Source: Pseudomonas sp. St316 (lineage in GTDB: Bacteria; Pseudomonadota; Gammaproteobacteria; Pseudomonadales; Pseudomonadaceae). Taken from it: DNA of 64,000 nt. The stretch lies in contig NZ_AP021901.1 in the NCBI RefSeq assembly GCF_018325905.1, forward strand, positions 5,642,001-5,706,000, given 5' to 3'. The first letter of the stretch is position 1, and the number at the start of each line of letters is the position of its first letter. The translations under genes and the position numbers were made by a program. Shown piece by piece: positions 1 through 64,000 of this stretch. The notes beneath the pieces are model-generated. The model searched no databases. It was not told where the DNA came from and was given only the letters and a program-made list of their open reading frames with translations.

Positions 1-1021
1 CGGTGCTCGGCATGCCGAGCTTGCGCCCCGAATAGGTGCCGAGGATGTAGGACACCAACTCGCCGTTTTCCACGAACGGCTTGGCGTAGGTGGCCAGGCC
101 GTCGCCGTCGAACGCCGAGCTGCCCATGGCCTGCATCAGGTGCGGACGCTCGTCGATGGTCATCCACTCCGGGAACAGTTTCTGGCCCAGCGCGCCCTCA
201 AGGAACGACGACTTGCGGTACAGGTTGCCACCGGACACCGCCGACAGGAAACTGCCAAACAGGCCGCCGGCCAGCTCGGCGGAAAACAGCACCGGCACCT
301 CGCAGGTCGGCACCGGCCGCGCGCCCAGGCGACTGGCCGCCCGTTGCGCGGCTTTCTGGCCGATGCTCACCGGATCCGCCAGCAAGGTGCCCTGGCGATT
401 CACGTCGTACCAGTAATCACGCTGCATCTGGCCGTTGGCCTCGGCGATCATCACGCAACTGAGACTGTGGCGGGTCGATGCATAAGCACCGATGAAACCG
501 TGGCTGTTGCCGTAGACCCGGCAGCCCTGGTGGGTATTGAGCGTCGTGCCGTCGGCGTTCTTGATCCGACTGTCGGCCTCGAATGCCGCCGCTTCGCAAC
601 GCAGTGCCTGCTCGATGGCCTGCTCGGGGGTGATGTCCCAGGCGTGGAACAGGTCGAAGTCGCGCAGCTCCTTGCACATCAACGCGGCATCGGCCAGGCC
701 CGAGGCTTCGTCTTCGGAGGTGTGCTTGGCAATCGCCAGTGCCGCGGCAACGGTTTCGCGAATAGCCTCCGGGCCGCTCGCCGAAGTGCTGGCAGAGCCC
801 TTGCGCTGACCCACGTACAGGGTGATGCCAAAGCCCTGGTCGCGGTTGAATTCGACGGTTTCCACCTCGCGCTGGCGCACCGAGGTCGACAGGCCCTGTT
901 CCAGGGACACCGCCACCTCACAGGCACTGGCGCCCTGGCGCTTGGCTTCGGCGAGGATCTGCTCGACTTGTTCCTGCAGTGCCGGCAATGCTTGCGGGCC
1001 GACGCTTTGAACTGCACTCAT
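1..1021 (-). CDS. pmbA: TldE/PmbA metalloprotease-like protein, C-terminus beyond window
   Basis: This is the non-catalytic half of the TldD/TldE heterodimeric protease, which matures peptide antibiotics such as microcins and degrades CcdA-type substrates in the cytoplasm. The first 340 codons are present and run off the left edge; the family is about 450 residues. The start is the ATG at 1021 ([10 protein letters not shown]). The N-terminal family features are visible: E-V-S-type strands around '[20 protein letters not shown]' and the region '[18 protein letters not shown]'. As expected for TldE, no HExxxH motif is seen. The partner tldD lies about 700 bp upstream in the same direction, with yjgA between them on the other strand, an arrangement common in pseudomonads. 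Confidence 0.95.
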
Positions 1022-1173
1022 GGTGTTCTCCACTCAAATTCTGTTTTCGGTCAGGGTGTGTACGAACAGTGCCTGCGCAACTTTGCGTACAAACCCGAGG
1101 CCTTCGAGCGACCGGGCCGGACAAGCGGCCCCCGACTGGTTATCATGGCGGCGTTTCTTTGCGGACTGCCACC

Positions 1174-1698
1174 ATGGTTGATTCTTACGACGACTCCCTC
1201 TACGAGGGTGAAAAAAGCAAATCCCAGGTCAAACGCGAGCTGCATGCTCTGGTTGACCTCGGCGAGCGCCTGACAACACTCAAGCCTGACTTGCTGGCCA
1301 AACTGCCTTTGACCGACGCCTTGCGCCGGGCCCTGGCCGATGCGCCCAAGCACACCGCGAATATCGCGCGTAAACGGCACCTGCAATTCATCGGCAAACT
1401 GATGCGCGATCAAGACACTGACGCCATTCTGGTCCTGCTCGATCAACTCGATGCCTCCACCCGGCAGTACAACGAACGCTTCCACAACCTGGAGCGCTGG
1501 CGCGATCGCTTGATCGCAGGCGACGACGGCACCCTGGAAAAATTCGTCATCGACTACCCGGAGGCTGACCGTCAGCAATTGCGCTCCCTGATCCGTCAGG
1601 CCCAGCACGAACTGGCGCAGAACAAGCCACCGGCCTCGAGCCGTAAAATCTTCAAGTACATTCGTGAGCTGGACGAAACCCAACGCGGCTTGCGCTGA
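1174..1698 (+). CDS. yjgA: YjgA (DUF615) ribosome-associated protein
   Basis: A 174-residue protein matching the DUF615/YjgA family, a highly charged helical protein that binds late 50S assembly intermediates. It begins [20 protein letters not shown] at an ATG at 1174. The reading frame is open further upstream, but family members begin with an acidic stretch followed by a KSQ(V/I)KRE motif, so this ATG fits best. Charged repeats such as '[16 protein letters not shown]' and a C-terminal '[12 protein letters not shown]' are typical. It lies divergently between pmbA and tldD on the opposite strand. Confidence 0.93.
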
Positions 1699-1740
1699 GT
1701 AACGCCCACGGGTGGAGGCCTTCTCCACCCGAAGCTCCGG

Positions 1741-3183
1741 TCATGCGCCCGTGCCACCCACGGTAATCGCATCAATCTTCAGGGTCGGCTGGCCGACGCC
1801 CACCGGCACCGATTGTCCATCCTTGCCACACGTGCCCACGCCGCTGTCCAGCGCCAGGTCGTTACCGACCATCGACACCTTGCTCATCGCCTCCGGCCCA
1901 TTGCCGATCAGGGTCGCGCCCTTGACCGGCGCGGTGATCTTGCCATCTTCGATCAAGTAGGCCTCGCTGGTGGAGAACACGAACTTGCCGCTGGTGATGT
2001 CCACCTGGCCACCGCCGAGGTTGGCGCAATAGATACCCTTTTTCACCGAGGCGATGATTTCCGCCGGATCGCTTTGACCACCCAGCATGTAGGTGTTGGT
2101 CATGCGCGGCATCGGCAGGTGCGCGTAGGATTCACGGCGACCGTTGCCAGTGCGGGCCACGCCCATCAGCCTGGCATTGAGTTTGTCCTGCATGTAGCCC
2201 TTGAGCACACCGTTCTCGATCAGCGTGGTGCATTCGGTCGGGGTACCTTCATCGTCGACGCTCAGGGAGCCGCGACGCCCGGCCAGGGTGCCGTCATCGA
2301 CAATGGTGCAGAGTTTCGAGGCGACCATTTCCCCCATCCGTCCGCTGTAGGCCGAGCTGCCCTTGCGGTTGAAATCGCCTTCCAGGCCGTGGCCGACGGC
2401 TTCGTGCAGTAGCACGCCGGACCAGCCGGAGCCCAGCACCACCGGCAGCGTGCCTGCCGGAGCGGGGATGGCTTCGAGGTTGACCAGCGCCTGGCGCAGC
2501 GCTTCGCGGGCATAGCCCATGGCGCGGTCTTCGCTGAGGAAATAACGATAGTCGGTGCGCCCACCGCCACCATGGCCGCCGCGCTCACGGCGCCCGTTCT
2601 GCTCGACGATCACGCTGACGTTGAACCGCACCAGCGGCCGCACGTCCGCCGCCAGGCCACCGTCGGTGGAAGCCACCAGGATCCGCTCCCAGACCCCGGC
2701 CATGCTGACCGACACTTGCTGGATGCGCGGGTCGAGGGCACGGGTGGCGACGTCGATACGCTTGAGCAGCTCGACTTTTTCGGCGCGGCTCATGACTTCA
2801 AGGGGGTTATCCGGCGCATACAACTGCGCCACGTCCTGACTGGTGAACGCCTGGACCGTGCCATTCTGCCCGGCACGGGAGATCGAGCGAGCCGCACGGG
2901 CAGCGGCGCCGAGGGCCTCAAGGGTGATGGCGTTGCTGTAGGCAAAACCGGTCTTTTCCCCGGATTGGGCACGCACGCCCACGCCCTGGTCGAGGTTGAA
3001 ACTGCCTTCCTTGACGATGCCGTCTTCCAGCGACCAGGACTCGGAGATCTGCCCCTGGAAATACAGGTCGGCTGCATCGATGCCCGGGCCGGCCAGGTCG
3101 CCCAGCACGCCTTGCAGGCTTTCGAGGGTCACGCCACCGGGGGCTAAAAGGTGTTCACTGACTGAGGACAACAACCCGCTCAT
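1741..3183 (-). CDS. tldD: TldD zinc metalloprotease subunit
   Basis: 480 residues, the normal length for TldD, the catalytic partner of PmbA/TldE in a cytoplasmic protease that cleaves unfolded peptides and microcin precursors. The zinc-binding HExxxH motif is visible at residues 260-265 (HEAVGH), followed by [12 protein letters not shown]-terminal Cys in 'GVGTCGKDG' supplies the third metal ligand known in the family. The start is the ATG at 3183, 5 bp after the stop of the upstream carbon-nitrogen hydrolase gene, so the two are probably co-transcribed, likely together with yhdP further upstream. Confidence 0.97.
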
Positions 3184-3188
3184 ATGTT

Positions 3189-4052
3189 TTACGCCTTGAA
3201 TTCGTCGTCTTGGACAGGGCGCTGTCGAGCGCCCTGCGAGAAAAAGCGCCGATGGCTCGCCACCGGCATGCGCGCCCGGATGGACGCCTGTTCACTGCTG
3301 TCGCGCTCGGCCAGCAGCACGGCCTCACCTTGATCCTGTTGTGCCAGCACACGGCCCCAGGGGTCGACAATCGCGGCATGGCCGAAGGTTTCCCGCGGCC
3401 CCGGATGCACGCCGCCCTGGGCGGCCGCCAGCACATAGCACTGGGTCTCGATGGCCCGGGCGCGAATCAGCACCTCCCAATGGGCCGCGCCAGTCACCGC
3501 GGTAAACGCCGACGGCGCCGTGATCAGTTCGGCCCCGGCAGCCCGCAGCTCGCTGTAGAGCTCCGGGAACCGCAAGTCATAACAGACCGTCAAGCCCAGC
3601 CGGCCCACGGGGGTATCGGCAACCACCACGTTAGCGCCATAAGCATAGTCATCCGACTCGCGATAGCGCCCGCGATTGTCCGCCACATCCACATCGAACA
3701 GGTGCAGCTTGTCGTAGCGCGCCACGATCTGGCCCTGATCGTCGACCAGCAACGAACAGGCATGGGACCTGGCCTGCGGCTGGTCCACCGGTGGCAACGG
3801 CAACGTGCCAGCCACAATCCATAACTTGAGGTCGCGGGCGACCTGTTTCAACCAGGGCAGGATCGGTCCCTGACCAAAGGCTTCGGCACGACCGATATCG
3901 GCAATGTCCCGCCGCCCCATCGCCGCGAAATTCTCCGGCAGCACGGCCAGCCTGGCGCCGCCTGCGGCAGCCTGCTCCAGCAGCACACGGGCACGGGCCA
4001 GGTTGGCGAGCACATCGCTTTGGCTGACCATTTGAATCACAGCGACTGGCAT
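3189..4052 (-). CDS. Carbon-nitrogen hydrolase family protein (Nit-type amidase)
   Basis: 287 residues of the nitrilase superfamily. The catalytic triad can be read: Glu40 (LPENFAAMG), Lys115 (RYDKLHLFD) and Cys157 ([14 protein letters not shown]). The closest known group is Nit1/Nit2-like or YbeM-type omega-amidases, including the deaminated-glutathione amidase branch. That branch is suggested by 'HLFDVDV' and '[12 protein letters not shown]', but the substrate cannot be settled from the motif alone. It sits between yhdP and tldD on the same strand, a conserved neighbourhood in gamma-proteobacteria. Confidence 0.9.
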
Positions 4053-4086
4053 GGTGCTTCCCTCTTTTTATCCTCGCCCAAGGCGG

Positions 4087-4180
4087 CTGTGGGAGCAGAG
4101 CTTGCTCGCGATGAGGCAGGTACATCCAACATATAGGCTGACTGATACACCGCAATCGCGAGCAAGCTTTGCTCCCACAG
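4087..4180. repeat. Inverted REP pair
   Basis: Two REP sequences face each other: CTGTGGGAGC near 4087 and GCTCCCACAG near 4171-4180, each carrying the CTTGCTCGCGAT / ATCGCGAGCAAG core. This is the standard Pseudomonas REPIN-like arrangement. It lies between yhdP and the nitrilase gene. Confidence 0.9.
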
Positions 4181-4213
4181 GCCCGCTCCCACAAGGGGGT
4201 TGGCGTCGAACTG

Positions 4214-7200
4214 TCAAAACGGCTTGTCGAAAGTGATCTTCGGCTCTTTCCACGGCCCCTTGACGTCGTATCTTACGCTGGCAAAGCGCGCCACGCGGTC
4301 ACCGATCAGTTTGTCGATCAGAAACAGCGCCCCACCCACCGCCGGTGCGCCAACGATCAGCGCGGCGATTGGCAGGTTGTTGGTCACCGGCAGCGTTACC
4401 AGCAGCTTGGCATCGACCCGGTCGGCCACCATGTCCAGCGTGCCGTTGAGTTCCAGGTTGCTCGACGGCCCGGTCAGGGTAATGGGTTCGCGGGTCACGT
4501 ACACACCGTCGCTCGCCACCAACAGCCCCTTGACCCGGTCGTAGCTCAGCCCCTTGCCGAACAGGTCGGAGAAGTCCAGGCGCAAGCGTCGGCCGATGGA
4601 GTTGAAGTTCAGCAGGCCAAACACCCGCAACGCCTGGGCGCTGCCTTCCACTTCGACAAACTGGCCCTTGCTCAGCGACGCGTCGAGGCTGCCGGAAAAG
4701 CGCTTGGTGGCGACCCACGCCGGCGAGCCGGGCCAGCGGCCGTCGACATCCAGGCGGAATGTCTGGCTGGTCACGCTCGGGGCATAACCCCAGCCCTTGA
4801 GCACGTCGCCCAAATTCTTGCCGCCGATACGGCCCTTGTACCAACTGTTGGTGGAACCGGGCGCGCCTTCCCAACCGCCACTGCCGTTCAACACCATGCC
4901 CTTGAGGCCCATGTCCAGGTCGTTCAGCGCGATGCCCTTGGCGGTCGGTCGCACTTTCAGCGACCACGCACCGATGAGATCGGGGCCCTGGAACAGTTGG
5001 TCGATGGCAATATCCATGGCCGGGATTTTACCGGGATCGACCGACGCCAACGGGTCCGGTGAGTTTTCATCCGTCTGGACCGTCGGGTCTGTGGCCGGCA
5101 GGCGCACATAATCAAGCTTGATACCGATCGGGGCGGCCTTTGCGTCCGGCAGGTTGACATTGCCCTTGGCTTGCTGGCTATCAAGCCGCAAGGCCCAGGC
5201 GTCCGGCTTGCGGTCCAGTTGCACCGATGCCTGGTCCAGGGTGGTGCCCATGGCCGTGAGCTTGCCGACGGTCAAGTCGACGCTGCTGAGCAATTGCTTG
5301 GCACTGCCGCCTGGATCCTGGCCGGCGTACTTGTTCACCAGGTCCTGCCAGGGGCTCACGTCCAGTTCCGACAGTTTGCCGCGCAGTCGCAGCCCCTTGG
5401 CCCCGGGCAGAACGGCATCGCCGTCACCCAGCAACAATTCGCCGCGACCGTCGGCGACTTTCCCGCTCGGCGCAGCGTAAGTGAAACTGGCCAGGTCGCC
5501 ATAATCGAGCCAATAGCGCCGCTCCGGCCCTTGCAGGGTCATGCGAAACACCGTGTCGCGCCCGACATCGGCAGCCATGCCAAAGGGTGCCGGCAGGTCC
5601 ACCGCCACGCCCTTGAGGTTGGAACTGACCGACAGCTGGCTGTCGGCACCGTCGAGGATGACTTGCAACTGGTAGGGCACGACACCGGATACCGGCAGCG
5701 GCTGGGTGACATTCAGCCAACTGGTGAGTTTCTTGATCTCCACCTGCCCGGACGCAGCGACCCGTGTGTTGAGCGCTCCGGCGCGGCCCTCGGCGAAAAT
5801 CTGCGCGGTCACGGGCCGGTCGAATGCCCGGGCACTGATGCCCTTGCCGCTCAAGCCCTTGTTGCTGTCGAAGCGGAAATCGCCCTTGAGTTGGGTCAGT
5901 TCCAATGCCGGCTCGCTGAGCTTGAGACGGGCCTTGTCGGTGACGAAGTCCACCAGGATCTTCGGTTGCTCGCCTTTGACCAGCGGGATATCGAGCTTGA
6001 CGCTGCCTTGCAGGTCCCCCTCGCCTTCCCAGCCGGCGAACGTCTCGGCGGTCCCGATCGGCGCGCTCTGGAGGATTTTCAGACCGTCGCCCAGCCCTCC
6101 GGCGAAGCCACCGTCCAGCAGCAGATGAGAACTCTGCCCGGTCGGTACATGGGGAATGTTCACCGACACATCCTTGACCTGGGTATCGAGCAATTGTCCT
6201 TGGCTGGCGAAGATGCGCACGCCGCTGTCTTCGACGAAGACATCGCCGCTGACCTTGCTGACCGAAGGCCAGCCCGGCTGGAACGCCAGTTCGGCGTCGT
6301 GCACCTTGAAAAACAGGCTGATACTGCGTGCCGCGTCTTCGGCACCGTGATTGAGCGAGCCTTGATACTGGAAAAAGCCCTCGTCCACCGCGCCCTTGAC
6401 GATGGCCGTGCGCAACCACTCATCCAGCGCCGGGCTGAGGACCGCCGGCAGGTACTTGGCGGTGTAGCGTCCGTCACCATCCACCAGGCCGACCCGCAGG
6501 TCCATGTAGTCTTCCTGGCTGTGGTCGAAATGCAGGCGGATCAGGAAGTCGCCGGCAATCCGGCCCTCCTCGCCCAGCACCTTCAAATAGGGCGCGATCA
6601 GCGTGAAGCCTTGCTTGTCGAGCTTCCAGGTCAGCCGCGCGTTGGCCTGCAGGTACTGCCAGGGCTTGGCGAAAATCGGGTCCAGGTGCAGGGAAAAATC
6701 CTTGCTGTCCATGCGCAGCTCGCCACCACCGAGGTCGCCGCTCAGGCTCCCCGATACATTGCGCGCAGCCGGGGCGCCGCGATAGGCATCGAAGCCCACC
6801 GTGTCCAGGTTGGTGGCGAAGCTGATTTTCTGGTCCCCGGTGTTCTGCGGCCGGTAGTCCAGCAGCACGTTACGCAGGCCACCGGTCACCTTGAGACGGT
6901 CGATGGTGGTCGCCAGGCCTTCGGGCAACGGTGCCAGGGCATTGAGCAAAGGCGTCAGCGGGGTCAAGTCGAGGCGGTCGGCCTGCAGGTGCCAGCGCTC
7001 CTCGGCCTTTTCGGTGGCGGCACTCTGTTGCAATTGCAGGCGCGATTCCCAGCGGGTGTCGCCCAGGTTCATCGCCAGGGAATCGAAGGTCGCGGTAAAT
7101 CCCTGGTCGCCACGCTGGAAATATCCATTGAGCGCCAGGTTATGGATCTGTACCGGCTTGCGCTCGGCGTAGGCACCCTGGATGTCAGGAGCGTTCAAGC

Positions 7201-8017
7201 GCATGGCCGCGCTTTGCACCGTACCGCCGCCCCAACTCAGCCAGAACTCGCCACCGGCCTTGATCCGGGAAAAATTCCATTGCTGCGTCAGGCGTTTGGG
7301 CAGCCATTTGGACCAGTCGCTTTGCGGCAGGCTCAGGTACGCATCGGCCTGGCCATTTTTCCAATCACTGGCGCGGATACGGGTGCGCAGGTTGATCGCC
7401 ACCGGCTGACCGTCAGGCAGGGTCAAGCGCGCATCCAGCCGTTGGCGGGTGGCGCCGGTGCGCAGGCTCAAACCAACGTAAGTGAGGGTCAGTGGTGGTT
7501 GCTCGACAGGTTGCAAGGTCACCTGGCTGTCGAGCAGCGAGAACTTGGAAACCACCTGCATGCGTTCGAGCAATTGCTGCGGATCGAGGGGCTGGTCGTC
7601 CTTCACCGGCAGGCCTTCCAGGGCCCACTTGCCGTCGGCGCCCTCCTTGAGGCTGATCTTCAGGCCGCTGACTTCCAGGTGGGCAATACGCACCTGACGT
7701 GCCAGCAGGCTGTCCCATAGATCAGGCACGGCTCGCACCTGATCCAGGTGCAAGGCGTTGGGGCCTTCGCCGACCACCACGTCCCGCGCCGCCAGAATCG
7801 GCGCCAGGGCGCTCCAGCTACCGTCGAGGCTTGCGATGTGCACCGGCATGCCCAAGGCGACGCTGGCCTGGGTCTCGACCTCGGCGCGGTATTCGGCCAC
7901 CAGCGGGACCAGCTCGCGACCGAGACTGACGTACAACGCCAGCACCACCAGCAGCAGCGCACACAATCCCAGCCCCCAGCGAGTCAGCGCCGCCAAAATG
8001 CGTGTCAGACGCTCCAT
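4214..8017 (-). CDS. yhdP: YhdP family AsmA-like envelope protein
   Basis: About 1267 residues from the ATG at 8017 (MERLTRILAALTRWG). An upstream ATG at 8044 in the same frame is possible but less family-like. One N-terminal transmembrane segment (roughly residues 10-32, 'GLGLCALLLVVLALYVSLG') anchors a very long periplasmic beta-rich domain (DUF3971/AsmA_2), ending with 'IAALIVGAPAVGGALFLIDK'. YhdP, TamB and YdbH are bridge-like proteins that move phospholipid to the outer membrane. The gene follows rng closely on the same strand. Confidence 0.94.
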   Translation of the reverse strand: MERLTRILAALTRWGLGLCALLLVVLALYVSLGRELVPLVAEYRAEVETQASVALGMPVHIASLDGSWSALAPILAARDVVVGEGPNALHLDQVRAVPDLWDSLLARQVRIAHLEVSGLKISLKEGADGKWALEGLPVKDDQPLDPQQLLERMQVVSKFSLLDSQVTLQPVEQPPLTLTYVGLSLRTGATRQRLDARLTLPDGQPVAINLRTRIRASDWKNGQADAYLSLPQSDWSKWLPKRLTQQWNFSRIKAGGEFWLSWGGGTVQSAAMRLNAPDIQGAYAERKPVQIHNLALNGYFQRGDQGFTATFDSLAMNLGDTRWESRLQLQQSAATEKAEERWHLQADRLDLTPLTPLLNALAPLPEGLATTIDRLKVTGGLRNVLLDYRPQNTGDQKISFATNLDTVGFDAYRGAPAARNVSGSLSGDLGGGELRMDSKDFSLHLDPIFAKPWQYLQANARLTWKLDKQGFTLIAPYLKVLGEEGRIAGDFLIRLHFDHSQEDYMDLRVGLVDGDGRYTAKYLPAVLSPALDEWLRTAIVKGAVDEGFFQYQGSLNHGAEDAARSISLFFKVHDAELAFQPGWPSVSKVSGDVFVEDSGVRIFASQGQLLDTQVKDVSVNIPHVPTGQSSHLLLDGGFAGGLGDGLKILQSAPIGTAETFAGWEGEGDLQGSVKLDIPLVKGEQPKILVDFVTDKARLKLSEPALELTQLKGDFRFDSNKGLSGKGISARAFDRPVTAQIFAEGRAGALNTRVAASGQVEIKKLTSWLNVTQPLPVSGVVPYQLQVILDGADSQLSVSSNLKGVAVDLPAPFGMAADVGRDTVFRMTLQGPERRYWLDYGDLASFTYAAPSGKVADGRGELLLGDGDAVLPGAKGLRLRGKLSELDVSPWQDLVNKYAGQDPGGSAKQLLSSVDLTVGKLTAMGTTLDQASVQLDRKPDAWALRLDSQQAKGNVNLPDAKAAPIGIKLDYVRLPATDPTVQTDENSPDPLASVDPGKIPAMDIAIDQLFQGPDLIGAWSLKVRPTAKGIALNDLDMGLKGMVLNGSGGWEGAPGSTNSWYKGRIGGKNLGDVLKGWGYAPSVTSQTFRLDVDGRWPGSPAWVATKRFSGSLDASLSKGQFVEVEGSAQALRVFGLLNFNSIGRRLRLDFSDLFGKGLSYDRVKGLLVASDGVYVTREPITLTGPSSNLELNGTLDMVADRVDAKLLVTLPVTNNLPIAALIVGAPAVGGALFLIDKLIGDRVARFASVRYDVKGPWKEPKITFDKPF

Positions 8018-8077
8018 GTCAGTGGGCTCCCCTGGCAAAGACAATCAAATCCGCGGGCCCGCCGCTTCCCAAGCTCT

Positions 8078-9535
8078 TCAGAGCAACACCACGTCGTATT
8101 GTTCCTGGGAATACATGGTTTCCACCTGGAAGCGAATCGTGCGGCCGATAAACGCTTCCAGCTCCGCGACATTGCCTGACTCTTCGTCGAGCAGGCGATC
8201 CACCACTTTCTGGTTCGCCAACACTCTATAGCCAGTGGCCTGGTAGGCGCGCGCCTCCCGGAGGATTTCCCGGAAGATTTCGTAACACACGGTTTCCGGG
8301 GTCTTGAGCTTGCCGCGTCCCTGGCAACTGCTGCACGGCTCGCACAGCACCTGTTCGAGGCTTTCGCGGGTACGCTTGCGGGTCATCTGCACAAGGCCCA
8401 GTTCGGTGATACCGATGATGTTGGTCTTGGCGTGGTCGCGTTCGAGTTGTTTTTCCAGGGTCCGCAGCACCTGGCGCTGATGCTCTTCATCTTCCATGTC
8501 GATGAAGTCGATGATGATGATCCCACCCAGGTTGCGCAGGCGCAGTTGCCGGGCGATGGCCGTGGCGGCTTCCAGGTTGGTCTTGAAGATGGTTTCTTCC
8601 AGGTTGCGATGGCCGACGAACGCCCCGGTGTTGACATCGATGGTGCTCATGGCCTCGGCCGGATCCACCACCAGGTAGCCGCCGGACTTGAGCGGCACCT
8701 TGCGTTCAAGGGCTTTCTGGATTTCGTCCTCGACACCGTACAGGTCGAAAATCGGCCGTTCACCCGGGTAATGCTCGAGGCGGTCGGCGATTTCCGGCAT
8801 CAGTTCGGCGACGAACTGGGTGGTTTTCTGGAAGGTTTCCCGGGAGTCGATACGGATTTTCTCGATCTTGGGGCTGACCAGGTCGCGCAAGGTCCGCAGC
8901 GCCAGGCCCAGGTCTTCGTAGATCACGCTGGGGGTGGCGATGGTCTTGATCTGCGCGGCGATCTGGTCCCAAAGCCTGCGCAGGTAGCGGATGTCCATGA
9001 GGATTTCATCGGCCCCGGCCCCTTCGGCGGCGGTGCGCAGGATGAACCCACCGGCTTCCTTGATACCTTCTTTTTCCACGCAGTCGCTGACCACCTGCTT
9101 GAGGCGCTCGCGCTCGGCTTCGTCTTCGATCTTCAGCGAAATACCGACATGGGCAGTACGCGGCATGTACACCAGGTAGCGCGACGGAATCGACAGTTGC
9201 GTGGTCAGGCGCGCGCCCTTGGAGCCGATGGGGTCCTTGGTGACCTGCACCACCAGGCTCTGGCCTTCATGCACCAGCGCGCTGATGCTCTCCACGGCCG
9301 GTCCTTCGCGCATGGAAATTTCCGACGCGTGAATGAATGCCGCGCGGTCCAGGCCAATGTCGACGAAGGCCGCCTGCATGCCCGGCAGCACCCGCACCAC
9401 CTTGCCTTTGTAGATATTGCCGACGATGCCACGCTTTTGCGTGCGCTCGACGTGGACCTCTTGCAGCACACCGTTTTCAACCACCGCCACGCGCGATTCC
9501 ATCGGCGTGATGTTGATCAGGATCTCTTCACTCAT
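8078..9535 (-). CDS. rng: Ribonuclease G
   Basis: 485 residues starting at MSEEILINIT (ATG 9535); the in-frame ATG at 9562 would add nine non-conserved residues. The N-terminal S1 domain is seen around 'KRGIVGNIYKGKVVRVLPG', followed by 'AAFVDIGLDRAAFIH'. The RNase E/G catalytic core contains 'DPAEAMSTIDVNTGAFVG' with the metal-binding acids and the 'IIIIDFIDM' segment. The C-terminal CEPCSSCQGRG is the cysteine cluster of the family. There is no RNase E degradosome tail. Known roles are 16S rRNA 5'-end maturation and mRNA decay. It lies downstream of maf, as in many gamma-proteobacteria. Confidence 0.97.
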   Translation of the reverse strand: MSEEILINITPMESRVAVVENGVLQEVHVERTQKRGIVGNIYKGKVVRVLPGMQAAFVDIGLDRAAFIHASEISMREGPAVESISALVHEGQSLVVQVTKDPIGSKGARLTTQLSIPSRYLVYMPRTAHVGISLKIEDEAERERLKQVVSDCVEKEGIKEAGGFILRTAAEGAGADEILMDIRYLRRLWDQIAAQIKTIATPSVIYEDLGLALRTLRDLVSPKIEKIRIDSRETFQKTTQFVAELMPEIADRLEHYPGERPIFDLYGVEDEIQKALERKVPLKSGGYLVVDPAEAMSTIDVNTGAFVGHRNLEETIFKTNLEAATAIARQLRLRNLGGIIIIDFIDMEDEEHQRQVLRTLEKQLERDHAKTNIIGITELGLVQMTRKRTRESLEQVLCEPCSSCQGRGKLKTPETVCYEIFREILREARAYQATGYRVLANQKVVDRLLDEESGNVAELEAFIGRTIRFQVETMYSQEQYDVVLL

Positions 9536-9590
9536 GGCAGGGTCTCGTTCAGGCATATTCACGATTATGGCCGCATCAGTCAGACGGCGC

Positions 9591-10187
9591 TCAGCGCGCG
9601 CTCAAGGTTTGCCAACAGGGTATGCCGAAATGGCCCAGTAGTTCTGCGGTTTCGCACAGCGGTAGGCCGACCACGGCCGAATAACTGCCGTCCAACCCGG
9701 CGACAAACACCGCGCCCAGGCCCTGGATACCATAGCCGCCGGCCTTGTCCCGAGGTTCACCGCTGGCCCAATAGGCCGTCGCTTCCTGTTCCGTGATCGA
9801 CCGAAAGCGCACCAGGCTGCGCACAACGAGGGATTCGCAACGCTGTCCATCCAGTATGGCAATGGCAGTCAATACTTCATGTTCGCGACCGGACAGGCTC
9901 AAGAGCATCGTCATGGAATCGGCCTGGTCCAATGGCTTGCCGAGAATCCGTCCGTCCAGCACCACGGCGGTGTCGGCTCCGAGCACGCAGCCATCCATGC
10001 CGTCGCCCAGAGCACGTCGCCCAGCCTCGGCCTTGCCGCGCGCCAGGCGTACGACATAGGCCGAAGGGCTTTCGTGATCCAAGGGGGTTTCGTCGATGTC
10101 CGCGCTGACGGCGGTAAACGGCACGCCGATCTGCGTGAGCAGCTCACGCCGGCGCGGCGAGCCTGAGGCGAGGTAAAGCGGTTTCAT
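9591..10187 (-). CDS. maf: Maf-like nucleotide pyrophosphatase (YhdE type)
   Basis: 198 residues from the ATG at 10187 ([16 protein letters not shown]), preceded by GGGAGAT as ribosome binding site. The Maf signature ASxSPRR is at residues 6-12, and a catalytic Asp lies in '[12 protein letters not shown]'. Its place between mreD and rng marks it as the YhdE branch, known as a dTTP/UTP pyrophosphatase acting in nucleotide house-cleaning and linked to septum arrest. It probably belongs to the mreBCD-maf-rng-yhdP operon. Confidence 0.94.
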
Positions 10188-10224
10188 CAAGACATCTCCC
10201 TATCAAGGCCAATGCCTGACCGAA

Positions 10225-10713
10225 TCAGTTGATTTTGAAACGCAGGCGCAGGCCACGCAAACCGAAGCTGACCCAGGGCCAGAGCAAGGCGCTGACCAGG
10301 GCTGGCAAGACCAGCGCCAGGGTCGGCTGGCGATTGCCGGTCAGCGCGCTGAGCCACAACTGCACCAGTTGCGCCAGGCCGAAGATCACCAGGATCACCA
10401 AGCACTGCTGCCACATAGGGAACATCCGCAGGCGTTGTTGCAGCGACAGCACCAGGAAGGTGATCAGCGTCAGGATCAACGCGTTCTGCCCCAGCAAAGT
10501 GCCATAAAGCACATCCTCGGCCAGGCCCAGGCACCAGGCGGTGACCATGCCGACCTTGTGCGGCAAGGCCAGCGCCCAGAAGGCCAGCAACAGGGCCAGC
10601 CACAGTGGGCGCAGGATTTCCATGAACTGCGGCAGCGGCGAAACGCTGAGCAACAGGCCGATGGCGAAGGTCAGCCAGACCATCCAGCCGTTACCGGATT
10701 GGGTACTGCTCAT
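10225..10713 (-). CDS. mreD: Rod shape-determining protein MreD
   Basis: 162-residue membrane protein with about five to six hydrophobic segments, for example 'FAIGLLLSVSPLPQFMEILR' and 'CLVILVIFGLAQLVQLWLSA'. It is part of the elongasome, bridging MreC to the peptidoglycan synthases. Its ATG (10713) overlaps the mreC stop codon in an ATGA tetranucleotide, showing translational coupling. Confidence 0.95.
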   Translation of the reverse strand: MSSTQSGNGWMVWLTFAIGLLLSVSPLPQFMEILRPLWLALLLAFWALALPHKVGMVTAWCLGLAEDVLYGTLLGQNALILTLITFLVLSLQQRLRMFPMWQQCLVILVIFGLAQLVQLWLSALTGNRQPTLALVLPALVSALLWPWVSFGLRGLRLRFKIN

Positions 10714-11870
10714 TCTTCTCGTGCTCCCCTGGGGGCTGGCGTGGTGGCCGGCGTGGAGACTGGTGGTTTGGCGGCGGGCCGGGCCGATTGAGCAGGCTGC
10801 GCGGCGGGCACGTGGGTGGCCGAGCGGGTCGGTTTCGCAGCAGGCGTGGCGGGTGCAGTGGCCGGGGTGGCCGGGGTGGCCGCCGGCGGGGTGGCCCGAG
10901 CCGCCGTCGCGGGTGCGGGCACGGATGGTTTGGGCACCGTGGCAGGGACAGGCGCCGGCGCTGCTGTCGCCGGGGCAGCCGACTCACCACCCTGGCGGTC
11001 CTGGGCTTCCTGGGCCACGGCGGCATCGTTGGCACGCTCTTCGGGCGTACGGTTGTCGCTGAATACCAGCAGCAGGTAGCGGCTGCGATTCAATGCAGCC
11101 GTCGGCACCGCGCGAACGATGGCAAACGGCTGGCCGGAGTCATGGATGACTTCCTTGACCGTTGCCACCGGATAACCGGCCGGGAAGCGCTGGCCAAGGC
11201 CGGAGCTGACGAGCAGGTCGCCTTCCTTGATATCGGCGGTATCGGCCACGTGCCGCAGTTCCAGGCGTTCCGGGTTGCCGGTGCCGCTGGCAATCGCGCG
11301 CAAGCCGTTGCGATTGACCTGCACGGGAATGCTGTGGGTGGTATCGGTCAGTAGCAGCACTCGGGAGGTGTAGGGCATCAACTCCACCACCTGGCCCATC
11401 AGGCCCCGGGCGTCGAGCACCGGCTGGCCAAGGACCACGCCGTCGCGCTCGCCCTTGTTGATGATGATGCGATGGGTGAAGGGGTTGGGGTCCATGCCGA
11501 TCAACTCGGCCACTTCGACCTTCTCGTTGACCAGCGCCGAAGAATTGAGCAACTCGCGCAGCCGCACGTTCTGCTCGGTGAGGGCCGCCAGCTTCTGCAT
11601 GCGCCCCTGCAGCAGCAGGTTTTCGGTCTTGAGTTTTTCGTTTTCAGCGACCAGTTCGGTCCGGCTGCCAAACTGGCTGGCCACACCCTGCCACAAGCGC
11701 TGCGGCAGGTCGGTAATCCAGTAGGACTCCATCAACACCAGCGACATCTGGCTGCGCACAGGCTTGAGCAGCGTGAAGCGGGCATCGACCACCATCAGCG
11801 CGACCGAGAGCACGGTCAGCACCAGCAGGCGCACACCCAATGAGGGGCCTTTGGCGAAAAGCGGTTTAAT
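10710..11870 (-). CDS. mreC: Rod shape-determining protein MreC, probable ATT start
   Basis: 386 residues if translation starts at the ATT codon at 11870 (I/M-KPLFAKGPSLGVRLL). AGGAG lies about 7 bases before that ATT, whereas the next candidate, a TTG at 11840, has no ribosome binding site and falls inside the conserved N-terminal segment. A single transmembrane helix (about residues 14-30) precedes a coiled coil ('ELVAENEKLKTENLLLQGRM') and the double beta-barrel MreC core. The last 100 or so residues are a low-complexity Pro/Ala/Thr-rich tail. MreC is the periplasmic elongasome scaffold working with MreB and PBP2. Confidence 0.93.
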   Translation of the reverse strand: MKPLFAKGPSLGVRLLVLTVLSVALMVVDARFTLLKPVRSQMSLVLMESYWITDLPQRLWQGVASQFGSRTELVAENEKLKTENLLLQGRMQKLAALTEQNVRLRELLNSSALVNEKVEVAELIGMDPNPFTHRIIINKGERDGVVLGQPVLDARGLMGQVVELMPYTSRVLLLTDTTHSIPVQVNRNGLRAIASGTGNPERLELRHVADTADIKEGDLLVSSGLGQRFPAGYPVATVKEVIHDSGQPFAIVRAVPTAALNRSRYLLLVFSDNRTPEERANDAAVAQEAQDRQGGESAAPATAAPAPVPATVPKPSVPAPATAARATPPAATPATPATAPATPAAKPTRSATHVPAAQPAQSARPAAKPPVSTPATTPAPRGAREE

Positions 11871-11954
11871 AGGCCGCTCCTCCCAGGCAAATGTTTTCTT
11901 TATTCATACGGCATCAAACCGGCCTGGATACGAATGACAGAAGATAAACGCCAA

Positions 11955-11980
11955 CGGGCAGCACTGCAAAGTGCTGCCCG
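11955..11980. terminator. Strong 10-bp hairpin between mreB and mreC
   Basis: A perfect inverted repeat, CGGGCAGCAC and GTGCTGCCCG around a six-base loop, sits 30 bp after the mreB stop. There is no T-run on either strand, so it is more likely an mRNA-stabilising or partial-termination stem that lets mreB be expressed above mreCD. Confidence 0.6.
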
Positions 11981-12010
11981 GGAGCGAACAACATAGACGA
12001 TCCAGCCAAC

Positions 12011-13262
<1,252 letters not shown>

Positions 13263-13550
13263 ATGGCGCTTGAACGCTCCGACGTGGAAAAAATCGCTCA
13301 TCTGGCCTGTTTGGGCCTCAATGAAGCCGATCTTCCACACATCACTTCTGCCCTGAACAGCATTCTGGGGCTGGTCGACGAGATGCAGGCGGTCAATACC
13401 GACGGCATCGAACCACTGGCTCACCCACTGGAAGCCAGCCAGCGCCTGCGCGCCGACGTCGTGACCGAGTCCAATCACCGCGAGGCCTACCAGTCCATCG
13501 CACCAGCGGTCGAAAACGGCCTGTACCTGGTTCCGAAAGTCATCGACTAA
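13263..13550 (+). CDS. gatC: Asp/Glu-tRNA(Asn/Gln) amidotransferase subunit C
   Basis: 95 residues, the normal size of GatC, the small subunit that wraps around GatA and stabilises GatAB. Typical features are '[14 protein letters not shown]' and the C-terminal '[15 protein letters not shown]'. The start codon at 13263 follows CACTGGAGAATCCC. It is the first gene of the gatCAB operon, 16 bp before gatA. Confidence 0.97.
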
Positions 13551-13566
13551 AGGGAAAGAGCCTCTC

Positions 13567-15018
13567 ATGCATCACATGACCCTGGCCGAGATCGCCCGCG
13601 GACTCGCCGATAAAAAGTTTTCTTCCGAAGAGCTGACCCAGGTCCTGCTGGCGCGCATCGCCCAGCTCGACCCGCAGCTCAACAGCTTCATCAGCCTCAC
13701 CCAAGAGCTGGCCCTGAGCCAGGCCAAGGCCGCCGACGCCCGGCGCGCCAACGGTGAAACCGGCGCCCTGCTCGGTGCGCCGATTGCCCACAAGGACTTG
13801 TTCTGCACCCAGGGCATCCGCACCAGCTGCGGCTCGAAGATGCTCGACAACTTCAAGGCCCCGTACGATGCCACCGTGGTCGCCAAGCTGGCCGCCGCCG
13901 GCACCGTGACCCTGGGCAAGACCAACATGGACGAATTCGCCATGGGCTCGGCCAACGAGTCGAGCTACTACGGCGCGGTGAAAAACCCGTGGAACCTGGA
14001 CCACGTACCGGGCGGCTCGTCCGGGGGTTCCGCCGCCGCCGTGGCTGCGCGCCTGTTGCCGGCCGCCACCGCCACCGACACCGGCGGCTCGATTCGCCAA
14101 CCGGCAGCATTTACCAACCTCACCGGCCTGAAGCCGACCTACGGCCGCGTCTCGCGCTGGGGCATGATCGCCTACGCCTCCAGCCTCGACCAGGGTGGCC
14201 CGCTGGCCCGCACCGCCGAAGACTGCGCGATCCTGCTGCAAGGCATGGCCGGCTTCGACCCGAACGACTCCACCAGCATCGATGAGCCTGTGCCGGACTA
14301 CAGCGCCAGCCTCAATGGCTCGCTACAGGGCCTGCGCATCGGCGTGCCGAAGGAGTACTTCAGCGCCGGCCTCGATCCACGCATCGCCGAGCTGGTCCAT
14401 AACAGCGTCAAGGAGCTGGAGAAGCTCGGCGCGATCATCAAGGAAATCAGCCTGCCGAACATGCAGCACGCGATTCCCGCGTACTACGTGATCGCCCCGG
14501 CGGAAGCGTCCTCGAACCTGTCGCGTTTCGACGGCGTGCGCTTCGGCTATCGCTGCGAGAACCCGCAAAACCTGATCGACCTGTACAAGCGCTCCCGTGG
14601 CGAAGGCTTCGGTGCCGAAGTGCAGCGCCGGATCATGGTCGGCGCCTACGCGTTGTCCGCCGGCTACTACGATGCTTATTACCTCAAGGCGCAGAAAATC
14701 CGTCGCCTGGTGAAGAACGACTTCATGGCCGCCTTCAACGAGGTGGACATCATCCTCGGCCCGACCACGCCAAACCCGGCCTGGAAACTCGGCGCCAAGA
14801 CCAGTGATCCAGTCGCCGAATACCTGGAAGACGTCTACACCATCACCGCCAACCTCGCCGGCTTGCCGGGCCTGTCCATGCCGGCCGGTTTCGTCGATGG
14901 CCTGCCAGTGGGCGTGCAGTTGCTCGCGCCGTATTTCCAGGAAGGCCGCCTGTTGAACGTTGCCCACCAGTATCAGTTGAACACTGACTGGCACACCCGC
15001 ACCCCAACCGGCTTCTGA
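13567..15018 (+). CDS. gatA: Asp/Glu-tRNA(Asn/Gln) amidotransferase subunit A
   Basis: 483 residues of the amidase-signature family. The Ser-cisSer-Lys triad is visible: Lys76 (PIAHKDLF), Ser151 in GGSSGGS and Ser175 in DTGGSIR. GatA releases ammonia from glutamine, which GatB uses to convert Glu-tRNA(Gln) and/or Asp-tRNA(Asn) to the amidated form. The start is the ATG at 13567; a second in-frame ATG three codons later (MHHM) is a possible alternative. Confidence 0.98.
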
Positions 15019-15028
15019 GGAGAAACAC

Positions 15029-16474
15029 ATGCAATGGGAAGTCGTGATCGGGCTGGAGATTCATACCCAGCTCACCACCCGGTCGAAAATCTTTTCCGGT
15101 AGCTCCACCACGTTCGGCTCCGAGCCCAACACCCAGGCCAGCCTGGTCGACCTGGGCATGCCCGGCGTGCTGCCGGTGCTCAACGCCGAAGCAGTGCGCA
15201 TGGCGGTGATGTTCGGCCTGGCGATTGACGCCGAGATCGGCCAGCACAACGTGTTCGCCCGCAAGAACTACTTCTACCCGGACCTGCCCAAGGGCTACCA
15301 GATCAGCCAGATGGAACTGCCGATCGTTGGCAAGGGCCACCTGGACATCGCCCTCGAAGACGGCACGGTCAAGCGCGTCGGCATCACCCGCGCGCACCTG
15401 GAAGAAGACGCCGGCAAGAGCCTGCACGAAGAATTCAACGGTGCCACCGGCATCGACCTGAACCGTGCCGGCACACCGCTGCTGGAAATCGTTTCCGAGC
15501 CGGACATGCGCAGCGCCAAGGAGGCCGTGGCCTACGTCAAGGCGATCCACGCGATGGTGCGTTACCTGGGCATCTGCGACGGCAACATGGCCGAAGGTTC
15601 GCTGCGCTGCGACTGCAACGTGTCGATCCGCCCCGTGGGCCAGGTTGAATTCGGCACCCGTTGCGAGATCAAGAACGTCAACTCGTTCCGCTTCATCGAG
15701 AAGGCGATCAACAGCGAGATCCAGCGCCAGATCGAACTGATCGAGGACGGTGGCAAGGTCATCCAGCAGACCCGCCTGTACGACCCGAACAAGGACGAGA
15801 CCCGTCCGATGCGCAGCAAGGAAGAAGCCAACGACTACCGTTACTTCCCCGACCCGGACCTGCTGCCAGTAGTCATCGAGAACTCGTTCCTCGACGAGGT
15901 GCGCGCCACCCTGCCGGAACTGCCACCGCAGAAACGCGAGCGCTTCCAGGCGCAGTTCGGGCTGTCGAGCTATGACGCCAACGTCCTGGCCACCAGCCGC
16001 GAACAGGCCGATTACTTCGAGAAAGTCGTGAGCATCGGTGGCGACGCCAAGCTGGCGGCCAACTGGGTGATGGTCGAACTGGGCAGCCTGTTGAACAAGC
16101 AGGGCCTGGAAATCGACCAGTCGCCGGTCTCGGCCGAGCAACTGGGCGGCATGCTGGTGCGGATCAAGGACAACACCATCTCCGGCAAGATCGCCAAGAT
16201 GGTGTTCGAAGCCATGGCCAATGGTGAAGGCAGCGCCGACGAGATCATCGACAAGCGCGGCTTGAAGCAGGTCACCGACACCGGCGCCATTTCCGCCGTA
16301 CTCGATGAAATGCTCGCGGCCAACGCCGAGCAGGTCGAACAGTACCGCGCCGCAGACGAAGCCAAGCGCGGCAAGATGTTCGGCTTCTTCGTCGGCCAGG
16401 CCATGAAAGCCTCCAAGGGCAAGGCCAACCCGCAACAAGTCAACGAACTGCTCAAAAGCAAGCTCGAAGGCTGA
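15029..16474 (+). CDS. gatB: Asp/Glu-tRNA(Asn/Gln) amidotransferase subunit B
   Basis: 481 residues, starting [15 protein letters not shown] right after a GAGGAG ribosome binding site. Conserved GatB motifs are seen: '[18 protein letters not shown]', '[18 protein letters not shown]' and the C-terminal YqeY/tail domain ending '[16 protein letters not shown]'. It is the kinase/transamidase subunit that activates the misacylated tRNA. It ends the gatCAB operon and is followed by a REP pair. Confidence 0.98.
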
Positions 16475-16529
16475 TTGCAATGGAGCCAGATTTCAAGCCT
16501 GGCTCCCTTCGCCCTTGCGAGAGTGAGCC

Positions 16530-16619
16530 AGTGGGAGCAAAGCTTGCTCGCGATGAAGGCACCTCGGTCTATCAGAGGAGCGCGTTATCGTTCGTCGCGA
16601 GCAAGCTTTGCTCCCACAG
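16530..16619. repeat. Inverted REP pair
   Basis: GTGGGAGCAAAGCTTGCTCG at 16531 faces its complement ending GCTCCCACAG at 16619. It sits between gatB and the RlpA-like gene and may act as a transcription barrier. Confidence 0.88.
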
Positions 16620-16668
16620 GCTTCACACCCACTGGCCAGCCCCCCTATCTGTAGTTGGAAACCCCTAC

Positions 16669-17046
16669 ATGAAGCGTCTCCTTGGCGCCTGCGCCCTGCT
16701 GTCCCTGCTGGCCGGTTGCGCCAGCCAGAGCGGGACGGTCGATCCACACGGCTACGACCAGACCGGCGTCGCCTCCTATTACGGTGCCAGGCACCATGGC
16801 AAGCGCACCGCCAGCGGCGAGCGTTTCGACCAGCACGGCCTGACCGCCGCCCATCGCCAGTTGCCGTTCGGCACGCGGGTGAAGATCACCAACCTGGGCA
16901 ACAATGACAGCGTGGTGGTGCGCATCAACGACCGTGGCCCATACTCCCGAGGCCGTTTGATCGACGTGTCCCGCGAAGCCGCCGAGCAACTGGGCATGTT
17001 GCGCACCGGCACCGCACGGGTGCGCGTGCAAGCCCTCGACGATTGA
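16669..17046 (+). CDS. Small RlpA-like double-psi beta-barrel lipoprotein
   Basis: 125 residues from the ATG at 16669. A lipoprotein signal (MKRLLGACALLSLLAGC, lipobox LAGC, Cys17) leads into one DPBB domain: 'GVASYYGARHHGKRTASGE', 'LPFGTRVKITNLGN' and 'VVRINDRGPYSRGRLIDVS'. The Asp of DRGPY is the residue needed by RlpA lytic transglycosylases. It lacks the SPOR domain of canonical RlpA, so septal targeting by denuded glycan is not expected. It is probably an outer-membrane-anchored peptidoglycan enzyme. Confidence 0.88.
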   Translation: MKRLLGACALLSLLAGCASQSGTVDPHGYDQTGVASYYGARHHGKRTASGERFDQHGLTAAHRQLPFGTRVKITNLGNNDSVVVRINDRGPYSRGRLIDVSREAAEQLGMLRTGTARVRVQALDD

Positions 17047-17062
17047 TAGACGGAGCCCGGCC

Positions 17063-18155
17063 ATTTCCCTACTCACCGCCCTACCGCTGCTGAGCCTGAT
17101 CGAATTGTTCGGCGCCCTGCTATTGCTCATCGGCGGTGCCGAACTGCTGGTACGCGCCGCCGTGGGCCTGGCGGCACGCTTGCAGGTCCGGCCGCTGATC
17201 ATCGGCCTGACCGTCGTCGCGTTCGGCAGCAGCGCCCCACAAATGGCCATCAGCCTGCAGGCGACCCTGGCGCAAAACGCCGACATCGCGGTGGGCAGCG
17301 TGATCGGCAGCAGCATCTTCAACATCCTCGTCACCCTTGGGCTGTCGGCGCTGATCATTCCGTTGCGCGTCTCGCGCCAACTGGTGCGCCTGGACATTCC
17401 GTTGATGATCGGTGCCAGCCTGCTGGTGTTCGTGCTGGCCTGGAATGAAGAACTGACCCGGTTGGACGGCGTATGGCTGCTGGCGGCCCTGGCGGTGTAC
17501 CTGGGCCTGTTGCTGCGCCAGTCGCGGCATTCGGGACGGCCGCACACGCTGGGTATCGAGGTGCCCGGGGGTCCTGGCCCAAGAGCCTGGTGATGATCGT
17601 GCTGGGTCTGGCAATGCTGGTTTTCGCCGGACACCTGCTGCTGGGCGCGGCGGTGGAAGTGGCGATGGACTTGGGGCTTTCGGAGCGCATCATCGGCCTG
17701 ACCATTGTCGCCGTCAGCACCTCGCTGCCGGAGCTCGCCACCTCGTTGATCGCCGCCCTGCGCGGCCAACGGGACATTGCGGCAGGCAACGTCATCGGCA
17801 GCAACCTGTTCAACCTGCTCGGGTATTGGGGATAACCGCCCTCGCCGCCCCCACGCCACTGTCGGTCTCGCCGAACGCCCTGGATTTCGACCTGCCGGTG
17901 ATGCTCGGCGTAGCGGTGCTGTGCCTGCCGGTGTTCTATTCCGGTTATCGCGTCACCCGCGCCGAAGGCCTGCTGTTCCTGGGCCTGTACCTGGCCTACG
18001 GGCTGCACGTGGTGTCGTTCACCACCGGCATGCCCCTGGCCGGTCAACTGGAACGGCTGATGCTGTTTTATGTGCTGCCGGCCTTGCTCGCGTTTTTGCT
18101 GTTCACCTCCCTGCGCGCCTGGCGCCGCCAACACCACAAGAGGGATTTGCCATGA
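17063..18155 (+). pseudogene. Na+/Ca2+ exchanger family antiporter, two frameshifts
   Basis: Three successive frames together encode one CaCA-family antiporter (YrbG type) of about 364 residues with two alpha-repeats: 'VAFGSSAPQMAISLQATLA' early and 'VAVSTSLPELATSLIAALRG' in the second half. The first frame breaks at the G5 run at 17567-17571 and the second at the GGG at 17821-17823. In both places one extra G restores the family sequence (GGSWPKSL; NLLGVLGITAL). No ATG starts the first frame: the conserved start region begins at an ATT at 17063, about 8 bases after GGAG, with TTG at 17105 as alternative. Either the gene is dead or the assembly lost two bases. Confidence 0.85.
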
Positions 18156-18532
18156 CTGACACTCCAAAGACCGGCCTGGACATGCGTCGCCAGGTCATGG
18201 GCGACGCATTCGTCGACCGCGCCCTGGGCAACGCCACCGAGTTCACCCAGCCATTGCAGGACTTCGTCAATGAACATGCCTGGGGCAGCGTCTGGAGCCG
18301 CGAAGGCCTGCCGCTCAAGACCCGCAGCCTGATCACCCTGGCCGCCCTCACCGCCCTCAAGTGCCCGCAGGAATTGAAAGGCCACGTACGTGGCGCGCTG
18401 AACAATGGCTGCACGGTGGAAGAGATTCGCGAGGCATTGCTGCATTGTGCGGTGTACGCGGGCGTGCCGGCGGCGATCGATGCGTTTCGGGCGGCGCAGG
18501 AAGTGATCGATAGCTATCAGACATCTGAGTGA
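18152..18532 (+). CDS. Carboxymuconolactone decarboxylase family protein (PcaC-like)
   Basis: 126 residues from the ATG at 18152, overlapping the end of the antiporter frame by 4 bases. It matches the small AhpD-like/PcaC fold: 'EHAWGSVWSREGLPLKTRSL', then 'GHVRGALNNGCTVEEIRE' and 'LLHCAVYAGVPAAIDAFR'. It has the length and conserved residues of 4-carboxymuconolactone decarboxylase (protocatechuate pathway), but no other pca gene is nearby. A distinct substrate in the same family is equally possible. Coupling to a transporter is unusual for pcaC. Confidence 0.82.
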   Translation: MTDTPKTGLDMRRQVMGDAFVDRALGNATEFTQPLQDFVNEHAWGSVWSREGLPLKTRSLITLAALTALKCPQELKGHVRGALNNGCTVEEIREALLHCAVYAGVPAAIDAFRAAQEVIDSYQTSE

Positions 18533-18544
18533 CCGTTAGATCGC

Positions 18545-18639
18545 TATCGCGAGCAAGCTCGCTCCCACAGGGGCTTGTGGGTGTATTCAAGTTTCCCGTA
18601 CACCCGTGATCACCTGTGGGAGCGAGCTTGCTCGCGATT
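18545..18639. repeat. Inverted REP pair
   Basis: ATCGCGAGCAAGCTCGCTCC at 18546 is matched by an inverted copy ending GAGCTTGCTCGCGAT at 18639. It lies between two convergent genes. Confidence 0.88.
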
Positions 18640-18667
18640 GGGCCTCAAAAACAGCGCAAGCCCAAGG

Positions 18668-19609
18668 CTAGATCCACCCACCCCACTGCAACACGAAAAT
18701 CCCCACATTGGTGGTGATCGCCGCCATCAACGTGGTGATGACGATGATCGCCGCCGCCAGTTCATGGTTACCATCGGCCGCGCGGGCCATGACGTAACTG
18801 GCGGCGGCGGTGGGGCTGCCGAAGTACAGGAACAGGATCCCCAGCTCCGCCCCGCGAAAGCCCCAGCACCACGCACCGAGGGTGGTCAGCAGGGGCAGCC
18901 CGACCATCTTCACCAGGCTCGAACTCAGGGCCATCTTGCCGCTCTTGCGCAAGGCCGCCAGCGACAGCGTGCCGCCGATGCAGATCAACGCCAGGGGCAA
19001 GGTCATTTGCGACAGGTACTTGGCCGAGGTCTCGAACCAGTTCGGCAGGCCGATGTGCCAATAGGCGAACGGCGCGGCGACGATCACGCTGATGATCAGC
19101 GGGTTGCTGAACACGCTCTTGCAGATGCTCCACGGGTCCGACTTGATCACCGGGCTGTAGACCGCCAGCACGATGGTCGACAGGGTGTTGTAGAACAAGA
19201 TCACCAGCGCCGCGAGAATCGCTCCCAGGGAAATCCCGTAGTCGCCATACATGCTTGCCGCCAGCGCCAGGCCGATGACCCCGTTGTTGCCGCGAAACGC
19301 GCCCTGGGTGTAGATGCCACGGTCCTGGCGCGGACACCGCCAGATCGCCCAGCCCCAGGCCATGGCGAAACTCACCAGGGTGGCGATGGAAAAGTAGATC
19401 AGCAGGTCAGGCTGCAACGCCGCGTGCAGGTCGGCATGGAGGATGCCAAGGAACAACAGCGCCGGCATGGTGACGTTGAACACCAGGGACGATGCGATGT
19501 GGATGAAGTTGTCGTTGATCCAGCCAATGCGCTTGAGCAACGTTCCCAGAAACAGCATGGCGAACACCGGCGCGGTGATGTTCAGGGTTTCGAGGAAAAT
19601 TGCCAGCAT
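18668..19609 (-). CDS. AEC family transporter (auxin efflux carrier-like)
   Basis: 313 residues with about ten hydrophobic segments, starting MLAIFLETLNITAPVFAM. It matches the bacterial AEC/malonate permease group through 'LFLGTLLKRIGWINDNFI' and the mid-protein 'GNNGVIGLALAASMYGDYG'. Such permeases usually carry dicarboxylates or related anions; the substrate is not visible here. It lies next to the galactarate locus on the same strand, with REP sequences in between. Confidence 0.88.
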   Translation of the reverse strand: MLAIFLETLNITAPVFAMLFLGTLLKRIGWINDNFIHIASSLVFNVTMPALLFLGILHADLHAALQPDLLIYFSIATLVSFAMAWGWAIWRCPRQDRGIYTQGAFRGNNGVIGLALAASMYGDYGISLGAILAALVILFYNTLSTIVLAVYSPVIKSDPWSICKSVFSNPLIISVIVAAPFAYWHIGLPNWFETSAKYLSQMTLPLALICIGGTLSLAALRKSGKMALSSSLVKMVGLPLLTTLGAWCWGFRGAELGILFLYFGSPTAAASYVMARAADGNHELAAAIIVITTLMAAITTNVGIFVLQWGGWI

Positions 19610-19678
19610 GCCGGGGACCTTGAGAGGGATGTCGTTAGGTGGCTAATGATAAGCCACTCACGGCATTGGCGTCTGGTT

Positions 19679-19766
19679 GTGGGAGCGAGCCTGCTCGCGA
19701 GACGGTCATTCAACTGACATCGACGTTGAATGTGCCACCGTCTTCGCGAGCAGGCTCGCTCCCACA
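19679..19766. repeat. Inverted REP pair
   Basis: TGTGGGAGCGAGCCTGCTCG at 19679 and its inverted copy ending CGCTCCCACA at 19766, between garD and the AEC transporter gene. Confidence 0.9.
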
Positions 19767-19825
19767 TTTTGTACCTCACACTACAGGGGACTTTGCCTAT
19801 CAAAGGCCCTGTGGTCACCCCAGGA

Positions 19826-21379
19826 TCAGGTAATCGGCGCCGGGTTGAACAACGTGATGTCGTTGTACAGCTTGTGCCGCTCGGCCCAGGTCTGTTTCTT
19901 GCCGCTGGCCACGTCCAGGTAGTAGTGGAACAGCTCCCAACCCAACTCTTCGATGGTTGCGCGTCCGGTGGCAATCCGGCCGGCGTCGATGTCGATCAGG
20001 TCCGGCCAGCGTTGGGCCAGTTCGGTGCGCGTCGAAACCTTCACCACCGGCGCCATCGCCAAGCCATACGGCGTGCCGCGCCCGGTGGTGAAGACGTGCA
20101 GGTTCATCCCCGCCGCCAGTTGCAGCGTGCCACAGACGAAATCACTGGCCGGCGTGGCGCAGAAGATCAGACCCTTTTGCTTGAAGCGCTCGCCCGGGCC
20201 GAGCACGCCGTTGATCGCACTGCTGCCGGACTTGACGATCGAGCCCAGGGATTTTTCGACGATGTTCGACAGCCCGCCCTTCTTGTTGCCCGGCGTGGTG
20301 TTGGCGCTGCGATCGGCCTCGCCCTTGGCCAGGTAACGGTCGTACCAGTCCATCTCGCGCACCAGTTCCTGGGCGACTTCCTGGGTTTGTGCCCGGGAGG
20401 TCAGCAGGTAGATCGCATCGCGCACTTCGGTGACTTCGGAGAACATCACCGTCGCCCCGGCCCGCAACAGCAAGTCCGAGGCGTAGCCCAGCGCCGGGTT
20501 GGCGGTGATGCCGGAGAACGCATCGCTGCCACCGCATTGCATGCCCAGGATCAGTTCCGAAGCCGGAACCGTTTCGCGGCGGCGCAGGTCGAGTTTCTTC
20601 AGGCGGGTCTCGGCCAGCGCCATGATCTGTTCGATCATTTCGGTAAAGCCGTGGCTGGAATCCTGCAAGCGATACAACCATGGCTCGCTGAGGTCCACCG
20701 AACTGTCGCCTTCATGCATCACCTGCCCGGCCTGCAATTTCTCGCAGCCCAGGCTGATCACCAACGCTTCGCCGCCCAGGTTGGGGTTGCGCGCCAGGTT
20801 GCGCACGGTGCGAATCGGGATGTAGGCGTCGGTGGCAGTGATCGCCACACCGCAGCCGTAGCTGTGGGTCAGCGCCACCACGTCATCGACGTTCGGGTAC
20901 TTGGGCAGCAGCTCGTCCTTGATGCGCTTGACCGCATGGTCCAGCACACCGGTCACGCACTGCACCGTGGTGGTGATGCCCAGGATGTTGCGCGTGCCGA
21001 CGGTACCGTCGGCGTTGCGATAACCCTCGAAGGTATAGCCCTCCAGCGGCGCATCGGCCGCTGGTACGTCGGTGGAAAGCGGCAGGCTGTCCAGCGGCGG
21101 TGCGGTGGGCATGCGCAGTTGGTCTTCCTTGACCCAACTGCCACGGGGGATCAGTTGCAGCGCGTAGCCAATGACCTGGCCGTAGCGGATCACCTCGCCG
21201 CCCTCGGGAATGTCTTCCAAGGTGACTTTATGGCTCTGCGGTACGAAGTCGACGGTGACCAGGCCGTCCGGGAACTCGGTCCCGGCTGGTACGCCTTGGT
21301 CATTGACGACGATTACCACGTTGTCCCGCTCGTGCAGGCGGATGTAACGGGGCGAATCGGCATGTTCAATCAGTTGCAT
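19826..21379 (-). CDS. garD: Galactarate dehydratase
   Basis: 517 residues from the ATG at 21379 ([20 protein letters not shown]); the frame is open further upstream but without family similarity. The N-terminal SAF-like domain (about 1-100) and the UxaA/GarD catalytic domain can be read: '[19 protein letters not shown]' and '[20 protein letters not shown]'. GarD removes water from meso-galactarate to give 5-dehydro-4-deoxyglucarate, the substrate of the KdgD encoded three genes upstream. It is the last gene of the sugar-acid operon. Confidence 0.95.
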
Positions 21380-21392
21380 TGACGCCGCTCCT

Positions 21393-22757
21393 TCAAGATT
21401 TAGCTTCAGACAGGCTGGAGATGTCGGCATCCTTGGCCGTAGGTTCCTTGAGCACGACACGCTTGATCGGCCCGACGATGACCAGGTAGCTGAACACCGC
21501 CAACAGCGCGTTGCAACCGACGAACACCAGTGCCCACTTGAACGAACCGGTGGCGCTGATGATGTAGCCGATGACAATCGGCGTGGTGATCGATGCCAGG
21601 TTACCGAAGGTGTTGAACAGGCCACCGCTCAAACCGGCGATCTGTTTTGGCGAGGTGTCGGACACCACGGCCCAGCCCAATGCGCCCACGCCTTTACCGA
21701 AGAAGGCCAGGGCCATGAAGCCCACCACCATCCATTCGATGTCCACGTAGTTGCACGCCACGATGCTGCTGGACACCAACAGACCAGCGATGATCGGCGC
21801 TTTGCGAGCGAAGGTCAGCGAGTGGCCCTTGCGCAGCAGGTAGTCGGAAATCACTCCGCCCAGCACGCCACCGATGAAACCGCAGATCGCCGGCAAGGAC
21901 GCAATGAAACCGGCCTTGAGGATGGTCATGCCGCGTTCCTGCACCAGGTACACCGGGAACCAGGTCAGGAAGAAATAGGTGATGCCGTTGATGCAGTACT
22001 GGCCCAGATACACGCCGAGCATCATGCGGTTGGTCAGCAGCTGGCGGATGTAATCCCACTTCGGACCGTCGGTTTTCTTGTCCTTGCCCTTGTCCTGGTC
22101 CATATCGACCATCGCGCCGTTGGCGGCGATGTGATTGAACTCGGCTTCGTTGATCATCGGGTGCTGGCGCGGGCTGTGGATCACTTTCAACCAGATCAGC
22201 GAGAACAGGATGCCGATCACGCCCATCACGATGAACACGTGCTGCCAGCCAAAGCGGTAGACGATCCAGCCCATCAGCGGCGCGAACAGCACCGTGGCGA
22301 AGTACTGCGCCGAGTTGAAGATCGCCGAGGCTGTGCCGCGTTCAGCGGTGGGAAACCAGGCGGCGACAATGCGTGCATTGCCCGGGAAGGACGGCGCCTC
22401 GGCCAGCCCCACCAGAAAGCGCAGCATGAACAGCGCAACCACGGCCGTGGACATGCCGAACTCACCGACATAGCCTTGCAGCACGGTGAACAGCGACCAG
22501 GTGAAAATGCTCAAGGCATAGATTTTTTTCGACCCGAAACGGTCGAGCAGCCAGCCGCCAGGAATCTGCCCGGCCACGTAGGCCCAGCCGAAAGCGGAGA
22601 AAATATAACCGAGGGTAACGGCATCGATGCCGAGGTCTTTTTGCAGGCTGGAGCCTGCGATAGCGATGGTGGCGCGGTCGGCATAGTTGATCGTCGTCAC
22701 CAAAAACAGCATGAGCAGGATCAAATAGCGGACGCGGGTCGGCTTGGTCTCTTGCAT
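21393..22757 (-). CDS. MFS galactarate/glucarate importer (GudP/GarP type)
   Basis: 454 residues from the ATG at 22757 ([16 protein letters not shown]), with twelve predicted transmembrane helices. It matches the anion:cation symporter branch of the MFS: '[20 protein letters not shown]', '[17 protein letters not shown]' and '[17 protein letters not shown]'. Lying 13 bp before garD in the same operon, it most likely imports galactarate and/or D-glucarate by proton symport. Confidence 0.92.
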
Positions 22758-22844
22758 GTCATCTACTTCCACTATTTATTTTTATACGGGAAATCAGGTT
22801 GTATGCGATCGGCGCCGGATGCCCGGCGCCGATCGGTATTGCGC

Positions 22845-24290
22845 TTACGATCCGATGTAGGAAGTCTTCACCACGGTGTAGAACTCTTGCGCGTAGCGAC
22901 CTTGCTCACGCGAACCATAGGACGAACCTTTGCGGCCGCCGAACGGCACGTGGTAATCCACGCCGGCGGTTGGCAGGTTGACCATCACCATGCCCGCCTG
23001 GGAATGGCGCTTGAAGTGATTGGCGTACTTCAGCGAGGTGGTGGCGATACCGGCGGACAGACCGAACTCGGTGTCGTTGGCCATCGCCAGCGCGGCCTCA
23101 TAGTCGGCCACGCGCACAACGTTGGCCACCGGGCCGAAGATCTCTTCGCGGCTGATACGCATCGAGGCTTCGCTGTCGGCGAACAAAGTCGGCGCCAGGA
23201 AGTAACCTTCGGTGTCGCACGTCACCAGGCCGCCACCGCTGACCAGCCGTGCACCTTCGCTCTGGCCGATGTCGATGTACTTCAAGTCCTGGCTGAGCTG
23301 GGCTTCGGAAACCACCGGGCCGATATCAGTGCCTGCCTTCAACGCATGACCGACCTTGATCGACTGCATGCGCTCGGCCATGGCCTCGACGAACTTGTCG
23401 TGGATGCCGGCAGTGACGATCAGGCGGCTCGAAGCCGTGCAACGCTGGCCGGTGGAGTAGAACGCGCTCTGTACCGCCAGTTCGACGGCCTGCTTGAGGT
23501 CGGCGTCGTCGAGGATGATCTGCGGGTTCTTGCCGCCCATTTCCAACTGCACCTTGGCCTGGCGCGACACGCAATTGACCGCGATCTGCCGCCCTACGCC
23601 CACCGAACCGGTAAAGCTGATGCCGTCGACTTTCGGGCTGTTGACCAGGACTTCGCCGACCACACGGCCGCTGCCCATCACCAGGTTGAACGCACCGGCC
23701 GGGAAACCGGCGCGGGAAATGATCTCGGCCAGGGCCCAGGCGCAGCCCGGTACCAGCTCGGCAGGCTTGATCACCACGCAGTTGCCGTAGGCCAGGGCCG
23801 GGGCGATTTTCCACGCGGGAATGGCGATCGGGAAGTTCCACGGGGTGATCAGGCCGACCACACCCAGGGCTTCGCGAGTGACTTCGACGTTGACGCCCGG
23901 GCGCACCGACGGCAGGTAATCGCCGGACAGGCGCAGGCATTCACCGGCGAAGAACTTGAAAATGTTACCGGCGCGGGTCACTTCGCCGATGGCTTCGGGC
24001 AGGGTCTTGCCCTCTTCCCGGGCCAGCAGTTGACCGAGCTCTTCACGGCGAGCGAGGATTTCGCTGCCGACTTTGTCCAGCGCATCATGACGGGCCTGGA
24101 TGCCCGAGGTCGACCAGGCCGGGAACGCGGCGCGGGCGGCTTCGATGGCGGCATTGACTTGCGCTGCGTCAGCCTTGGCGTATTCACCGATGACATCGGA
24201 CAAGTCAGACGGGTTGATGTTGGTGCAATAGTCAGCACCGGCCACCCACTGACCGTTGATGTAGTTATCGAAACGCTTTGAATCTGCCAC
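22845..24290 (-). CDS. Aldehyde dehydrogenase, 2,5-dioxovalerate dehydrogenase
   Basis: 481 residues of the NAD(P)+ aldehyde dehydrogenase family. Active-site residues: Asn152 (TPWNFP), Lys175 (IKPAE), Glu250 (QLEMGGKNP) and Cys284 (GQRCTAS). In this operon the substrate is almost certainly 2,5-dioxopentanoate (2-oxoglutarate semialdehyde) made by KdgD, giving 2-oxoglutarate for the TCA cycle. The start is a GTG at 24290 preceded by GGAGGAG. A terminator lies between it and kdgD. Confidence 0.92.
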   Translation of the reverse strand: MADSKRFDNYINGQWVAGADYCTNINPSDLSDVIGEYAKADAAQVNAAIEAARAAFPAWSTSGIQARHDALDKVGSEILARREELGQLLAREEGKTLPEAIGEVTRAGNIFKFFAGECLRLSGDYLPSVRPGVNVEVTREALGVVGLITPWNFPIAIPAWKIAPALAYGNCVVIKPAELVPGCAWALAEIISRAGFPAGAFNLVMGSGRVVGEVLVNSPKVDGISFTGSVGVGRQIAVNCVSRQAKVQLEMGGKNPQIILDDADLKQAVELAVQSAFYSTGQRCTASSRLIVTAGIHDKFVEAMAERMQSIKVGHALKAGTDIGPVVSEAQLSQDLKYIDIGQSEGARLVSGGGLVTCDTEGYFLAPTLFADSEASMRISREEIFGPVANVVRVADYEAALAMANDTEFGLSAGIATTSLKYANHFKRHSQAGMVMVNLPTAGVDYHVPFGGRKGSSYGSREQGRYAQEFYTVVKTSYIGS

Positions 24291-24320
24291 GAATGCTCCT
24301 CCTTACATAAAGCCTTACGC

Positions 24321-24345
24321 AAAAAGCCGCTGATTGCTCAGCGGC
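24321..24345 (-). terminator. Intrinsic terminator after kdgD
   Basis: On the minus strand an 8-bp perfect stem (GCCGCTGA / TCAGCGGC, loop of four) is followed by five T. It lies 14 bp after the kdgD stop and 31 bp before the dehydrogenase start, so it separates two genes of one pathway. Confidence 0.85.
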
Positions 24346-24358
24346 CTTACCGGGTCTG

Positions 24359-25270
24359 TTACTGCTTGCCTTGCTTGTCGATCAGCGCGGCCAGGGCTTC
24401 GTATTCTTCTGGCAGCAGATCGGTCAGCGGGGTACGCACAGGACCGGCGTCATAGCCAACGATCTTGGCGCCCGCCTTGACGATGCTCACCGCGTAACCG
24501 GCCTTGCGGTTGCGGATGTCCAGGTACGGCAGGAAGAAGTCGTCGATGATCTTGCCAACGGTCTCGTGATCTTCACGGGCAATGGCGTGGTAGAAATCCA
24601 TCGCGGTTTTCGGGATGAAGTTGAACACCGCCGAGGAGTAGACCGGCACGCCCAGGGCCTTGTAGGCCGCGGCGTAGACTTCAGCGGTCGGCAGGCCGCC
24701 CAGGTAGCTGAAACGATCGCCGAGGCGGCGACGGATCGACACCATCAGTTCGATGTCGCCCAGGCCATCCTTATAGCCGATCAGGTTCGGGCAGCGCTCG
24801 GCCAGCTGTTCCAGCAAAGTGGCGTTCAGGCGGCAAACGTTGCGGTTGTAGACCACGACGCCGATCTTCACCGATTTGCACACCGCTTCTACGTGGGCGG
24901 CAACGCCGTCCTGGCTGGCTTCGGTCAGGTAATGCGGCAGCAGCAACAGGCCCTTGGCGCCCAGTCGCTCGGCTTCTTGAGCGTATTCGATGGCCTGGCG
25001 AGTGGCACCGCCAACACCGGCAAGAATTGGCACGCTGGTGGCGCAGGTATCGACAGCGGTCTTGATGACTTGCGAATACTCGCTGGCGGCCAGGGAGAAA
25101 AATTCACCGGTGCCGCCAGCTGCGAACAAGGCAGAGGCGCCATACGGGGCCAGCCACTCGAGGCGCTTGATGTAGCTGTCGCGATTGAAATCGCCTTGAG
25201 CAGTGAAATCGGTGACCGGGAACGACAGCAGGCCAGACGAGAGGATGGACTTCAGTTCTTGTGGATTCAT
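24359..25270 (-). CDS. kdgD: 5-dehydro-4-deoxyglucarate dehydratase
   Basis: 303 residues of the DapA/NAL aldolase superfamily. The Schiff-base lysine is Lys167 ([10 protein letters not shown]) and the partner tyrosine Tyr141 (VVVYNRN). The N-terminal '[17 protein letters not shown]' and 'GGTGEFFSL' are characteristic of the decarboxylating KDG dehydratase. It converts 5-dehydro-4-deoxyglucarate to 2,5-dioxopentanoate plus CO2 and water. It is the first gene of the sugar-acid cluster, with a palindromic candidate operator 55 bp upstream of its start. Confidence 0.95.
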
Positions 25271-25637
25271 TATTCGAACACCCTGGGACGCAATTTATGT
25301 ATGAGAGAGTTAAGCTTCGGCCAGAAGTTGTAGGTCATCGTACAACTTAAAATATGAACGTCAACTGTATTTCGTCTCTTGTTGGGTGCACGGCCTCGGG
25401 AATCGATCGCCAAGCTCTGTAGATCAGGGGTTTGGGCTTGATCGCAACACAGATAAAACCTGCTGGGCGGCATCCGCACCGCTCGTCGTCACTGTTAACT
25501 CTGTCAGTAGTCGTCATCGTGGCAAGGGGGCATAACCACGAATGGCCGTGCCATACCCGGTCGCAGTGCCTTTCTCAATCTTTCAGGTGAGACGCCCCAT
25601 ACGCGACGCTCAGGGCTGCCTCACAGGGAGTGACATC
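25271..25637. promoter_or_regulatory. Regulatory region upstream of kdgD and of the small unknown gene
   Basis: This 367-bp gap holds the promoter region of the galactarate operon (minus strand), including the palindrome at 25325-25348, and the upstream region of the plus-strand gene at 25638. Beyond the palindrome no consensus promoter can be placed with confidence, and no REP sequence is present. Confidence 0.5.
25325..25348. promoter_or_regulatory. Candidate GntR/FadR operator at kdgD
   Basis: Perfect 8-bp arms AAGTTGTA and TACAACTT around GGTCATCG. The half-site ATCGTACAAC resembles ATCATACAAC found just upstream of the FadR-type regulator gene (26866-26878 region), suggesting one regulator binds both. 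Confidence 0.65.
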
Positions 25638-26000
25638 ATGACGACGTATGCGAAGCCCACGCTTAAGGATTTCCCAGCCAATCCAGCCTCCGGGGAGGTC
25701 ACCATCAGCTTGTCGAAGACAAAGACGTTGACCGTAAAGATTCCGAATGCAGATTTCGAACCCAACTCATCCGCGCAACTGACGCTGGGTATCGGCTCGA
25801 ATCCCCCTACTCGGGTAGGCCCTTTCGCCCCCCTGACCGAGTTCGAGGAGGCCACGCCACGCAAGGATGTGACATTGACGGTCACCGGCGCCGACTTGAA
25901 AGCGTTCAGCGGTAAAGTGGTTGAGCTTCGTTACGAAGTCAGCTACGAGAGTCGGGACCCCGATAGATCCGAGCCACAAATGTTGCGGATCGTGGCGTAG
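25638..26000 (+). CDS. Small protein of unknown function
   Basis: 120 residues starting MTTYAKPTLKDFPANPASGE at the ATG at 25638, with GGGAG 8 bases upstream. I do not recognise the family. It is rich in beta-strand-like alternation ('EVTISLSKTKTLTVKIPN', 'DVTLTVTGADLKAFSGKVV', 'ELRYEVSYESRD') and reads like a single immunoglobulin-like or adhesin-type domain without a signal peptide or membrane segment. It has good codon usage and lies alone between the galactarate operon and its regulator. Confidence 0.72.
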   Translation: MTTYAKPTLKDFPANPASGEVTISLSKTKTLTVKIPNADFEPNSSAQLTLGIGSNPPTRVGPFAPLTEFEEATPRKDVTLTVTGADLKAFSGKVVELRYEVSYESRDPDRSEPQMLRIVA

Positions 26001-26068
26001 GACTGGGCGCCCGCTGTCAGGCAGGCCCCGGATACCAAGCCAGGCACCTTTTATTGTGGCAAGGGGAT

Positions 26069-26815
26069 TTAGCCCTGGGCTTGTGCCTCTTCATGGGCCT
26101 GGCGCAGCCTTTCACGGCTGTTGGTCAGGTGCAAACGCATGGCCGCACGGGCGGCGTCGGAGTCCTGGCGGGCGATCGCGTCGTAGATCTCCTCGTGCTC
26201 ACGGCTCAGGCGATTCATGTAGCGCTGCTGGTCATCATGGGCCAGGCGCGCCGAGTTCACCCGGGTACGCGGAATGATGCTGGTACCCAGGTGGGTCATG
26301 ATGTCGGTGAAGTAGCGGTTGCCGGTGGACAGGGCGATTTCCAGGTGGAAGGCGAAGTCCGAGGCCACCGCATCGCTGGCGTGGGCAGCGCTTTCGTTCA
26401 AGGCGTCGAGGGCGGCGCGCATGGCGCCCAGTTGCTCGTCGCTGCGGCGCTGCGCCGCCAGCCCGGCGGATTCCACTTCCAGGCTGATGCGCAATTCCAG
26501 GATCGCCAGCACGTCACGCAAGGTGACCACGGTGGCCGGGTCGATGCGAAAACCGCTCGGGCTCGGCGTGTCCAGCACGAAAGTGCCGATGCCATGGCGC
26601 GTTTCCACCTGGCCGGCCGCCTGCAAGCGGGAAATCGCCTCGCGCACCACGGTACGACTGACGCCATGGGCTTCCATGATCGCCGACTCGGTGGGCAATT
26701 TATCGCCACGCTTGAGCAGGCCGTCGCGAATCTGCTCGGTCAACACCGTCACCAGCTCCTGCGCCAGGCTGCGGCGCTTGCGGGGAAAGCGTGGTACTTC
26801 GATCGGGTTTTCCAT
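26069..26815 (-). CDS. FadR-subfamily GntR regulator, probable galactarate regulator
   Basis: 248 residues from the ATG at 26815 (MENPIEVPRFPRKRRSLAQE). A GntR winged helix spans about residues 15-85 ('LPTESAIMEAHGVSRTVVRE' then 'GQVETRHGIGTFV'), followed by an FCD ligand domain with metal-binding features ('DFAFHLEIALSTGN' and the C-terminal 'REHEEIYDAIARQDSDAA'). Regulators of this type repress sugar-acid operons and release DNA on binding the pathway ligand. Location and shared candidate operators make galactarate/glucarate control likely, not proven. Confidence 0.88.
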   Translation of the reverse strand: MENPIEVPRFPRKRRSLAQELVTVLTEQIRDGLLKRGDKLPTESAIMEAHGVSRTVVREAISRLQAAGQVETRHGIGTFVLDTPSPSGFRIDPATVVTLRDVLAILELRISLEVESAGLAAQRRSDEQLGAMRAALDALNESAAHASDAVASDFAFHLEIALSTGNRYFTDIMTHLGTSIIPRTRVNSARLAHDDQQRYMNRLSREHEEIYDAIARQDSDAARAAMRLHLTNSRERLRQAHEEAQAQG

Positions 26816-26861
26816 GGGGCTGTGTCTCGGTAAACGGCTGAATGGCAACATCATAGCGCAA

Positions 26862-26880
26862 CGTGGTTGTATGATCACTG
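26862..26880. promoter_or_regulatory. Candidate autoregulatory operator
   Basis: GTTGTATGATCAC (26866-26878) lies about 50 bp before the regulator start. Read on the minus strand it gives ATCATACAAC, one base different from the ATCGTACAAC half-site at the kdgD palindrome. Confidence 0.5.
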
Positions 26881-26904
26881 TGGGTGCGGAAACCGAGCCA
26901 ACTT

Positions 26905-27059
26905 CATCGCGAGCAGGCTCGCACATTGGATCGGCTGCGTACACGAGTACCCGACTCACCACAAACCCTTGTGGGAGCGAGCCTGCTCGCGATGGCGGTG
27001 GGTCAGCCACATCAATATCAATGACCTACCGCTATCGCGAGCAAGCTCGCTCCCACAGG
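26905..27059. repeat. Three REP sequences
   Basis: REP copies at about 26905, 26970 and 27030 in alternating orientation; the first is truncated (GCGAGCAGGCTCGCAC lacking TCCC). They occupy the gap between the regulator and the ABC exporter gene. Confidence 0.85.
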
Positions 27060-27070
27060 TTTTGTGGTGG

Positions 27071-28798
27071 TCAGGCGGCTACTGTACGTTCCACCAGCTG
27101 GCCATTTTCGATACGCACATGTCGCGGATGGAAACGTTTCAAACTGCTCCGATGGCCGACGCTGACGATGCTCAGGCCCGGCAACTGATCGATCAGTGCC
27201 TGGTACAGCGTTGCTTCGTCTTCTTCATCCATCGCCGACGTGGCTTCGTCCATGTACAACCATTGCGGTGCATAAAGCAATGCGCGGGCAAAGGCCAGGC
27301 GTTGTTGCTCGCCGGGCGAGAGCATGCGCTGCCAATGGTTGCTTTCATCCAGCCGCGCAATCAGGTGCGGCAGGCGGCAGGTTTCCAGCACCTGGGCATA
27401 ACGTTCGTTGGGATAGATATCGCCAGCCTGTGGATAACTCAATACCTCACGCAGGCTGCCAATCGGCAGATAAGGCTTCTGCGGCAGGAACAGATAACGC
27501 GCGGCGGGAAGCCGGATCGTCCCGTGCCCCGCCGGCCACAAATGCCCCATCGCCCGCAGCAGGGTCGATTTGCCACTGCCCGAACGGCCACTGAGCATCA
27601 CCCGTTCGCCCGGTTCCACGGTCATGTCGGCGTTATCGAGCAGATGGCGACCGTCGGCCAGGTCCAGCCCCAAGTGATGCACCTTCAATTCATCGCCCTG
27701 GTTCTGCACGTCGATGGCCGGCACGCGGTCTTCATTGTCGCTCATGGCCTGGCGGAAACTCAGCAGACGGTCGCAGGTGGCGCGCCACGCGGCGAGGTCG
27801 GCATAAGCGCTGATGAACCAGCTGAAGTTCTCCTGCACGTTGCCGAACGCCGAGTTGATCTGCATGAGCTCGCCCAGTTGGATCTTGCCGGCGAAGTAGC
27901 GCGGCGCGGCGACGATGAACGGGAAGATGATCGCGATCTGGCCATAGCCGGAGGTGAAGAACGTCAGGCGCTTGGACACTCGCATGATGTCCCAGAAGTT
28001 ATGCCAGACCAGGCCGAAACGCCCGCTCAGGCGACGGTTCTCGTTCGGTTCGCCGTTGTACAGCGCAATGCTCTCGGCGTTTTCACGCACCCGTACCATG
28101 GAGAAACGCAGGTCGGCTTCGAAGCGTTGCTGGTTGTTGTTCAGACCGATCAGGCGTCGGCCGATCAGGTGCGTCAGCCAACTGCCCACCGCCGCATACA
28201 CCAGCGCGCACCAGAACATGTAGCCGGGGATGGTGTAGCCGAACACTTCGATGCTGCCCGACACGCCCCACAAAATAATCGAGAACGACACCAGGCTGAC
28301 CACGGTGCGCAGCAATCCCAAGCCCAGGCTCAGGGTGTTGGTGGTGAAACTGTTGAGGTCTTCGGAAATCCGCTGGTCCGGGTTATCGGTATAACCACCC
28401 TGCTCCAGCCGGTAGTAATTCTTGTCGTTGAGCCAACGGGCAAAGTGTTGCTCGGTGAGCCAGGCCCGCCAGCGAATGGTGAGCATCTGCGTGAGGTACA
28501 AGCGGTAGACCGCGCCGAGGATCGCCACCGCCGCGATGCCGCAAAAATACAGGATCAACTGCCAGAACGCCGCGCTGTCCTTCTCTTGCAGGGCGTTGTA
28601 GAAATCCTTGTACCAACTGTTGATCCACACCGAGATCGCCACGCTGAACAGCGAGAGTGCGATGACGGCAATCAACAGCGTCCAGGCCTTGCCCTTCTCC
28701 TCACTGCGCCAGTACGGCGTGGTCATTTGCCAGACACGGCGGAAAAACTGTCCGCGCACCGTGTCATTGACCGCGGAATATTCAGCGTTCTGATTCAT
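27071..28798 (-). CDS. SbmA/YddA-type ABC exporter, fused permease-ATPase
   Basis: 575 residues. The first roughly 330 form an SbmA/BacA-like membrane domain (about six helices, with the typical 'GYTDNPDQRISEDLNSFT' loop). The rest is an ABC ATPase: Walker A GRSGSGKST, Q-loop 'LFLPQKPYLP', signature LSPGEQQR, Walker B 'WLYMDEATSAMDEE' and H-loop SVGHRS. Relatives take up peptide antibiotics or long-chain compounds, and some help peroxisome-like fatty acyl transport. The substrate here is unknown. It is a single gene with its own promoter region. Confidence 0.92.
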   Translation of the reverse strand: MNQNAEYSAVNDTVRGQFFRRVWQMTTPYWRSEEKGKAWTLLIAVIALSLFSVAISVWINSWYKDFYNALQEKDSAAFWQLILYFCGIAAVAILGAVYRLYLTQMLTIRWRAWLTEQHFARWLNDKNYYRLEQGGYTDNPDQRISEDLNSFTTNTLSLGLGLLRTVVSLVSFSIILWGVSGSIEVFGYTIPGYMFWCALVYAAVGSWLTHLIGRRLIGLNNNQQRFEADLRFSMVRVRENAESIALYNGEPNENRRLSGRFGLVWHNFWDIMRVSKRLTFFTSGYGQIAIIFPFIVAAPRYFAGKIQLGELMQINSAFGNVQENFSWFISAYADLAAWRATCDRLLSFRQAMSDNEDRVPAIDVQNQGDELKVHHLGLDLADGRHLLDNADMTVEPGERVMLSGRSGSGKSTLLRAMGHLWPAGHGTIRLPAARYLFLPQKPYLPIGSLREVLSYPQAGDIYPNERYAQVLETCRLPHLIARLDESNHWQRMLSPGEQQRLAFARALLYAPQWLYMDEATSAMDEEDEATLYQALIDQLPGLSIVSVGHRSSLKRFHPRHVRIENGQLVERTVAA

Positions 28799-28894
28799 GG
28801 TTAAGGCTCTATAAAGAAAAGAACAGACTCGGGCCGATCATAGAGCAACGGCCCGATGTGTCGCGAGGGTGGACAACACCTGTTCAGCGCAGGT

Positions 28895-29455
28895 TCAGCG
28901 ACGCACGGGACGCTTTTGCAATTTGCGCTGCAAAGTCCGCCGGTGCATGCCCAAGGCGCGGGCCGTGGCGGAGATATTGCCTTCGTGCTCGGTCAGCACC
29001 CGCTGGATGTGCTCCCATTGCAGGCGATCCACCGACATGGGGTTTTCCGGCACCAGGGTGTCGAGGTCAGCGTGCTCGGACAACAGCGCCGCCAGCACGT
29101 CATCGGCATCCGCCGGTTTGCACAGGTAATTGCAGGCTCCGCGCTTGATGGCCTCGACCGCGGTGGCGATGCTCGAATAGCCGGTGAGGATCACCACGCG
29201 CATCTCCGGGTCCAGCTCCAGCAACTTGGGCAGCAGCACCAGGCCCGAATCGCCGTCCATCTTCAGATCCAGGGCGGCGTAGTCCGGCAGGTCGGCCTGG
29301 GCGATGGTCAAGCCTTCTTCGGCGGAACCTGCGGTGCTCACGCGAAAGCCACGACGGGACATTGCCCGGGCCATCACGCGGGTGAACGTGGCGTCGTCAT
29401 CCACCAGCAACAGGTGCGGCAGTTCTTCGCCGTCGACTTGGATCTCGTCACTCAT
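28895..29455 (-). CDS. roxR: Redox response regulator RoxR (RegA/ActR family)
   Basis: 186 residues: a receiver domain with the phosphoacceptor Asp63 (YAALDLKMDG) and a short C-terminal Fis-type helix-turn-helix ('NISATARALGMHRRTLQRK'), exactly the RegA/PrrA/ActR layout. In Pseudomonas, RoxR controls cyanide-insensitive oxidase and other respiration genes in response to respiratory inhibition. It overlaps roxS by 4 bp. Confidence 0.94.
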   Translation of the reverse strand: MSDEIQVDGEELPHLLLVDDDATFTRVMARAMSRRGFRVSTAGSAEEGLTIAQADLPDYAALDLKMDGDSGLVLLPKLLELDPEMRVVILTGYSSIATAVEAIKRGACNYLCKPADADDVLAALLSEHADLDTLVPENPMSVDRLQWEHIQRVLTEHEGNISATARALGMHRRTLQRKLQKRPVRR

Positions 29456-30711
29456 GTTTCGTCTCCTCGGTCGGCATGGGGCAGGCGCAGCTCGGTGAGC
29501 GTGCCGCCTTCCTCATGGGGGTAGAGTTTCACCGAGCCGCCGGCGCGTGTCACGCTGGCTTTGCTCAAAAACAGGCCCAGGCCGAAACCTTTGCCCTTGG
29601 TGGTGTAAAACGGTTTGCCGATCTGCTCGGCAATCGCCAGCGGCACACCGGCGCCGTGGTCGCGAATGCTGATGGTCAGCTCATAGGCGTTCCAGTCCAG
29701 CGCCACTTCCAGCCCTTCGGGGCAGGCATCGGCGGCGTTGTTCAGCAGGTTCAGCAACGCCTGGGTCAAGTCCGGCGGCGGCGCCATGCGCGGCACCGGG
29801 CCTTGCCCCAGGCGCTGGAAGCGATAACTGGCTTCCGGACGCATCAGGTGCCAGCGGTTCAGGGCCTCGTCGAGCCAGTCGGTGACGTCCTGCATGTCGA
29901 TGGCCAACCGGCGATTGGCCTCGGCGGCGCGCACCAGGTATTGCAGGGTTTCCTTGCACAGCTTGACCTGATCCTGCAACACGCTGAGGTCCTCTTGCAG
30001 TGCCGGGTCGTGGTGATCCTGGCGCATCTCCTTGAGCAGCACGCTCATGGTCGCCAGTGGCGTACCCAACTCGTGGGCAGCACCGGCGGCCTGGGTCGCC
30101 ACGGCCAGCAATTGCTCGTCGCGCAGCCCCTCCTCACGGCGGATGGCCCGCAGTTCTTCCTGGCGGCGCAACTCCTCGGCCATGCGCGCGGCAAAAAACG
30201 TGATGACCGCCGCAGCCAGGGCGAAGCTCAGCCACATGCCGTAGATCTGCAGGTTTTCCCGGGCGATGGGGAAGGTTTCCAGCGGGTAGAACCGCGCCAG
30301 CAGCAAGGTGTACAGCGCCAGGGCAATGCCGGAAAGAATCAGCGAAAAACGCCACGGCAACGTCACGGCGGCGATGGTCAGCGGCACCAGGTAATAGGAG
30401 ACGAAGGGGTTGGTGGAGCCGCCGGAGAAATACAGCAATGCGCTGTGGATAAACAGGTCGCAGGCCAGCTGTACCGCATATTCGAGCTCGGTCACCGGCC
30501 ACGAGGTGCGCAGGCGAATCGCCGTCAGCGCGCACAGCACGCTGGAACAGGCCAAGGTGATCGCAAGTTGCAGCCAGGGCAGCGGCAGCAGATCGAACCA
30601 ATAGGCGAGCCCCACCGAGCCGGCCTGGGCAGCCAGGACCAGGATGCGGATGAATGTCAGGCGCCAGAGGTTCTGGCGAGAGGCGGAAGTCAATTGCAAA
30701 GGGGCGAGCAT
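29452..30711 (-). CDS. roxS: Redox sensor histidine kinase RoxS (RegB/PrrB family)
   Basis: 419 residues from the ATG at 30711 (MLAPLQLTSASRQNLWR). There are six N-terminal transmembrane helices, with the quinone-binding motif GGSTNPF at residues 97-103 as in RegB. The H-box has His213 (GAAHELGTPLATM), and the kinase core shows 'RDHGAGVPLAIAEQIGKPF' and 'GKGFGLGLFLSKAS'. No clear RegB-type redox cysteine is seen in the H-box linker. It forms a two-gene operon with roxR. Confidence 0.94.
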   Translation of the reverse strand: MLAPLQLTSASRQNLWRLTFIRILVLAAQAGSVGLAYWFDLLPLPWLQLAITLACSSVLCALTAIRLRTSWPVTELEYAVQLACDLFIHSALLYFSGGSTNPFVSYYLVPLTIAAVTLPWRFSLILSGIALALYTLLLARFYPLETFPIARENLQIYGMWLSFALAAAVITFFAARMAEELRRQEELRAIRREEGLRDEQLLAVATQAAGAAHELGTPLATMSVLLKEMRQDHHDPALQEDLSVLQDQVKLCKETLQYLVRAAEANRRLAIDMQDVTDWLDEALNRWHLMRPEASYRFQRLGQGPVPRMAPPPDLTQALLNLLNNAADACPEGLEVALDWNAYELTISIRDHGAGVPLAIAEQIGKPFYTTKGKGFGLGLFLSKASVTRAGGSVKLYPHEEGGTLTELRLPHADRGDET

Positions 30712-31096
30712 GAGCTCTCCTGATGAGCGCTCCAGGCGAATCGCACGGAGTATAACCAAGGCGCGGGTTGCACAGGCAGATATGCGGCAAAGCGCCACAG
30801 CCTTGGAGGCTGCCTATCCCCTTGCTCCCGCTGGACGGCGCGTAGGAGCTGCCGAAGGCTGCGATCTTTTGATCTTTCGCTCACGACTCAAGTAGCCGGA
30901 ACAAGATCGCAGCCTCGTTGCACTCGACAGCTCCTACGACGCAGTCCAGCGCAAGCAAGCTCCCTCGCCACAGAAAACCCATCTCCGGGCAATCTGTATA
31001 GAAGTTGTAACTGTGCGAACCCGCCCATAAAAGCTAGAGTCTTATCGTTCACGCAGGCCCGGACCTTATCCCTGCGCCTCATCCCAAGGAGCTTTC
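30712..31096. other. Intergenic gap holding a second type of dispersed repeat
   Basis: 385 bp between divergent roxS and the SIMPL gene. It carries the CGTAGGAGCTGCCGAAGGCT...AGCTCCTACG inverted repeat described separately and a short REP-like CTCCCTCGCCACAG at 30961. The promoter of the SIMPL gene must lie in the last 120 bp; TTGTAAC followed by TAGAGT is visible around 31003-31040 but the spacing is imperfect. Confidence 0.5.
30841..30938. repeat. Inverted dispersed repeat (CGTAGGAGCT type)
   Basis: CGTAGGAGCT at 30841 and AGCTCCTACG at 30929 flank GGCTGCGATCTTTTGATC and its partial complement GATCGCAGCC. This is a different family from the GTGGGAGC REPs and is also common between genes of fluorescent pseudomonads. 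Confidence 0.75.
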
Positions 31097-31813
31097 ATGC
31101 ACACGTTCAGTCGCCCCGCTGCCCTACTCGCCCTCAGCCTCGGCACCGTCGCCAGCCTGCCGGCCCTGGCCGCCGATGAGCTGCACTACAACCAGATCTC
31201 CCTGCGCGCCGAAGCCAGCCAGGAAGTCGCCCGCGACCTGATGATCGTCACCCTCTACACCGAGGAACAGAACACCGACCCGGCCAAACTCGCCGCAGCC
31301 GTCAGCACCACGCTGAACAAAGCCATCGGCCAGGCCAAAGAGGTCAAGGACATCAGCCTGCGCCAGGGCAGCCGCAACAGCTACCCGGTCTACGACAATA
31401 AAGGCGGGAAAATCACCGGCTGGCGCGAACGCGCCGAACTGCGCCTGGAAAGCGCCGACTTCGCCGCCCTGTCCAAACTCACCGGCGAACTGTTGGGTGA
31501 CATGAAAATGGGCGGCATGGACTTCGCCATCGCCACTGCCACCCGCCAAAGCAGCGAAGACGCCCTGCTCAAGGACGCCGTCAACGCCTTCAAGGCCCGC
31601 GCCCAACTGGCCACCGACGCCCTGGGCGGCAAGGGTTACAAGATCGTCAACCTGAACTTCAACACCAACGGTTATCCACAACCCTACATGCGCGCACCGA
31701 TGATGATGAAAGGCGCGTCCATGGATGCCGAGTCGGTGACGCCGGAAGTCGAAGCGGGCACCAGCAAGGTGACCATGACGGCGGATGGGGCGATTGAGGT
31801 GTTGATGCAGTAA
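31097..31813 (+). CDS. SIMPL-domain periplasmic protein (DUF541)
   Basis: 238 residues with a signal peptide (MHTFSRPAALLALSLGTVA... cleaved after PALAA, about residue 23) and a SIMPL/DUF541 domain: 'YNQISLRAEASQEVARDLM', 'GYKIVNLNFNTNGYPQPYM' and the C-terminal 'EAGTSKVTMTADGAIEVL'. Related proteins (BP26, YggE) form periplasmic oligomeric channels or reduce oxidative stress; the function here is not known. A GGAG ribosome binding site lies 8 bases before the ATG. Confidence 0.9.
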   Translation: MHTFSRPAALLALSLGTVASLPALAADELHYNQISLRAEASQEVARDLMIVTLYTEEQNTDPAKLAAAVSTTLNKAIGQAKEVKDISLRQGSRNSYPVYDNKGGKITGWRERAELRLESADFAALSKLTGELLGDMKMGGMDFAIATATRQSSEDALLKDAVNAFKARAQLATDALGGKGYKIVNLNFNTNGYPQPYMRAPMMMKGASMDAESVTPEVEAGTSKVTMTADGAIEVLMQ

Positions 31814-31818
31814 CCCGC

Positions 31819-31851
31819 CTGATCATTCCCACGCGAAGCGCGGGAATGATC
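31819..31851. terminator. Bidirectional hairpin between convergent genes
   Basis: Perfect 11-bp arms TGATCATTCCC and GGGAATGATCA surround ACGCGAAGCGC, which itself can pair. It lies 6 bp after the SIMPL gene and 19 bp after the oppositely oriented small gene, so it can terminate both despite the lack of a long T-run. Confidence 0.6.
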
Positions 31852-31869
31852 AAACTGCCTGCTTCGTTT

Positions 31870-32118
31870 TTACTTCAGCAAAGGCATCGCCGCCTGCGCG
31901 AGTTTGGTGAGCAACTCAATATCACGCCCATCGCGTGCGCCATCCTCGTTTAAATCAGTTTTTATACCCACCTTGTCGTAGCGCCCGTCCTTCAAAGAGG
32001 AAGATACAAACGTATCGAGGTAACACTGCTCGTCCCGAAAAAATTTGAGCCGAACCTCAGGGCTTTCATCACGATCAAGATCTTTAAGTGATATGCGGAT
32101 TTCGTTGGCGGCCATCAT
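31870..32118 (-). CDS. Small protein with an EF-hand/dockerin-like loop
   Basis: 82 residues, start ATG at 32118 preceded by GAGG; no signal peptide. I do not recognise the family. Residues 55-66 read DLNEDGARDGRD, with Asp/Asn at calcium-loop positions 1, 3, 5 and 12 and Gly at 6, followed by hydrophobics (IELL), as in dockerin and EF-hand loops. A second acidic stretch (13-17, DLDRD) is weaker. A calcium-binding role is inferred from this motif only. It is convergent with the SIMPL gene and divergent from the HTH-NTase-PP2C cassette. Confidence 0.7.
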   Translation of the reverse strand: MMAANEIRISLKDLDRDESPEVRLKFFRDEQCYLDTFVSSSLKDGRYDKVGIKTDLNEDGARDGRDIELLTKLAQAAMPLLK

Positions 32119-32483
32119 CGAACCTCATCCGTTAAGTCAGATTGGTACGGCATCGCTGCTTTGAATAAAGCACGTCCGTATCCAGCATCCTAACCACGCT
32201 TGCCAGACCGTCTACTGTCAGGGTTGACAGGTGGATGCCCATACAGACCGAACCTCTCAAACCTGCGAGGAGAAACCCGTGGCGAGGGGATTTAGCGAAA
32301 CGTCGTGCCCCCGCTGGGCTGCACAGCAGATCCAAACCTGACTCTTTGCGCTGCTTATGGGGCTGCTGCGCGGCCCAACGGGAGCTTCTTCGCGTCCCAA
32401 CGAAAGCCTCTTCAGAACGAACTCTAAAAATAATATTTGACAGTATAAAAAACAGCGCGCAAAACTTGTCCACGCTTTATGGA
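32119..32483. other. Intergenic gap with degenerate REP-like sequence and cassette promoter
   Basis: 365 bp. About 32278-32400 is a decayed copy of the GTGGCGAGGG...GGGAGC repeat type (CCCCGCTGGGCTGCACAGCAG and GCTGCGCGGCCCAACGGGAG). The last 80 bp are much more A/T-rich, with TTGACA at about 32437, and probably drive the downstream cassette; no good -10 box can be named. Confidence 0.5.
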
Positions 32484-33265
32484 ATGTGGACAGAAAGAGA
32501 TTTTGCCTTAGTGAAAAGTCAAGATATTTTACTCATGTACAAAATGGCCAGCCTTCACGCGCAGGAAGAGTTGTCTCCGACAGGCAGCCAGACCGTGGCC
32601 TGGGGCGGCTTATCCCAGATTGACTTGCTCCCGGACGACTACAGTCCCGAACCAAAATTGATCACTTCCCCTGCGCCTGACAAATCCTGGGACAACTTGG
32701 AGGTCGCCATAAAACGCATCATCGACGCAGACTCGTTCCTGTGGGAGGGCTGGGACACTGACGATGATCCCCCCACAAAAAGACCGCAGCCAAGTGGGAG
32801 GACCGCTACACCCTCAGAGCCCTGGCGGAGTCATTGGGCTTGAGCAAAAGCGAGATATCGAACTCGATCACCCGGTGCCGAGAGGCTGGACTGATAACAA
32901 ACGACTATGAAACCTCCCTGCCCAAAGTGAATCGCCTGGCGCTTTTAAAGATCACCGAGCACGCGCTGAAGTACTTTTTCCCCGTCAAGCCGGGTGCCCT
33001 GGCACGAGGGATTCCCACAGGCTTCGCATCACCGGTGCTATCCAAACACCTTAGAAGCGCCGGGGGAAATATCCACGTTTGGCCCGATCCACAAGGCACG
33101 GAGCGTGGCCAGACCATCGAACCCATTTACAAGACAGTCCCCGAGGCCGTGAAGAACGATCGAACCCTTTATCACTACTTAGCCTTGGTTGACTCGATAC
33201 GGCTGGGCGGACCTCGCGAGACCAGCGTCGCCATTCAGCTTCTTAAAAAAGGCATGGGCCTTTGA
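32484..33265 (+). pseudogene. HTH regulator/antitoxin-like protein, one frameshift
   Basis: Two frames make one protein of about 260 residues. The first starts MWTERDFALVKSQDILLMYK (ATG 32484). The second supplies 'YTLRALAESLGLSKSEISNS' (winged-helix recognition segment) followed by 'RCREAGLITNDY', 'GALARGIPTGFASPVL' and 'VWPDPQGTERGQTIEPIY'. The frames join if one base is added in the C6 run at 32769-32774 or the following A5 run. N-terminal 'decision' residues plus an HTH resemble AbiEi-type and MarR-like partners of nucleotidyltransferase toxins. It overlaps the next gene by 4 bp. Broken gene or assembly error; function inferred. Confidence 0.72.
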
Positions 33266-33966
33266 GTGTTGCCGCCGATCACAATTACGAGATGTTGAAT
33301 GCCGTCGCGCAGGGATTGGGCGACGAGCTTTTAAAGGAAGTCGCTTTCGTTGGCGGCTCTACCACCTGGCTTCTGTGCACTGACGACATTGTGCTGGATG
33401 ATATCCGCAGCACTGACGACGTTGACCTGGTCATTGAGCTAGGTGGCATTGCTGACTGGCAAAGACTGACAGAACGCTTGGCCGACAAGGGCTTCAAGAT
33501 TACCGCCGAGTACAGCGATGTAACGTGCCGGTTCAAGTTCAACGATGTGATTGTCGACGTGATGCCCTCCGTGAAGGAGGTACTCGGCTATGAAAACCGC
33601 TGGTTTGTGGATGGCCTGGCGAACGCAGACACCTTCACACTGCCCAGCGGGATTGTGATCAAAATTTTCAAACCCGCCTACTTCGTCGCGACAAAACTCG
33701 AAGCGTTCAAAGGCCGTGGTAACGGCGATGCCTACCATAAAGATGTCGAGGATATCGTTCTCGCTGTAGACGGCCGGGAGAGCTTGCGAGAGGAGGTTAG
33801 CCAGGCAGATCAGGCGTTGCGAACGTATATTGCGGCCGGCATCACCGGGCTGCTGGCACTCGATTCCCTGGACTATGTAATACAAAGCTTCCATTCCGTC
33901 AGTGCGAACCCGGGCCGAGACAAACTGATTTATCAGCGCCTGAAACAACTGGGCAACATCAAATGA
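33262..33966 (+). CDS. AbiEii-like nucleotidyltransferase
   Basis: 234 residues starting at a TTG whose last bases overlap the upstream TGA stop. It shows the nucleotidyltransferase fold of AbiEii/AbiGii toxins: GGS at 31-33, R49-x-T51-x-D53-V-D55 as the paired metal-binding acids, a third Asp99 (VIVDVMP), then Lys145 (ATKLEAFKGRG) and 'HKDVEDIVLAVDGRE' (Lys160, Asp161, Asp164). In AbiE systems this enzyme transfers nucleotides to tRNA or a protein and stops growth. Its partners here are an HTH protein upstream and a phosphatase downstream. Confidence 0.85.
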   Translation: MSVAADHNYEMLNAVAQGLGDELLKEVAFVGGSTTWLLCTDDIVLDDIRSTDDVDLVIELGGIADWQRLTERLADKGFKITAEYSDVTCRFKFNDVIVDVMPSVKEVLGYENRWFVDGLANADTFTLPSGIVIKIFKPAYFVATKLEAFKGRGNGDAYHKDVEDIVLAVDGRESLREEVSQADQALRTYIAAGITGLLALDSLDYVIQSFHSVSANPGRDKLIYQRLKQLGNIK

Positions 33967-34643
33967 TTTACTCAGCCAGGTCTGTCAAAGGGCGGGCAAG
34001 CGATGAAAACCGAGACGGTGTAGGAGCAAGGTTCGACGGAGCACGAGGACTATTTGTCATCGTAGACGGCACCTCAAGACCAGGCAGTGGCCCGCTCGCA
34101 CAGGCGCTGGTCGACCAAATACTCACACTATATTGCGAGAAAGTCGTGCTGGGCTGTTCGGATAATAGCCATGAAAAAGCGGCGGCGTTACTCAAGGAGG
34201 TATTGAATGATGCACACGACCGGCTCTTTTCGACAGCCTTCACAGGGTCGGCGAGCTACCTGGTCGGTGTAGCCGCTACTGGACTTCTCACAATCGCTTA
34301 CGAGGGCGACTGTTGCGCTGGCGTGGCTTTTTCAAACAGCACGATCACCTGGCTCACAACACCTCACTGCCTTGCCAACTGGAAACGCGATCGTGACCAC
34401 CGACAACTGGCAGCAGATCCAGGTCGGCATCGGATAAGCCGGTGTTTCAATGCACGGAATAAACCAGATCCCGAAATAGTCACAAAAACGATCATTAATG
34501 GTGAAAAACTGGTTTTTGCGACCGATGGCTTTTGGGCTGACTTAAATCATGTAACACAGGCCCAGTTGCTGGAAGTCGAGACGCTTGACCTTATCCTTGC
34601 CGATGATGACGTTTCCTGGATAGTCGTGCAGATCCCGGCCTAG
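33963..34643 (+). CDS. Divergent PP2C-type protein phosphatase
   Basis: 226 residues, start ATG overlapping the nucleotidyltransferase stop (ATGA). PP2C motifs are recognisable in order: 'GRASDENRDG' (Asp14), 'FVIVDGTSRPG' (Asp35, Gly36, in place of DGMGG), 'FTGSASYLVGVA' (95-104), 'EGDCCAG' (Asp116), 'LVFATDGFWADL' (Asp188) and DDD at 214-216 before 'VSWIVVQI'. The metal-coordinating aspartates seem retained, so it is probably active on phosphoserine/threonine or a related bond. It lacks transmembrane or other domains, and no kinase is encoded nearby. Confidence 0.8.
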   Translation: MIYSARSVKGRASDENRDGVGARFDGARGLFVIVDGTSRPGSGPLAQALVDQILTLYCEKVVLGCSDNSHEKAAALLKEVLNDAHDRLFSTAFTGSASYLVGVAATGLLTIAYEGDCCAGVAFSNSTITWLTTPHCLANWKRDRDHRQLAADPGRHRISRCFNARNKPDPEIVTKTIINGEKLVFATDGFWADLNHVTQAQLLEVETLDLILADDDVSWIVVQIPA

Positions 34644-34684
34644 CAGTCATCTCTTTAGGCTCGCTTCCACAATTGGATCAGGGT

Positions 34685-35016
34685 ACGACCGGGAGAACCA
34701 GGCCGGCTGTCAGGCCGCCTCGCGAGCAAGCTTTGCTCCCACAGATCTGATGGGTGTAAGACCGGGAGAGCCAGGTCGGCTATCAGGCCGCCTCGCGAGC
34801 AAGCTTTGCTCCCACAGATCTGATGGGTGTACGACCGGGAGAGCCAGGTCGGCTGTCAGGCCGCCTCGCGAGCAAGCTTTGCTCCCACAGATCTGATGGG
34901 TGTACGACCGGGAGAACCAGGTCGGCTATCAGGCCGCCTCGCGAGCAAGCTTTGCTCCCACAGATCTGATGGGTGTACGACCGGGAGAGCCAGGTCGGCT
35001 ATCAGGCCGCCTCGCG
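34685..35016. repeat. 73-bp tandem repeat array
   Basis: The block ACGACCGGGAGA...GATCTGATGGGTGT repeats with an exact 73-base period: the ACCGGGAGA marker lies at 34688, 34761, 34834, 34907 and 34980. Each unit contains one REP (GCGAGCAAGCTTTGCTCCC) and units differ by only a few bases (AGAACC/AGAGCC, GGCTGT/GGCTAT). Confidence 0.92.
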
Positions 35017-35286
35017 GTGGACGTTGATCTCGGGCGCCCCGTTAACCACGCTGGCCGAACGCAGGCATTGTGGAGTGGGCATCCCGGCATGGATGCCGGG
35101 ATAGCCGCGCTGGGCCATGGATGGCCCTTCGCGGCGGGCCCACGGAGCAATGCCTTCGTTCGGGCACACCGAGCCTAGGCGAGGTGCCGAGTGGTGGGGC
35201 AAAAGCGCTTTGGTTACTTTCGCGCTTTTCGAAAGTGACCCGCCGTCAGGGCGGAACCCTAAGTGGCCGTTACCGCAGCAATGGAT
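35017..35286. repeat. Dispersed intergenic element interrupting the array
   Basis: A roughly 270-bp block with nested inverted repeats: TCCCGGCATGGATGCCGGGA, GGCCATGGATGGCC, and AAAGCGCTTTGGTTACTTTC opposite CGCGCTTTTCGAAAGTGACC. From memory, similar blocks recur between genes of many Pseudomonas genomes; no transposase is present. AGGCCGCCTCGCG borders it on the left (35004-35016) and recurs at 35322-35334. Confidence 0.65.
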
Positions 35287-35405
35287 ATGTACCCGGTCAA
35301 CAAAAACCCTGGCCGGATGTAAGGCCGCCTCGCGAGCAAGCTTTGCTCCCACAGACCTGACAGATGTACGGCAGGGAGAGACAGGCCGACTATAAGGCCG
35401 CCTCG
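35287..35405. repeat. Continuation of the 73-bp array
   Basis: A degenerate unit (ATGTACCCGG...GGCCGGATGT) and a near-standard unit follow the dispersed element; AAGGCCGCCTCG occurs at 35321 and again at 35394, again 73 bases apart. Confidence 0.8.
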
Positions 35406-35516
35406 TCCAAAGAGGTATACCCAAACCCGACAGTCCTCCTCACTTTTCGATATTTCCAACACCCCCACCCACAACGCTACTCTCCTGAAAAACCGTCACC
35501 ACCCCCAAGGGATTTC

Positions 35517-37118
35517 ATGGACAGAACCACCTTCAAACCTCTGCTACTCACCCTCGCCCTGATCAGCAGCGCACCAATGGCTCAGGCCGCCACCACCCTG
35601 GTCTACTGCTCCGAAGCCAGCCCCGCCGGGTTCGACCCCAGCCAATACACCAGCGGCACCGACTTCGACGCCTCGGCCGAAACCGTCTTCAACCGCCTCA
35701 CCCAATTCAAGCGCGGCGGCACCGAAGTCGAGCCGGGGCTGGCGACGAGCTGGGATGTGTCCACCGACGGCCTGGCCTACACCTTTCACCTGCGCGACGG
35801 CGTGAAATTCCACACCACCGACTATTTCACCCCCACCCGCGAGTTCAACGCCGACGACGTACTGTTCACCTTCCAACGCCTGCTCGACCCGCAACACCCG
35901 TTCCGCCAGGCCTACCCCACCGAGTCGCCCTACTTCACCGACATGGGCCTGAACACCACGATCAAAAACGTCGAGAAAGTCGACGAACACACCGTGCGCT
36001 TCAACCTGAACAACGTCGACGCGGCTTTCGTGCAGAACCTGGCGATGAGCTTTGCCTCCGTACAGTCCGCCGAATACGCGGCGCAGTTGCTCAAGGAAGG
36101 CAAGGCCGGCGACCTCAACCAGAAACCCGTCGGCACCGGGCCGTTCGTGTTCAAGCGCTACCAGAAGGACTCGCAGATCCGCTACGCCGCCAACACCGCG
36201 TACTGGAAACCCGAGGACGTGAAGCTCGATAACCTGATCTTCTCGATCACCCCGGACGCCGCCGTGCGCCTGCAAAAGCTCAAGCGTGGCGAATGCCAGG
36301 TCAGTGGCTACCCACGCCCGGCCGACATCGAGGTGATCGAGCAAGACCCCAACCTGCAAGTGCTCAAGCAGCCCGGTTTCAACCTGGGCTTCTTGGCCTA
36401 CAACGTCACGCACCCGCCCTTGGATCAGCTCAAGGTCCGCCAGGCGCTGGACATGGCCATCGACAAGCCTGCGATCATCAAGGCCGTGTACCAGAGCGCC
36501 GGACAACTGGCACAGAACGCCTTGCCGCCGGCCCAGTGGTCGTTCGACCCGACCATCCAGGACGCGCCCCACGACGTGACCAAAGCCAAGGCGCTACTGA
36601 AGGAGGCCGGAGTTGCGCCCGGTACAACCATCAATTTATGGGCGATGACAGTGCAGCGCGCCTCCAACCCCAATGCGCGAATGTCTGCACAGATGATCCA
36701 GCAGGATTGGGCCAAGATCGGGATCAAGGCCAACATCGTCAGCTATGAATGGGGCGAGTACATCAAGCGTGCAAAAAATGGCGAACATGATGCAATGATT
36801 TACGGCTGGACCGGCGACAACGGCGACCCCGACAACTGGCTGGGTGTGCTGTACAGCTGCGCGGCGGTCAAGGGCAGCAACTACGCCAAGTGGTGCGACC
36901 CGGCGTATGACCGCTTGATTCAGCAGGCCAAAGTCTCGACAGACCGCCAGAAACGGATCGATTTGTACCAACAAGCGCAGAAAATCCTCAAGCAACAAGT
37001 GCCGATCACGCCGATCGCCAACTCCACGGTATTCCAGCCGATAAACAAGCAAGTGGTGGACTTCAAACTCAGCCCATTCGGCCTCACACCCTTCTACGGC
37101 GTGGGTTTGAAGAAGTAG
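35517..37118 (+). CDS. Periplasmic peptide-binding protein (DppA-like, paralogue 1)
   Basis: 533 residues from the ATG at 35517, with a signal peptide ending at AQA about residue 24 (MDRTTFKPLLLTLALISSAP...). It is a family 5 extracellular solute-binding protein: 'LVYCSEASPAGFDPSQYTSG', 'ETVFNRLTQFKRGGTEVEPG' and 'PVGTGPFVFKRYQKDSQIRY'. It should deliver di/tripeptides or similar ligands to the DppBCDF permease encoded downstream. It is the first of four paralogues in this locus, each with its own upstream region. Confidence 0.92.
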   Translation: MDRTTFKPLLLTLALISSAPMAQAATTLVYCSEASPAGFDPSQYTSGTDFDASAETVFNRLTQFKRGGTEVEPGLATSWDVSTDGLAYTFHLRDGVKFHTTDYFTPTREFNADDVLFTFQRLLDPQHPFRQAYPTESPYFTDMGLNTTIKNVEKVDEHTVRFNLNNVDAAFVQNLAMSFASVQSAEYAAQLLKEGKAGDLNQKPVGTGPFVFKRYQKDSQIRYAANTAYWKPEDVKLDNLIFSITPDAAVRLQKLKRGECQVSGYPRPADIEVIEQDPNLQVLKQPGFNLGFLAYNVTHPPLDQLKVRQALDMAIDKPAIIKAVYQSAGQLAQNALPPAQWSFDPTIQDAPHDVTKAKALLKEAGVAPGTTINLWAMTVQRASNPNARMSAQMIQQDWAKIGIKANIVSYEWGEYIKRAKNGEHDAMIYGWTGDNGDPDNWLGVLYSCAAVKGSNYAKWCDPAYDRLIQQAKVSTDRQKRIDLYQQAQKILKQQVPITPIANSTVFQPINKQVVDFKLSPFGLTPFYGVGLKK

Positions 37119-37373
37119 CACCCGCCCATTTCCGGTGCATTGCGGTCGCGCAGCGCACCGGGAAAGGGCGCTATTTGCCCCGAAAAAACACGCGCAAACG
37201 ATCAAATGCGCCAGAAGTTACACAGATGCGACATTAAGGTACGTTCGTGCCACTGTTTCGGACTTGTGACCGCTCTGGATCTTGCATTGGGTATGGGGCC
37301 TGCATAAGTATCCGCAGGACGACTCACGAGGTCGCCCTCAAATCCAAAAATGACAACAAATCATGAGGCCAAC

Positions 37374-38999
37374 ATGCTTAAACAAGCGGTCATTCCGTTT
37401 TTAGTCGGCGCAAGCTTATTAGCCAGCGCACCTTTCGCCCAAGCCGCGACTAACCTGGTGTTCTGCTCCGAAGGGAGCCCGGCCGGTTTTGACCCTGGTC
37501 AGTACACCACCGGAACCGACTTCGACGCCTCTGCAGAGACCATGTTCAACCGCCTGACCCAGTTCGAACGTGGCGGCACCGCCGTGATTCCTGGCCTGGC
37601 GACCAAGTGGGATATTTCCGAAGACGGCCTGACCTACACCTTCCATCTGCGTGAAGGCGTCAAGTTCCATACCACCCCGTACTTCAAGCCGACCCGCGAA
37701 TTCAACGCCGACGACGTGCTGTTCACCTTCAACCGGATGATCAACAAGGACGACCCGTTCCGTAAGGCCTACCCGACCGAATTCCCGTACTTCACCGACA
37801 TGGGGATGGACACCAACATCACCAAGATCGATAAAGTCGACGACCACACCGTCAAGTTCACCCTCAAGGACGTCGACGCCGCGTTCATCCAGAACATGGC
37901 CATGAGCTTCGCCTCGATCCAGTCCGCCGAATACGCCGCCCAGTTGCTCAAGGAAGGCAAGGCCCCCGACATCAACCAGAAGCCAGTCGGCACCGGCCCG
38001 TTCGTGTTCAAGAGCTACCAGAAAGACTCCAACATCCGCTACACCGGCAACAAGGACTACTGGAAGCCTGACGACGTGAAGATCGACAACCTGATCTTCG
38101 CCATCACCACCGACCCGTCGGTGCGCATGCAGAAACTCAAGAAAAACGAATGCCAGATCACCCTCTTCCCACGCCCGGCCGACCTCAAGGCCCTGAAGGA
38201 AGACAAAGCGCTGAAGATGCCTGACCAGGCGGGTTTCAACCTGGGCTACATCGCCTACAACGTGATGGACAAGATCAAGGGCAGCAACGAGCCTAACGTG
38301 CTGGCCAACCTGAAAGTCCGCCAGGCGCTGGACATGGCGGTCAACAAGCCGCAGATCATCGATTCGGTCTACCAGGGCGCCGGCCAGCTGGCCGTCAACG
38401 CCATGCCGCCGACCCAGTGGTCCTACGACACCACCATCAAGGACGCCAAGTACGATCCTGAGAAAGCCAAGGAGCTGCTCAAGGAAGCCGGCGTCAAGGA
38501 AGGCACCAACATCACCCTGTGGGCGATGCCGGTCCAGCGTCCGTACAACCCGAACGCCAAGCTGATGGCCGAGATGCTGCAGTCCGACTGGAAGAAGATC
38601 GGCCTGAACGTCAACATCGTCAGCTACGAATGGGGCGAGTACATCAAGCGTTCCAAAGGCGGCGAGAACCAGGCGATGATCATCGGCTGGAGCGGTGACA
38701 ACGGTGACCCGGACAACTGGCTCAACGTGCTGTTCGGCTGCGACTCGCTGGCCGGCAACAACTTCTCCAAATGGTGCGACAAGAAGTTCGACGGCCTGGT
38801 CAAGGAAGCCAAGCGCACCACCGACCAGTCCAAGCGCACCGAACTGTACAAACAGGCACAACACGTCCTCAAGGATGCCGTGCCAATGACACCTATCGCT
38901 CACTCGACGGTGTATCAACCCATGCGCGCCAACGTGCAGGATTTCAAGATCAGCCCCTTTGGCTTGAACTCCTTCTACGGCGTCAGCGTCAGCAAATAA
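37374..38999 (+). CDS. Periplasmic peptide-binding protein (DppA-like, paralogue 2)
   Basis: 541 residues from the ATG at 37374 (MLKQAVIPFLVGASLLASAP), chosen over the in-frame 37350 because GAGG lies before it and the signal peptide then starts normally. Family 5 binding protein, close to paralogues 1 and 3: 'LVFCSEGSPAGFDPGQYTTG', 'FVFKSYQKDSNIRYTGNKDY' and 'GYIAYNVMDKIKGSNEPNVL', where an extra loop distinguishes it. Dense, highly biased codon usage suggests strong expression. Confidence 0.92.
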   Translation: MLKQAVIPFLVGASLLASAPFAQAATNLVFCSEGSPAGFDPGQYTTGTDFDASAETMFNRLTQFERGGTAVIPGLATKWDISEDGLTYTFHLREGVKFHTTPYFKPTREFNADDVLFTFNRMINKDDPFRKAYPTEFPYFTDMGMDTNITKIDKVDDHTVKFTLKDVDAAFIQNMAMSFASIQSAEYAAQLLKEGKAPDINQKPVGTGPFVFKSYQKDSNIRYTGNKDYWKPDDVKIDNLIFAITTDPSVRMQKLKKNECQITLFPRPADLKALKEDKALKMPDQAGFNLGYIAYNVMDKIKGSNEPNVLANLKVRQALDMAVNKPQIIDSVYQGAGQLAVNAMPPTQWSYDTTIKDAKYDPEKAKELLKEAGVKEGTNITLWAMPVQRPYNPNAKLMAEMLQSDWKKIGLNVNIVSYEWGEYIKRSKGGENQAMIIGWSGDNGDPDNWLNVLFGCDSLAGNNFSKWCDKKFDGLVKEAKRTTDQSKRTELYKQAQHVLKDAVPMTPIAHSTVYQPMRANVQDFKISPFGLNSFYGVSVSK

Positions 39000-39304
39000 A
39001 GATAGGCAACGGCGGCGTGTTCAACGTCGCCGTTGCTGTATCTGCCGAGACCAAGACTCAGGAAATCGCCTACCTCCAAAAACACTGCGTACCACAGCAG
39101 TTGGTTTAGGACGTATCGCCTTTTCCCACAAGTCTTTCAGGCATTACGCATTTACCGCCTGGTCCACGACTCATACCGTCGGGCCTGGACGGCTTGCCAG
39201 CCCTGCGGCATCGCTACGCAATGGAATGAGCTCAGTGCTCCGGACCTGTCCACGGGAGGACACCGGTTCACTGTTAAAACACCCCGAACGAGAGAGGGAG
39301 CGTC
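39000..39304. other. Intergenic gap between binding-protein genes
   Basis: 305 bp. It opens with a hairpin GCAACGGCG...CGCCGTTGC (39007-39036) that can end the upstream transcript. Nothing else is recognised apart from GAGAGGGAGCGTC, the ribosome binding region of the next gene. Confidence 0.6.
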
Positions 39305-40906
39305 ATGCGCCATACCTTGGTTTTTTCCGCATTGCTGGGCACCGGCCTGTTGGCCGCGACGTCTGTGGCCGAGGCCGCCGCCGGCAGCCTGGTATTTTGT
39401 TCCGAAGGCAGCCCTGCCGGTTTCGACACCGCGCAATACACCACGGCCACCGACAACGATGCCGCCGAGCCGCTGTACAACCGCCTGGCCGAGTTTGAAA
39501 AAGGCGCGACCAATGTCGTCCCAGGCCTGGCGACCCGTTGGGACATTTCCGAAGACGGCCTGAAGTACACGTTTCACCTGCGCGAAGGCGTGAAGTTTCA
39601 TACCACCGACTACTTCACACCGACCCGGGATTTCAACGCCGACGACGTGCTGTTCACCTTCAACCGCATGCTCGATCCGCAGCACCCGTTCCGCAAGGCC
39701 TACCCTACCGAGTTCCCGTACTTCAACGGCATGAGCCTGAACAAGAACATCGCCAAGGTGGAAGCGACCGGGCCGTTGACCGTGGTCATGACCCTCAACA
39801 GCGTGGACGCCGCGTTCATCCAGAACATCGCCATGAGTTTCGCCGCCATCCTGTCGGCCGAATACGCCGACCAGCTGCTCAAGAGCGGCAAGCCGAGCGA
39901 CATCAACCAGAAGCCGATCGGCACCGGGCCGTTCGAGTTCAAGAGCTACCAGAAAGACTCCAACATCCGCTACGTCGCCAATAAGCAGTACTGGGCGCCG
40001 GAGCGGGTCAAGCTGGATAACCTGATTTTCTCCATCAACACCGATGCGTCGGTGCGGGTGCAGAAGCTCAAGGCCAACGAATGCCAGGTCACCCTGCATC
40101 CGCGTCCGGCGGACGTACCGGCCTTGAAGAACGACCCCAAGCTGCAGTTGATCGAGAAGCCCGGTTTCAATCTGGGCTACATCGCCTATAACACCCGCCA
40201 CAAGCCATTCGACCAGGTCGAAGTGCGCCAGGCGCTGGACATGGCGGTGAACAAGCAAAGCATCCTCAATGCCGTGTACCAGGGCGCGGGACAACTGGCG
40301 GTCAACGCCATGCCGCCGACCCAGTGGTCCTATGACGACACGATCAAGGACACCGCCTACAACCCGGAAAAGGCCAAAGAGCTGCTCAAGGCCGCCGGGG
40401 TCAAGGAAGGCACCGAAATCACCCTCTGGGCCATGCCCGTACAGCGTCCGTACAACCCCAACGCCAAGCTGATGGCCGAGATGCTCCAGGCCGACTGGGC
40501 GAAGATCGGCCTGAAGGTGAAGATCGTCAGCTACGAATGGGGCGAGTACATCAAGCGCACCAAGAACGGCGAGCACGACATCAGCCTGATCGGCTGGACC
40601 GGCGACAACGGCGACCCGGACAACTGGCTGGGCACGCTGTACAGCTGCGACGCCATTGGCGGCAACAACTACTCCATGTGGTGTGACCAGGATTACGACA
40701 AGCTGATCAAGCAGGCCAAGGTCGTCACCGACCGCGACCAGCGCACCGTGCTCTACAAACAGGCCCAGCAGTTGCTCAAGCAGCAAGTGCCGATCACCCC
40801 TGTTGCCCACTCGACGGTCAACCAGCCGCTGAGTGCCAAAGTCGAAGGGTTCAAGGTCAGCCCCTTCGGTCGTAACGTGTTCTCGGGCGTCAGCCTGAAC
40901 CCATAA
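39305..40906 (+). CDS. Periplasmic peptide-binding protein (DppA-like, paralogue 3)
   Basis: 533 residues with a signal peptide ending AEA (about residue 24). Family 5 solute-binding protein with 'LVFCSEGSPAGFDTAQYTTA', 'IGTGPFEFKSYQKDSNIRYV' and 'TGDNGDPDNWLGTLYSCDAI'. Paralogue 2 is its closest relative in the window. It directly precedes the OprD-family porin gene; in P. aeruginosa, as I remember the order, dppA3 stands before opdP. Confidence 0.92.
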   Translation: MRHTLVFSALLGTGLLAATSVAEAAAGSLVFCSEGSPAGFDTAQYTTATDNDAAEPLYNRLAEFEKGATNVVPGLATRWDISEDGLKYTFHLREGVKFHTTDYFTPTRDFNADDVLFTFNRMLDPQHPFRKAYPTEFPYFNGMSLNKNIAKVEATGPLTVVMTLNSVDAAFIQNIAMSFAAILSAEYADQLLKSGKPSDINQKPIGTGPFEFKSYQKDSNIRYVANKQYWAPERVKLDNLIFSINTDASVRVQKLKANECQVTLHPRPADVPALKNDPKLQLIEKPGFNLGYIAYNTRHKPFDQVEVRQALDMAVNKQSILNAVYQGAGQLAVNAMPPTQWSYDDTIKDTAYNPEKAKELLKAAGVKEGTEITLWAMPVQRPYNPNAKLMAEMLQADWAKIGLKVKIVSYEWGEYIKRTKNGEHDISLIGWTGDNGDPDNWLGTLYSCDAIGGNNYSMWCDQDYDKLIKQAKVVTDRDQRTVLYKQAQQLLKQQVPITPVAHSTVNQPLSAKVEGFKVSPFGRNVFSGVSLNP

Positions 40907-40923
40907 CCGTATAGCCACGCAGC

Positions 40924-40946
40924 GAGGGTTTCCTTTGGAAGCCCTC
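40924..40946. terminator. Hairpin after the third binding-protein gene
   Basis: GAGGGTTTCC and GGAAGCCCTC form a 10-bp stem with one G-T pair around TTT. It lies 17 bp past the stop codon; no T-run follows, so termination may be partial. Confidence 0.55.
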
Positions 40947-41076
40947 ACGCAGACGTCTTGCCTGAATTCGCCGATCAGGTGCCATGCAAACGTTTGCGAT
41001 CTGTAAATGAGTTGTAAAACCCGATAGCCGTATCACCAAAAAAGACCGGCATTAAAAAAGCAAAGGAGCGTTACCG

Positions 41077-42498
41077 ATGAAACTGAGCAGCACCGCGATA
41101 CTGGCCCTGGCCATCAGCAGCATCACCGCGACGGCGTATGCTGAATCTGTCAGTCAGGAATTCGTCCCTACCGCGCTGGCCGACAGCAGCGCCCAGAGCG
41201 AAGCAAAAGGTTTCATCGATGGGCAAAGCCTGGGGGGCACGACTCGTAACTGGTACGCCAACGAGTTGAAACGTCGTGATGACCGATTCAGCTACAAACC
41301 AAACAGTGTAAAAAATGACCCGTCCGTACCGGCTACTCCCATTGCTCGTCGCATCAACTGGGTTCAGGGCACTATCGTCAACTACACGTCCGGCTTTACC
41401 CAAGGCACCATCGGCGTCAGCACTGAAGTAGCCGCCTACAACGCTGTCGTTCTGGACCAGGATCGCAAGCACATCGCCGGTGGTTCCAACCGCACCCTGG
41501 CGGACAACAACGGTGATGCCGTGGACCAGTGGAGCAAGCTGGGCCTGGCCAACGTCAAGTTCCGTGCATCGAACACGACGCTGACCGCAGGTCGCCAGAA
41601 CTTCAGTACGCCAATCGTTGATGTCATCGGTAACCGTGCACTGCCTTCTAGCTTTGAAGGTATCAGCCTGCACAGTGAAGAATTCAACAACCTGTCGTTC
41701 GACCTGGCCGGTTTCGATCGCGTTTCGCCACGGACCGAGCAGAGCCTGTCGAAATTCCGCAGTGAATATTCCGCTACCGGCGTGGAAACCGACAAGGTCT
41801 ACACCGCCGGCCTGAACTACCAACCGTTCAAAAGCCTGAAAACCAGCCTGTATGGCGCCAAAGTCGAAGACTTCTGGAACCAATACTACTTCGGTGCTAC
41901 CCACGAGCTCGGGGACAGTCAGGTGCTGAGCCTGACCACCGGCCTGAACTATTACAAAACCGTCGATGAAGGCAAAAAGCTGATGGGGAATATCGACAAC
42001 GATACCTACTCCCTGTCCCTCGGCCTTGCTCACCAGGCTCACAGCCTGACCTTCTCCTACCAGGAAGTGAACGGCGACGAGTACTTCGACTACCTGCATG
42101 AAACCAACGGCATCTACCTGGCCAACTCCCTGCTGTCGGACTTCAACAGCCCGAACGAGAAATCCTTTCAGATTGCCTACGGCCTCAACATGGCCGAATA
42201 CGGCGTGCCTGGCCTTAAGTTCAACATCTATCAAGCGCGCGGTTGGGGCATTGACGGTACTCACTACCGCGGTACGGCTTACACCGATCCAGGTGCCAAG
42301 CGTGGCGACTTGAGCCTGATGGACGGTGAAAGCCACTACGAATATGGCATCGGTGCCTCTTACGCAGTGCAAAGCGGCCCGCTAAAGGCCACCGCCATTC
42401 GTGCGACCTACACCACTCACCGCGCCAGCGAACACCAGGCGGATGGCAACATCAACGAGTTCCGCCTGGTCACCACCATCCCGTTCAACATTCTCTAA
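41077..42498 (+). CDS. opdP: OprD-family porin, probable peptide porin OpdP
   Basis: 473 residues with a signal peptide ending AYA (about residue 23). It is an OprD/OccD-type 18-strand outer-membrane porin: 'AKGFIDGQSLGGTTRNWYAN', 'RINWVQGTIVNYTSGFTQGT' and the C-terminal aromatic strand 'NEFRLVTTIPFNIL'. Flanking by dppA-like genes and dppBCDF matches P. aeruginosa opdP, which takes up glycine-glutamate and related dipeptides. The coding sequence is less GC-rich than its neighbours, as porin genes often are. Confidence 0.88.
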   Translation: MKLSSTAILALAISSITATAYAESVSQEFVPTALADSSAQSEAKGFIDGQSLGGTTRNWYANELKRRDDRFSYKPNSVKNDPSVPATPIARRINWVQGTIVNYTSGFTQGTIGVSTEVAAYNAVVLDQDRKHIAGGSNRTLADNNGDAVDQWSKLGLANVKFRASNTTLTAGRQNFSTPIVDVIGNRALPSSFEGISLHSEEFNNLSFDLAGFDRVSPRTEQSLSKFRSEYSATGVETDKVYTAGLNYQPFKSLKTSLYGAKVEDFWNQYYFGATHELGDSQVLSLTTGLNYYKTVDEGKKLMGNIDNDTYSLSLGLAHQAHSLTFSYQEVNGDEYFDYLHETNGIYLANSLLSDFNSPNEKSFQIAYGLNMAEYGVPGLKFNIYQARGWGIDGTHYRGTAYTDPGAKRGDLSLMDGESHYEYGIGASYAVQSGPLKATAIRATYTTHRASEHQADGNINEFRLVTTIPFNIL

Positions 42499-42504
42499 AC
42501 TGCC

Positions 42505-42544
42505 ACCGGGCGGTCGACTCACAAGGTCGCCCGCCCGGTCTTTT
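42505..42544 (+). terminator. Terminator after the porin gene
   Basis: ACCGGGCGG (42505) and CCGCCCGGT (42531) form a 9-bp stem, with inner GTCG/CGAC-like pairs, followed by C and TTTT. It lies directly after the porin stop codon. Confidence 0.75.
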
Positions 42545-42573
42545 GCCATTGACCCGATTGCAGAGGATTGACG

Positions 42574-44169
42574 ATGAACATGATTCCCCTACGCGCCGCC
42601 ATCGCCGCCGCGTTGCTGAGTGTCGCCGTTGGCGCCACGGCCAAGCCCCTGGTGGTTTGCACGGAAGCCAGCCCGGAAGGCTTCGACATGGTCCAGTACA
42701 CGACTGCAGTCACCGCCGACGCCGTGGCGGAAACCATTTTCAATCGCCTGGCCGATTTCAAGCCCGGCACCACCGAAGTGATTCCGGCCCTGGCCGAATC
42801 CTGGGACATCAGTGAGGATGGCCTGACGTACACCTTCCACCTGCGCAAGGGCGTCAAGTTCCACACCACCGAATACTTCAAGCCGACCCGCGACATGAAC
42901 GCCGACGACGTGGTCTGGAGCTTCCAGCGCCAGCTGGACCCGAACCACCCGTGGCACAAGCTGTCGAGCGTGGGCTTCCCCTACTTTGAAAGCATGGGCT
43001 TCAAGGAACTGCTCAAAAGCGTCGAGAAAGTCGACGAGCACACGGTCAAGTTCAGCCTGACCCGCCGCGAAGCGCCGTTCCTGGCCGACATCGCCATGGC
43101 CTTCTCCTCGATCTACCCGGCCGAATACGCCGACCAATTGCTCAAGGCAGGCAAGGCCGGCGACCTCAACAGCAAACCGGTCGGCACCGGGCCGTTCGTC
43201 TTCCAGCGCTACAACAAGGACGCCCAGGTGCGCTTCAAGGCCAACCCGGACTACTTCCGTGGCAAGCCGCCAGCCGATGCGCTGGTATTGGCCATCGCCA
43301 CCGACAACAACGTGCGCATGCAGAAGCTCAAGACCAATGAGTGCCAGATCGCGCTGTACCCCAAACCCGATGACATCCCCAGCATCAAGAAAGACCCGAA
43401 CCTGAAGGTCGCCGAGCTGGACGCGATGACTGTCTCCTACACCGCCCTGAACACCAGCCACAAATACATGAGCGACGTGCGGGTGCGCAAAGCCATCGAC
43501 CTGGCCTTCGACAAGGCAGCCTACGTCAACGCGCTGTTCGGCAAGGGCAACGCCACCGTGGCGGTCAACCCCTACCCACCGACACTGCTGGGCTTCAACC
43601 ACGACCTGAAGAACCCGCCTCATGACTTGGACAAGGCCCGTCAGTTGCTCAAGGAAGCCGGCGTTCCGGAAGGCACCGTGTTCACCCTGTTCACCCGCAA
43701 CGGCGGCGGCCCGACCAACCCCAACCCGATGCTCGGCGCGCAGATGATGCAGGCCGACCTGGCGAAGGTCGGGATCAAGGTCGACATCCGCGTGATGGAA
43801 TGGGGCGAAATGCTCAAGCGCGCGAAAAACGGCGAGCACGACATGGTCTCCGCCGGATGGGCGGGCGACAACGGCGACCCGGACAACTTCCTGACGCCTA
43901 TGCTCAGTTGCGAGGCGGCCAAGAACGGCGAAAACTACGCGCGCTGGTGCAACGAGAAATTCCAGGCGCTGATCGACCAGGCTCGCGCCACAGTGAACCC
44001 CGAGGAGCGCATCAAGCTCTATGAACAGGCCCAGGTGATTTTCAACCAGGACCAACCGTGGATCAGCATGGCCCACACCCGCATGTTTACTGCAATGCGC
44101 AATAACGTAGAGGGTTATGTGATTAGCCCGCTCACCACCAACAACTTCGCCACCACCCAGGTGAAGTAG
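42574..44169 (+). CDS. dppA: Dipeptide-binding protein DppA (paralogue 4)
   Basis: 531 residues from the ATG at 42574 (MNMIPLRAAIAAALLSVAVG), after AGAGGA. Family 5 binding protein, more distant from paralogues 1-3 and closer to the enterobacterial DppA type: 'LVVCTEASPEGFDMVQYTTA', 'FHLRKGVKFHTTEYFKPTRD' and 'PGWAGDNGDPDNFLTPML'-like end segments. Being next to dppB it is the likely primary receptor of the permease; DppA also serves haem and dipeptide uptake in other bacteria. Confidence 0.93.
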   Translation: MNMIPLRAAIAAALLSVAVGATAKPLVVCTEASPEGFDMVQYTTAVTADAVAETIFNRLADFKPGTTEVIPALAESWDISEDGLTYTFHLRKGVKFHTTEYFKPTRDMNADDVVWSFQRQLDPNHPWHKLSSVGFPYFESMGFKELLKSVEKVDEHTVKFSLTRREAPFLADIAMAFSSIYPAEYADQLLKAGKAGDLNSKPVGTGPFVFQRYNKDAQVRFKANPDYFRGKPPADALVLAIATDNNVRMQKLKTNECQIALYPKPDDIPSIKKDPNLKVAELDAMTVSYTALNTSHKYMSDVRVRKAIDLAFDKAAYVNALFGKGNATVAVNPYPPTLLGFNHDLKNPPHDLDKARQLLKEAGVPEGTVFTLFTRNGGGPTNPNPMLGAQMMQADLAKVGIKVDIRVMEWGEMLKRAKNGEHDMVSAGWAGDNGDPDNFLTPMLSCEAAKNGENYARWCNEKFQALIDQARATVNPEERIKLYEQAQVIFNQDQPWISMAHTRMFTAMRNNVEGYVISPLTTNNFATTQVK

Positions 44170-44179
44170 ATAAGAAAAC

Positions 44180-44212
44180 GCCCGGCCGCTCTTGACCCAA
44201 GAGTGGCCGGGC
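44180..44212 (+). terminator. Large hairpin between dppA and dppB
   Basis: GCCCGGCC...GGCCGGGC with an inner CTCTTG/CAAGAG extension forms a stem of about 14 pairs interrupted by one G-T mismatch. No T-run follows. It probably stabilises the binding-protein mRNA and lowers permease expression. Confidence 0.7.
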
Positions 44213-44244
44213 ACGCCTAACCGGCTGATGAGGTACACCTGAAG

Positions 44245-45255
44245 ATGTTTAGTTTTATTGCCCGCCGACTGGGATTACTGATCCCCACGTTCTTCGGCAT
44301 CACCTTGCTGACCTTCGCGTTGATTCGCATGATCCCCGGCGACCCCGTGGAAGTGATGATGGGCGAACGTCGGGTCGATCCCGAAATGCATGCACAGGCA
44401 ATGGAACGCCTTGGCCTCAATAAACCGCTGTATGCCCAGTACCTGGACTACATCGGCAAACTGGCCCACGGCGATCTCGGCGAATCGCTGCGTACCCGTG
44501 AAAGCGTATGGACCGAGTTCAGCTCCCTGTTTCCCGCGACCCTGGAACTGTCCATGGCCGCCCTGTTGTTCGCCGGTATCCTGGGTCTTTTGGCCGGGGT
44601 GATCGCGGCACTCAAGCGAGGATCCCTGTTCGACCATGGGGTGATGGGCATCTCCCTGGCGGGGTATTCGATGCCGATCTTCTGGTGGGGCCTGATCCTG
44701 ATCATGTTCTTCTCGGTGTCCCTGGGCTGGACGCCGGTATCGGGACGGATCGACCTGCTCTACGACATCGAGCCGAAAACCGGCTTCATGCTGATCGACA
44801 CCCTGCTCGCCGATGAGCCGGGCGCATTCCTCGACGCCTTGCACCACCTGATCCTGCCGGCCATCGTGCTGGGCACCATTCCGCTGGCGGTGATCGCCCG
44901 CATGACCCGCTCCTCGATGCTCGAAGTGCTGCGCGAGGACTACATCCGCACCGCCAAGGCCAAGGGCCTTTCGCCGTCGCGCGTGGTGTTCGTGCATGGC
45001 TTGCGCAACGCACTGATCCCGGTGCTGACCGTGGTCGGCCTGCAGGTCGGCACGCTGCTGGCCGGTGCGGTCCTGACCGAAACGATCTTCTCCTGGCCGG
45101 GCATCGGCAAGTGGCTGATCGAAGCCATCGGCGCCCGGGACTATCCCGTGGTGCAGAACGGCATCCTGTTAATCGCCTGCCTGGTGATTCTGGTCAACTT
45201 CGTCGTGGACATCCTCTACGGCTTTGCCAACCCACGCATCCGTCACCAGCGCTGA
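44245..45255 (+). CDS. dppB: Dipeptide ABC permease DppB
   Basis: 336 residues with six transmembrane helices, starting MFSFIARRLGLLIPTFFGIT. Typical DppB motifs: 'RMIPGDPVEVMMGERRVDPE' and the EAA-loop 'EDYIRTAKAKGLSPSRVVF'. Inner-membrane subunit of the dipeptide importer. It follows dppA after the hairpin and ends 10 bp before the dppC start. Confidence 0.96.
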   Translation: MFSFIARRLGLLIPTFFGITLLTFALIRMIPGDPVEVMMGERRVDPEMHAQAMERLGLNKPLYAQYLDYIGKLAHGDLGESLRTRESVWTEFSSLFPATLELSMAALLFAGILGLLAGVIAALKRGSLFDHGVMGISLAGYSMPIFWWGLILIMFFSVSLGWTPVSGRIDLLYDIEPKTGFMLIDTLLADEPGAFLDALHHLILPAIVLGTIPLAVIARMTRSSMLEVLREDYIRTAKAKGLSPSRVVFVHGLRNALIPVLTVVGLQVGTLLAGAVLTETIFSWPGIGKWLIEAIGARDYPVVQNGILLIACLVILVNFVVDILYGFANPRIRHQR

Positions 45256-45265
45256 GATCAAAACC

Positions 45266-46177
45266 ATGAGTACTCCAACTACCGCGGTAGCAGTCGATCA
45301 AAGCCTGCTGTACCCGTCTCCGTACAAAGAATTCTGGCACGCGTTTTCCCGCAACAAGGGCGCCGTGGCCGGGCTGCTGTTCATGATCCTGGTGGTGTTC
45401 TGCGCGCTCTTCGCGCCGTGGGTCGCGCCCCACGACCCGAGCGAACAGTACCGCGACTTCCTGCTGACGCCGCCGGCCTGGCTCGAAGGCGGACAGATCC
45501 AGTTCCTGCTGGGCACCGACGAACTGGGCCGCGACCTGCTCTCGCGCCTGATCCAGGGTTCGCGCCTGTCGCTGCTGATCGGCTTGTCGTCGGTGGTGAT
45601 GTCGCTGATCCCGGGCATCCTGCTGGGCCTGTTCGCCGGGTTCTTCCCGCGCATCCTCGGCCCGACCATCATGCGCCTGATGGACATCATGCTCGCCCTG
45701 CCCTCGCTGCTGCTGGCCGTGGCGATCGTTGCCATCCTCGGCCCTGGCCTGATCAACACCGTGATCGCCATCGCCATCGTCTCGTTGCCGTCCTACGTGC
45801 GCCTGACCCGCGCCGCCGTGATGGGCGAACTGAACCGCGACTACGTGACCGCCGCCCGCCTGGCCGGCGCCGGCCTGCCACGCCTGATGTTCATCACCGT
45901 GCTGCCCAACTGCATGGCGCCGCTGATCGTGCAGGCGACCTTGAGCTTTTCCTCGGCGATCCTCGACGCCGCCGCCCTGGGCTTCCTCGGCCTCGGCGTA
46001 CAACCGCCAACGCCTGAGTGGGGCACCATGCTGGCCTCGGCCCGCGACTACATCGAACGCGCCTGGTGGGTCGTGAGCCTGCCTGGCTTGACCATTTTGC
46101 TCAGCGTGCTGGCAATCAACCTGATGGGCGACGGACTGCGCGATGCGCTGGACCCGAAACTCAAGAATGCCGCCTGA
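45266..46177 (+). CDS. dppC: Dipeptide ABC permease DppC
   Basis: 303 residues from the ATG at 45266 ([20 protein letters not shown]), with an N-terminal OppC_N segment and six helices. It shows '[20 protein letters not shown]' and the EAA-loop '[20 protein letters not shown]'. It pairs with DppB to form the translocation pore. Confidence 0.96.
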
Positions 46178-46187
46178 GGAGATTCCC

Positions 46188-47156
46188 ATGTCACTGCTAG
46201 AAATCAAGAATCTCAATGTCCGCTTCGGCGACGCCACCGCCGTGCCGGTGGTCGACGGCCTGGACCTGAGCGTGGAAAAAGGCGAAGTCCTGGCCATCGT
46301 CGGCGAATCGGGCTCGGGTAAATCCGTGACCATGATGGCGCTGATGGGCCTGATCGAGCACCCTGGCATCGTCACCGCCGACGCGCTGAACTTCGACGGC
46401 AAGAACATGCTCAAGCTGAGCAACCGCCAGCGTCGGCAGATCGTCGGCAAAGACCTGGCGATGGTCTTCCAGGACCCGATGACCGCGCTCAACCCCAGCT
46501 ACACCGTGGGCTTCCAGATCGAAGAAGTACTGCGCCTGCACCTGAAGATGTCCGGCAAGGCGGCCCGCAAGCGCGCCATCGAGCTGCTGGAAAAAGTCGA
46601 GATCCCGGGTGCCGCCAGCCGCATGGACGCCTACCCGCATCAACTCTCCGGCGGTATGAGCCAGCGCGTGGCAATCGCCATGGCCATTGCCGGCGAGCCG
46701 AAGCTGTTGATCGCCGACGAACCGACCACCGCCCTGGACGTGACCATCCAGGCACAGATCATGGACCTGCTGCTGGCCCTGCAAAAAGAGCAGGACATGG
46801 GCCTGGTACTGATCACCCACGACCTCGCCGTGGTCGCCGAGACCGCCCAGCGTGTGTGCGTGATGTACGCCGGCCAGGCCGTGGAAGTAGGCCAGGTGCC
46901 GCAGCTGTTCGACATCCCGGCCCACCCCTACAGCGAAGCGCTGCTGGCGGCGATTCCGGAACACAGCATGGGTGCCGAGCGCCTGGCGACCTTGCCCGGC
47001 ATCGTGCCCGGTCGCTACGACCGCCCGCAGGGCTGCCTGCTGTCGCCGCGCTGCCCGTACGTGCAGGACAACTGCCGTCAGCAACGCCCCGCCCTCGATC
47101 CGAAATCCAACAGCCTCGCCCGCTGCTTCTACCCGCTTAACCAGGAGGTGGCATGA
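46188..47156 (+). CDS. dppD: Dipeptide ABC ATPase DppD
   Basis: 322 residues from the ATG at 46188 ([15 protein letters not shown]). Walker [10 protein letters not shown]-loop '[16 protein letters not shown]', signature [12 protein letters not shown], Walker B '[14 protein letters not shown]' and H-loop ITHD. The C-terminal oligopeptide domain has the cysteine group '[14 protein letters not shown]', which binds an iron-sulfur cluster in relatives. The stop codon overlaps the dppF start. Confidence 0.96.
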
Positions 47157-48136
47157 TGGCCGTCGTACTTACCGCCCGTGACCTGACCCGTCATTACGAA
47201 GTGTCCCGTGGCATGTTCAAGGGCCATGCGACCGTGCGTGCCCTCAACGGTGTGTCGTTCGAGCTGGAGGCCGGCAAGACCCTGGCCGTGGTCGGCGAAT
47301 CCGGTTGCGGCAAATCCACCCTCGCCCGGGCCCTGACGCTGATCGAAGAGCCGTCCTCCGGTTCCCTGAAGATCGCCGGCCAGGAAGTGACCGGCGCCAA
47401 CAAGGCCGAACGCAAGCAACTGCGCAAAGACGTGCAGATGGTCTTCCAGAGCCCCTATGCATCCCTTAACCCGCGGCAGAAGATCGGCGATCAACTGGCC
47501 GAGCCACTGCTGATCAACACCAACCTGTCGGCCACCGAGCGCCGGGAAAAGGTCCAGGCGATGATGAAGCAGGTGGGCCTGCGCCCCGAGCATTACCAGC
47601 GCTACCCGCACATGTTCTCCGGCGGCCAGCGCCAGCGCATCGCCCTGGCCCGCGCCATGATGCTGCAACCCAAGGTGCTGGTGGCGGACGAACCGACCTC
47701 GGCGCTGGACGTGTCGATCCAGGCCCAGGTGCTGAACCTGTTCATGGACTTGCAGGAGGAATTCAACACCGCCTACGTGTTCATCTCCCACAACCTGGCG
47801 GTAGTCCAGCACGTGGCCGATGACGTGATGGTGATGTACCTCGGGCGCCCGGTGGAAATGGGCCCCAACGAAAACATCTACAGCCGCCCGCTGCACCCAT
47901 ACACCCAGGCGCTGCTGTCGGCCACCCCGACCATCCACCCGGACCCGAACAAGCCGAAGATCAAGATCGTCGGCGAACTGCCCAACCCGCTCAATCCGCC
48001 GTCCGGCTGCGCTTTCCACAAGCGTTGCCCGTACGCTACCGAGCGTTGCCAGACCGAGGAACCGGCGTTGCGGCCGCTCGATAATCGGCTGGTGGCGTGT
48101 CACTACGCCGAGCAGTTCCTCGACGGCGCGGCGTAA
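47153..48136 (+). CDS. dppF: Dipeptide ABC ATPase DppF
   Basis: 327 residues beginning at one of two adjacent ATGs (47153 or 47156) behind CCAGGAGGTGG. Walker [10 protein letters not shown], signature [12 protein letters not shown], Walker B '[14 protein letters not shown]', H-loop ISHN and the C-terminal '[16 protein letters not shown]'. Last gene of the dpp operon; a REP pair follows. Confidence 0.96.
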
Positions 48137-48158
48137 GGCTAAAAGGCAGAAAAAAACT

Positions 48159-48252
48159 TGTGGCGAGGGAGCTTGCTCCCGCTGGGCCGCGCAGCGGATC
48201 CTATTTTTTGGACCTGCTGCGCAGTCCAGCGGGAGCAAGCTCCCTCGCCACA
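48159..48252. repeat. Inverted repeat of the GTGGCGAGGG type
   Basis: TGTGGCGAGGGAGCTTGCTC at 48159 faces its complement ending CTCCCTCGCCACA at 48252. This REP variant (GTGGCGAGGG instead of GTGGGAGC) also occurs at 56485-56581. Confidence 0.88.
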
Positions 48253-48271
48253 GTTTTGCTGGGGGTCAGGA

Positions 48272-48532
48272 CTACGTCTGGCTGTCGCCCTCGTCACCTT
48301 CATCGCCTTCGTCACCCTCGTCGGTGTCCGGGTGGTCGATGGTTGAATCGTCATCGTCCTGGTCGCCGGGTTCCTGCTGTTCGGTTGCCGCTAGCGTCAT
48401 CTCCCCCTGCCCCACCTGGCCACCCCAGGCATGTTGCTCATGCTGGTCGCACTCGGCCCAGGCAAACGTCGAGCCCAGGGACAGCATCACCAGCACCTTC
48501 AGCAAAAACAGCATGCGTAGCACTTTGTTCAT
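48272..48532 (-). CDS. Small secreted acidic protein of unknown function
   Basis: 86 residues from the ATG at 48532 (AAGGAA ribosome binding site). A clear signal peptide (MNKVLRMLFLLKVLVMLSLG..., cleavage after AWA near residue 26) leaves a mature protein of about 60 residues ending in an Asp/Glu/Gly run with tandem DEG units. No family is recognised. It is probably periplasmic and could bind cations or nickel-like metals through the acidic tail and the His residues (HEQHAW), which is inference only. Confidence 0.75.
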   Translation of the reverse strand: MNKVLRMLFLLKVLVMLSLGSTFAWAECDQHEQHAWGGQVGQGEMTLAATEQQEPGDQDDDDSTIDHPDTDEGDEGDEGDEGDSQT

Positions 48533-48927
48533 AGCCTATTCCTTCTCTTGCGGATGAAAGCTTGGGCCTGAAGACTTGGGAAATCCAATACTGAACAGAC
48601 CGGTTCACCAGATATGATGCCCAAGCGGGGCCATAAATGCCTTGGCGCCACAGACGGGTTTCGAATAAGGCCTATCTCGAACGGTTATGACTGCGCTCTG
48701 TTGTGGGAGCGAGCCTGCTCGCGATGGCGGTGGGGCAGCTGCATGGACGCTGATTGAAACTCCGCTTTCGCGAGCAAGCTTTGCTCCCACACGTTAGGGC
48801 ACATGCCTCCGGCTCCTTTTAACGGCAGGCACCGAACCTACAGACAAATACCCAGTGACATGAACCGCCAGTTCCGGGGCTACATCGCCTTGCACCTTTG
48901 CCTACAACTCAGCCAGAATCCGCCGGC
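48533..48927. other. Intergenic stretch, mostly without recognised content
   Basis: About 395 bp between the small secreted protein and the leader promoter. It contains the REP pair at 48702-48791; the rest, including 48830-48927, shows no gene or site I can name. Confidence 0.5.
48702..48791. repeat. Inverted REP pair
   Basis: TGTGGGAGCGAGCCTGCTCG at 48702 and its inverted copy ending TTTGCTCCCACA at 48791. Confidence 0.88.
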
Positions 48928-48956
48928 TTGTGCGCCTTGGGGCGGGACTTTATGGT
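48928..48956 (+). promoter_or_regulatory. Sigma70-like promoter of the structured leader
   Basis: TTGTGC and TATGGT are separated by exactly 17 bases. Transcription would begin at about 48962, right where the series of hairpins starts. Confidence 0.65.
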
Positions 48957-48961
48957 TATCT

Positions 48962-49185
48962 CGTCGCTGAAAATCAGCGGTCGGGTTTAGCGACCCGAAC
49001 CATAGGCACATAAGCAACCATGCTTCATTGCGGGGTCTTACCGCATTTATGTTATGGCGGCTGTATGTAGGAGACCTTCGGGTCTACCGGGTGCCTATGT
49101 CCGGTTCGCTAACCTGCGTGCAGTCGCCACCCTTCTGTTTAGCGACAGATCTTGGCGGCTCCCATTCCCCCATAGGAGCGTCATC
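48962..49185 (+). ncRNA. Candidate structured 5' leader RNA (cis-regulatory)
   Basis: Between the promoter and the ATG at 49186 lie many exact helices: CGCTGA-AAA-TCAGCG (48965-48979); TCGGGT-TTAGCG-ACCCGA (48981-48998); GCGG/CCGC (49030-49044); a UUCG-capped AGACC/GGTCT stem (49072-49085); the 9-bp CATAGGCAC (49001-49009) with GTGCCTATG (49091-49099); GGCGGCTG (49056-49063) with CAGTCGCC (49121-49128); GGTT-CGCT-AACC (49103-49114); and CTGT-TTAGCG-ACAG (49135-49148). The two long-range helices cross, forming a pseudoknot or two alternative states. Two hairpin loops are identical (TTAGCG) and complementary to the CGCT loop. No Rfam family is recognised with certainty. Confidence 0.7.
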
Positions 49186-49545
49186 ATGTTCAAAGCCACA
49201 CCCAATCCACCGGAATCAGATCCCACCTCGTCCTACTCAAGTCTCGATCCTGAAAAATTCCACGAAGCCACTGAGCGGGCGCTCGATTATTATTTGAAGC
49301 CGGAACAGGCCAAAGCCAAGAAAGATCCATCAGCCGGCCAGCTCTTCACCGTCGTGGAGGGAGTCGATAGTGAAAGCCTGCTCGCCAACCTCAGCGAAAA
49401 CCTCGCCTCGGCCAATGCCATGATCAGCGACCTGGCATTCGATCTGGAAGGCTCTCGTCGGCATGTCGCGATGGGTATCCAGCAAGTGATCGAGCTGAGC
49501 GAACTCTTGGCGAATCGGGCGCTGGATATCGCCGACCCACGCTAG
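49186..49545 (+). CDS. DUF6124 (formerly DUF3077) family protein
   Basis: 119 residues from the ATG at 49186, preceded by TAGGAG. It begins MFKATPNPPESDPTSSYSSL, then 'FHEATERALDYYLKP', the signature of a Pseudomonas-restricted family annotated DUF6124/DUF3077, and a helical C-terminus ('LLANLSENLASANAMISDLA' and 'GIQQVIELSELLANRAL'). No signal peptide or membrane segment is seen. The function is unknown. The most striking feature is the long structured leader ahead of it; a REP array follows. Confidence 0.82.
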   Translation: MFKATPNPPESDPTSSYSSLDPEKFHEATERALDYYLKPEQAKAKKDPSAGQLFTVVEGVDSESLLANLSENLASANAMISDLAFDLEGSRRHVAMGIQQVIELSELLANRALDIADPR

Positions 49546-50150
49546 CACCTCGCCCACCGCCATCGCGAGCAGGCTCGCTCCCACAAGGGATCTGTGCCGA
49601 GCACCCGTTTTCTGCCCACTGAAGATCCAGTGTTGGAGCGAGCCTGCTCGCGAAGAGGCCGGCACATCCAACATCCTGGCAAACTGGCCCACCGCTATCG
49701 CGAGCAAGCTCGCTCCCACAGGGGACCTGTGCCAAACACAGGTTTTCTGCCCGCTGAAGATCCAGTGTGGGAGCGAGCCTGCTCGCGAAGAGGCCGGCAC
49801 ATCCAACATTCTGGCAAGCCGACCCACCGCTATCGCGAGCAGGCTCGCTCCCACAAGGGATCTGTGCCGAGCACCCGTTTTCTGCCCGCTGAAGATCCAG
49901 TGTGGGAGCGAGCCTGCTCGCGAAGAGGCCGGCACATCCAACATTCTGGCAAGCTGACCCACCGCTATCGCGAGCAAGCTCGCTCCAACAAGGGATCTGT
50001 GCCGAGCACCCGTTTTCTGCCCGCTGAAGATCCAGTGTGGGAGCGAGCTTGCTCGCGATGGCGGCGGCACATTCAACATACAGGCAAGCCGACCCACCGC
50101 TATCGCGAGCAGGCTCGCTCCCACAGTGAGTTATTTATGCTCAGGATTTG
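49546..50150. repeat. 135-bp tandem array of inverted REP pairs
   Basis: A block made of two opposed REPs plus unique spacers repeats with an exact 135-base period: the ATCGCGAGCA marker lies at 49562, 49697, 49832, 49967 and 50102, giving four full units and a partial one. Units share AAGGGATCTGTGCCGAGCAC, CCCGCTGAAGATCCAGTGTG and GGCCGGCACATCCAACATT-like spacers, with scattered base differences. Confidence 0.93.
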
Positions 50151-50160
50151 GGCAGGTCAC

Positions 50161-50191
50161 AAAAAACCCCGCGGCTTTCGCAGCGGGGTTT
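50161..50191 (-). terminator. Intrinsic terminator of prfC
   Basis: On the minus strand AAACCCCGC...GCGGGG is followed by TTTTTT (50161-50166 complement), 13 bp past the prfC stop. Confidence 0.9.
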
Positions 50192-50203
50192 CGGGGGCAG
50201 CCC

Positions 50204-51793
<1,590 letters not shown>

Positions 51794-51923
51794 TGCTTAA
51801 AATCTCGATTGTGTACGCAGATAAGTACACAGCTAAAAAGTACCTTTGGCCGATTGCAAAGGCCAACAGAGATAACCGCGCATTGTAACAGGCGGAAGAT
51901 ATATCCGCATGAAAGGCCTTTTC

Positions 51924-52253
51924 TTACTTGAAGTCCGCGTTCAGGTCGCGAAGGCCCTCCAGCTTCACGGGGGCGCGACCGGGAAGCCGGGCAACCAACT
52001 CCAGCGTTCCGCCCATGGCTTCAACGTAGTCGCGTAGCGTAGAGAGCAGCATGTCGGTACGTTTCTCTACCTTGGAGACGTTGCCTTGCTTCATATGGAG
52101 AAGGCCGGCCATGGTCTCCTGCGTGAGATTCAGCTCCTTGCGCAACTGCTGCAAGGTCATCTGTTCTGCAATGAGCTGCGCGCCGCGCTGCTCGACCTTT
52201 TTTCGACGCGCAGCAGGGAGCGCCTTCATAACCTGATCGAGTGTCTTAGCCAT
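51924..52253 (-). CDS. XRE-family antitoxin (HigA-like)
   Basis: 109 residues. A helix-turn-helix of the Cro/CI type spans about 30-85 ('RKELNLTQETMAGLLHMKQG', 'NVSKVEKRTDMLLSTLRDYV'). It overlaps the upstream toxin gene by 8 bp and is its likely antitoxin and autorepressor. Toxin-before-antitoxin order and this helix pattern fit the HigBA group, though RelE/Xre assignment stays open. Confidence 0.88.
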   Translation of the reverse strand: MAKTLDQVMKALPAARRKKVEQRGAQLIAEQMTLQQLRKELNLTQETMAGLLHMKQGNVSKVEKRTDMLLSTLRDYVEAMGGTLELVARLPGRAPVKLEGLRDLNADFK

Positions 52254-52614
52254 TGTCCTTTCCTTTCTTCGGTAAGCTCAGGTGCCGGTCAAAACGGACG
52301 TCCGCACGCTTGATCAACGCCTTATAGAATTTCCTTTCGCTCCCGCCCGACTTGTCACCGCCAACCAGCAAAATAGCCTTCCTTTCAGGATCGAACGCGA
52401 AGGCCACGCGCCAGACCCCATCATCAGCCTTGAAGCGCAGCTCTTTCATGTTGGCGTGCTTCGAGTCGTTGAGGGTGCCCACCTGAGGACGCCCCAACTC
52501 CGGACCAAAGCGCTCCAGCAGCCTGAGCTGTGCCAGCAACTCATCCTGAACCGCTTCGGCCATGGCCTCGAATTCCTGCTCAAACTCATTACAAAATTCG
52601 ACAAACCAATTCAC
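52246..52614 (-). CDS. RelE/HigB-type toxin
   Basis: 122 residues from a GTG at 52614. Fold and motif of the phage-derived Gp49/HigB toxin family: 'FGPELGRPQVGTLNDSKHAN', 'MKELRFKADDGVWRVAFAFD' and 'AILLVGGDKSGGSERKFYKA'. Members are ribosome-dependent mRNA endonucleases. The AT content here is higher than in the neighbours and the pair is not part of a larger operon, suggesting it was acquired. Confidence 0.88.
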   Translation of the reverse strand: MNWFVEFCNEFEQEFEAMAEAVQDELLAQLRLLERFGPELGRPQVGTLNDSKHANMKELRFKADDGVWRVAFAFDPERKAILLVGGDKSGGSERKFYKALIKRADVRFDRHLSLPKKGKDNG

Positions 52615-53003
52615 GATGAAAAATACCCTTAAGTGAATATTCCGTCAAACACATATTCTCGCTCCCTGCCTGCGGATCGACTCTAGAGTTTTTAAAAGAG
52701 GCACTGGGCCGGCACGGGCCTTCAGCCCGGCAGGAACCAAACCGTTAAGCGCATCCAGGGCAGCCGGATATTCTCCGGCATGGGAACCTTTTGCCCCGAG
52801 GAGACGTCCACCTCCCTGCAATGGCTTTTCGTCAGGGCCTGAAAAATCAGCAAGTTAGCCTGACGAGGCTGCGCTCATGGCTCGCATGAAATGCCGTTTA
52901 CCGGCATCGAAAGAGCTGCTTCTCGCGAATGTTTTCCCGGCAACCCGTGATGGTTTGCCGCCCGGGAAAGCGTGCGCCGACTGAAAGACAAAGGAGTCCG
53001 CCT
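52615..53003. promoter_or_regulatory. Upstream region of the osmoprotectant ABC operon
   Basis: 389 bp between the toxin gene and the opuC-like operon. Two hairpins are seen, GCCGGATATTCTCCGGC (about 52762-52778) and ATGCCGTTTACCGGCAT (about 52890-52906). It also holds the promoter of the toxin-antitoxin pair. No osmoregulated promoter motif can be named with confidence. Confidence 0.5.
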
Positions 53004-53720
53004 GTGGCTATCCGCTATGGCAAAGGGCTTATCGGAGGTGCGATCGTCGTCGCTCTCCTGGCCCTGTTGGTCCACTGGATCGGCATCGATACGATCCAAC
53101 GCTACCAAGACGATCTGCTGTTTTACCTGCAAGCGCACCTGGTGCTTGTCCTGGCCTCCATGCTGGCGGCCCTGCTCGTGGGCATTCCCGCCGGCATCGC
53201 CTTAAGCCGCCCTGGCATGGTCGGGCGCGCCGAACGCTTCATGCAAGTGTTCAACATCGGCAACACCGTGCCGCCCCTGGCCGTGCTGGCCATTGCCCTG
53301 GGCATCCTGGGCATCGGCAGCGGTCCTGCCATCTTCGCCCTGTTCCTGGCCTCGCTGTTGCCCATCGTGCGCAACACTTATGAAGGCCTGAAAAACGTCC
53401 AGGGTTCGCTCAAGGAAGCCGCCGTCTGCATCGGCATGACCCCGCGCCAAGTGCTGTGGAAAGTCGAGTTGCCCAACGCCGTGCCGATCATCGTCGGCGG
53501 CGTGCGCGTGGCCTTGGCGATCAACGTCGGTACCGCCCCGCTGGCATTCCTGATTGGCGCCAACAGCCTCGGCAGCCTGATCTTCCCCGGCATTGCCTTG
53601 AACAACCAACCGCAGCTGTTGCTCGGCGCGGCCTGCACCGCCCTGCTGGCGCTGCTGCTCGACGGCCTGGTGACACTGGCCAGCCGCCTCTGGCTGGAAC
53701 GCGGTCTGCAACCGTCATAA
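53004..53720 (+). CDS. Osmoprotectant ABC permease (OpuCB-like)
   Basis: 238 residues from the GTG at 53004, preceded by AAGGAG; the frame is open upstream but lacks a better start. Binding-protein-dependent transport permease of the glycine betaine/carnitine/choline class, with six helices and the loop 'GSLKEAAVCIGMTPRQVLW'. It is the first of four genes in permease-receptor-permease-ATPase order, as in opuC-type systems. Confidence 0.9.
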   Translation: MAIRYGKGLIGGAIVVALLALLVHWIGIDTIQRYQDDLLFYLQAHLVLVLASMLAALLVGIPAGIALSRPGMVGRAERFMQVFNIGNTVPPLAVLAIALGILGIGSGPAIFALFLASLLPIVRNTYEGLKNVQGSLKEAAVCIGMTPRQVLWKVELPNAVPIIVGGVRVALAINVGTAPLAFLIGANSLGSLIFPGIALNNQPQLLLGAACTALLALLLDGLVTLASRLWLERGLQPS

Positions 53721-53745
53721 GCCGGTTGGATAAAGGAAATCGTTT

Positions 53746-54648
53746 ATGAAGAAGTTGAGCTTGATACTGGGCTGCGTCCTGCTGTTCGCAGGATTCGCCC
53801 AAGCCGCTGAAAAACCGCTGATCCGCCTTGGCGCCCGGGTGTTCACCGAACAAACGCTGCTGGCGGAAATCACCGCGCAATACCTGCGCAGCAAGGGCTA
53901 CGACGCGCAGATCACCGGCGGCCTGGGCAGCAACCTGGCCCGCAGCGCCCATGAAACCGGGCAACTGGACATGCTCTGGGAGTACACCGGCGTGTCATTG
54001 GTGGCCTACAACCACGTCACGGAAAAACTCGACAGCGCCCAGTCCTACGCCCGGGTGAAAGAACTCGACGCGAAAAAAGGCCTAGTCTGGCTGGCCCCGT
54101 CGAAATTCAGCAACACCTACGCCCTGGCGCTGCCGGAAAAAATCGCCCGCCAATACCCGCAGATCAACAACATCAGCCAGTTGAACACGGTGCTGCAGGC
54201 CGAAGCCGATGACAATCATCTGGTGGCCCTGGACACCGAGTTCGCCAACCGCTCCGACGGCCTGGCGGGCATGGTCGAGCAGTACGGCATGAACCTGACC
54301 CGCAAGAACATCCGCCAGATGGATGCCGGCCTGGTCTACACCGCCCTGCGCAACGGCCAGGTGTTCGCCGGGCTGGTGTACACCACCGACGGCCGGTTGA
54401 ACGCGTTCAAGTTGAAGTTGCTGGAAGACGACAAGCATTACTTCCCCGACTACACCGCCGCACCGGTGGTACGCCAGGCCTTCCTCGATGCGCACCCGCA
54501 ACTGGCCGAGCAACTCAAGCCCCTGGCCGCGCTGTTCGACGATGAAACCATGCGCCAGCTCAACGCCCGCGTGGACGTCAACCACGAAAGCCCTTCCACC
54601 GTTGCCGCCGATTTCCTGCGCCAGCATTCCCTGCTCTCAACCCAATGA
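53746..54648 (+). CDS. Osmoprotectant-binding protein (OpuCC-like)
   Basis: 300 residues with a signal peptide ending AQA (about residue 20). OpuAC/ProX-like receptor: 'PLIRLGARVFTEQTLLAEIT' and 'WEYTGVSLVAYNHVTEKLDS', with the tyrosines and tryptophan that usually form the quaternary-amine cage (e.g. EYTG). Ligand is likely glycine betaine, choline or carnitine, not resolvable here. Confidence 0.9.
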   Translation: MKKLSLILGCVLLFAGFAQAAEKPLIRLGARVFTEQTLLAEITAQYLRSKGYDAQITGGLGSNLARSAHETGQLDMLWEYTGVSLVAYNHVTEKLDSAQSYARVKELDAKKGLVWLAPSKFSNTYALALPEKIARQYPQINNISQLNTVLQAEADDNHLVALDTEFANRSDGLAGMVEQYGMNLTRKNIRQMDAGLVYTALRNGQVFAGLVYTTDGRLNAFKLKLLEDDKHYFPDYTAAPVVRQAFLDAHPQLAEQLKPLAALFDDETMRQLNARVDVNHESPSTVAADFLRQHSLLSTQ

Positions 54649-54663
54649 CCTGGAGGAAAAGCC

Positions 54664-55317
54664 ATGGACTTTCTTGACGCCTTTTCCCATCTGGACTGGC
54701 CGCTGGTACTGCACCTGACCTGGCAGCACATTACCCTGGTGGGCATCGCCGTGACCCTGGCAATTGTGGTCGGTGTGCCGCTGGGTATCTTCATGACCCG
54801 CTTCCCGACGCTCGCCGGCCCATTGCAGGCCAGCGCCACGGTGCTGCTGACGATTCCGTCGATTGCGCTGTTCGGCCTGTTGCTACCGTTCTATTCCAAG
54901 TTCGGCCAGGGCCTGGGGCCAATGCCGGCGATCACCGCCGTATTCCTGTACTCCCTGCTGCCAATCATGCGCAACACCTACCTGGCCCTGACCGGCGTGG
55001 AACCGGGTATCCGTGAGGCCGCCCGTGGCATCGGCATGACCTTCGGCCAGCGCCTGCGCATGGTCGAACTGCCCATCGCCGTGCCGGTGATCCTGGCCGG
55101 CGTGCGCACTGCCGTGGTCATGAACATCGGCGTCATGACCATCGCCGCCACCATCGGTGCCGGTGGCCTGGGCGTGCTCATCCTCGCTTCCATCAGCCGC
55201 AGCGACATGTCGATGCTGATCGTCGGCGCCGTGTTGGTCAGTCTCCTGGCCATCTTCGCCGACCTGCTTCTGCAATGGCTGCAACGCTCGCTGACTCCTA
55301 AAGGACTTCTCAAATGA
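54664..55317 (+). CDS. Osmoprotectant ABC permease (OpuCD-like)
   Basis: 217 residues; second permease of the pair, with 'HITLVGIAVTLAIVVGVPLG' and the EAA-loop 'GIREAARGIGMTFGQRLRMV'. Its stop overlaps the start of the ATPase gene by 4 bp. Confidence 0.92.
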   Translation: MDFLDAFSHLDWPLVLHLTWQHITLVGIAVTLAIVVGVPLGIFMTRFPTLAGPLQASATVLLTIPSIALFGLLLPFYSKFGQGLGPMPAITAVFLYSLLPIMRNTYLALTGVEPGIREAARGIGMTFGQRLRMVELPIAVPVILAGVRTAVVMNIGVMTIAATIGAGGLGVLILASISRSDMSMLIVGAVLVSLLAIFADLLLQWLQRSLTPKGLLK

Positions 55318-56471
55318 TCGAACTTCAAAACCTCAGCAAAACCTTCAAGAGCAACGGCAAGGATGTGAAGGCCGTGGACTCGGTGAACCTGACCGTCAAT
55401 GAAGGCGAGATCTGCGTGTTCCTCGGCCCGTCGGGTTGCGGCAAGAGCACCACGCTGAAGATGATCAACCGCCTGATCCCGCCCACGTCGGGCAAGGTGC
55501 TGATCAACGGCGAAGACACCACCGGCCTCGACGAGGTGACCCTGCGCCGCAACATCGGCTATGTGATCCAGCAGATCGGCCTGTTCCCGAACATGACCAT
55601 CGAGGAAAACATCACCGTGGTCCCGCGCCTGCTCGGCTGGGACCCGCAGAAATGCCACGACCGCGCCCGCGAGTTGATGAGCATGATCAAGCTCGAACCC
55701 AAGCAATACCTGCACCGCTACCCCCGGGAACTGTCGGGCGGCCAGCAGCAGCGGATCGGTGTGATCCGCGCCTTGGCGGCCGATGCGCCGCTGTTGCTGA
55801 TGGACGAACCTTTCGGCGCGGTGGACCCGATCAACCGCGAGATGATCCAGAACGAGTTTTTCGAGATGCAACGGGCGCTGAACAAAACCGTGATCATGGT
55901 CAGCCACGACATCGACGAGGCCATCAAGCTGGGCGACAAGATTGCGATCTTCCGGGCCGGCAAGCTGGTCCAGTGCGATCACCCGGACACATTGCTGGCG
56001 CACCCGGCCGATGAGTTCGTCAGCAACTTCGTCGGCCAGGACAGCACGCTCAAGCGCCTGTTGCTGGTCAAGGCCGAAGACGCGGCGGACAACGCTCCGT
56101 CGGTCAGCCCGGAAACGTCGGTGAATGAGGCTCTGGAGCTGATGGACGAACATGACCGTCGCTACGTGGTGGTCACCTGTGCCGAGAACAAGGCCCTGGG
56201 GTATGTCCGCCGTCGCGACCTGTACCGCCAGGCTGGCACCTGCGGCCAATACCTGCGCGAATTCAACGCCACCGCCGCCTACGACGAACACCTGCGGATC
56301 CTGTTGTCGCGCATGTACGAGTTCAACCGCTCCTGGCTGCCGGTGATGGACGCCGAGCGGGTGTTCCTGGGGGAAGTGACCCAGGAATCGATTGCCGAGT
56401 ACCTGAGTTCTGGCAAGTCCCGTGGCGGCAAGACCAGCATCGTTTCGCCGGCCGAGGCGGCTTCGGCCTGA
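55314..56471 (+). CDS. Osmoprotectant ABC ATPase with CBS domains (OpuCA-like)
   Basis: 385 residues. Walker A GPSGCGKST, Q-loop 'NIGYVIQQIGLFPNMTIEEN', signature LSGGQQQRIG, Walker B 'LLLMDEPFGAVDP' and H-loop VSHD. The C-terminal 130 residues are paired CBS domains ('VNEALELMDEHDRRYVVVT', 'LSRMYEFNRSWLPVMDAE') that in OpuCA/OpuA sense ionic strength or nucleotides. Last gene of the operon. Confidence 0.93.
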   Translation: MIELQNLSKTFKSNGKDVKAVDSVNLTVNEGEICVFLGPSGCGKSTTLKMINRLIPPTSGKVLINGEDTTGLDEVTLRRNIGYVIQQIGLFPNMTIEENITVVPRLLGWDPQKCHDRARELMSMIKLEPKQYLHRYPRELSGGQQQRIGVIRALAADAPLLLMDEPFGAVDPINREMIQNEFFEMQRALNKTVIMVSHDIDEAIKLGDKIAIFRAGKLVQCDHPDTLLAHPADEFVSNFVGQDSTLKRLLLVKAEDAADNAPSVSPETSVNEALELMDEHDRRYVVVTCAENKALGYVRRRDLYRQAGTCGQYLREFNATAAYDEHLRILLSRMYEFNRSWLPVMDAERVFLGEVTQESIAEYLSSGKSRGGKTSIVSPAEAASA

Positions 56472-56484
56472 GGCATGACACCTT

Positions 56485-56581
56485 TGTGGCGAGGGAGCTT
56501 GCTCCCGCTTGAGTGCGCAGCGCTCATCGCTTTTGCTTGGGGCCGCTACGCGACCCAGCGGGAGCAAGCTCCCTCGCCACA
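56485..56581. repeat. Inverted repeat of the GTGGCGAGGG type
   Basis: TGTGGCGAGGGAGCTTGCTC at 56485 with its complement ending CTCCCTCGCCACA at 56581; same variant as at 48159. Confidence 0.88.
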
Positions 56582-56709
56582 AGAGCCAAGCCACATCAAG
56601 CAGGTCGTTTGACCGATCCAAGGGAACATCAATCTGTCACGCAGGTCGGTTACATCATGAGCTGTCGCGGGCCGCACGACGGATGTGTGCAAAAACGCGA
56701 CATTTTTAG

Positions 56710-56738
56710 TTGATCTCAGGCCCCTCACGCCCTAAAGT
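56710..56738 (+). promoter_or_regulatory. Sigma70-like promoter of speC
   Basis: TTGATC and TAAAGT are 17 bases apart; transcription would start at about 56745, nine bases before the upstream ORF. Confidence 0.6.
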
Positions 56739-56753
56739 TCGCGCCGAACGTCC

Positions 56754-56942
56754 ATGCTGGAAACGATCCATCCGGCTCAAGTACTGACGACGAGACAGCA
56801 AGGCCAAGGGCATTACGCATCCCATGGCCTTTTTGCTTTCGGCGACATGCCTTGGGAAGTAGGCGAACCAAAGTGGGGATACGGAGGACGTTCACGAGGG
56901 CTGCTTGCCCTCACACCCATTGATCCTGATGTTTGCCAGTAG
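56754..56942 (+). CDS. Upstream ORF, possible leader peptide of speC
   Basis: 62 codons starting MLETIHPAQVLTTRQQGQGH. I do not recognise the product and there is no obvious ribosome binding site, but the TAG stop lies inside the AGGAG of speC, which is what coupled leader peptides show. A terminator-like stem lies inside it. It may be a regulatory peptide rather than a functional protein. Confidence 0.35.
   Translation: MLETIHPAQVLTTRQQGQGHYASHGLFAFGDMPWEVGEPKWGYGGRSRGLLALTPIDPDVCQ
56800..56834 (+). terminator. Attenuator-like terminator in the speC leader
   Basis: AAGGCCA...TGGCCTT plus inner GGG/CCC form a 10-pair stem with one A-A mismatch and a ten-base loop, followed directly by TTTTT. 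It sits about 55 bases into the speC transcript, so it would terminate most messages before the gene. Confidence 0.7.
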
Positions 56943-56953
56943 GAGTCCCAAGT

Positions 56954-58117
56954 ATGTCGATCCAGGTCGAAGATTATTTCGCGCGCGAAACCTTCCAGAA
57001 AATGAAAGCGTTCGCCGACAAGCAGGAAACCCCGTTCGTGGTGATCGACACCGCGATGATCTCCAAGGCCTATGACGACCTGCGCGCCGGTTTCGACTTC
57101 GCCAAGGTCTACTACGCCGTCAAGGCCAACCCGGCGGTGGAAATCATCGACCTGCTCAAGGATAAGGGCTCGAACTTCGACATCGCCTCGATCTATGAGC
57201 TGGACAAGGTCATGAGCCGTGGCGTCGGCCCGGACCAGATCAGCTACGGCAACACCATCAAGAAATCCCGCGACATTCGCTACTTCTACGAGAAGGGCGT
57301 GCGCCTGTATGCCACCGACTCAGAAGCTGACCTGCGCAACATCGCCAAGGCCGCGCCGGGCTCGAAAGTCTATGTGCGTATTCTCACCGAAGGCTCGACC
57401 ACCGCTGACTGGCCGTTGTCGCGCAAGTTCGGCTGCCAGACCGACATGGCCATGGACCTGCTGATCCTCGCTCGTGACCTGGGCCTGGTGCCGTACGGCA
57501 TTTCGTTCCACGTTGGCTCGCAACAGCGCGACATCAGTGTCTGGGATGCCGCCATCGCCAAGGTCAAGGTGATCTTCGAGCGCTTGAAAGAAGAAGACGG
57601 CATCGTCCTGAAGCTGATTAACATGGGTGGCGGCTTCCCGGCCAACTACATCACCCGTACCAACAGCCTGGAAACCTATGCCGAGGAAATCATCCGCTTC
57701 CTCAAGGAAGACTTCGGCGACGACCTGCCGGAAATCATCCTGGAGCCGGGCCGTTCGTTGATTGCCAACGCCGGCATCCTGGTCAGCGAAGTGGTGCTGG
57801 TGGCGCGTAAATCGCGTACCGCCGTCGAGCGTTGGGTGTACACGGATGTGGGCAAGTTCTCCGGCCTGATCGAAACCATGGACGAAGCCATCAAGTTCCC
57901 GATCTGGACCGAGAAGAAAGGCGAGATGGAAGAAGTGGTCATCGCCGGCCCGACCTGCGACAGCGCCGACATCATGTACGAAAACTACAAGTACGGTTTG
58001 CCGCTGAACCTGGCTATCGGTGATCGCCTGTACTGGCTGTCGACCGGTGCCTACACCACCAGCTACAGCGCGGTGGAATTCAATGGCTTCCCGCCGCTGA
58101 AGTCGTTCTACGTGTAA
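56954..58117 (+). CDS. speC: Ornithine (lysine) decarboxylase, fold-III type
   Basis: 387 residues, the length of the Pseudomonas SpeC/ODC-type enzyme. PLP lysine Lys57 in 'YYAVKANP', the glycine-rich 'MGGGFPANY', 'LEPGRSLIANAGILVSEVV' and the active-site Cys in 'GPTCDSADIMYENY'. It makes putrescine, feeding polyamine synthesis. Start ATG 56954 behind AGGAG. In P. aeruginosa, as I remember it, speC (PA4519) also lies near the dpp cluster (PA4496-PA4506). Confidence 0.94.
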   Translation: MSIQVEDYFARETFQKMKAFADKQETPFVVIDTAMISKAYDDLRAGFDFAKVYYAVKANPAVEIIDLLKDKGSNFDIASIYELDKVMSRGVGPDQISYGNTIKKSRDIRYFYEKGVRLYATDSEADLRNIAKAAPGSKVYVRILTEGSTTADWPLSRKFGCQTDMAMDLLILARDLGLVPYGISFHVGSQQRDISVWDAAIAKVKVIFERLKEEDGIVLKLINMGGGFPANYITRTNSLETYAEEIIRFLKEDFGDDLPEIILEPGRSLIANAGILVSEVVLVARKSRTAVERWVYTDVGKFSGLIETMDEAIKFPIWTEKKGEMEEVVIAGPTCDSADIMYENYKYGLPLNLAIGDRLYWLSTGAYTTSYSAVEFNGFPPLKSFYV

Positions 58118-58136
58118 TTCGCTGATTGTTGGCCCC

Positions 58137-58167
58137 AAAAGCCCGTGACTGTGTCACGGGCTTTTTT
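58137..58167 (+). terminator. Intrinsic terminator of speC
   Basis: AAAAGCCCGTGAC and GTCACGGGC form a 9-13-bp stem around TGT, followed by TTTTTT, about 20 bp past the stop codon. Confidence 0.92.
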
Positions 58168-58253
58168 GTGGGAGCAAGGCTTGCCCGCGACGGAAGCGAT
58201 GCGGTTTTTCAGAAATCGAGGCGCCTGTTTCGCGAGCAAGCTTTGCTCCCACA
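58167..58253. repeat. Inverted REP pair, one copy decayed
   Basis: TGTGGGAGCAAGGCTTGCCC at 58167 (altered core) faces a normal copy ending TTTGCTCCCACA at 58253. Confidence 0.8.
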
Positions 58254-58367
58254 GTCCAGCGGGGCGACGCGACGTTTCGATAAATCCCCCTCGCCACACG
58301 TAGGGGCTCGACACATCGCCCACATAAAAGCCCCGTTCATCCCCACAAAGCATGGCTTTTTGTGTGT

Positions 58368-58392
58368 ATTTATGAATGATTCTCGATAACTC
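58368..58392. promoter_or_regulatory. Candidate Fur box upstream of the PepSY reductase gene
   Basis: ATGAATGATTCTCGATAAC around 58372-58390 resembles the Fur consensus GATAATGATAATCATTATC at about 12 of 19 positions, about 40 bp before the gene start. Iron control would fit the gene's presumed role. Confidence 0.4.
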
Positions 58393-58426
58393 ACGGCATA
58401 ATGCGCACCATGATGAACAGTAATAG

Positions 58427-60970
58427 ATGAACAAGGCGGGCGACGTGTTAAAGAAAACCCTGTTCCAGTTGCACTGGTTTTTCGGCATCAGTGCCGGGCT
58501 GGTCCTGGCGTTGATGGGCATTACCGGGGCCGTGGTGTCGTTCCAGGATGAAATCCTGCGGGCCTTGAATCCGCAAGTACTGACGGTCGAGCCGCAACCG
58601 GCCGGCGTCCTGCCGCCCGCCGAACTGGTGGAACAGATCGAGGCCGCTTCCGGCAAGACCGTCGCCATGCTCTGGGTCGAGACCGACAGCGGCAACGCCG
58701 CGCGGGTGATCTTCGCCGCGCCGCCTGGGGAAAAACGCGGCGCCATGCGCTATTTCAACCCCTACAACGCGCAGTTCATGGGTGATGTGACGGGCCAGGA
58801 CTTCTTCGGCCTGATACTCAGGCTGCACCGCGTCCTGACCCTGGATGATGTCGGTCGGCAAATCACTGGTGCCTGCACGCTGATCCTGGTGTTTTTCTGC
58901 CTGTCCGGGCTGTACCTGCGCTGGCCGCGCCAATGGAACAGCTGGCGCGCCTGGCTGACCCTCGATTGGGGGAAAAAAGGTCGGAGCTTCAATTGGGACC
59001 TGCACTCGGTGGCGGGCACCTGGTGCCTGGCGTTCTATCTGCTGGCGGCCCTGACCGGGCTGACCTGGTCCTATGAGTGGTACAACAACGGCGTGACCCG
59101 CCTGCTCTCCGATTCACCGAAAGAGGAACGGGTGCGCAATCGTGGTCCGGCACCGAGCGGCCCACTCCCCGCGGCCGATTACCGGGCCATGTGGAGCAGC
59201 ATCTACAGCGCCGCCGGCCCGGGGCTGTCGGCCTATAACGTGCGCATGCCGCCCGTGGCCGGCCAACCGGCGACCGTGTTCTACCTGCTGAAAAATTCGC
59301 CGCACGACCGGGCGCTGAACGAGCTCACCCTTGACCCGGCCACTGGCGTCATCAGCCGGCACAGCCGCTACAGCGACAAGAGCGTCAAGGCGCAGTTGCT
59401 GACCAGTGTCTATGCCCTGCATGTCGGCAGTTACTTCGGCCTGGTCGGACGGATCCTGGTGACCGTTGCCGGGCTGACCATGCCGCTGTTCTTCATCACC
59501 GGCTGGTTGCTGTACCTGGACCGCCGCCGCAAGAAGCGCCACGTCAAAAACGCCCGTCAGGCCCTCATCGCCAACCCGGGCAATGCGCCGGCCTGGCTGA
59601 TCGGCTTCGCCAGCCAAAGCGGTTTCGCCGAGCGACTGGCCTGGCAGACCGCCGGCCAACTCCAGGCCGCCGGCTTGCCGGTGAAGGTCCAGCCACTGGC
59701 CGGAGTACGTGAGCAGGACCTGAACAACGCCACCCATGCGCTGTTTGTCGTCAGCACCTTTGGCGACGGCGAAGGGCCGGACAGCGCCCGCGGCTTTGAA
59801 CGCAAAGTGCTGGGCCAGGCCTTGAGCCTGGAGCGCCTGCAGTATTCGGTGCTGGGCCTGGGCGACCGGCAATATGAACACTTCTGCGGCTTCGCCCGGC
59901 GCCTGCACGCCTGGCTGGCGGAACACGGCGGCAAGACGCTGTTCGCGCCGGTGGAAGTGGACAGCGGCGACCCTTACGCCCTGCGCCACTGGCAACAACA
60001 ATTGGCGGAGCTGACCGGCCAAGCCCCGTTGGACACTTGGCAGGCCCCCAGCTTCGAAAACTGGATCCTCAGCCAGCGCACCCTGCTCAACCCCGACAGC
60101 AGCGGCTGCGGGGTGTACCTGCTGGGTCTCAGCGCCCCCGGCCCGAGCAGTTGGCTGGCCGGTGACCTGGTGGAAATCCTGCCGCGCAATGACCTGTTGG
60201 CCATCGAGCATTTCCTCGACGGGCTCGGCCTCTCCGGCCACGCGCGCGTGCAAGTCGATGGCCTGTCCCAGAGCCTCGACCAGGCCCTGGCGACCCGCCA
60301 ACTCCCGGAAATCCGCGCCCATCTGGTCGGCCTGCATGCCCAGGCCCTGGTGGATGCCCTGGCACCGCTGGCGATACGCGAGTACTCCATCGCCTCGATC
60401 CCGGCGGACGGTGTGCTGGAGCTGATCGTGCGCCAGCAATGCCATGCCGACGGCAGCCTGGGCGTCGGTTCCGGCTGGCTCACCGAACACGCACCGCTGG
60501 GCAGCGCCATCAGCCTGCGGCTACGCCGCAACAGCAGCTTCCATCTGCCGGCCCAGGGTGTGCCGATGATCCTGTTGGGCAACGGCACCGGCCTGGCCGG
60601 CCTGCGCAGCCTGCTCAAGGCCCGCGGGGCCCAAGGCATGCAACGCAACTGGCTACTGTTTGGCGAGCGCAACCGCGAACACGATTTCCACTGCCGCGAT
60701 GAGCTGCAGGAGTGGGTGACCTCCGGTGATCTGGAACGCCTGGACCTGGCCTTCTCCCGAGATCAGCAACAGAAAATCTATGTCCAGGATCGCCTGCTGG
60801 AATCGGCGCCACTGCTCAAGCAATGGCTGGCCGACGGCGCGGCGATCTATGTCTGCGGCAGCTTGCAGGGCATGGCGTCAGGGGTGGATCACGTGCTCAA
60901 CATGGTGCTGGGGCGCGAGGAAGTGGAGCGGCTGATCGAGCAGGGGCGGTATCGGCGGGATGTCTACTGA
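58427..60970 (+). CDS. PepSY-TM / flavodoxin / FAD-NAD reductase (PiuB-like)
   Basis: 847 residues from the ATG at 58427; a GTG at 58445 ([15 protein letters not shown]) fits the family start better and is a real alternative. An N-terminal PepSY-associated membrane domain with four helices (about 15-37, 140-165, 190-215, 335-365) is followed by a flavodoxin-like domain (about 395-530, '[20 protein letters not shown]') and an FAD/NAD(P)H reductase domain ('REYSIASIP', '[14 protein letters not shown]', '[18 protein letters not shown]'). Like PA4513/PiuB it probably carries electrons across the membrane to reduce ferric siderophores or iron in the periplasm. Confidence 0.88.
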
Positions 60971-60994
60971 CAGACACCCATCTTAAGTACCCCT

Positions 60995-61084
60995 TGTGGG
61001 AGCAAAGCTTGCTCGCGATAGCGGACTTTCAGTCAGCCATTTATTGACAGATATACCGTCATCGCGAGCAAGCTTTGCTCCCAC
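60995..61084. repeat. Inverted REP pair
   Basis: TGTGGGAGCAAAGCTTGCTC at 60995 and its inverted copy ending TTTGCTCCCACC at 61084. Confidence 0.88.
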
Positions 61085-61108
61085 CGAGGCTCCTGGCGCG
61101 ACTGACAG

Positions 61109-62650
61109 TCAAACCGGCTGCAACTTCTTCTCGAACACCGCCACACCTTCCAAATCCCGCAGCACCACGCTCATCTCCCCGCTCGGCCCGTCGATGTTCA
61201 CCTCGCCAAAGAACTGATACCCGGCAAACGGCGAGGTGTTCTGGGCCGGAGGCGCTTTCTGGAACACCACTTCCGGGCCGAAGGTCTTGTCCAGGGGATT
61301 GGGCCCGAAGCTACCGGCATTCAATGGCCCGGCGACAAACTCCCAGAATGGTTCGAAATCCTGGAACGCGGCCTGTTCGGGATGGTAGTGATGGGCGGCG
61401 CAATAGTGGACATCGGCGGTGAGCCAGACGTAGTTGCGTACCTGATGCTTGCGCAGGTAGCCGAGCAGTTCGGCGATCTCCACCTCACGCCCCTGGGCCG
61501 CGCCCGGGTCACCGTTGGCGACCGCTTCCCAGCGCGGCACGCCGGGGCTGACCTCACCGTCCGGCACGCCCAGGCCGATGGGCATGTCGGCAGCGATGAC
61601 TTTCCATTGGGCCCGGGACTGCTTCAATTCGCGCTTGAGCCAATTCAACTGCTCACGCCCCAGGAACGGTTTGGCGGCGCCGAGGTTGGCGTCGTTGGCT
61701 TCGCGGTAGCTGCGCATGTCGAGCACGAACACATCCAGCAGCGGCCCGTAACCGAGCTTGCGGTAGATCCGCCCACCGCCGTCGGCCTTCTGCAAGCGCA
61801 TTGGCGCGTATTCCAACCAGGCCTGGCGCGCCCGGCCAACGAGGCTGTGGATATCCTTGCTCTGGTAGCGCTCGTCAAGTTGTTTGCCCGGCGACCAGTT
61901 GTTGACCACCTCGTGATCGTCCCATTGCCAGATCTGTGGCACTTCGGCATTGAAGCGGCGTACGTTTTCGTCCATCAGGTTGTAGCGATAGTTGCCGCGA
62001 TACTCATCCAGGGTTTCGGCGACCTTGCTCTTGGCGTCGGTGGTGAGGTTGCGCCAGATGCGCCCGCCCTCGACGGTAATTTGCGCCGGCACCGGGCCGT
62101 CGGCGTAGATGGTGTCGCCACTGTGGATAAAAAAATCCGGCAGGCGCAGGCGCATGGCTTCGTAGATGCGCATGCCGCCGATGTCCGGGTTGATGCCGAA
62201 GCCCTGGCCGACGGTGTCGCCGCTCCAGACAAAACGGATGTTGCGCTTGAACTGCGGCACGCTGCGCAGGTGGCCCAACCAGGGTTCGCTGGCGACACCG
62301 CTCTGGGCGTCTTCGAAATGCACCCGGTAGAAAATCGCCTGGTCGCGGGGCAGCCCGGTGAGTTCGACCCGGGCGGTGAAATCACTGCGGGCGTCGGCCA
62401 TGGGCGAAACGAAACGACGCGGATTGCTGAACTTGCTGCGGGTGTCCCATTCCACCACCATCCGCGCCGGACGGTCGCTGCGGCTCCAGATCATCGCCCG
62501 GTCGCCCTGCAAGTCGCCAGACTGCACACCGTCGGTGAGCACCGGACGATCCTTGACCGAAGCCATCACCGCCGGCGCCAGCCCCGGCAACAACAACCCC
62601 GCGCCCACGGCTTGCATCACACGGCGGCGGCCCAGGTCAAATTCGCTCAT
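61109..62650 (-). CDS. phoD: PhoD-family alkaline phosphatase, Tat-exported
   Basis: 513 residues. A Tat signal (LGRRRVMQAVGAGLLLPGLAP) precedes the PhoD domain: 'SGDTIYADGPVPAQITVEGG', 'WDDHEVVNNWSPGK' and 'LTADVHYCAAHHYHPEQ', which supply the calcium/iron ligands and the catalytic cysteine region of the family. It hydrolyses phosphodiesters and monoesters in the periplasm under phosphate limitation. No Pho box is clear upstream. Confidence 0.93.
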   Translation of the reverse strand: MSEFDLGRRRVMQAVGAGLLLPGLAPAVMASVKDRPVLTDGVQSGDLQGDRAMIWSRSDRPARMVVEWDTRSKFSNPRRFVSPMADARSDFTARVELTGLPRDQAIFYRVHFEDAQSGVASEPWLGHLRSVPQFKRNIRFVWSGDTVGQGFGINPDIGGMRIYEAMRLRLPDFFIHSGDTIYADGPVPAQITVEGGRIWRNLTTDAKSKVAETLDEYRGNYRYNLMDENVRRFNAEVPQIWQWDDHEVVNNWSPGKQLDERYQSKDIHSLVGRARQAWLEYAPMRLQKADGGGRIYRKLGYGPLLDVFVLDMRSYREANDANLGAAKPFLGREQLNWLKRELKQSRAQWKVIAADMPIGLGVPDGEVSPGVPRWEAVANGDPGAAQGREVEIAELLGYLRKHQVRNYVWLTADVHYCAAHHYHPEQAAFQDFEPFWEFVAGPLNAGSFGPNPLDKTFGPEVVFQKAPPAQNTSPFAGYQFFGEVNIDGPSGEMSVVLRDLEGVAVFEKKLQPV

Positions 62651-62733
62651 GGTGTTCTCCCTTGAAATGGGAAAACTTAAGCATGGCTCTGTGAAGTGGG
62701 TGTGACAAAAATTTTATGGCCACCCCAAAACCA

Positions 62734-62825
62734 CTGTGGGAGCGAGCTTGCTCGCGATGGCAGAGTGTCAGGCAACCTATTGGTCGACTGATACACCGCT
62801 ATCGCGAGCAAGCTCGCTCCCACAG
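62734..62825. repeat. Inverted REP pair
   Basis: CTGTGGGAGCGAGCTTGCTC at 62734 and its inverted copy ending CTCGCTCCCACAG at 62825, between phoD and fruA. Confidence 0.9.
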
Positions 62826-62841
62826 GGAAGAACAGGGCTGG

Positions 62842-64000
62842 TCAGGCCTTCGCCGGCTCCAACGCCATCTCCACCACCTCAGGCCGCTTGAGCAGCGCAT
62901 ACGCCACCCCCGTCAGCAGGCTCCCCGCCACGATCGCCAGCAGGTACAACAGCGCATGGTTGATGGCGTTGGGGATCAGCATCACGAACAGCCCACCGTG
63001 GGGCGCCATGAGCTTGCAGCCGAAGTACATCGACAGCGCACCGGTCAGCGCGCCGCCGGCGATGCTGGCCGGGATCACCCGCAGCGGGTCCTTGGCCGCG
63101 AACGGAATCGCGCCCTCGGAAATGAAGCACAGCCCCAGCACCAGCGCGGCTTTACCGGCCTCGCGCTCGGTCTGGGCGAACTTGCGCCGGGCGATGAAGG
63201 TGGCGATGCCCAGGCCAATCGGCGGCACCATGCCAGCGGCCATGGTCGCGGCCATCGGTGCATAACTCTGGGAAGCCAGCAGTCCCACCGAAAACGCGTA
63301 GGCGGCCTTGTTGATCGGCCCTCCGAGGTCGACGCACATCATCGCCCCCAGCAGCACGCCCAGCAGGATCGCATTGGTGGTGCCCATGCTGTCGAGGAAA
63401 TGGGTCAGGCCTTCAAGCATGCCCGCCACTGGTTTGCCGACGATGTAGATCATCACCAGGCCGGTGATCAGGCTCGCCAGCAGCGGGATGATCAGGATCG
63501 GCTTGAGCGCTTCCAGGCTCTGGGGCAGGCGCGCGTAGCGGTTGATCGCCTTGGCCACGTAACCGGCCAGGAAACCGGCGATGATCCCGCCAATGAAACC
63601 GGCACCCAGGGTGCTCGCCAGCAGCCCGCCAATCATTCCCGGCGCCAGGCCCGGACGGTCGGCAATGGAGTAGGCGATGTAGCCGGCCAGCAGCGGCACC
63701 ATCAATTTGAACGCGGTGTCGCCGCCGATCTGCATCAGCGCGGCTGCCAGCGTGCCGGGTTCCTTGAAGGCGGTGATGCCGAACACGAACGACAAGGCGA
63801 TCAACAGACCACCGGCTACCACCATCGGCAACATGAACGACACGCCCGTCAGCAGGTGCTTGTAGACGCCGCTCTTCTCCGACTTGGCCGGGGCGCTGGC
63901 ACCGCTCGACGCGCTTTCTTGACGGCCTTCGACCAACGCCTTGTTCAGCGTCGCTTCGGCCTGCTTCAAGGCGATGCCCGTGCTGCAGCGGTAGATTTTC
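62842..64000 (-). CDS. fruA: Fructose PTS permease EIIBC, N-terminus beyond window
   Basis: The C-terminal 386 or so codons are present; the frame stays open to the right edge ('KIYRCSTGIALKQAEATLNK' is the end of the EIIB domain). After a linker rich in Ser/Ala the EIIC domain follows with about nine helices ('LLTGVSFMLPMVVAGGLLIA', 'DLGGPINKAAYAFSVGLLAS') and 'SEGAIPFAAKDPLRVIPASI', where the Gly-Ala-Ile-Pro-Phe motif binds sugar. Component of the fructose PTS with FruB and FruK, which would lie beyond the window. Confidence 0.93.
   Translation of the reverse strand, partial: KIYRCSTGIALKQAEATLNKALVEGRQESASSGASAPAKSEKSGVYKHLLTGVSFMLPMVVAGGLLIALSFVFGITAFKEPGTLAAALMQIGGDTAFKLMVPLLAGYIAYSIADRPGLAPGMIGGLLASTLGAGFIGGIIAGFLAGYVAKAINRYARLPQSLEALKPILIIPLLASLITGLVMIYIVGKPVAGMLEGLTHFLDSMGTTNAILLGVLLGAMMCVDLGGPINKAAYAFSVGLLASQSYAPMAATMAAGMVPPIGLGIATFIARRKFAQTEREAGKAALVLGLCFISEGAIPFAAKDPLRVIPASIAGGALTGALSMYFGCKLMAPHGGLFVMLIPNAINHALLYLLAIVAGSLLTGVAYALLKRPEVVEMALEPAKA

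What the first reader, a model, noticed from the sequence alone, without database searches (positions are those of the whole stretch)
32484..34643. HTH protein, AbiEii-like nucleotidyltransferase and PP2C phosphatase in one overlapping cassette
Seen: three genes join by 4-base overlaps (33262-33265 and 33963-33966), isolated between a small gene and repeat arrays. The second has the GGS...R-x-T-x-D-x-D core of AbiEii/AbiGii toxins; the third keeps the metal aspartates of PP2C phosphatases. Known: AbiE consists of an HTH antitoxin plus nucleotidyltransferase. Inference: the phosphatase is an added reversal or sensing arm, giving a three-part AbiE-like system. I know of no described system with this exact composition.
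Basis: partly seen in the sequence, partly recalled or inferred. Interest (0 to 1): 0.8.

Follow-up and report, generated by a model that had tools for sequence, protein, structure and literature searches.

The report
Phage-defence toxin operon with phosphatase
Three overlapping bacterial genes make up a small toxin–antitoxin-like cassette, probably for defence against phages, that carries its own protein phosphatase, which may be the missing enzyme that switches this kind of toxin back on; the copy in this genome has a broken first gene.

Summary
The cassette is real, but one claim is wrong. The overlaps, the nucleotidyltransferase (B) and the PP2C phosphatase (C) are as described. The HTH gene (A) is not one frame: it is frameshifted within 32769-32833, and intact copies exist in relatives. 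Its conserved start is GTG 32511, not ATG 32484.

The composition is already catalogued: PADLOC-DB calls the proteins PDC-M21A, B and C, an untested candidate. A is beside B in 80 of 80 loci; C matched in 60 of 80 and is clearly absent in 16. In 18 of 80 the cassette sits between hsdR and hsdM of a type I restriction-modification operon. It also occurs on plasmids. A palindromic operator before A occurs once in this genome.

B folds like MenT1/MenT3 toxins and keeps R49-x-T51-x-D53-x-D55 in 80 of 80. In MenT1 and MenT3 the matching Thr/Ser is phosphorylated, which switches the toxin off; the phosphatase that reverses this was postulated but not identified. My best reading: A drives phosphorylation of B (off) and C removes it (on). 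Shown: anatomy, folds, motifs, linkage. Inferred: the phosphorylation cycle and phage defence. My searches found no paper on its mechanism.

The parts
32437..32442 (+). TTGACA, putative -35 element of the cassette promoter
   Evidence: TTGAC lies between -90 and -60 of the A start in 71 of 78 upstream regions, at -74 in 42; the generic sigma-70 scan of 32100-34900 found no site
32467..32492 (.). Palindromic operator TGTCCAC-N12-GTGGACA, putative binding site of A
   Evidence: TGTCC-N12-18-GGACA at -45 to -37 of the A start in 57 of 78 upstream regions; 60 matches in all in 1.42 Mb of loci; exactly one site in the 6.78-Mb genome
32511..32843 (+). Gene A (PDC-M21A, winged HTH), N-terminal piece from the aligned GTG start; homology ends near 32768 and the frame stops at 32843
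32769..32833 (+). Stretch in which the reading frame of A is lost relative to intact relatives
32834..33265 (+). Gene A, C-terminal piece (from the recognition helix on, with the C-terminal domain), 143 aa, TTG start possible
   Evidence: PDC-M21A E 2.9e-64
33262..33966 (+). Gene B (PDC-M21B), MenT/AbiEii-type nucleotidyltransferase, 234 aa; T51 codon 33412-33414, D53 33418-33420, D55 33424-33426
33963..34643 (+). Gene C (PDC-M21C), PP2C Ser/Thr phosphatase, 226 aa; D188 codon 34524-34526
   Evidence: PADLOC E 7e-64; family profile matches Stp1 structure 2pk0, E 3.8e-13; metal aspartates

Best explanation
A PDC-M21 cassette: an autoregulated toxin-antitoxin-type abortive-infection module with a writer and an eraser. 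A (winged HTH) represses the operon from one palindromic operator and binds B. B is a MenT/AbiEii-type nucleotidyltransferase that would block translation, probably by adding nucleotides to tRNA 3' ends. A-bound B phosphorylates its own active-site Thr51 and is off. C, a PP2C made from the same overlapping message, removes that phosphate. The state of B then depends on continued supply of A: when infection stops A synthesis or titrates A, C switches B on and the cell stops growing. Shown here: gene anatomy, folds, motif conservation, operator, A-B linkage, C as a variable third gene, linkage to restriction-modification. Inferred: binding of A to the operator and to B, Thr51 phosphorylation, C acting on it, tRNA as target, phage as trigger. 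My confidence is about 0.85 that this is an AbiE/MenT-like module with an active-type PP2C and about 0.45 for C as the reactivating phosphatase. The window copy, with A split in two, is probably impaired or misassembled.
Against: Nothing was tested at the bench. T51 is just as invariant in loci without C, so its conservation is not tied to C. MenT4 was not found phosphorylated (PMC11375011), so phosphorylation is not universal in this fold. A matched no AbiEi/MenA family model, and its C-terminal domain has no fold match I could show. In the window A is broken while B and C are intact and under purifying selection, and no second A was found in the genome, which is awkward if A is the only antitoxin. 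A second A truncation with B and C open was seen in L026. KKP, the one tested PP2C-containing defence TA I found, uses the phosphatase with the opposite sign. Outside close relatives C is the exception (6 of 30).
Confidence: 0.45

Rival explanations
1. KKP-like polarity: C is an antitoxin. Dephosphorylation keeps the system off and a phage protein that inhibits C triggers it.
For: In KKP (PMC11341870, passages read) the PP2C PfpC is the antitoxin and phage Gp59 inhibits it.
Against: KKP needs two Ser/Thr kinases; none is seen here (crude motif). C is clearly absent in 16 of 80 loci and broken in 3 of 60 with A and B open, which a required antitoxin would hardly allow. Phosphorylation inactivates MenT1 and MenT3.
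Confidence: 0.12
2. C is a working phosphatase, but its substrate is A, a restriction-modification subunit or a host or phage protein; B and A form an ordinary AbiE-like pair.
For: C is present in only part of the family (60 of 80; 6 of 30); T51 conservation is independent of C; 8 of 18 restriction-embedded copies have C.
Against: The 4-base overlap of B and C suggests coupled translation. Outside the 18 embedded loci, hsdR/hsdM/hsdS models hit only one of the other 62 loci, a fragment in L104 (some flanks are short), so a restriction subunit cannot be the general substrate.
Confidence: 0.25
3. Plasmid or genomic-island addiction module, not phage defence.
For: 115 of 72,556 plasmid records hold a B relative, 12 of them Pseudomonas.
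Against: 18 of 80 loci are embedded in type I restriction-modification operons, and one lies beside two reverse-transcriptase genes, one beside a CHAT protein, one beside an Eco57I-type methylase. No hit in 50,697 phage records, which is neutral.
Confidence: 0.13
4. The window copy is a dead or dying cassette (can hold together with any of the above).
For: Frame of A lost in 32769-32833.
Against: Both halves of A show strong purifying selection against G160 (dN/dS about 0.07 and 0.04; B 0.09; C 0.21), so the break is recent or an assembly error; the C-terminal piece of A could still be translated.
Confidence: 0.4

Closest known systems
PDC-M21 (PADLOC-DB 2.0.0 candidate: PDC-M21A, B, C)
   Same: All three proteins match its models, in this order.
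   Different: A is split here. PDCs are described as unvalidated 'guilt-by-embedding' candidates (PMC12988326, passages). That PDC-M21 stems from Payne et al. 2024 (doi 10.1101/2024.01.29.577857) is my inference; I saw that preprint only as a citation. A search for 'PDC-M21' found 0 papers.
MenAT / TglT-TakA toxin-antitoxin modules
   Different: The passages I read name no phosphatase gene linked to the module; PMC7205606 postulates an unidentified one. A has no detected relation to MenA1 or MenA3.
AbiE (AbiEi/AbiEii)
   Same: HTH gene followed by a DUF1814-type NTase gene.
   Different: PF08843 not reached by the window B; 20 of 37 aligned members match it at E <= 0.01, best 2.4e-6. No AbiEi model match for A. 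Third gene C.
KKP (PfkA-PfkB-PfpC)
   Same: Three-gene, phosphorylation-based TA with a PP2C.
   Different: Toxins are Ser/Thr kinases there, an NTase here; the predicted sign of the phosphatase is opposite.

Membership tests
PDC-M21 (PADLOC candidate) | M21B nucleotidyltransferase | tested here: met
   E 1.2e-91 over residues 1-232
PDC-M21 (PADLOC candidate) | M21C phosphatase | tested here: met
   E 7e-64
PDC-M21 (PADLOC candidate) | M21A as one intact gene | tested here: not met
   Profile positions 1-40 and 62-202 lie in two frames; one ORF in 79 of 80 relatives
PDC-M21 (PADLOC candidate) | Protection against phage | not testable with these tools
   No experiment; none found in print
AbiE type IV TA | AbiEii toxin at Pfam PF08843 | tested here: inconclusive
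   No match for the window B; 20 of 37 members E <= 0.01; PADLOC AbiEii models match at most 6 of 37 each; fold agrees with MenT homologues
AbiE type IV TA | AbiEi antitoxin | tested here: inconclusive
   No AbiEi model among Pfam matches of 38 A members at E <= 0.01; the fold search tested mainly the winged HTH
MenAT-type (type VII) TA | NTase fold with R-x-S/T-x-D-x-D and catalytic Lys/Asp | tested here: met
   80 of 80; fold
MenAT-type (type VII) TA | Antitoxin-induced phosphorylation of the toxin | not testable with these tools
   Needs mass spectrometry or Phos-tag gels
PP2C phosphatase | Metal-binding aspartates and family match | tested here: met
   Profile match to Stp1 2pk0 E 3.8e-13; aspartates in 57-59 of 60; 21 of 27 members hit PP2C_2 at E <= 0.001. 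The window protein alone is below the Pfam cut-off (E 0.011) and matches NCBIfam Stp1 at 1.2e-5, below that cut-off too
KKP | Two Ser/Thr kinases beside the phosphatase | tested here: not met
   No further ORF in the cassette; no Hanks-type motif in ORFs of 80 loci (crude regex)

The most novel reading that the evidence does not exclude
PDC-M21 is the first toxin-antitoxin family with a built-in eraser: gene C is the dedicated PP2C that reverses active-site phosphorylation of a MenT/AbiEii-type toxin, turning a covalent safety lock into a fast two-way switch. That would supply, for this family, the kind of phosphatase that the TglT-TakA work postulated but did not identify.
Probability: 0.4. 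Interest if true: 0.82.

Novelty: new variant of a known kind. Interest (0 to 1): 0.6.

Why it matters
AbiE is called the fourth most abundant phage defence system (PMC11375011, passage), and how its relatives' NTase toxins are switched back on after phosphorylation is an open question stated in print (PMC7205606). A natural operon that pairs such an NTase with a PP2C makes that question directly testable with purified proteins. It would also give a mechanism to a catalogued but unexplained defence candidate, whose NTase gene is found in 34 of 199 sampled genomes of the genus, this one included.

Tried and rejected
Viral collection scan for B relatives: 12 pattern matches, none confirmed; phage records: none. 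Own-genome PF08843 search: none. Generic sigma-70 scan upstream: none, against 1.6 expected by chance; the comparison of 78 upstream regions was what revealed promoter and operator. A programmed frameshift in A was considered and rejected: relatives read through in one frame. Pfam hits to SgrA_ig-like for B and Noelin-1 for the first ORF were taken as chance. Chains not listed in the fold searches are not taken as excluded. PDB sequence search with A gave only weak HTH-type hits and WhiA. Whether operator loss goes with C loss was noticed but not tested; it follows clades. An earlier count of 7 changes of C on the tree falls to 4 when L131, L135 and L136 (contig ends 132-665 bases after B) and L132 (a 111-aa C-like remnant) are left out.

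Limits: the 80 loci are the best 80 of 307 and lean towards Pseudomonas. The 78 upstream regions are 76 of those 80 plus the window and G160. The genus sample is the best 30 of 36 places. Genus and phylum samples share genomes with the 80 and with each other (the window is in both) and have 1.5 kb of flank, with some contig ends. The 15 site regions are G160, chosen for its cassette, plus 14 close SIMPL relatives. Paper searches listed 20 of 61 and 20 of 118 papers.

Full report
WHAT IS THERE. The window is one stretch of a 6.78-Mb single-contig genome. The first gene, A, is not open: it lies in two frames, 32235-32843 and 32834-33265. The PDC-M21A profile matches positions 1-40 in one and 62-202 in the other, and a second profile, made from intact relatives, changes frame near 32774-32777. 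The nearest relative examined, G160 (93% identity in B), has A as one 266-aa ORF with B and C in the same order. In 79 of 80 other loci A is one ORF over most of its model; the exception is L136. Against G160 both halves of A show purifying selection (dN 0.025/dS 0.36 and 0.019/0.46; B 0.035/0.38; C 0.069/0.34). The break is thus recent, or an error of assembly; I cannot tell which. No second A was found in the genome.

THE START AND THE OPERATOR. I compared 78 regions upstream of A (76 of the 80 loci, the window and G160). They share TTGAC between -90 and -60 in 71 of 78 and a palindrome TGTCC-N12-18-GGACA at -45 to -37 in 57 of 78; this pattern occurs only 60 times in the 1.42 Mb of those loci. 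Perfect inverted repeats of 7 or more bases occur in 59 of 78 upstream regions against 142 of 780 random segments. In the window it is TGTCCAC-N12-GTGGACA at 32467-32492, the only copy in the genome. This fits autorepression by A (inference). The 21 regions without the exact pattern include most of the restriction-embedded loci without C.

HOW THE GENES TRAVEL. B relatives occur in 34 of 199 sampled genomes of the genus and 30 of 398 of the phylum; with the PADLOC model 33 of 396, and 1 of 14 control genomes, Corynebacterium glutamicum. A profile search of genome contigs found 307 loci; the best 80 were kept. A is beside B in 80 of 80 and C matched in 60 of 80. Of the 20 without a match, L131, L135 and L136 end 132-665 bases after B and L132 has a 111-aa C-like remnant, leaving 16 clear absences. 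In the genus sample A 30 of 30, C 26 of 30; in the phylum sample A 30 of 30, C 6 of 30 (1.5-kb flanks, some contig ends). So A-B is the core and C a variable third gene: on a tree of B (81 rows) the C label needs 7 changes, or 4 without those four unsure rows. In 18 of 80 loci the cassette lies between hsdR and hsdM of a type I restriction-modification operon, 8 with C and 10 without (in L134 hsdM is cut by the contig end). Single loci lie beside two reverse-transcriptase genes (L117), a CHAT-domain gene (L102) and an Eco57I-type methylase (L138). Many other copies stand alone, often at recurrent chromosomal sites. Plasmids: 115 of 72,556 records hold a B relative; two Pseudomonas plasmids carry the full cassette with the same overlaps, annotated MarR regulator, hypothetical protein, serine/threonine phosphatase. 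Phages: none of 50,697 records.

THE WINDOW SITE. The cassette has 54.1% G+C against 61.5% for the window, and the lowest-G+C 2,160-base stretch of the 64 kb starts at 32401. Its neighbours from 27071 to 40906 are an ABC transporter, a two-component pair, a SIMPL protein and three SBP_bac_5 proteins, with no convincing defence match. In 14 of 15 fetched relatives the interval after the SIMPL gene lacks the cassette; the one with it, G160, was chosen for that. The interval varies from 26 bases to about 3 kb (to the nearest binding-protein match) and holds DDE and IS110-type transposase genes in L177 and L182. So it looks like an insertion at a variable site, not part of a local defence island; the rest of the window was not scanned for defence genes.

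MECHANISM. TglT/MenT3 is inactive when Ser78 is phosphorylated; R76, S78, D80 and D82 form its motif 2. The authors note that degrading the antitoxin cannot undo this and that a phosphatase is needed; PstP took 12 h for full dephosphorylation (PMC7205606, passages). MenT1 autophosphorylates Thr39, two residues before Asp41, when the antitoxin binds, and the Ser/Thr is strictly kept in the relatives those authors retrieved (PMC11375011, passages and Discussion). B has the same pattern with Thr51 in 80 of 80, and its operon carries a PP2C. The simplest reading is that A switches B off by inducing Thr51 phosphorylation and C switches it on. C then makes the state of B depend on a steady supply of A, which a phage that shuts down host gene expression would cut off. 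That C can be absent or broken while A and B stay open fits an activator or modulator better than an antitoxin. Against this: T51 is as conserved without C; MenT4 was not phosphorylated; A has no shown kinship to MenA or AbiEi; and the broken A here leaves B without an obvious antitoxin unless the C-terminal piece of A suffices. The equivalence of T51 with T39 and S78 rests on motif spacing and overall fold, not on a residue-by-residue superposition that I saw.

KNOWN OR NEW. The composition is catalogued (PDC-M21). In the listings of paper searches (two of them capped at 20 rows), I saw no paper describing or testing it, nor an NTase toxin with a linked phosphatase. The library holds no bioRxiv collection and few subscription papers. 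The nearest tested PP2C-containing defence TA I found is KKP (PMC11341870, passages), with kinases as toxins and the phosphatase as antitoxin. I rate this a new variant of a known kind (AbiE/MenT-like TA): strong as a testable lead, unproven as a mechanism.

Noticed in passing
window 35049-35169 (+): Match to the Rfam family TwoAYGGAY RNA (RF01731, 61.8 bits, gathering score 43) just downstream of the cassette and repeat array.
   Followed up: no
window 34683-35016: Tandem array, 73-bp unit, 4.6 copies, 96% matches; related repeats occur at the same site in some relatives.
   Followed up: partly
interval after the SIMPL gene in relatives (L171-L185): Variable insertion site: DDE transposase in L177, IS110-type transposase in L182, a small gene starting MDKLIPDPP or similar in several.
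   Followed up: partly
L121, L122, L125 versus L063, L066, L070 and others: The same kind of chromosomal site (VirJ-domain gene on one side, K+ transporter on the other) holds either a standalone A-B-C or hsdR-A-B-C-hsdM-hsdS; in L121 hsdR is in two pieces.
   Followed up: partly
L026: A second genome with A truncated near its end while B and C are open.
   Followed up: no
L067, L094, L104, L132: C split or reduced to a fragment while A and B are open.
   Followed up: partly
L126, L140: B itself interrupted by a stop.
   Followed up: no
L117, 12584-15873: A-B pair without C followed by two reverse-transcriptase genes.
   Followed up: no
window 35514-40906: Three consecutive SBP_bac_5 (dipeptide-binding type) paralogues of 533-549 aa.
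   Followed up: partly
window 31870-32118 (-): Small 82-aa gene without a family match above cut-off; the block shared with G160 starts only at about 32409.
   Followed up: no
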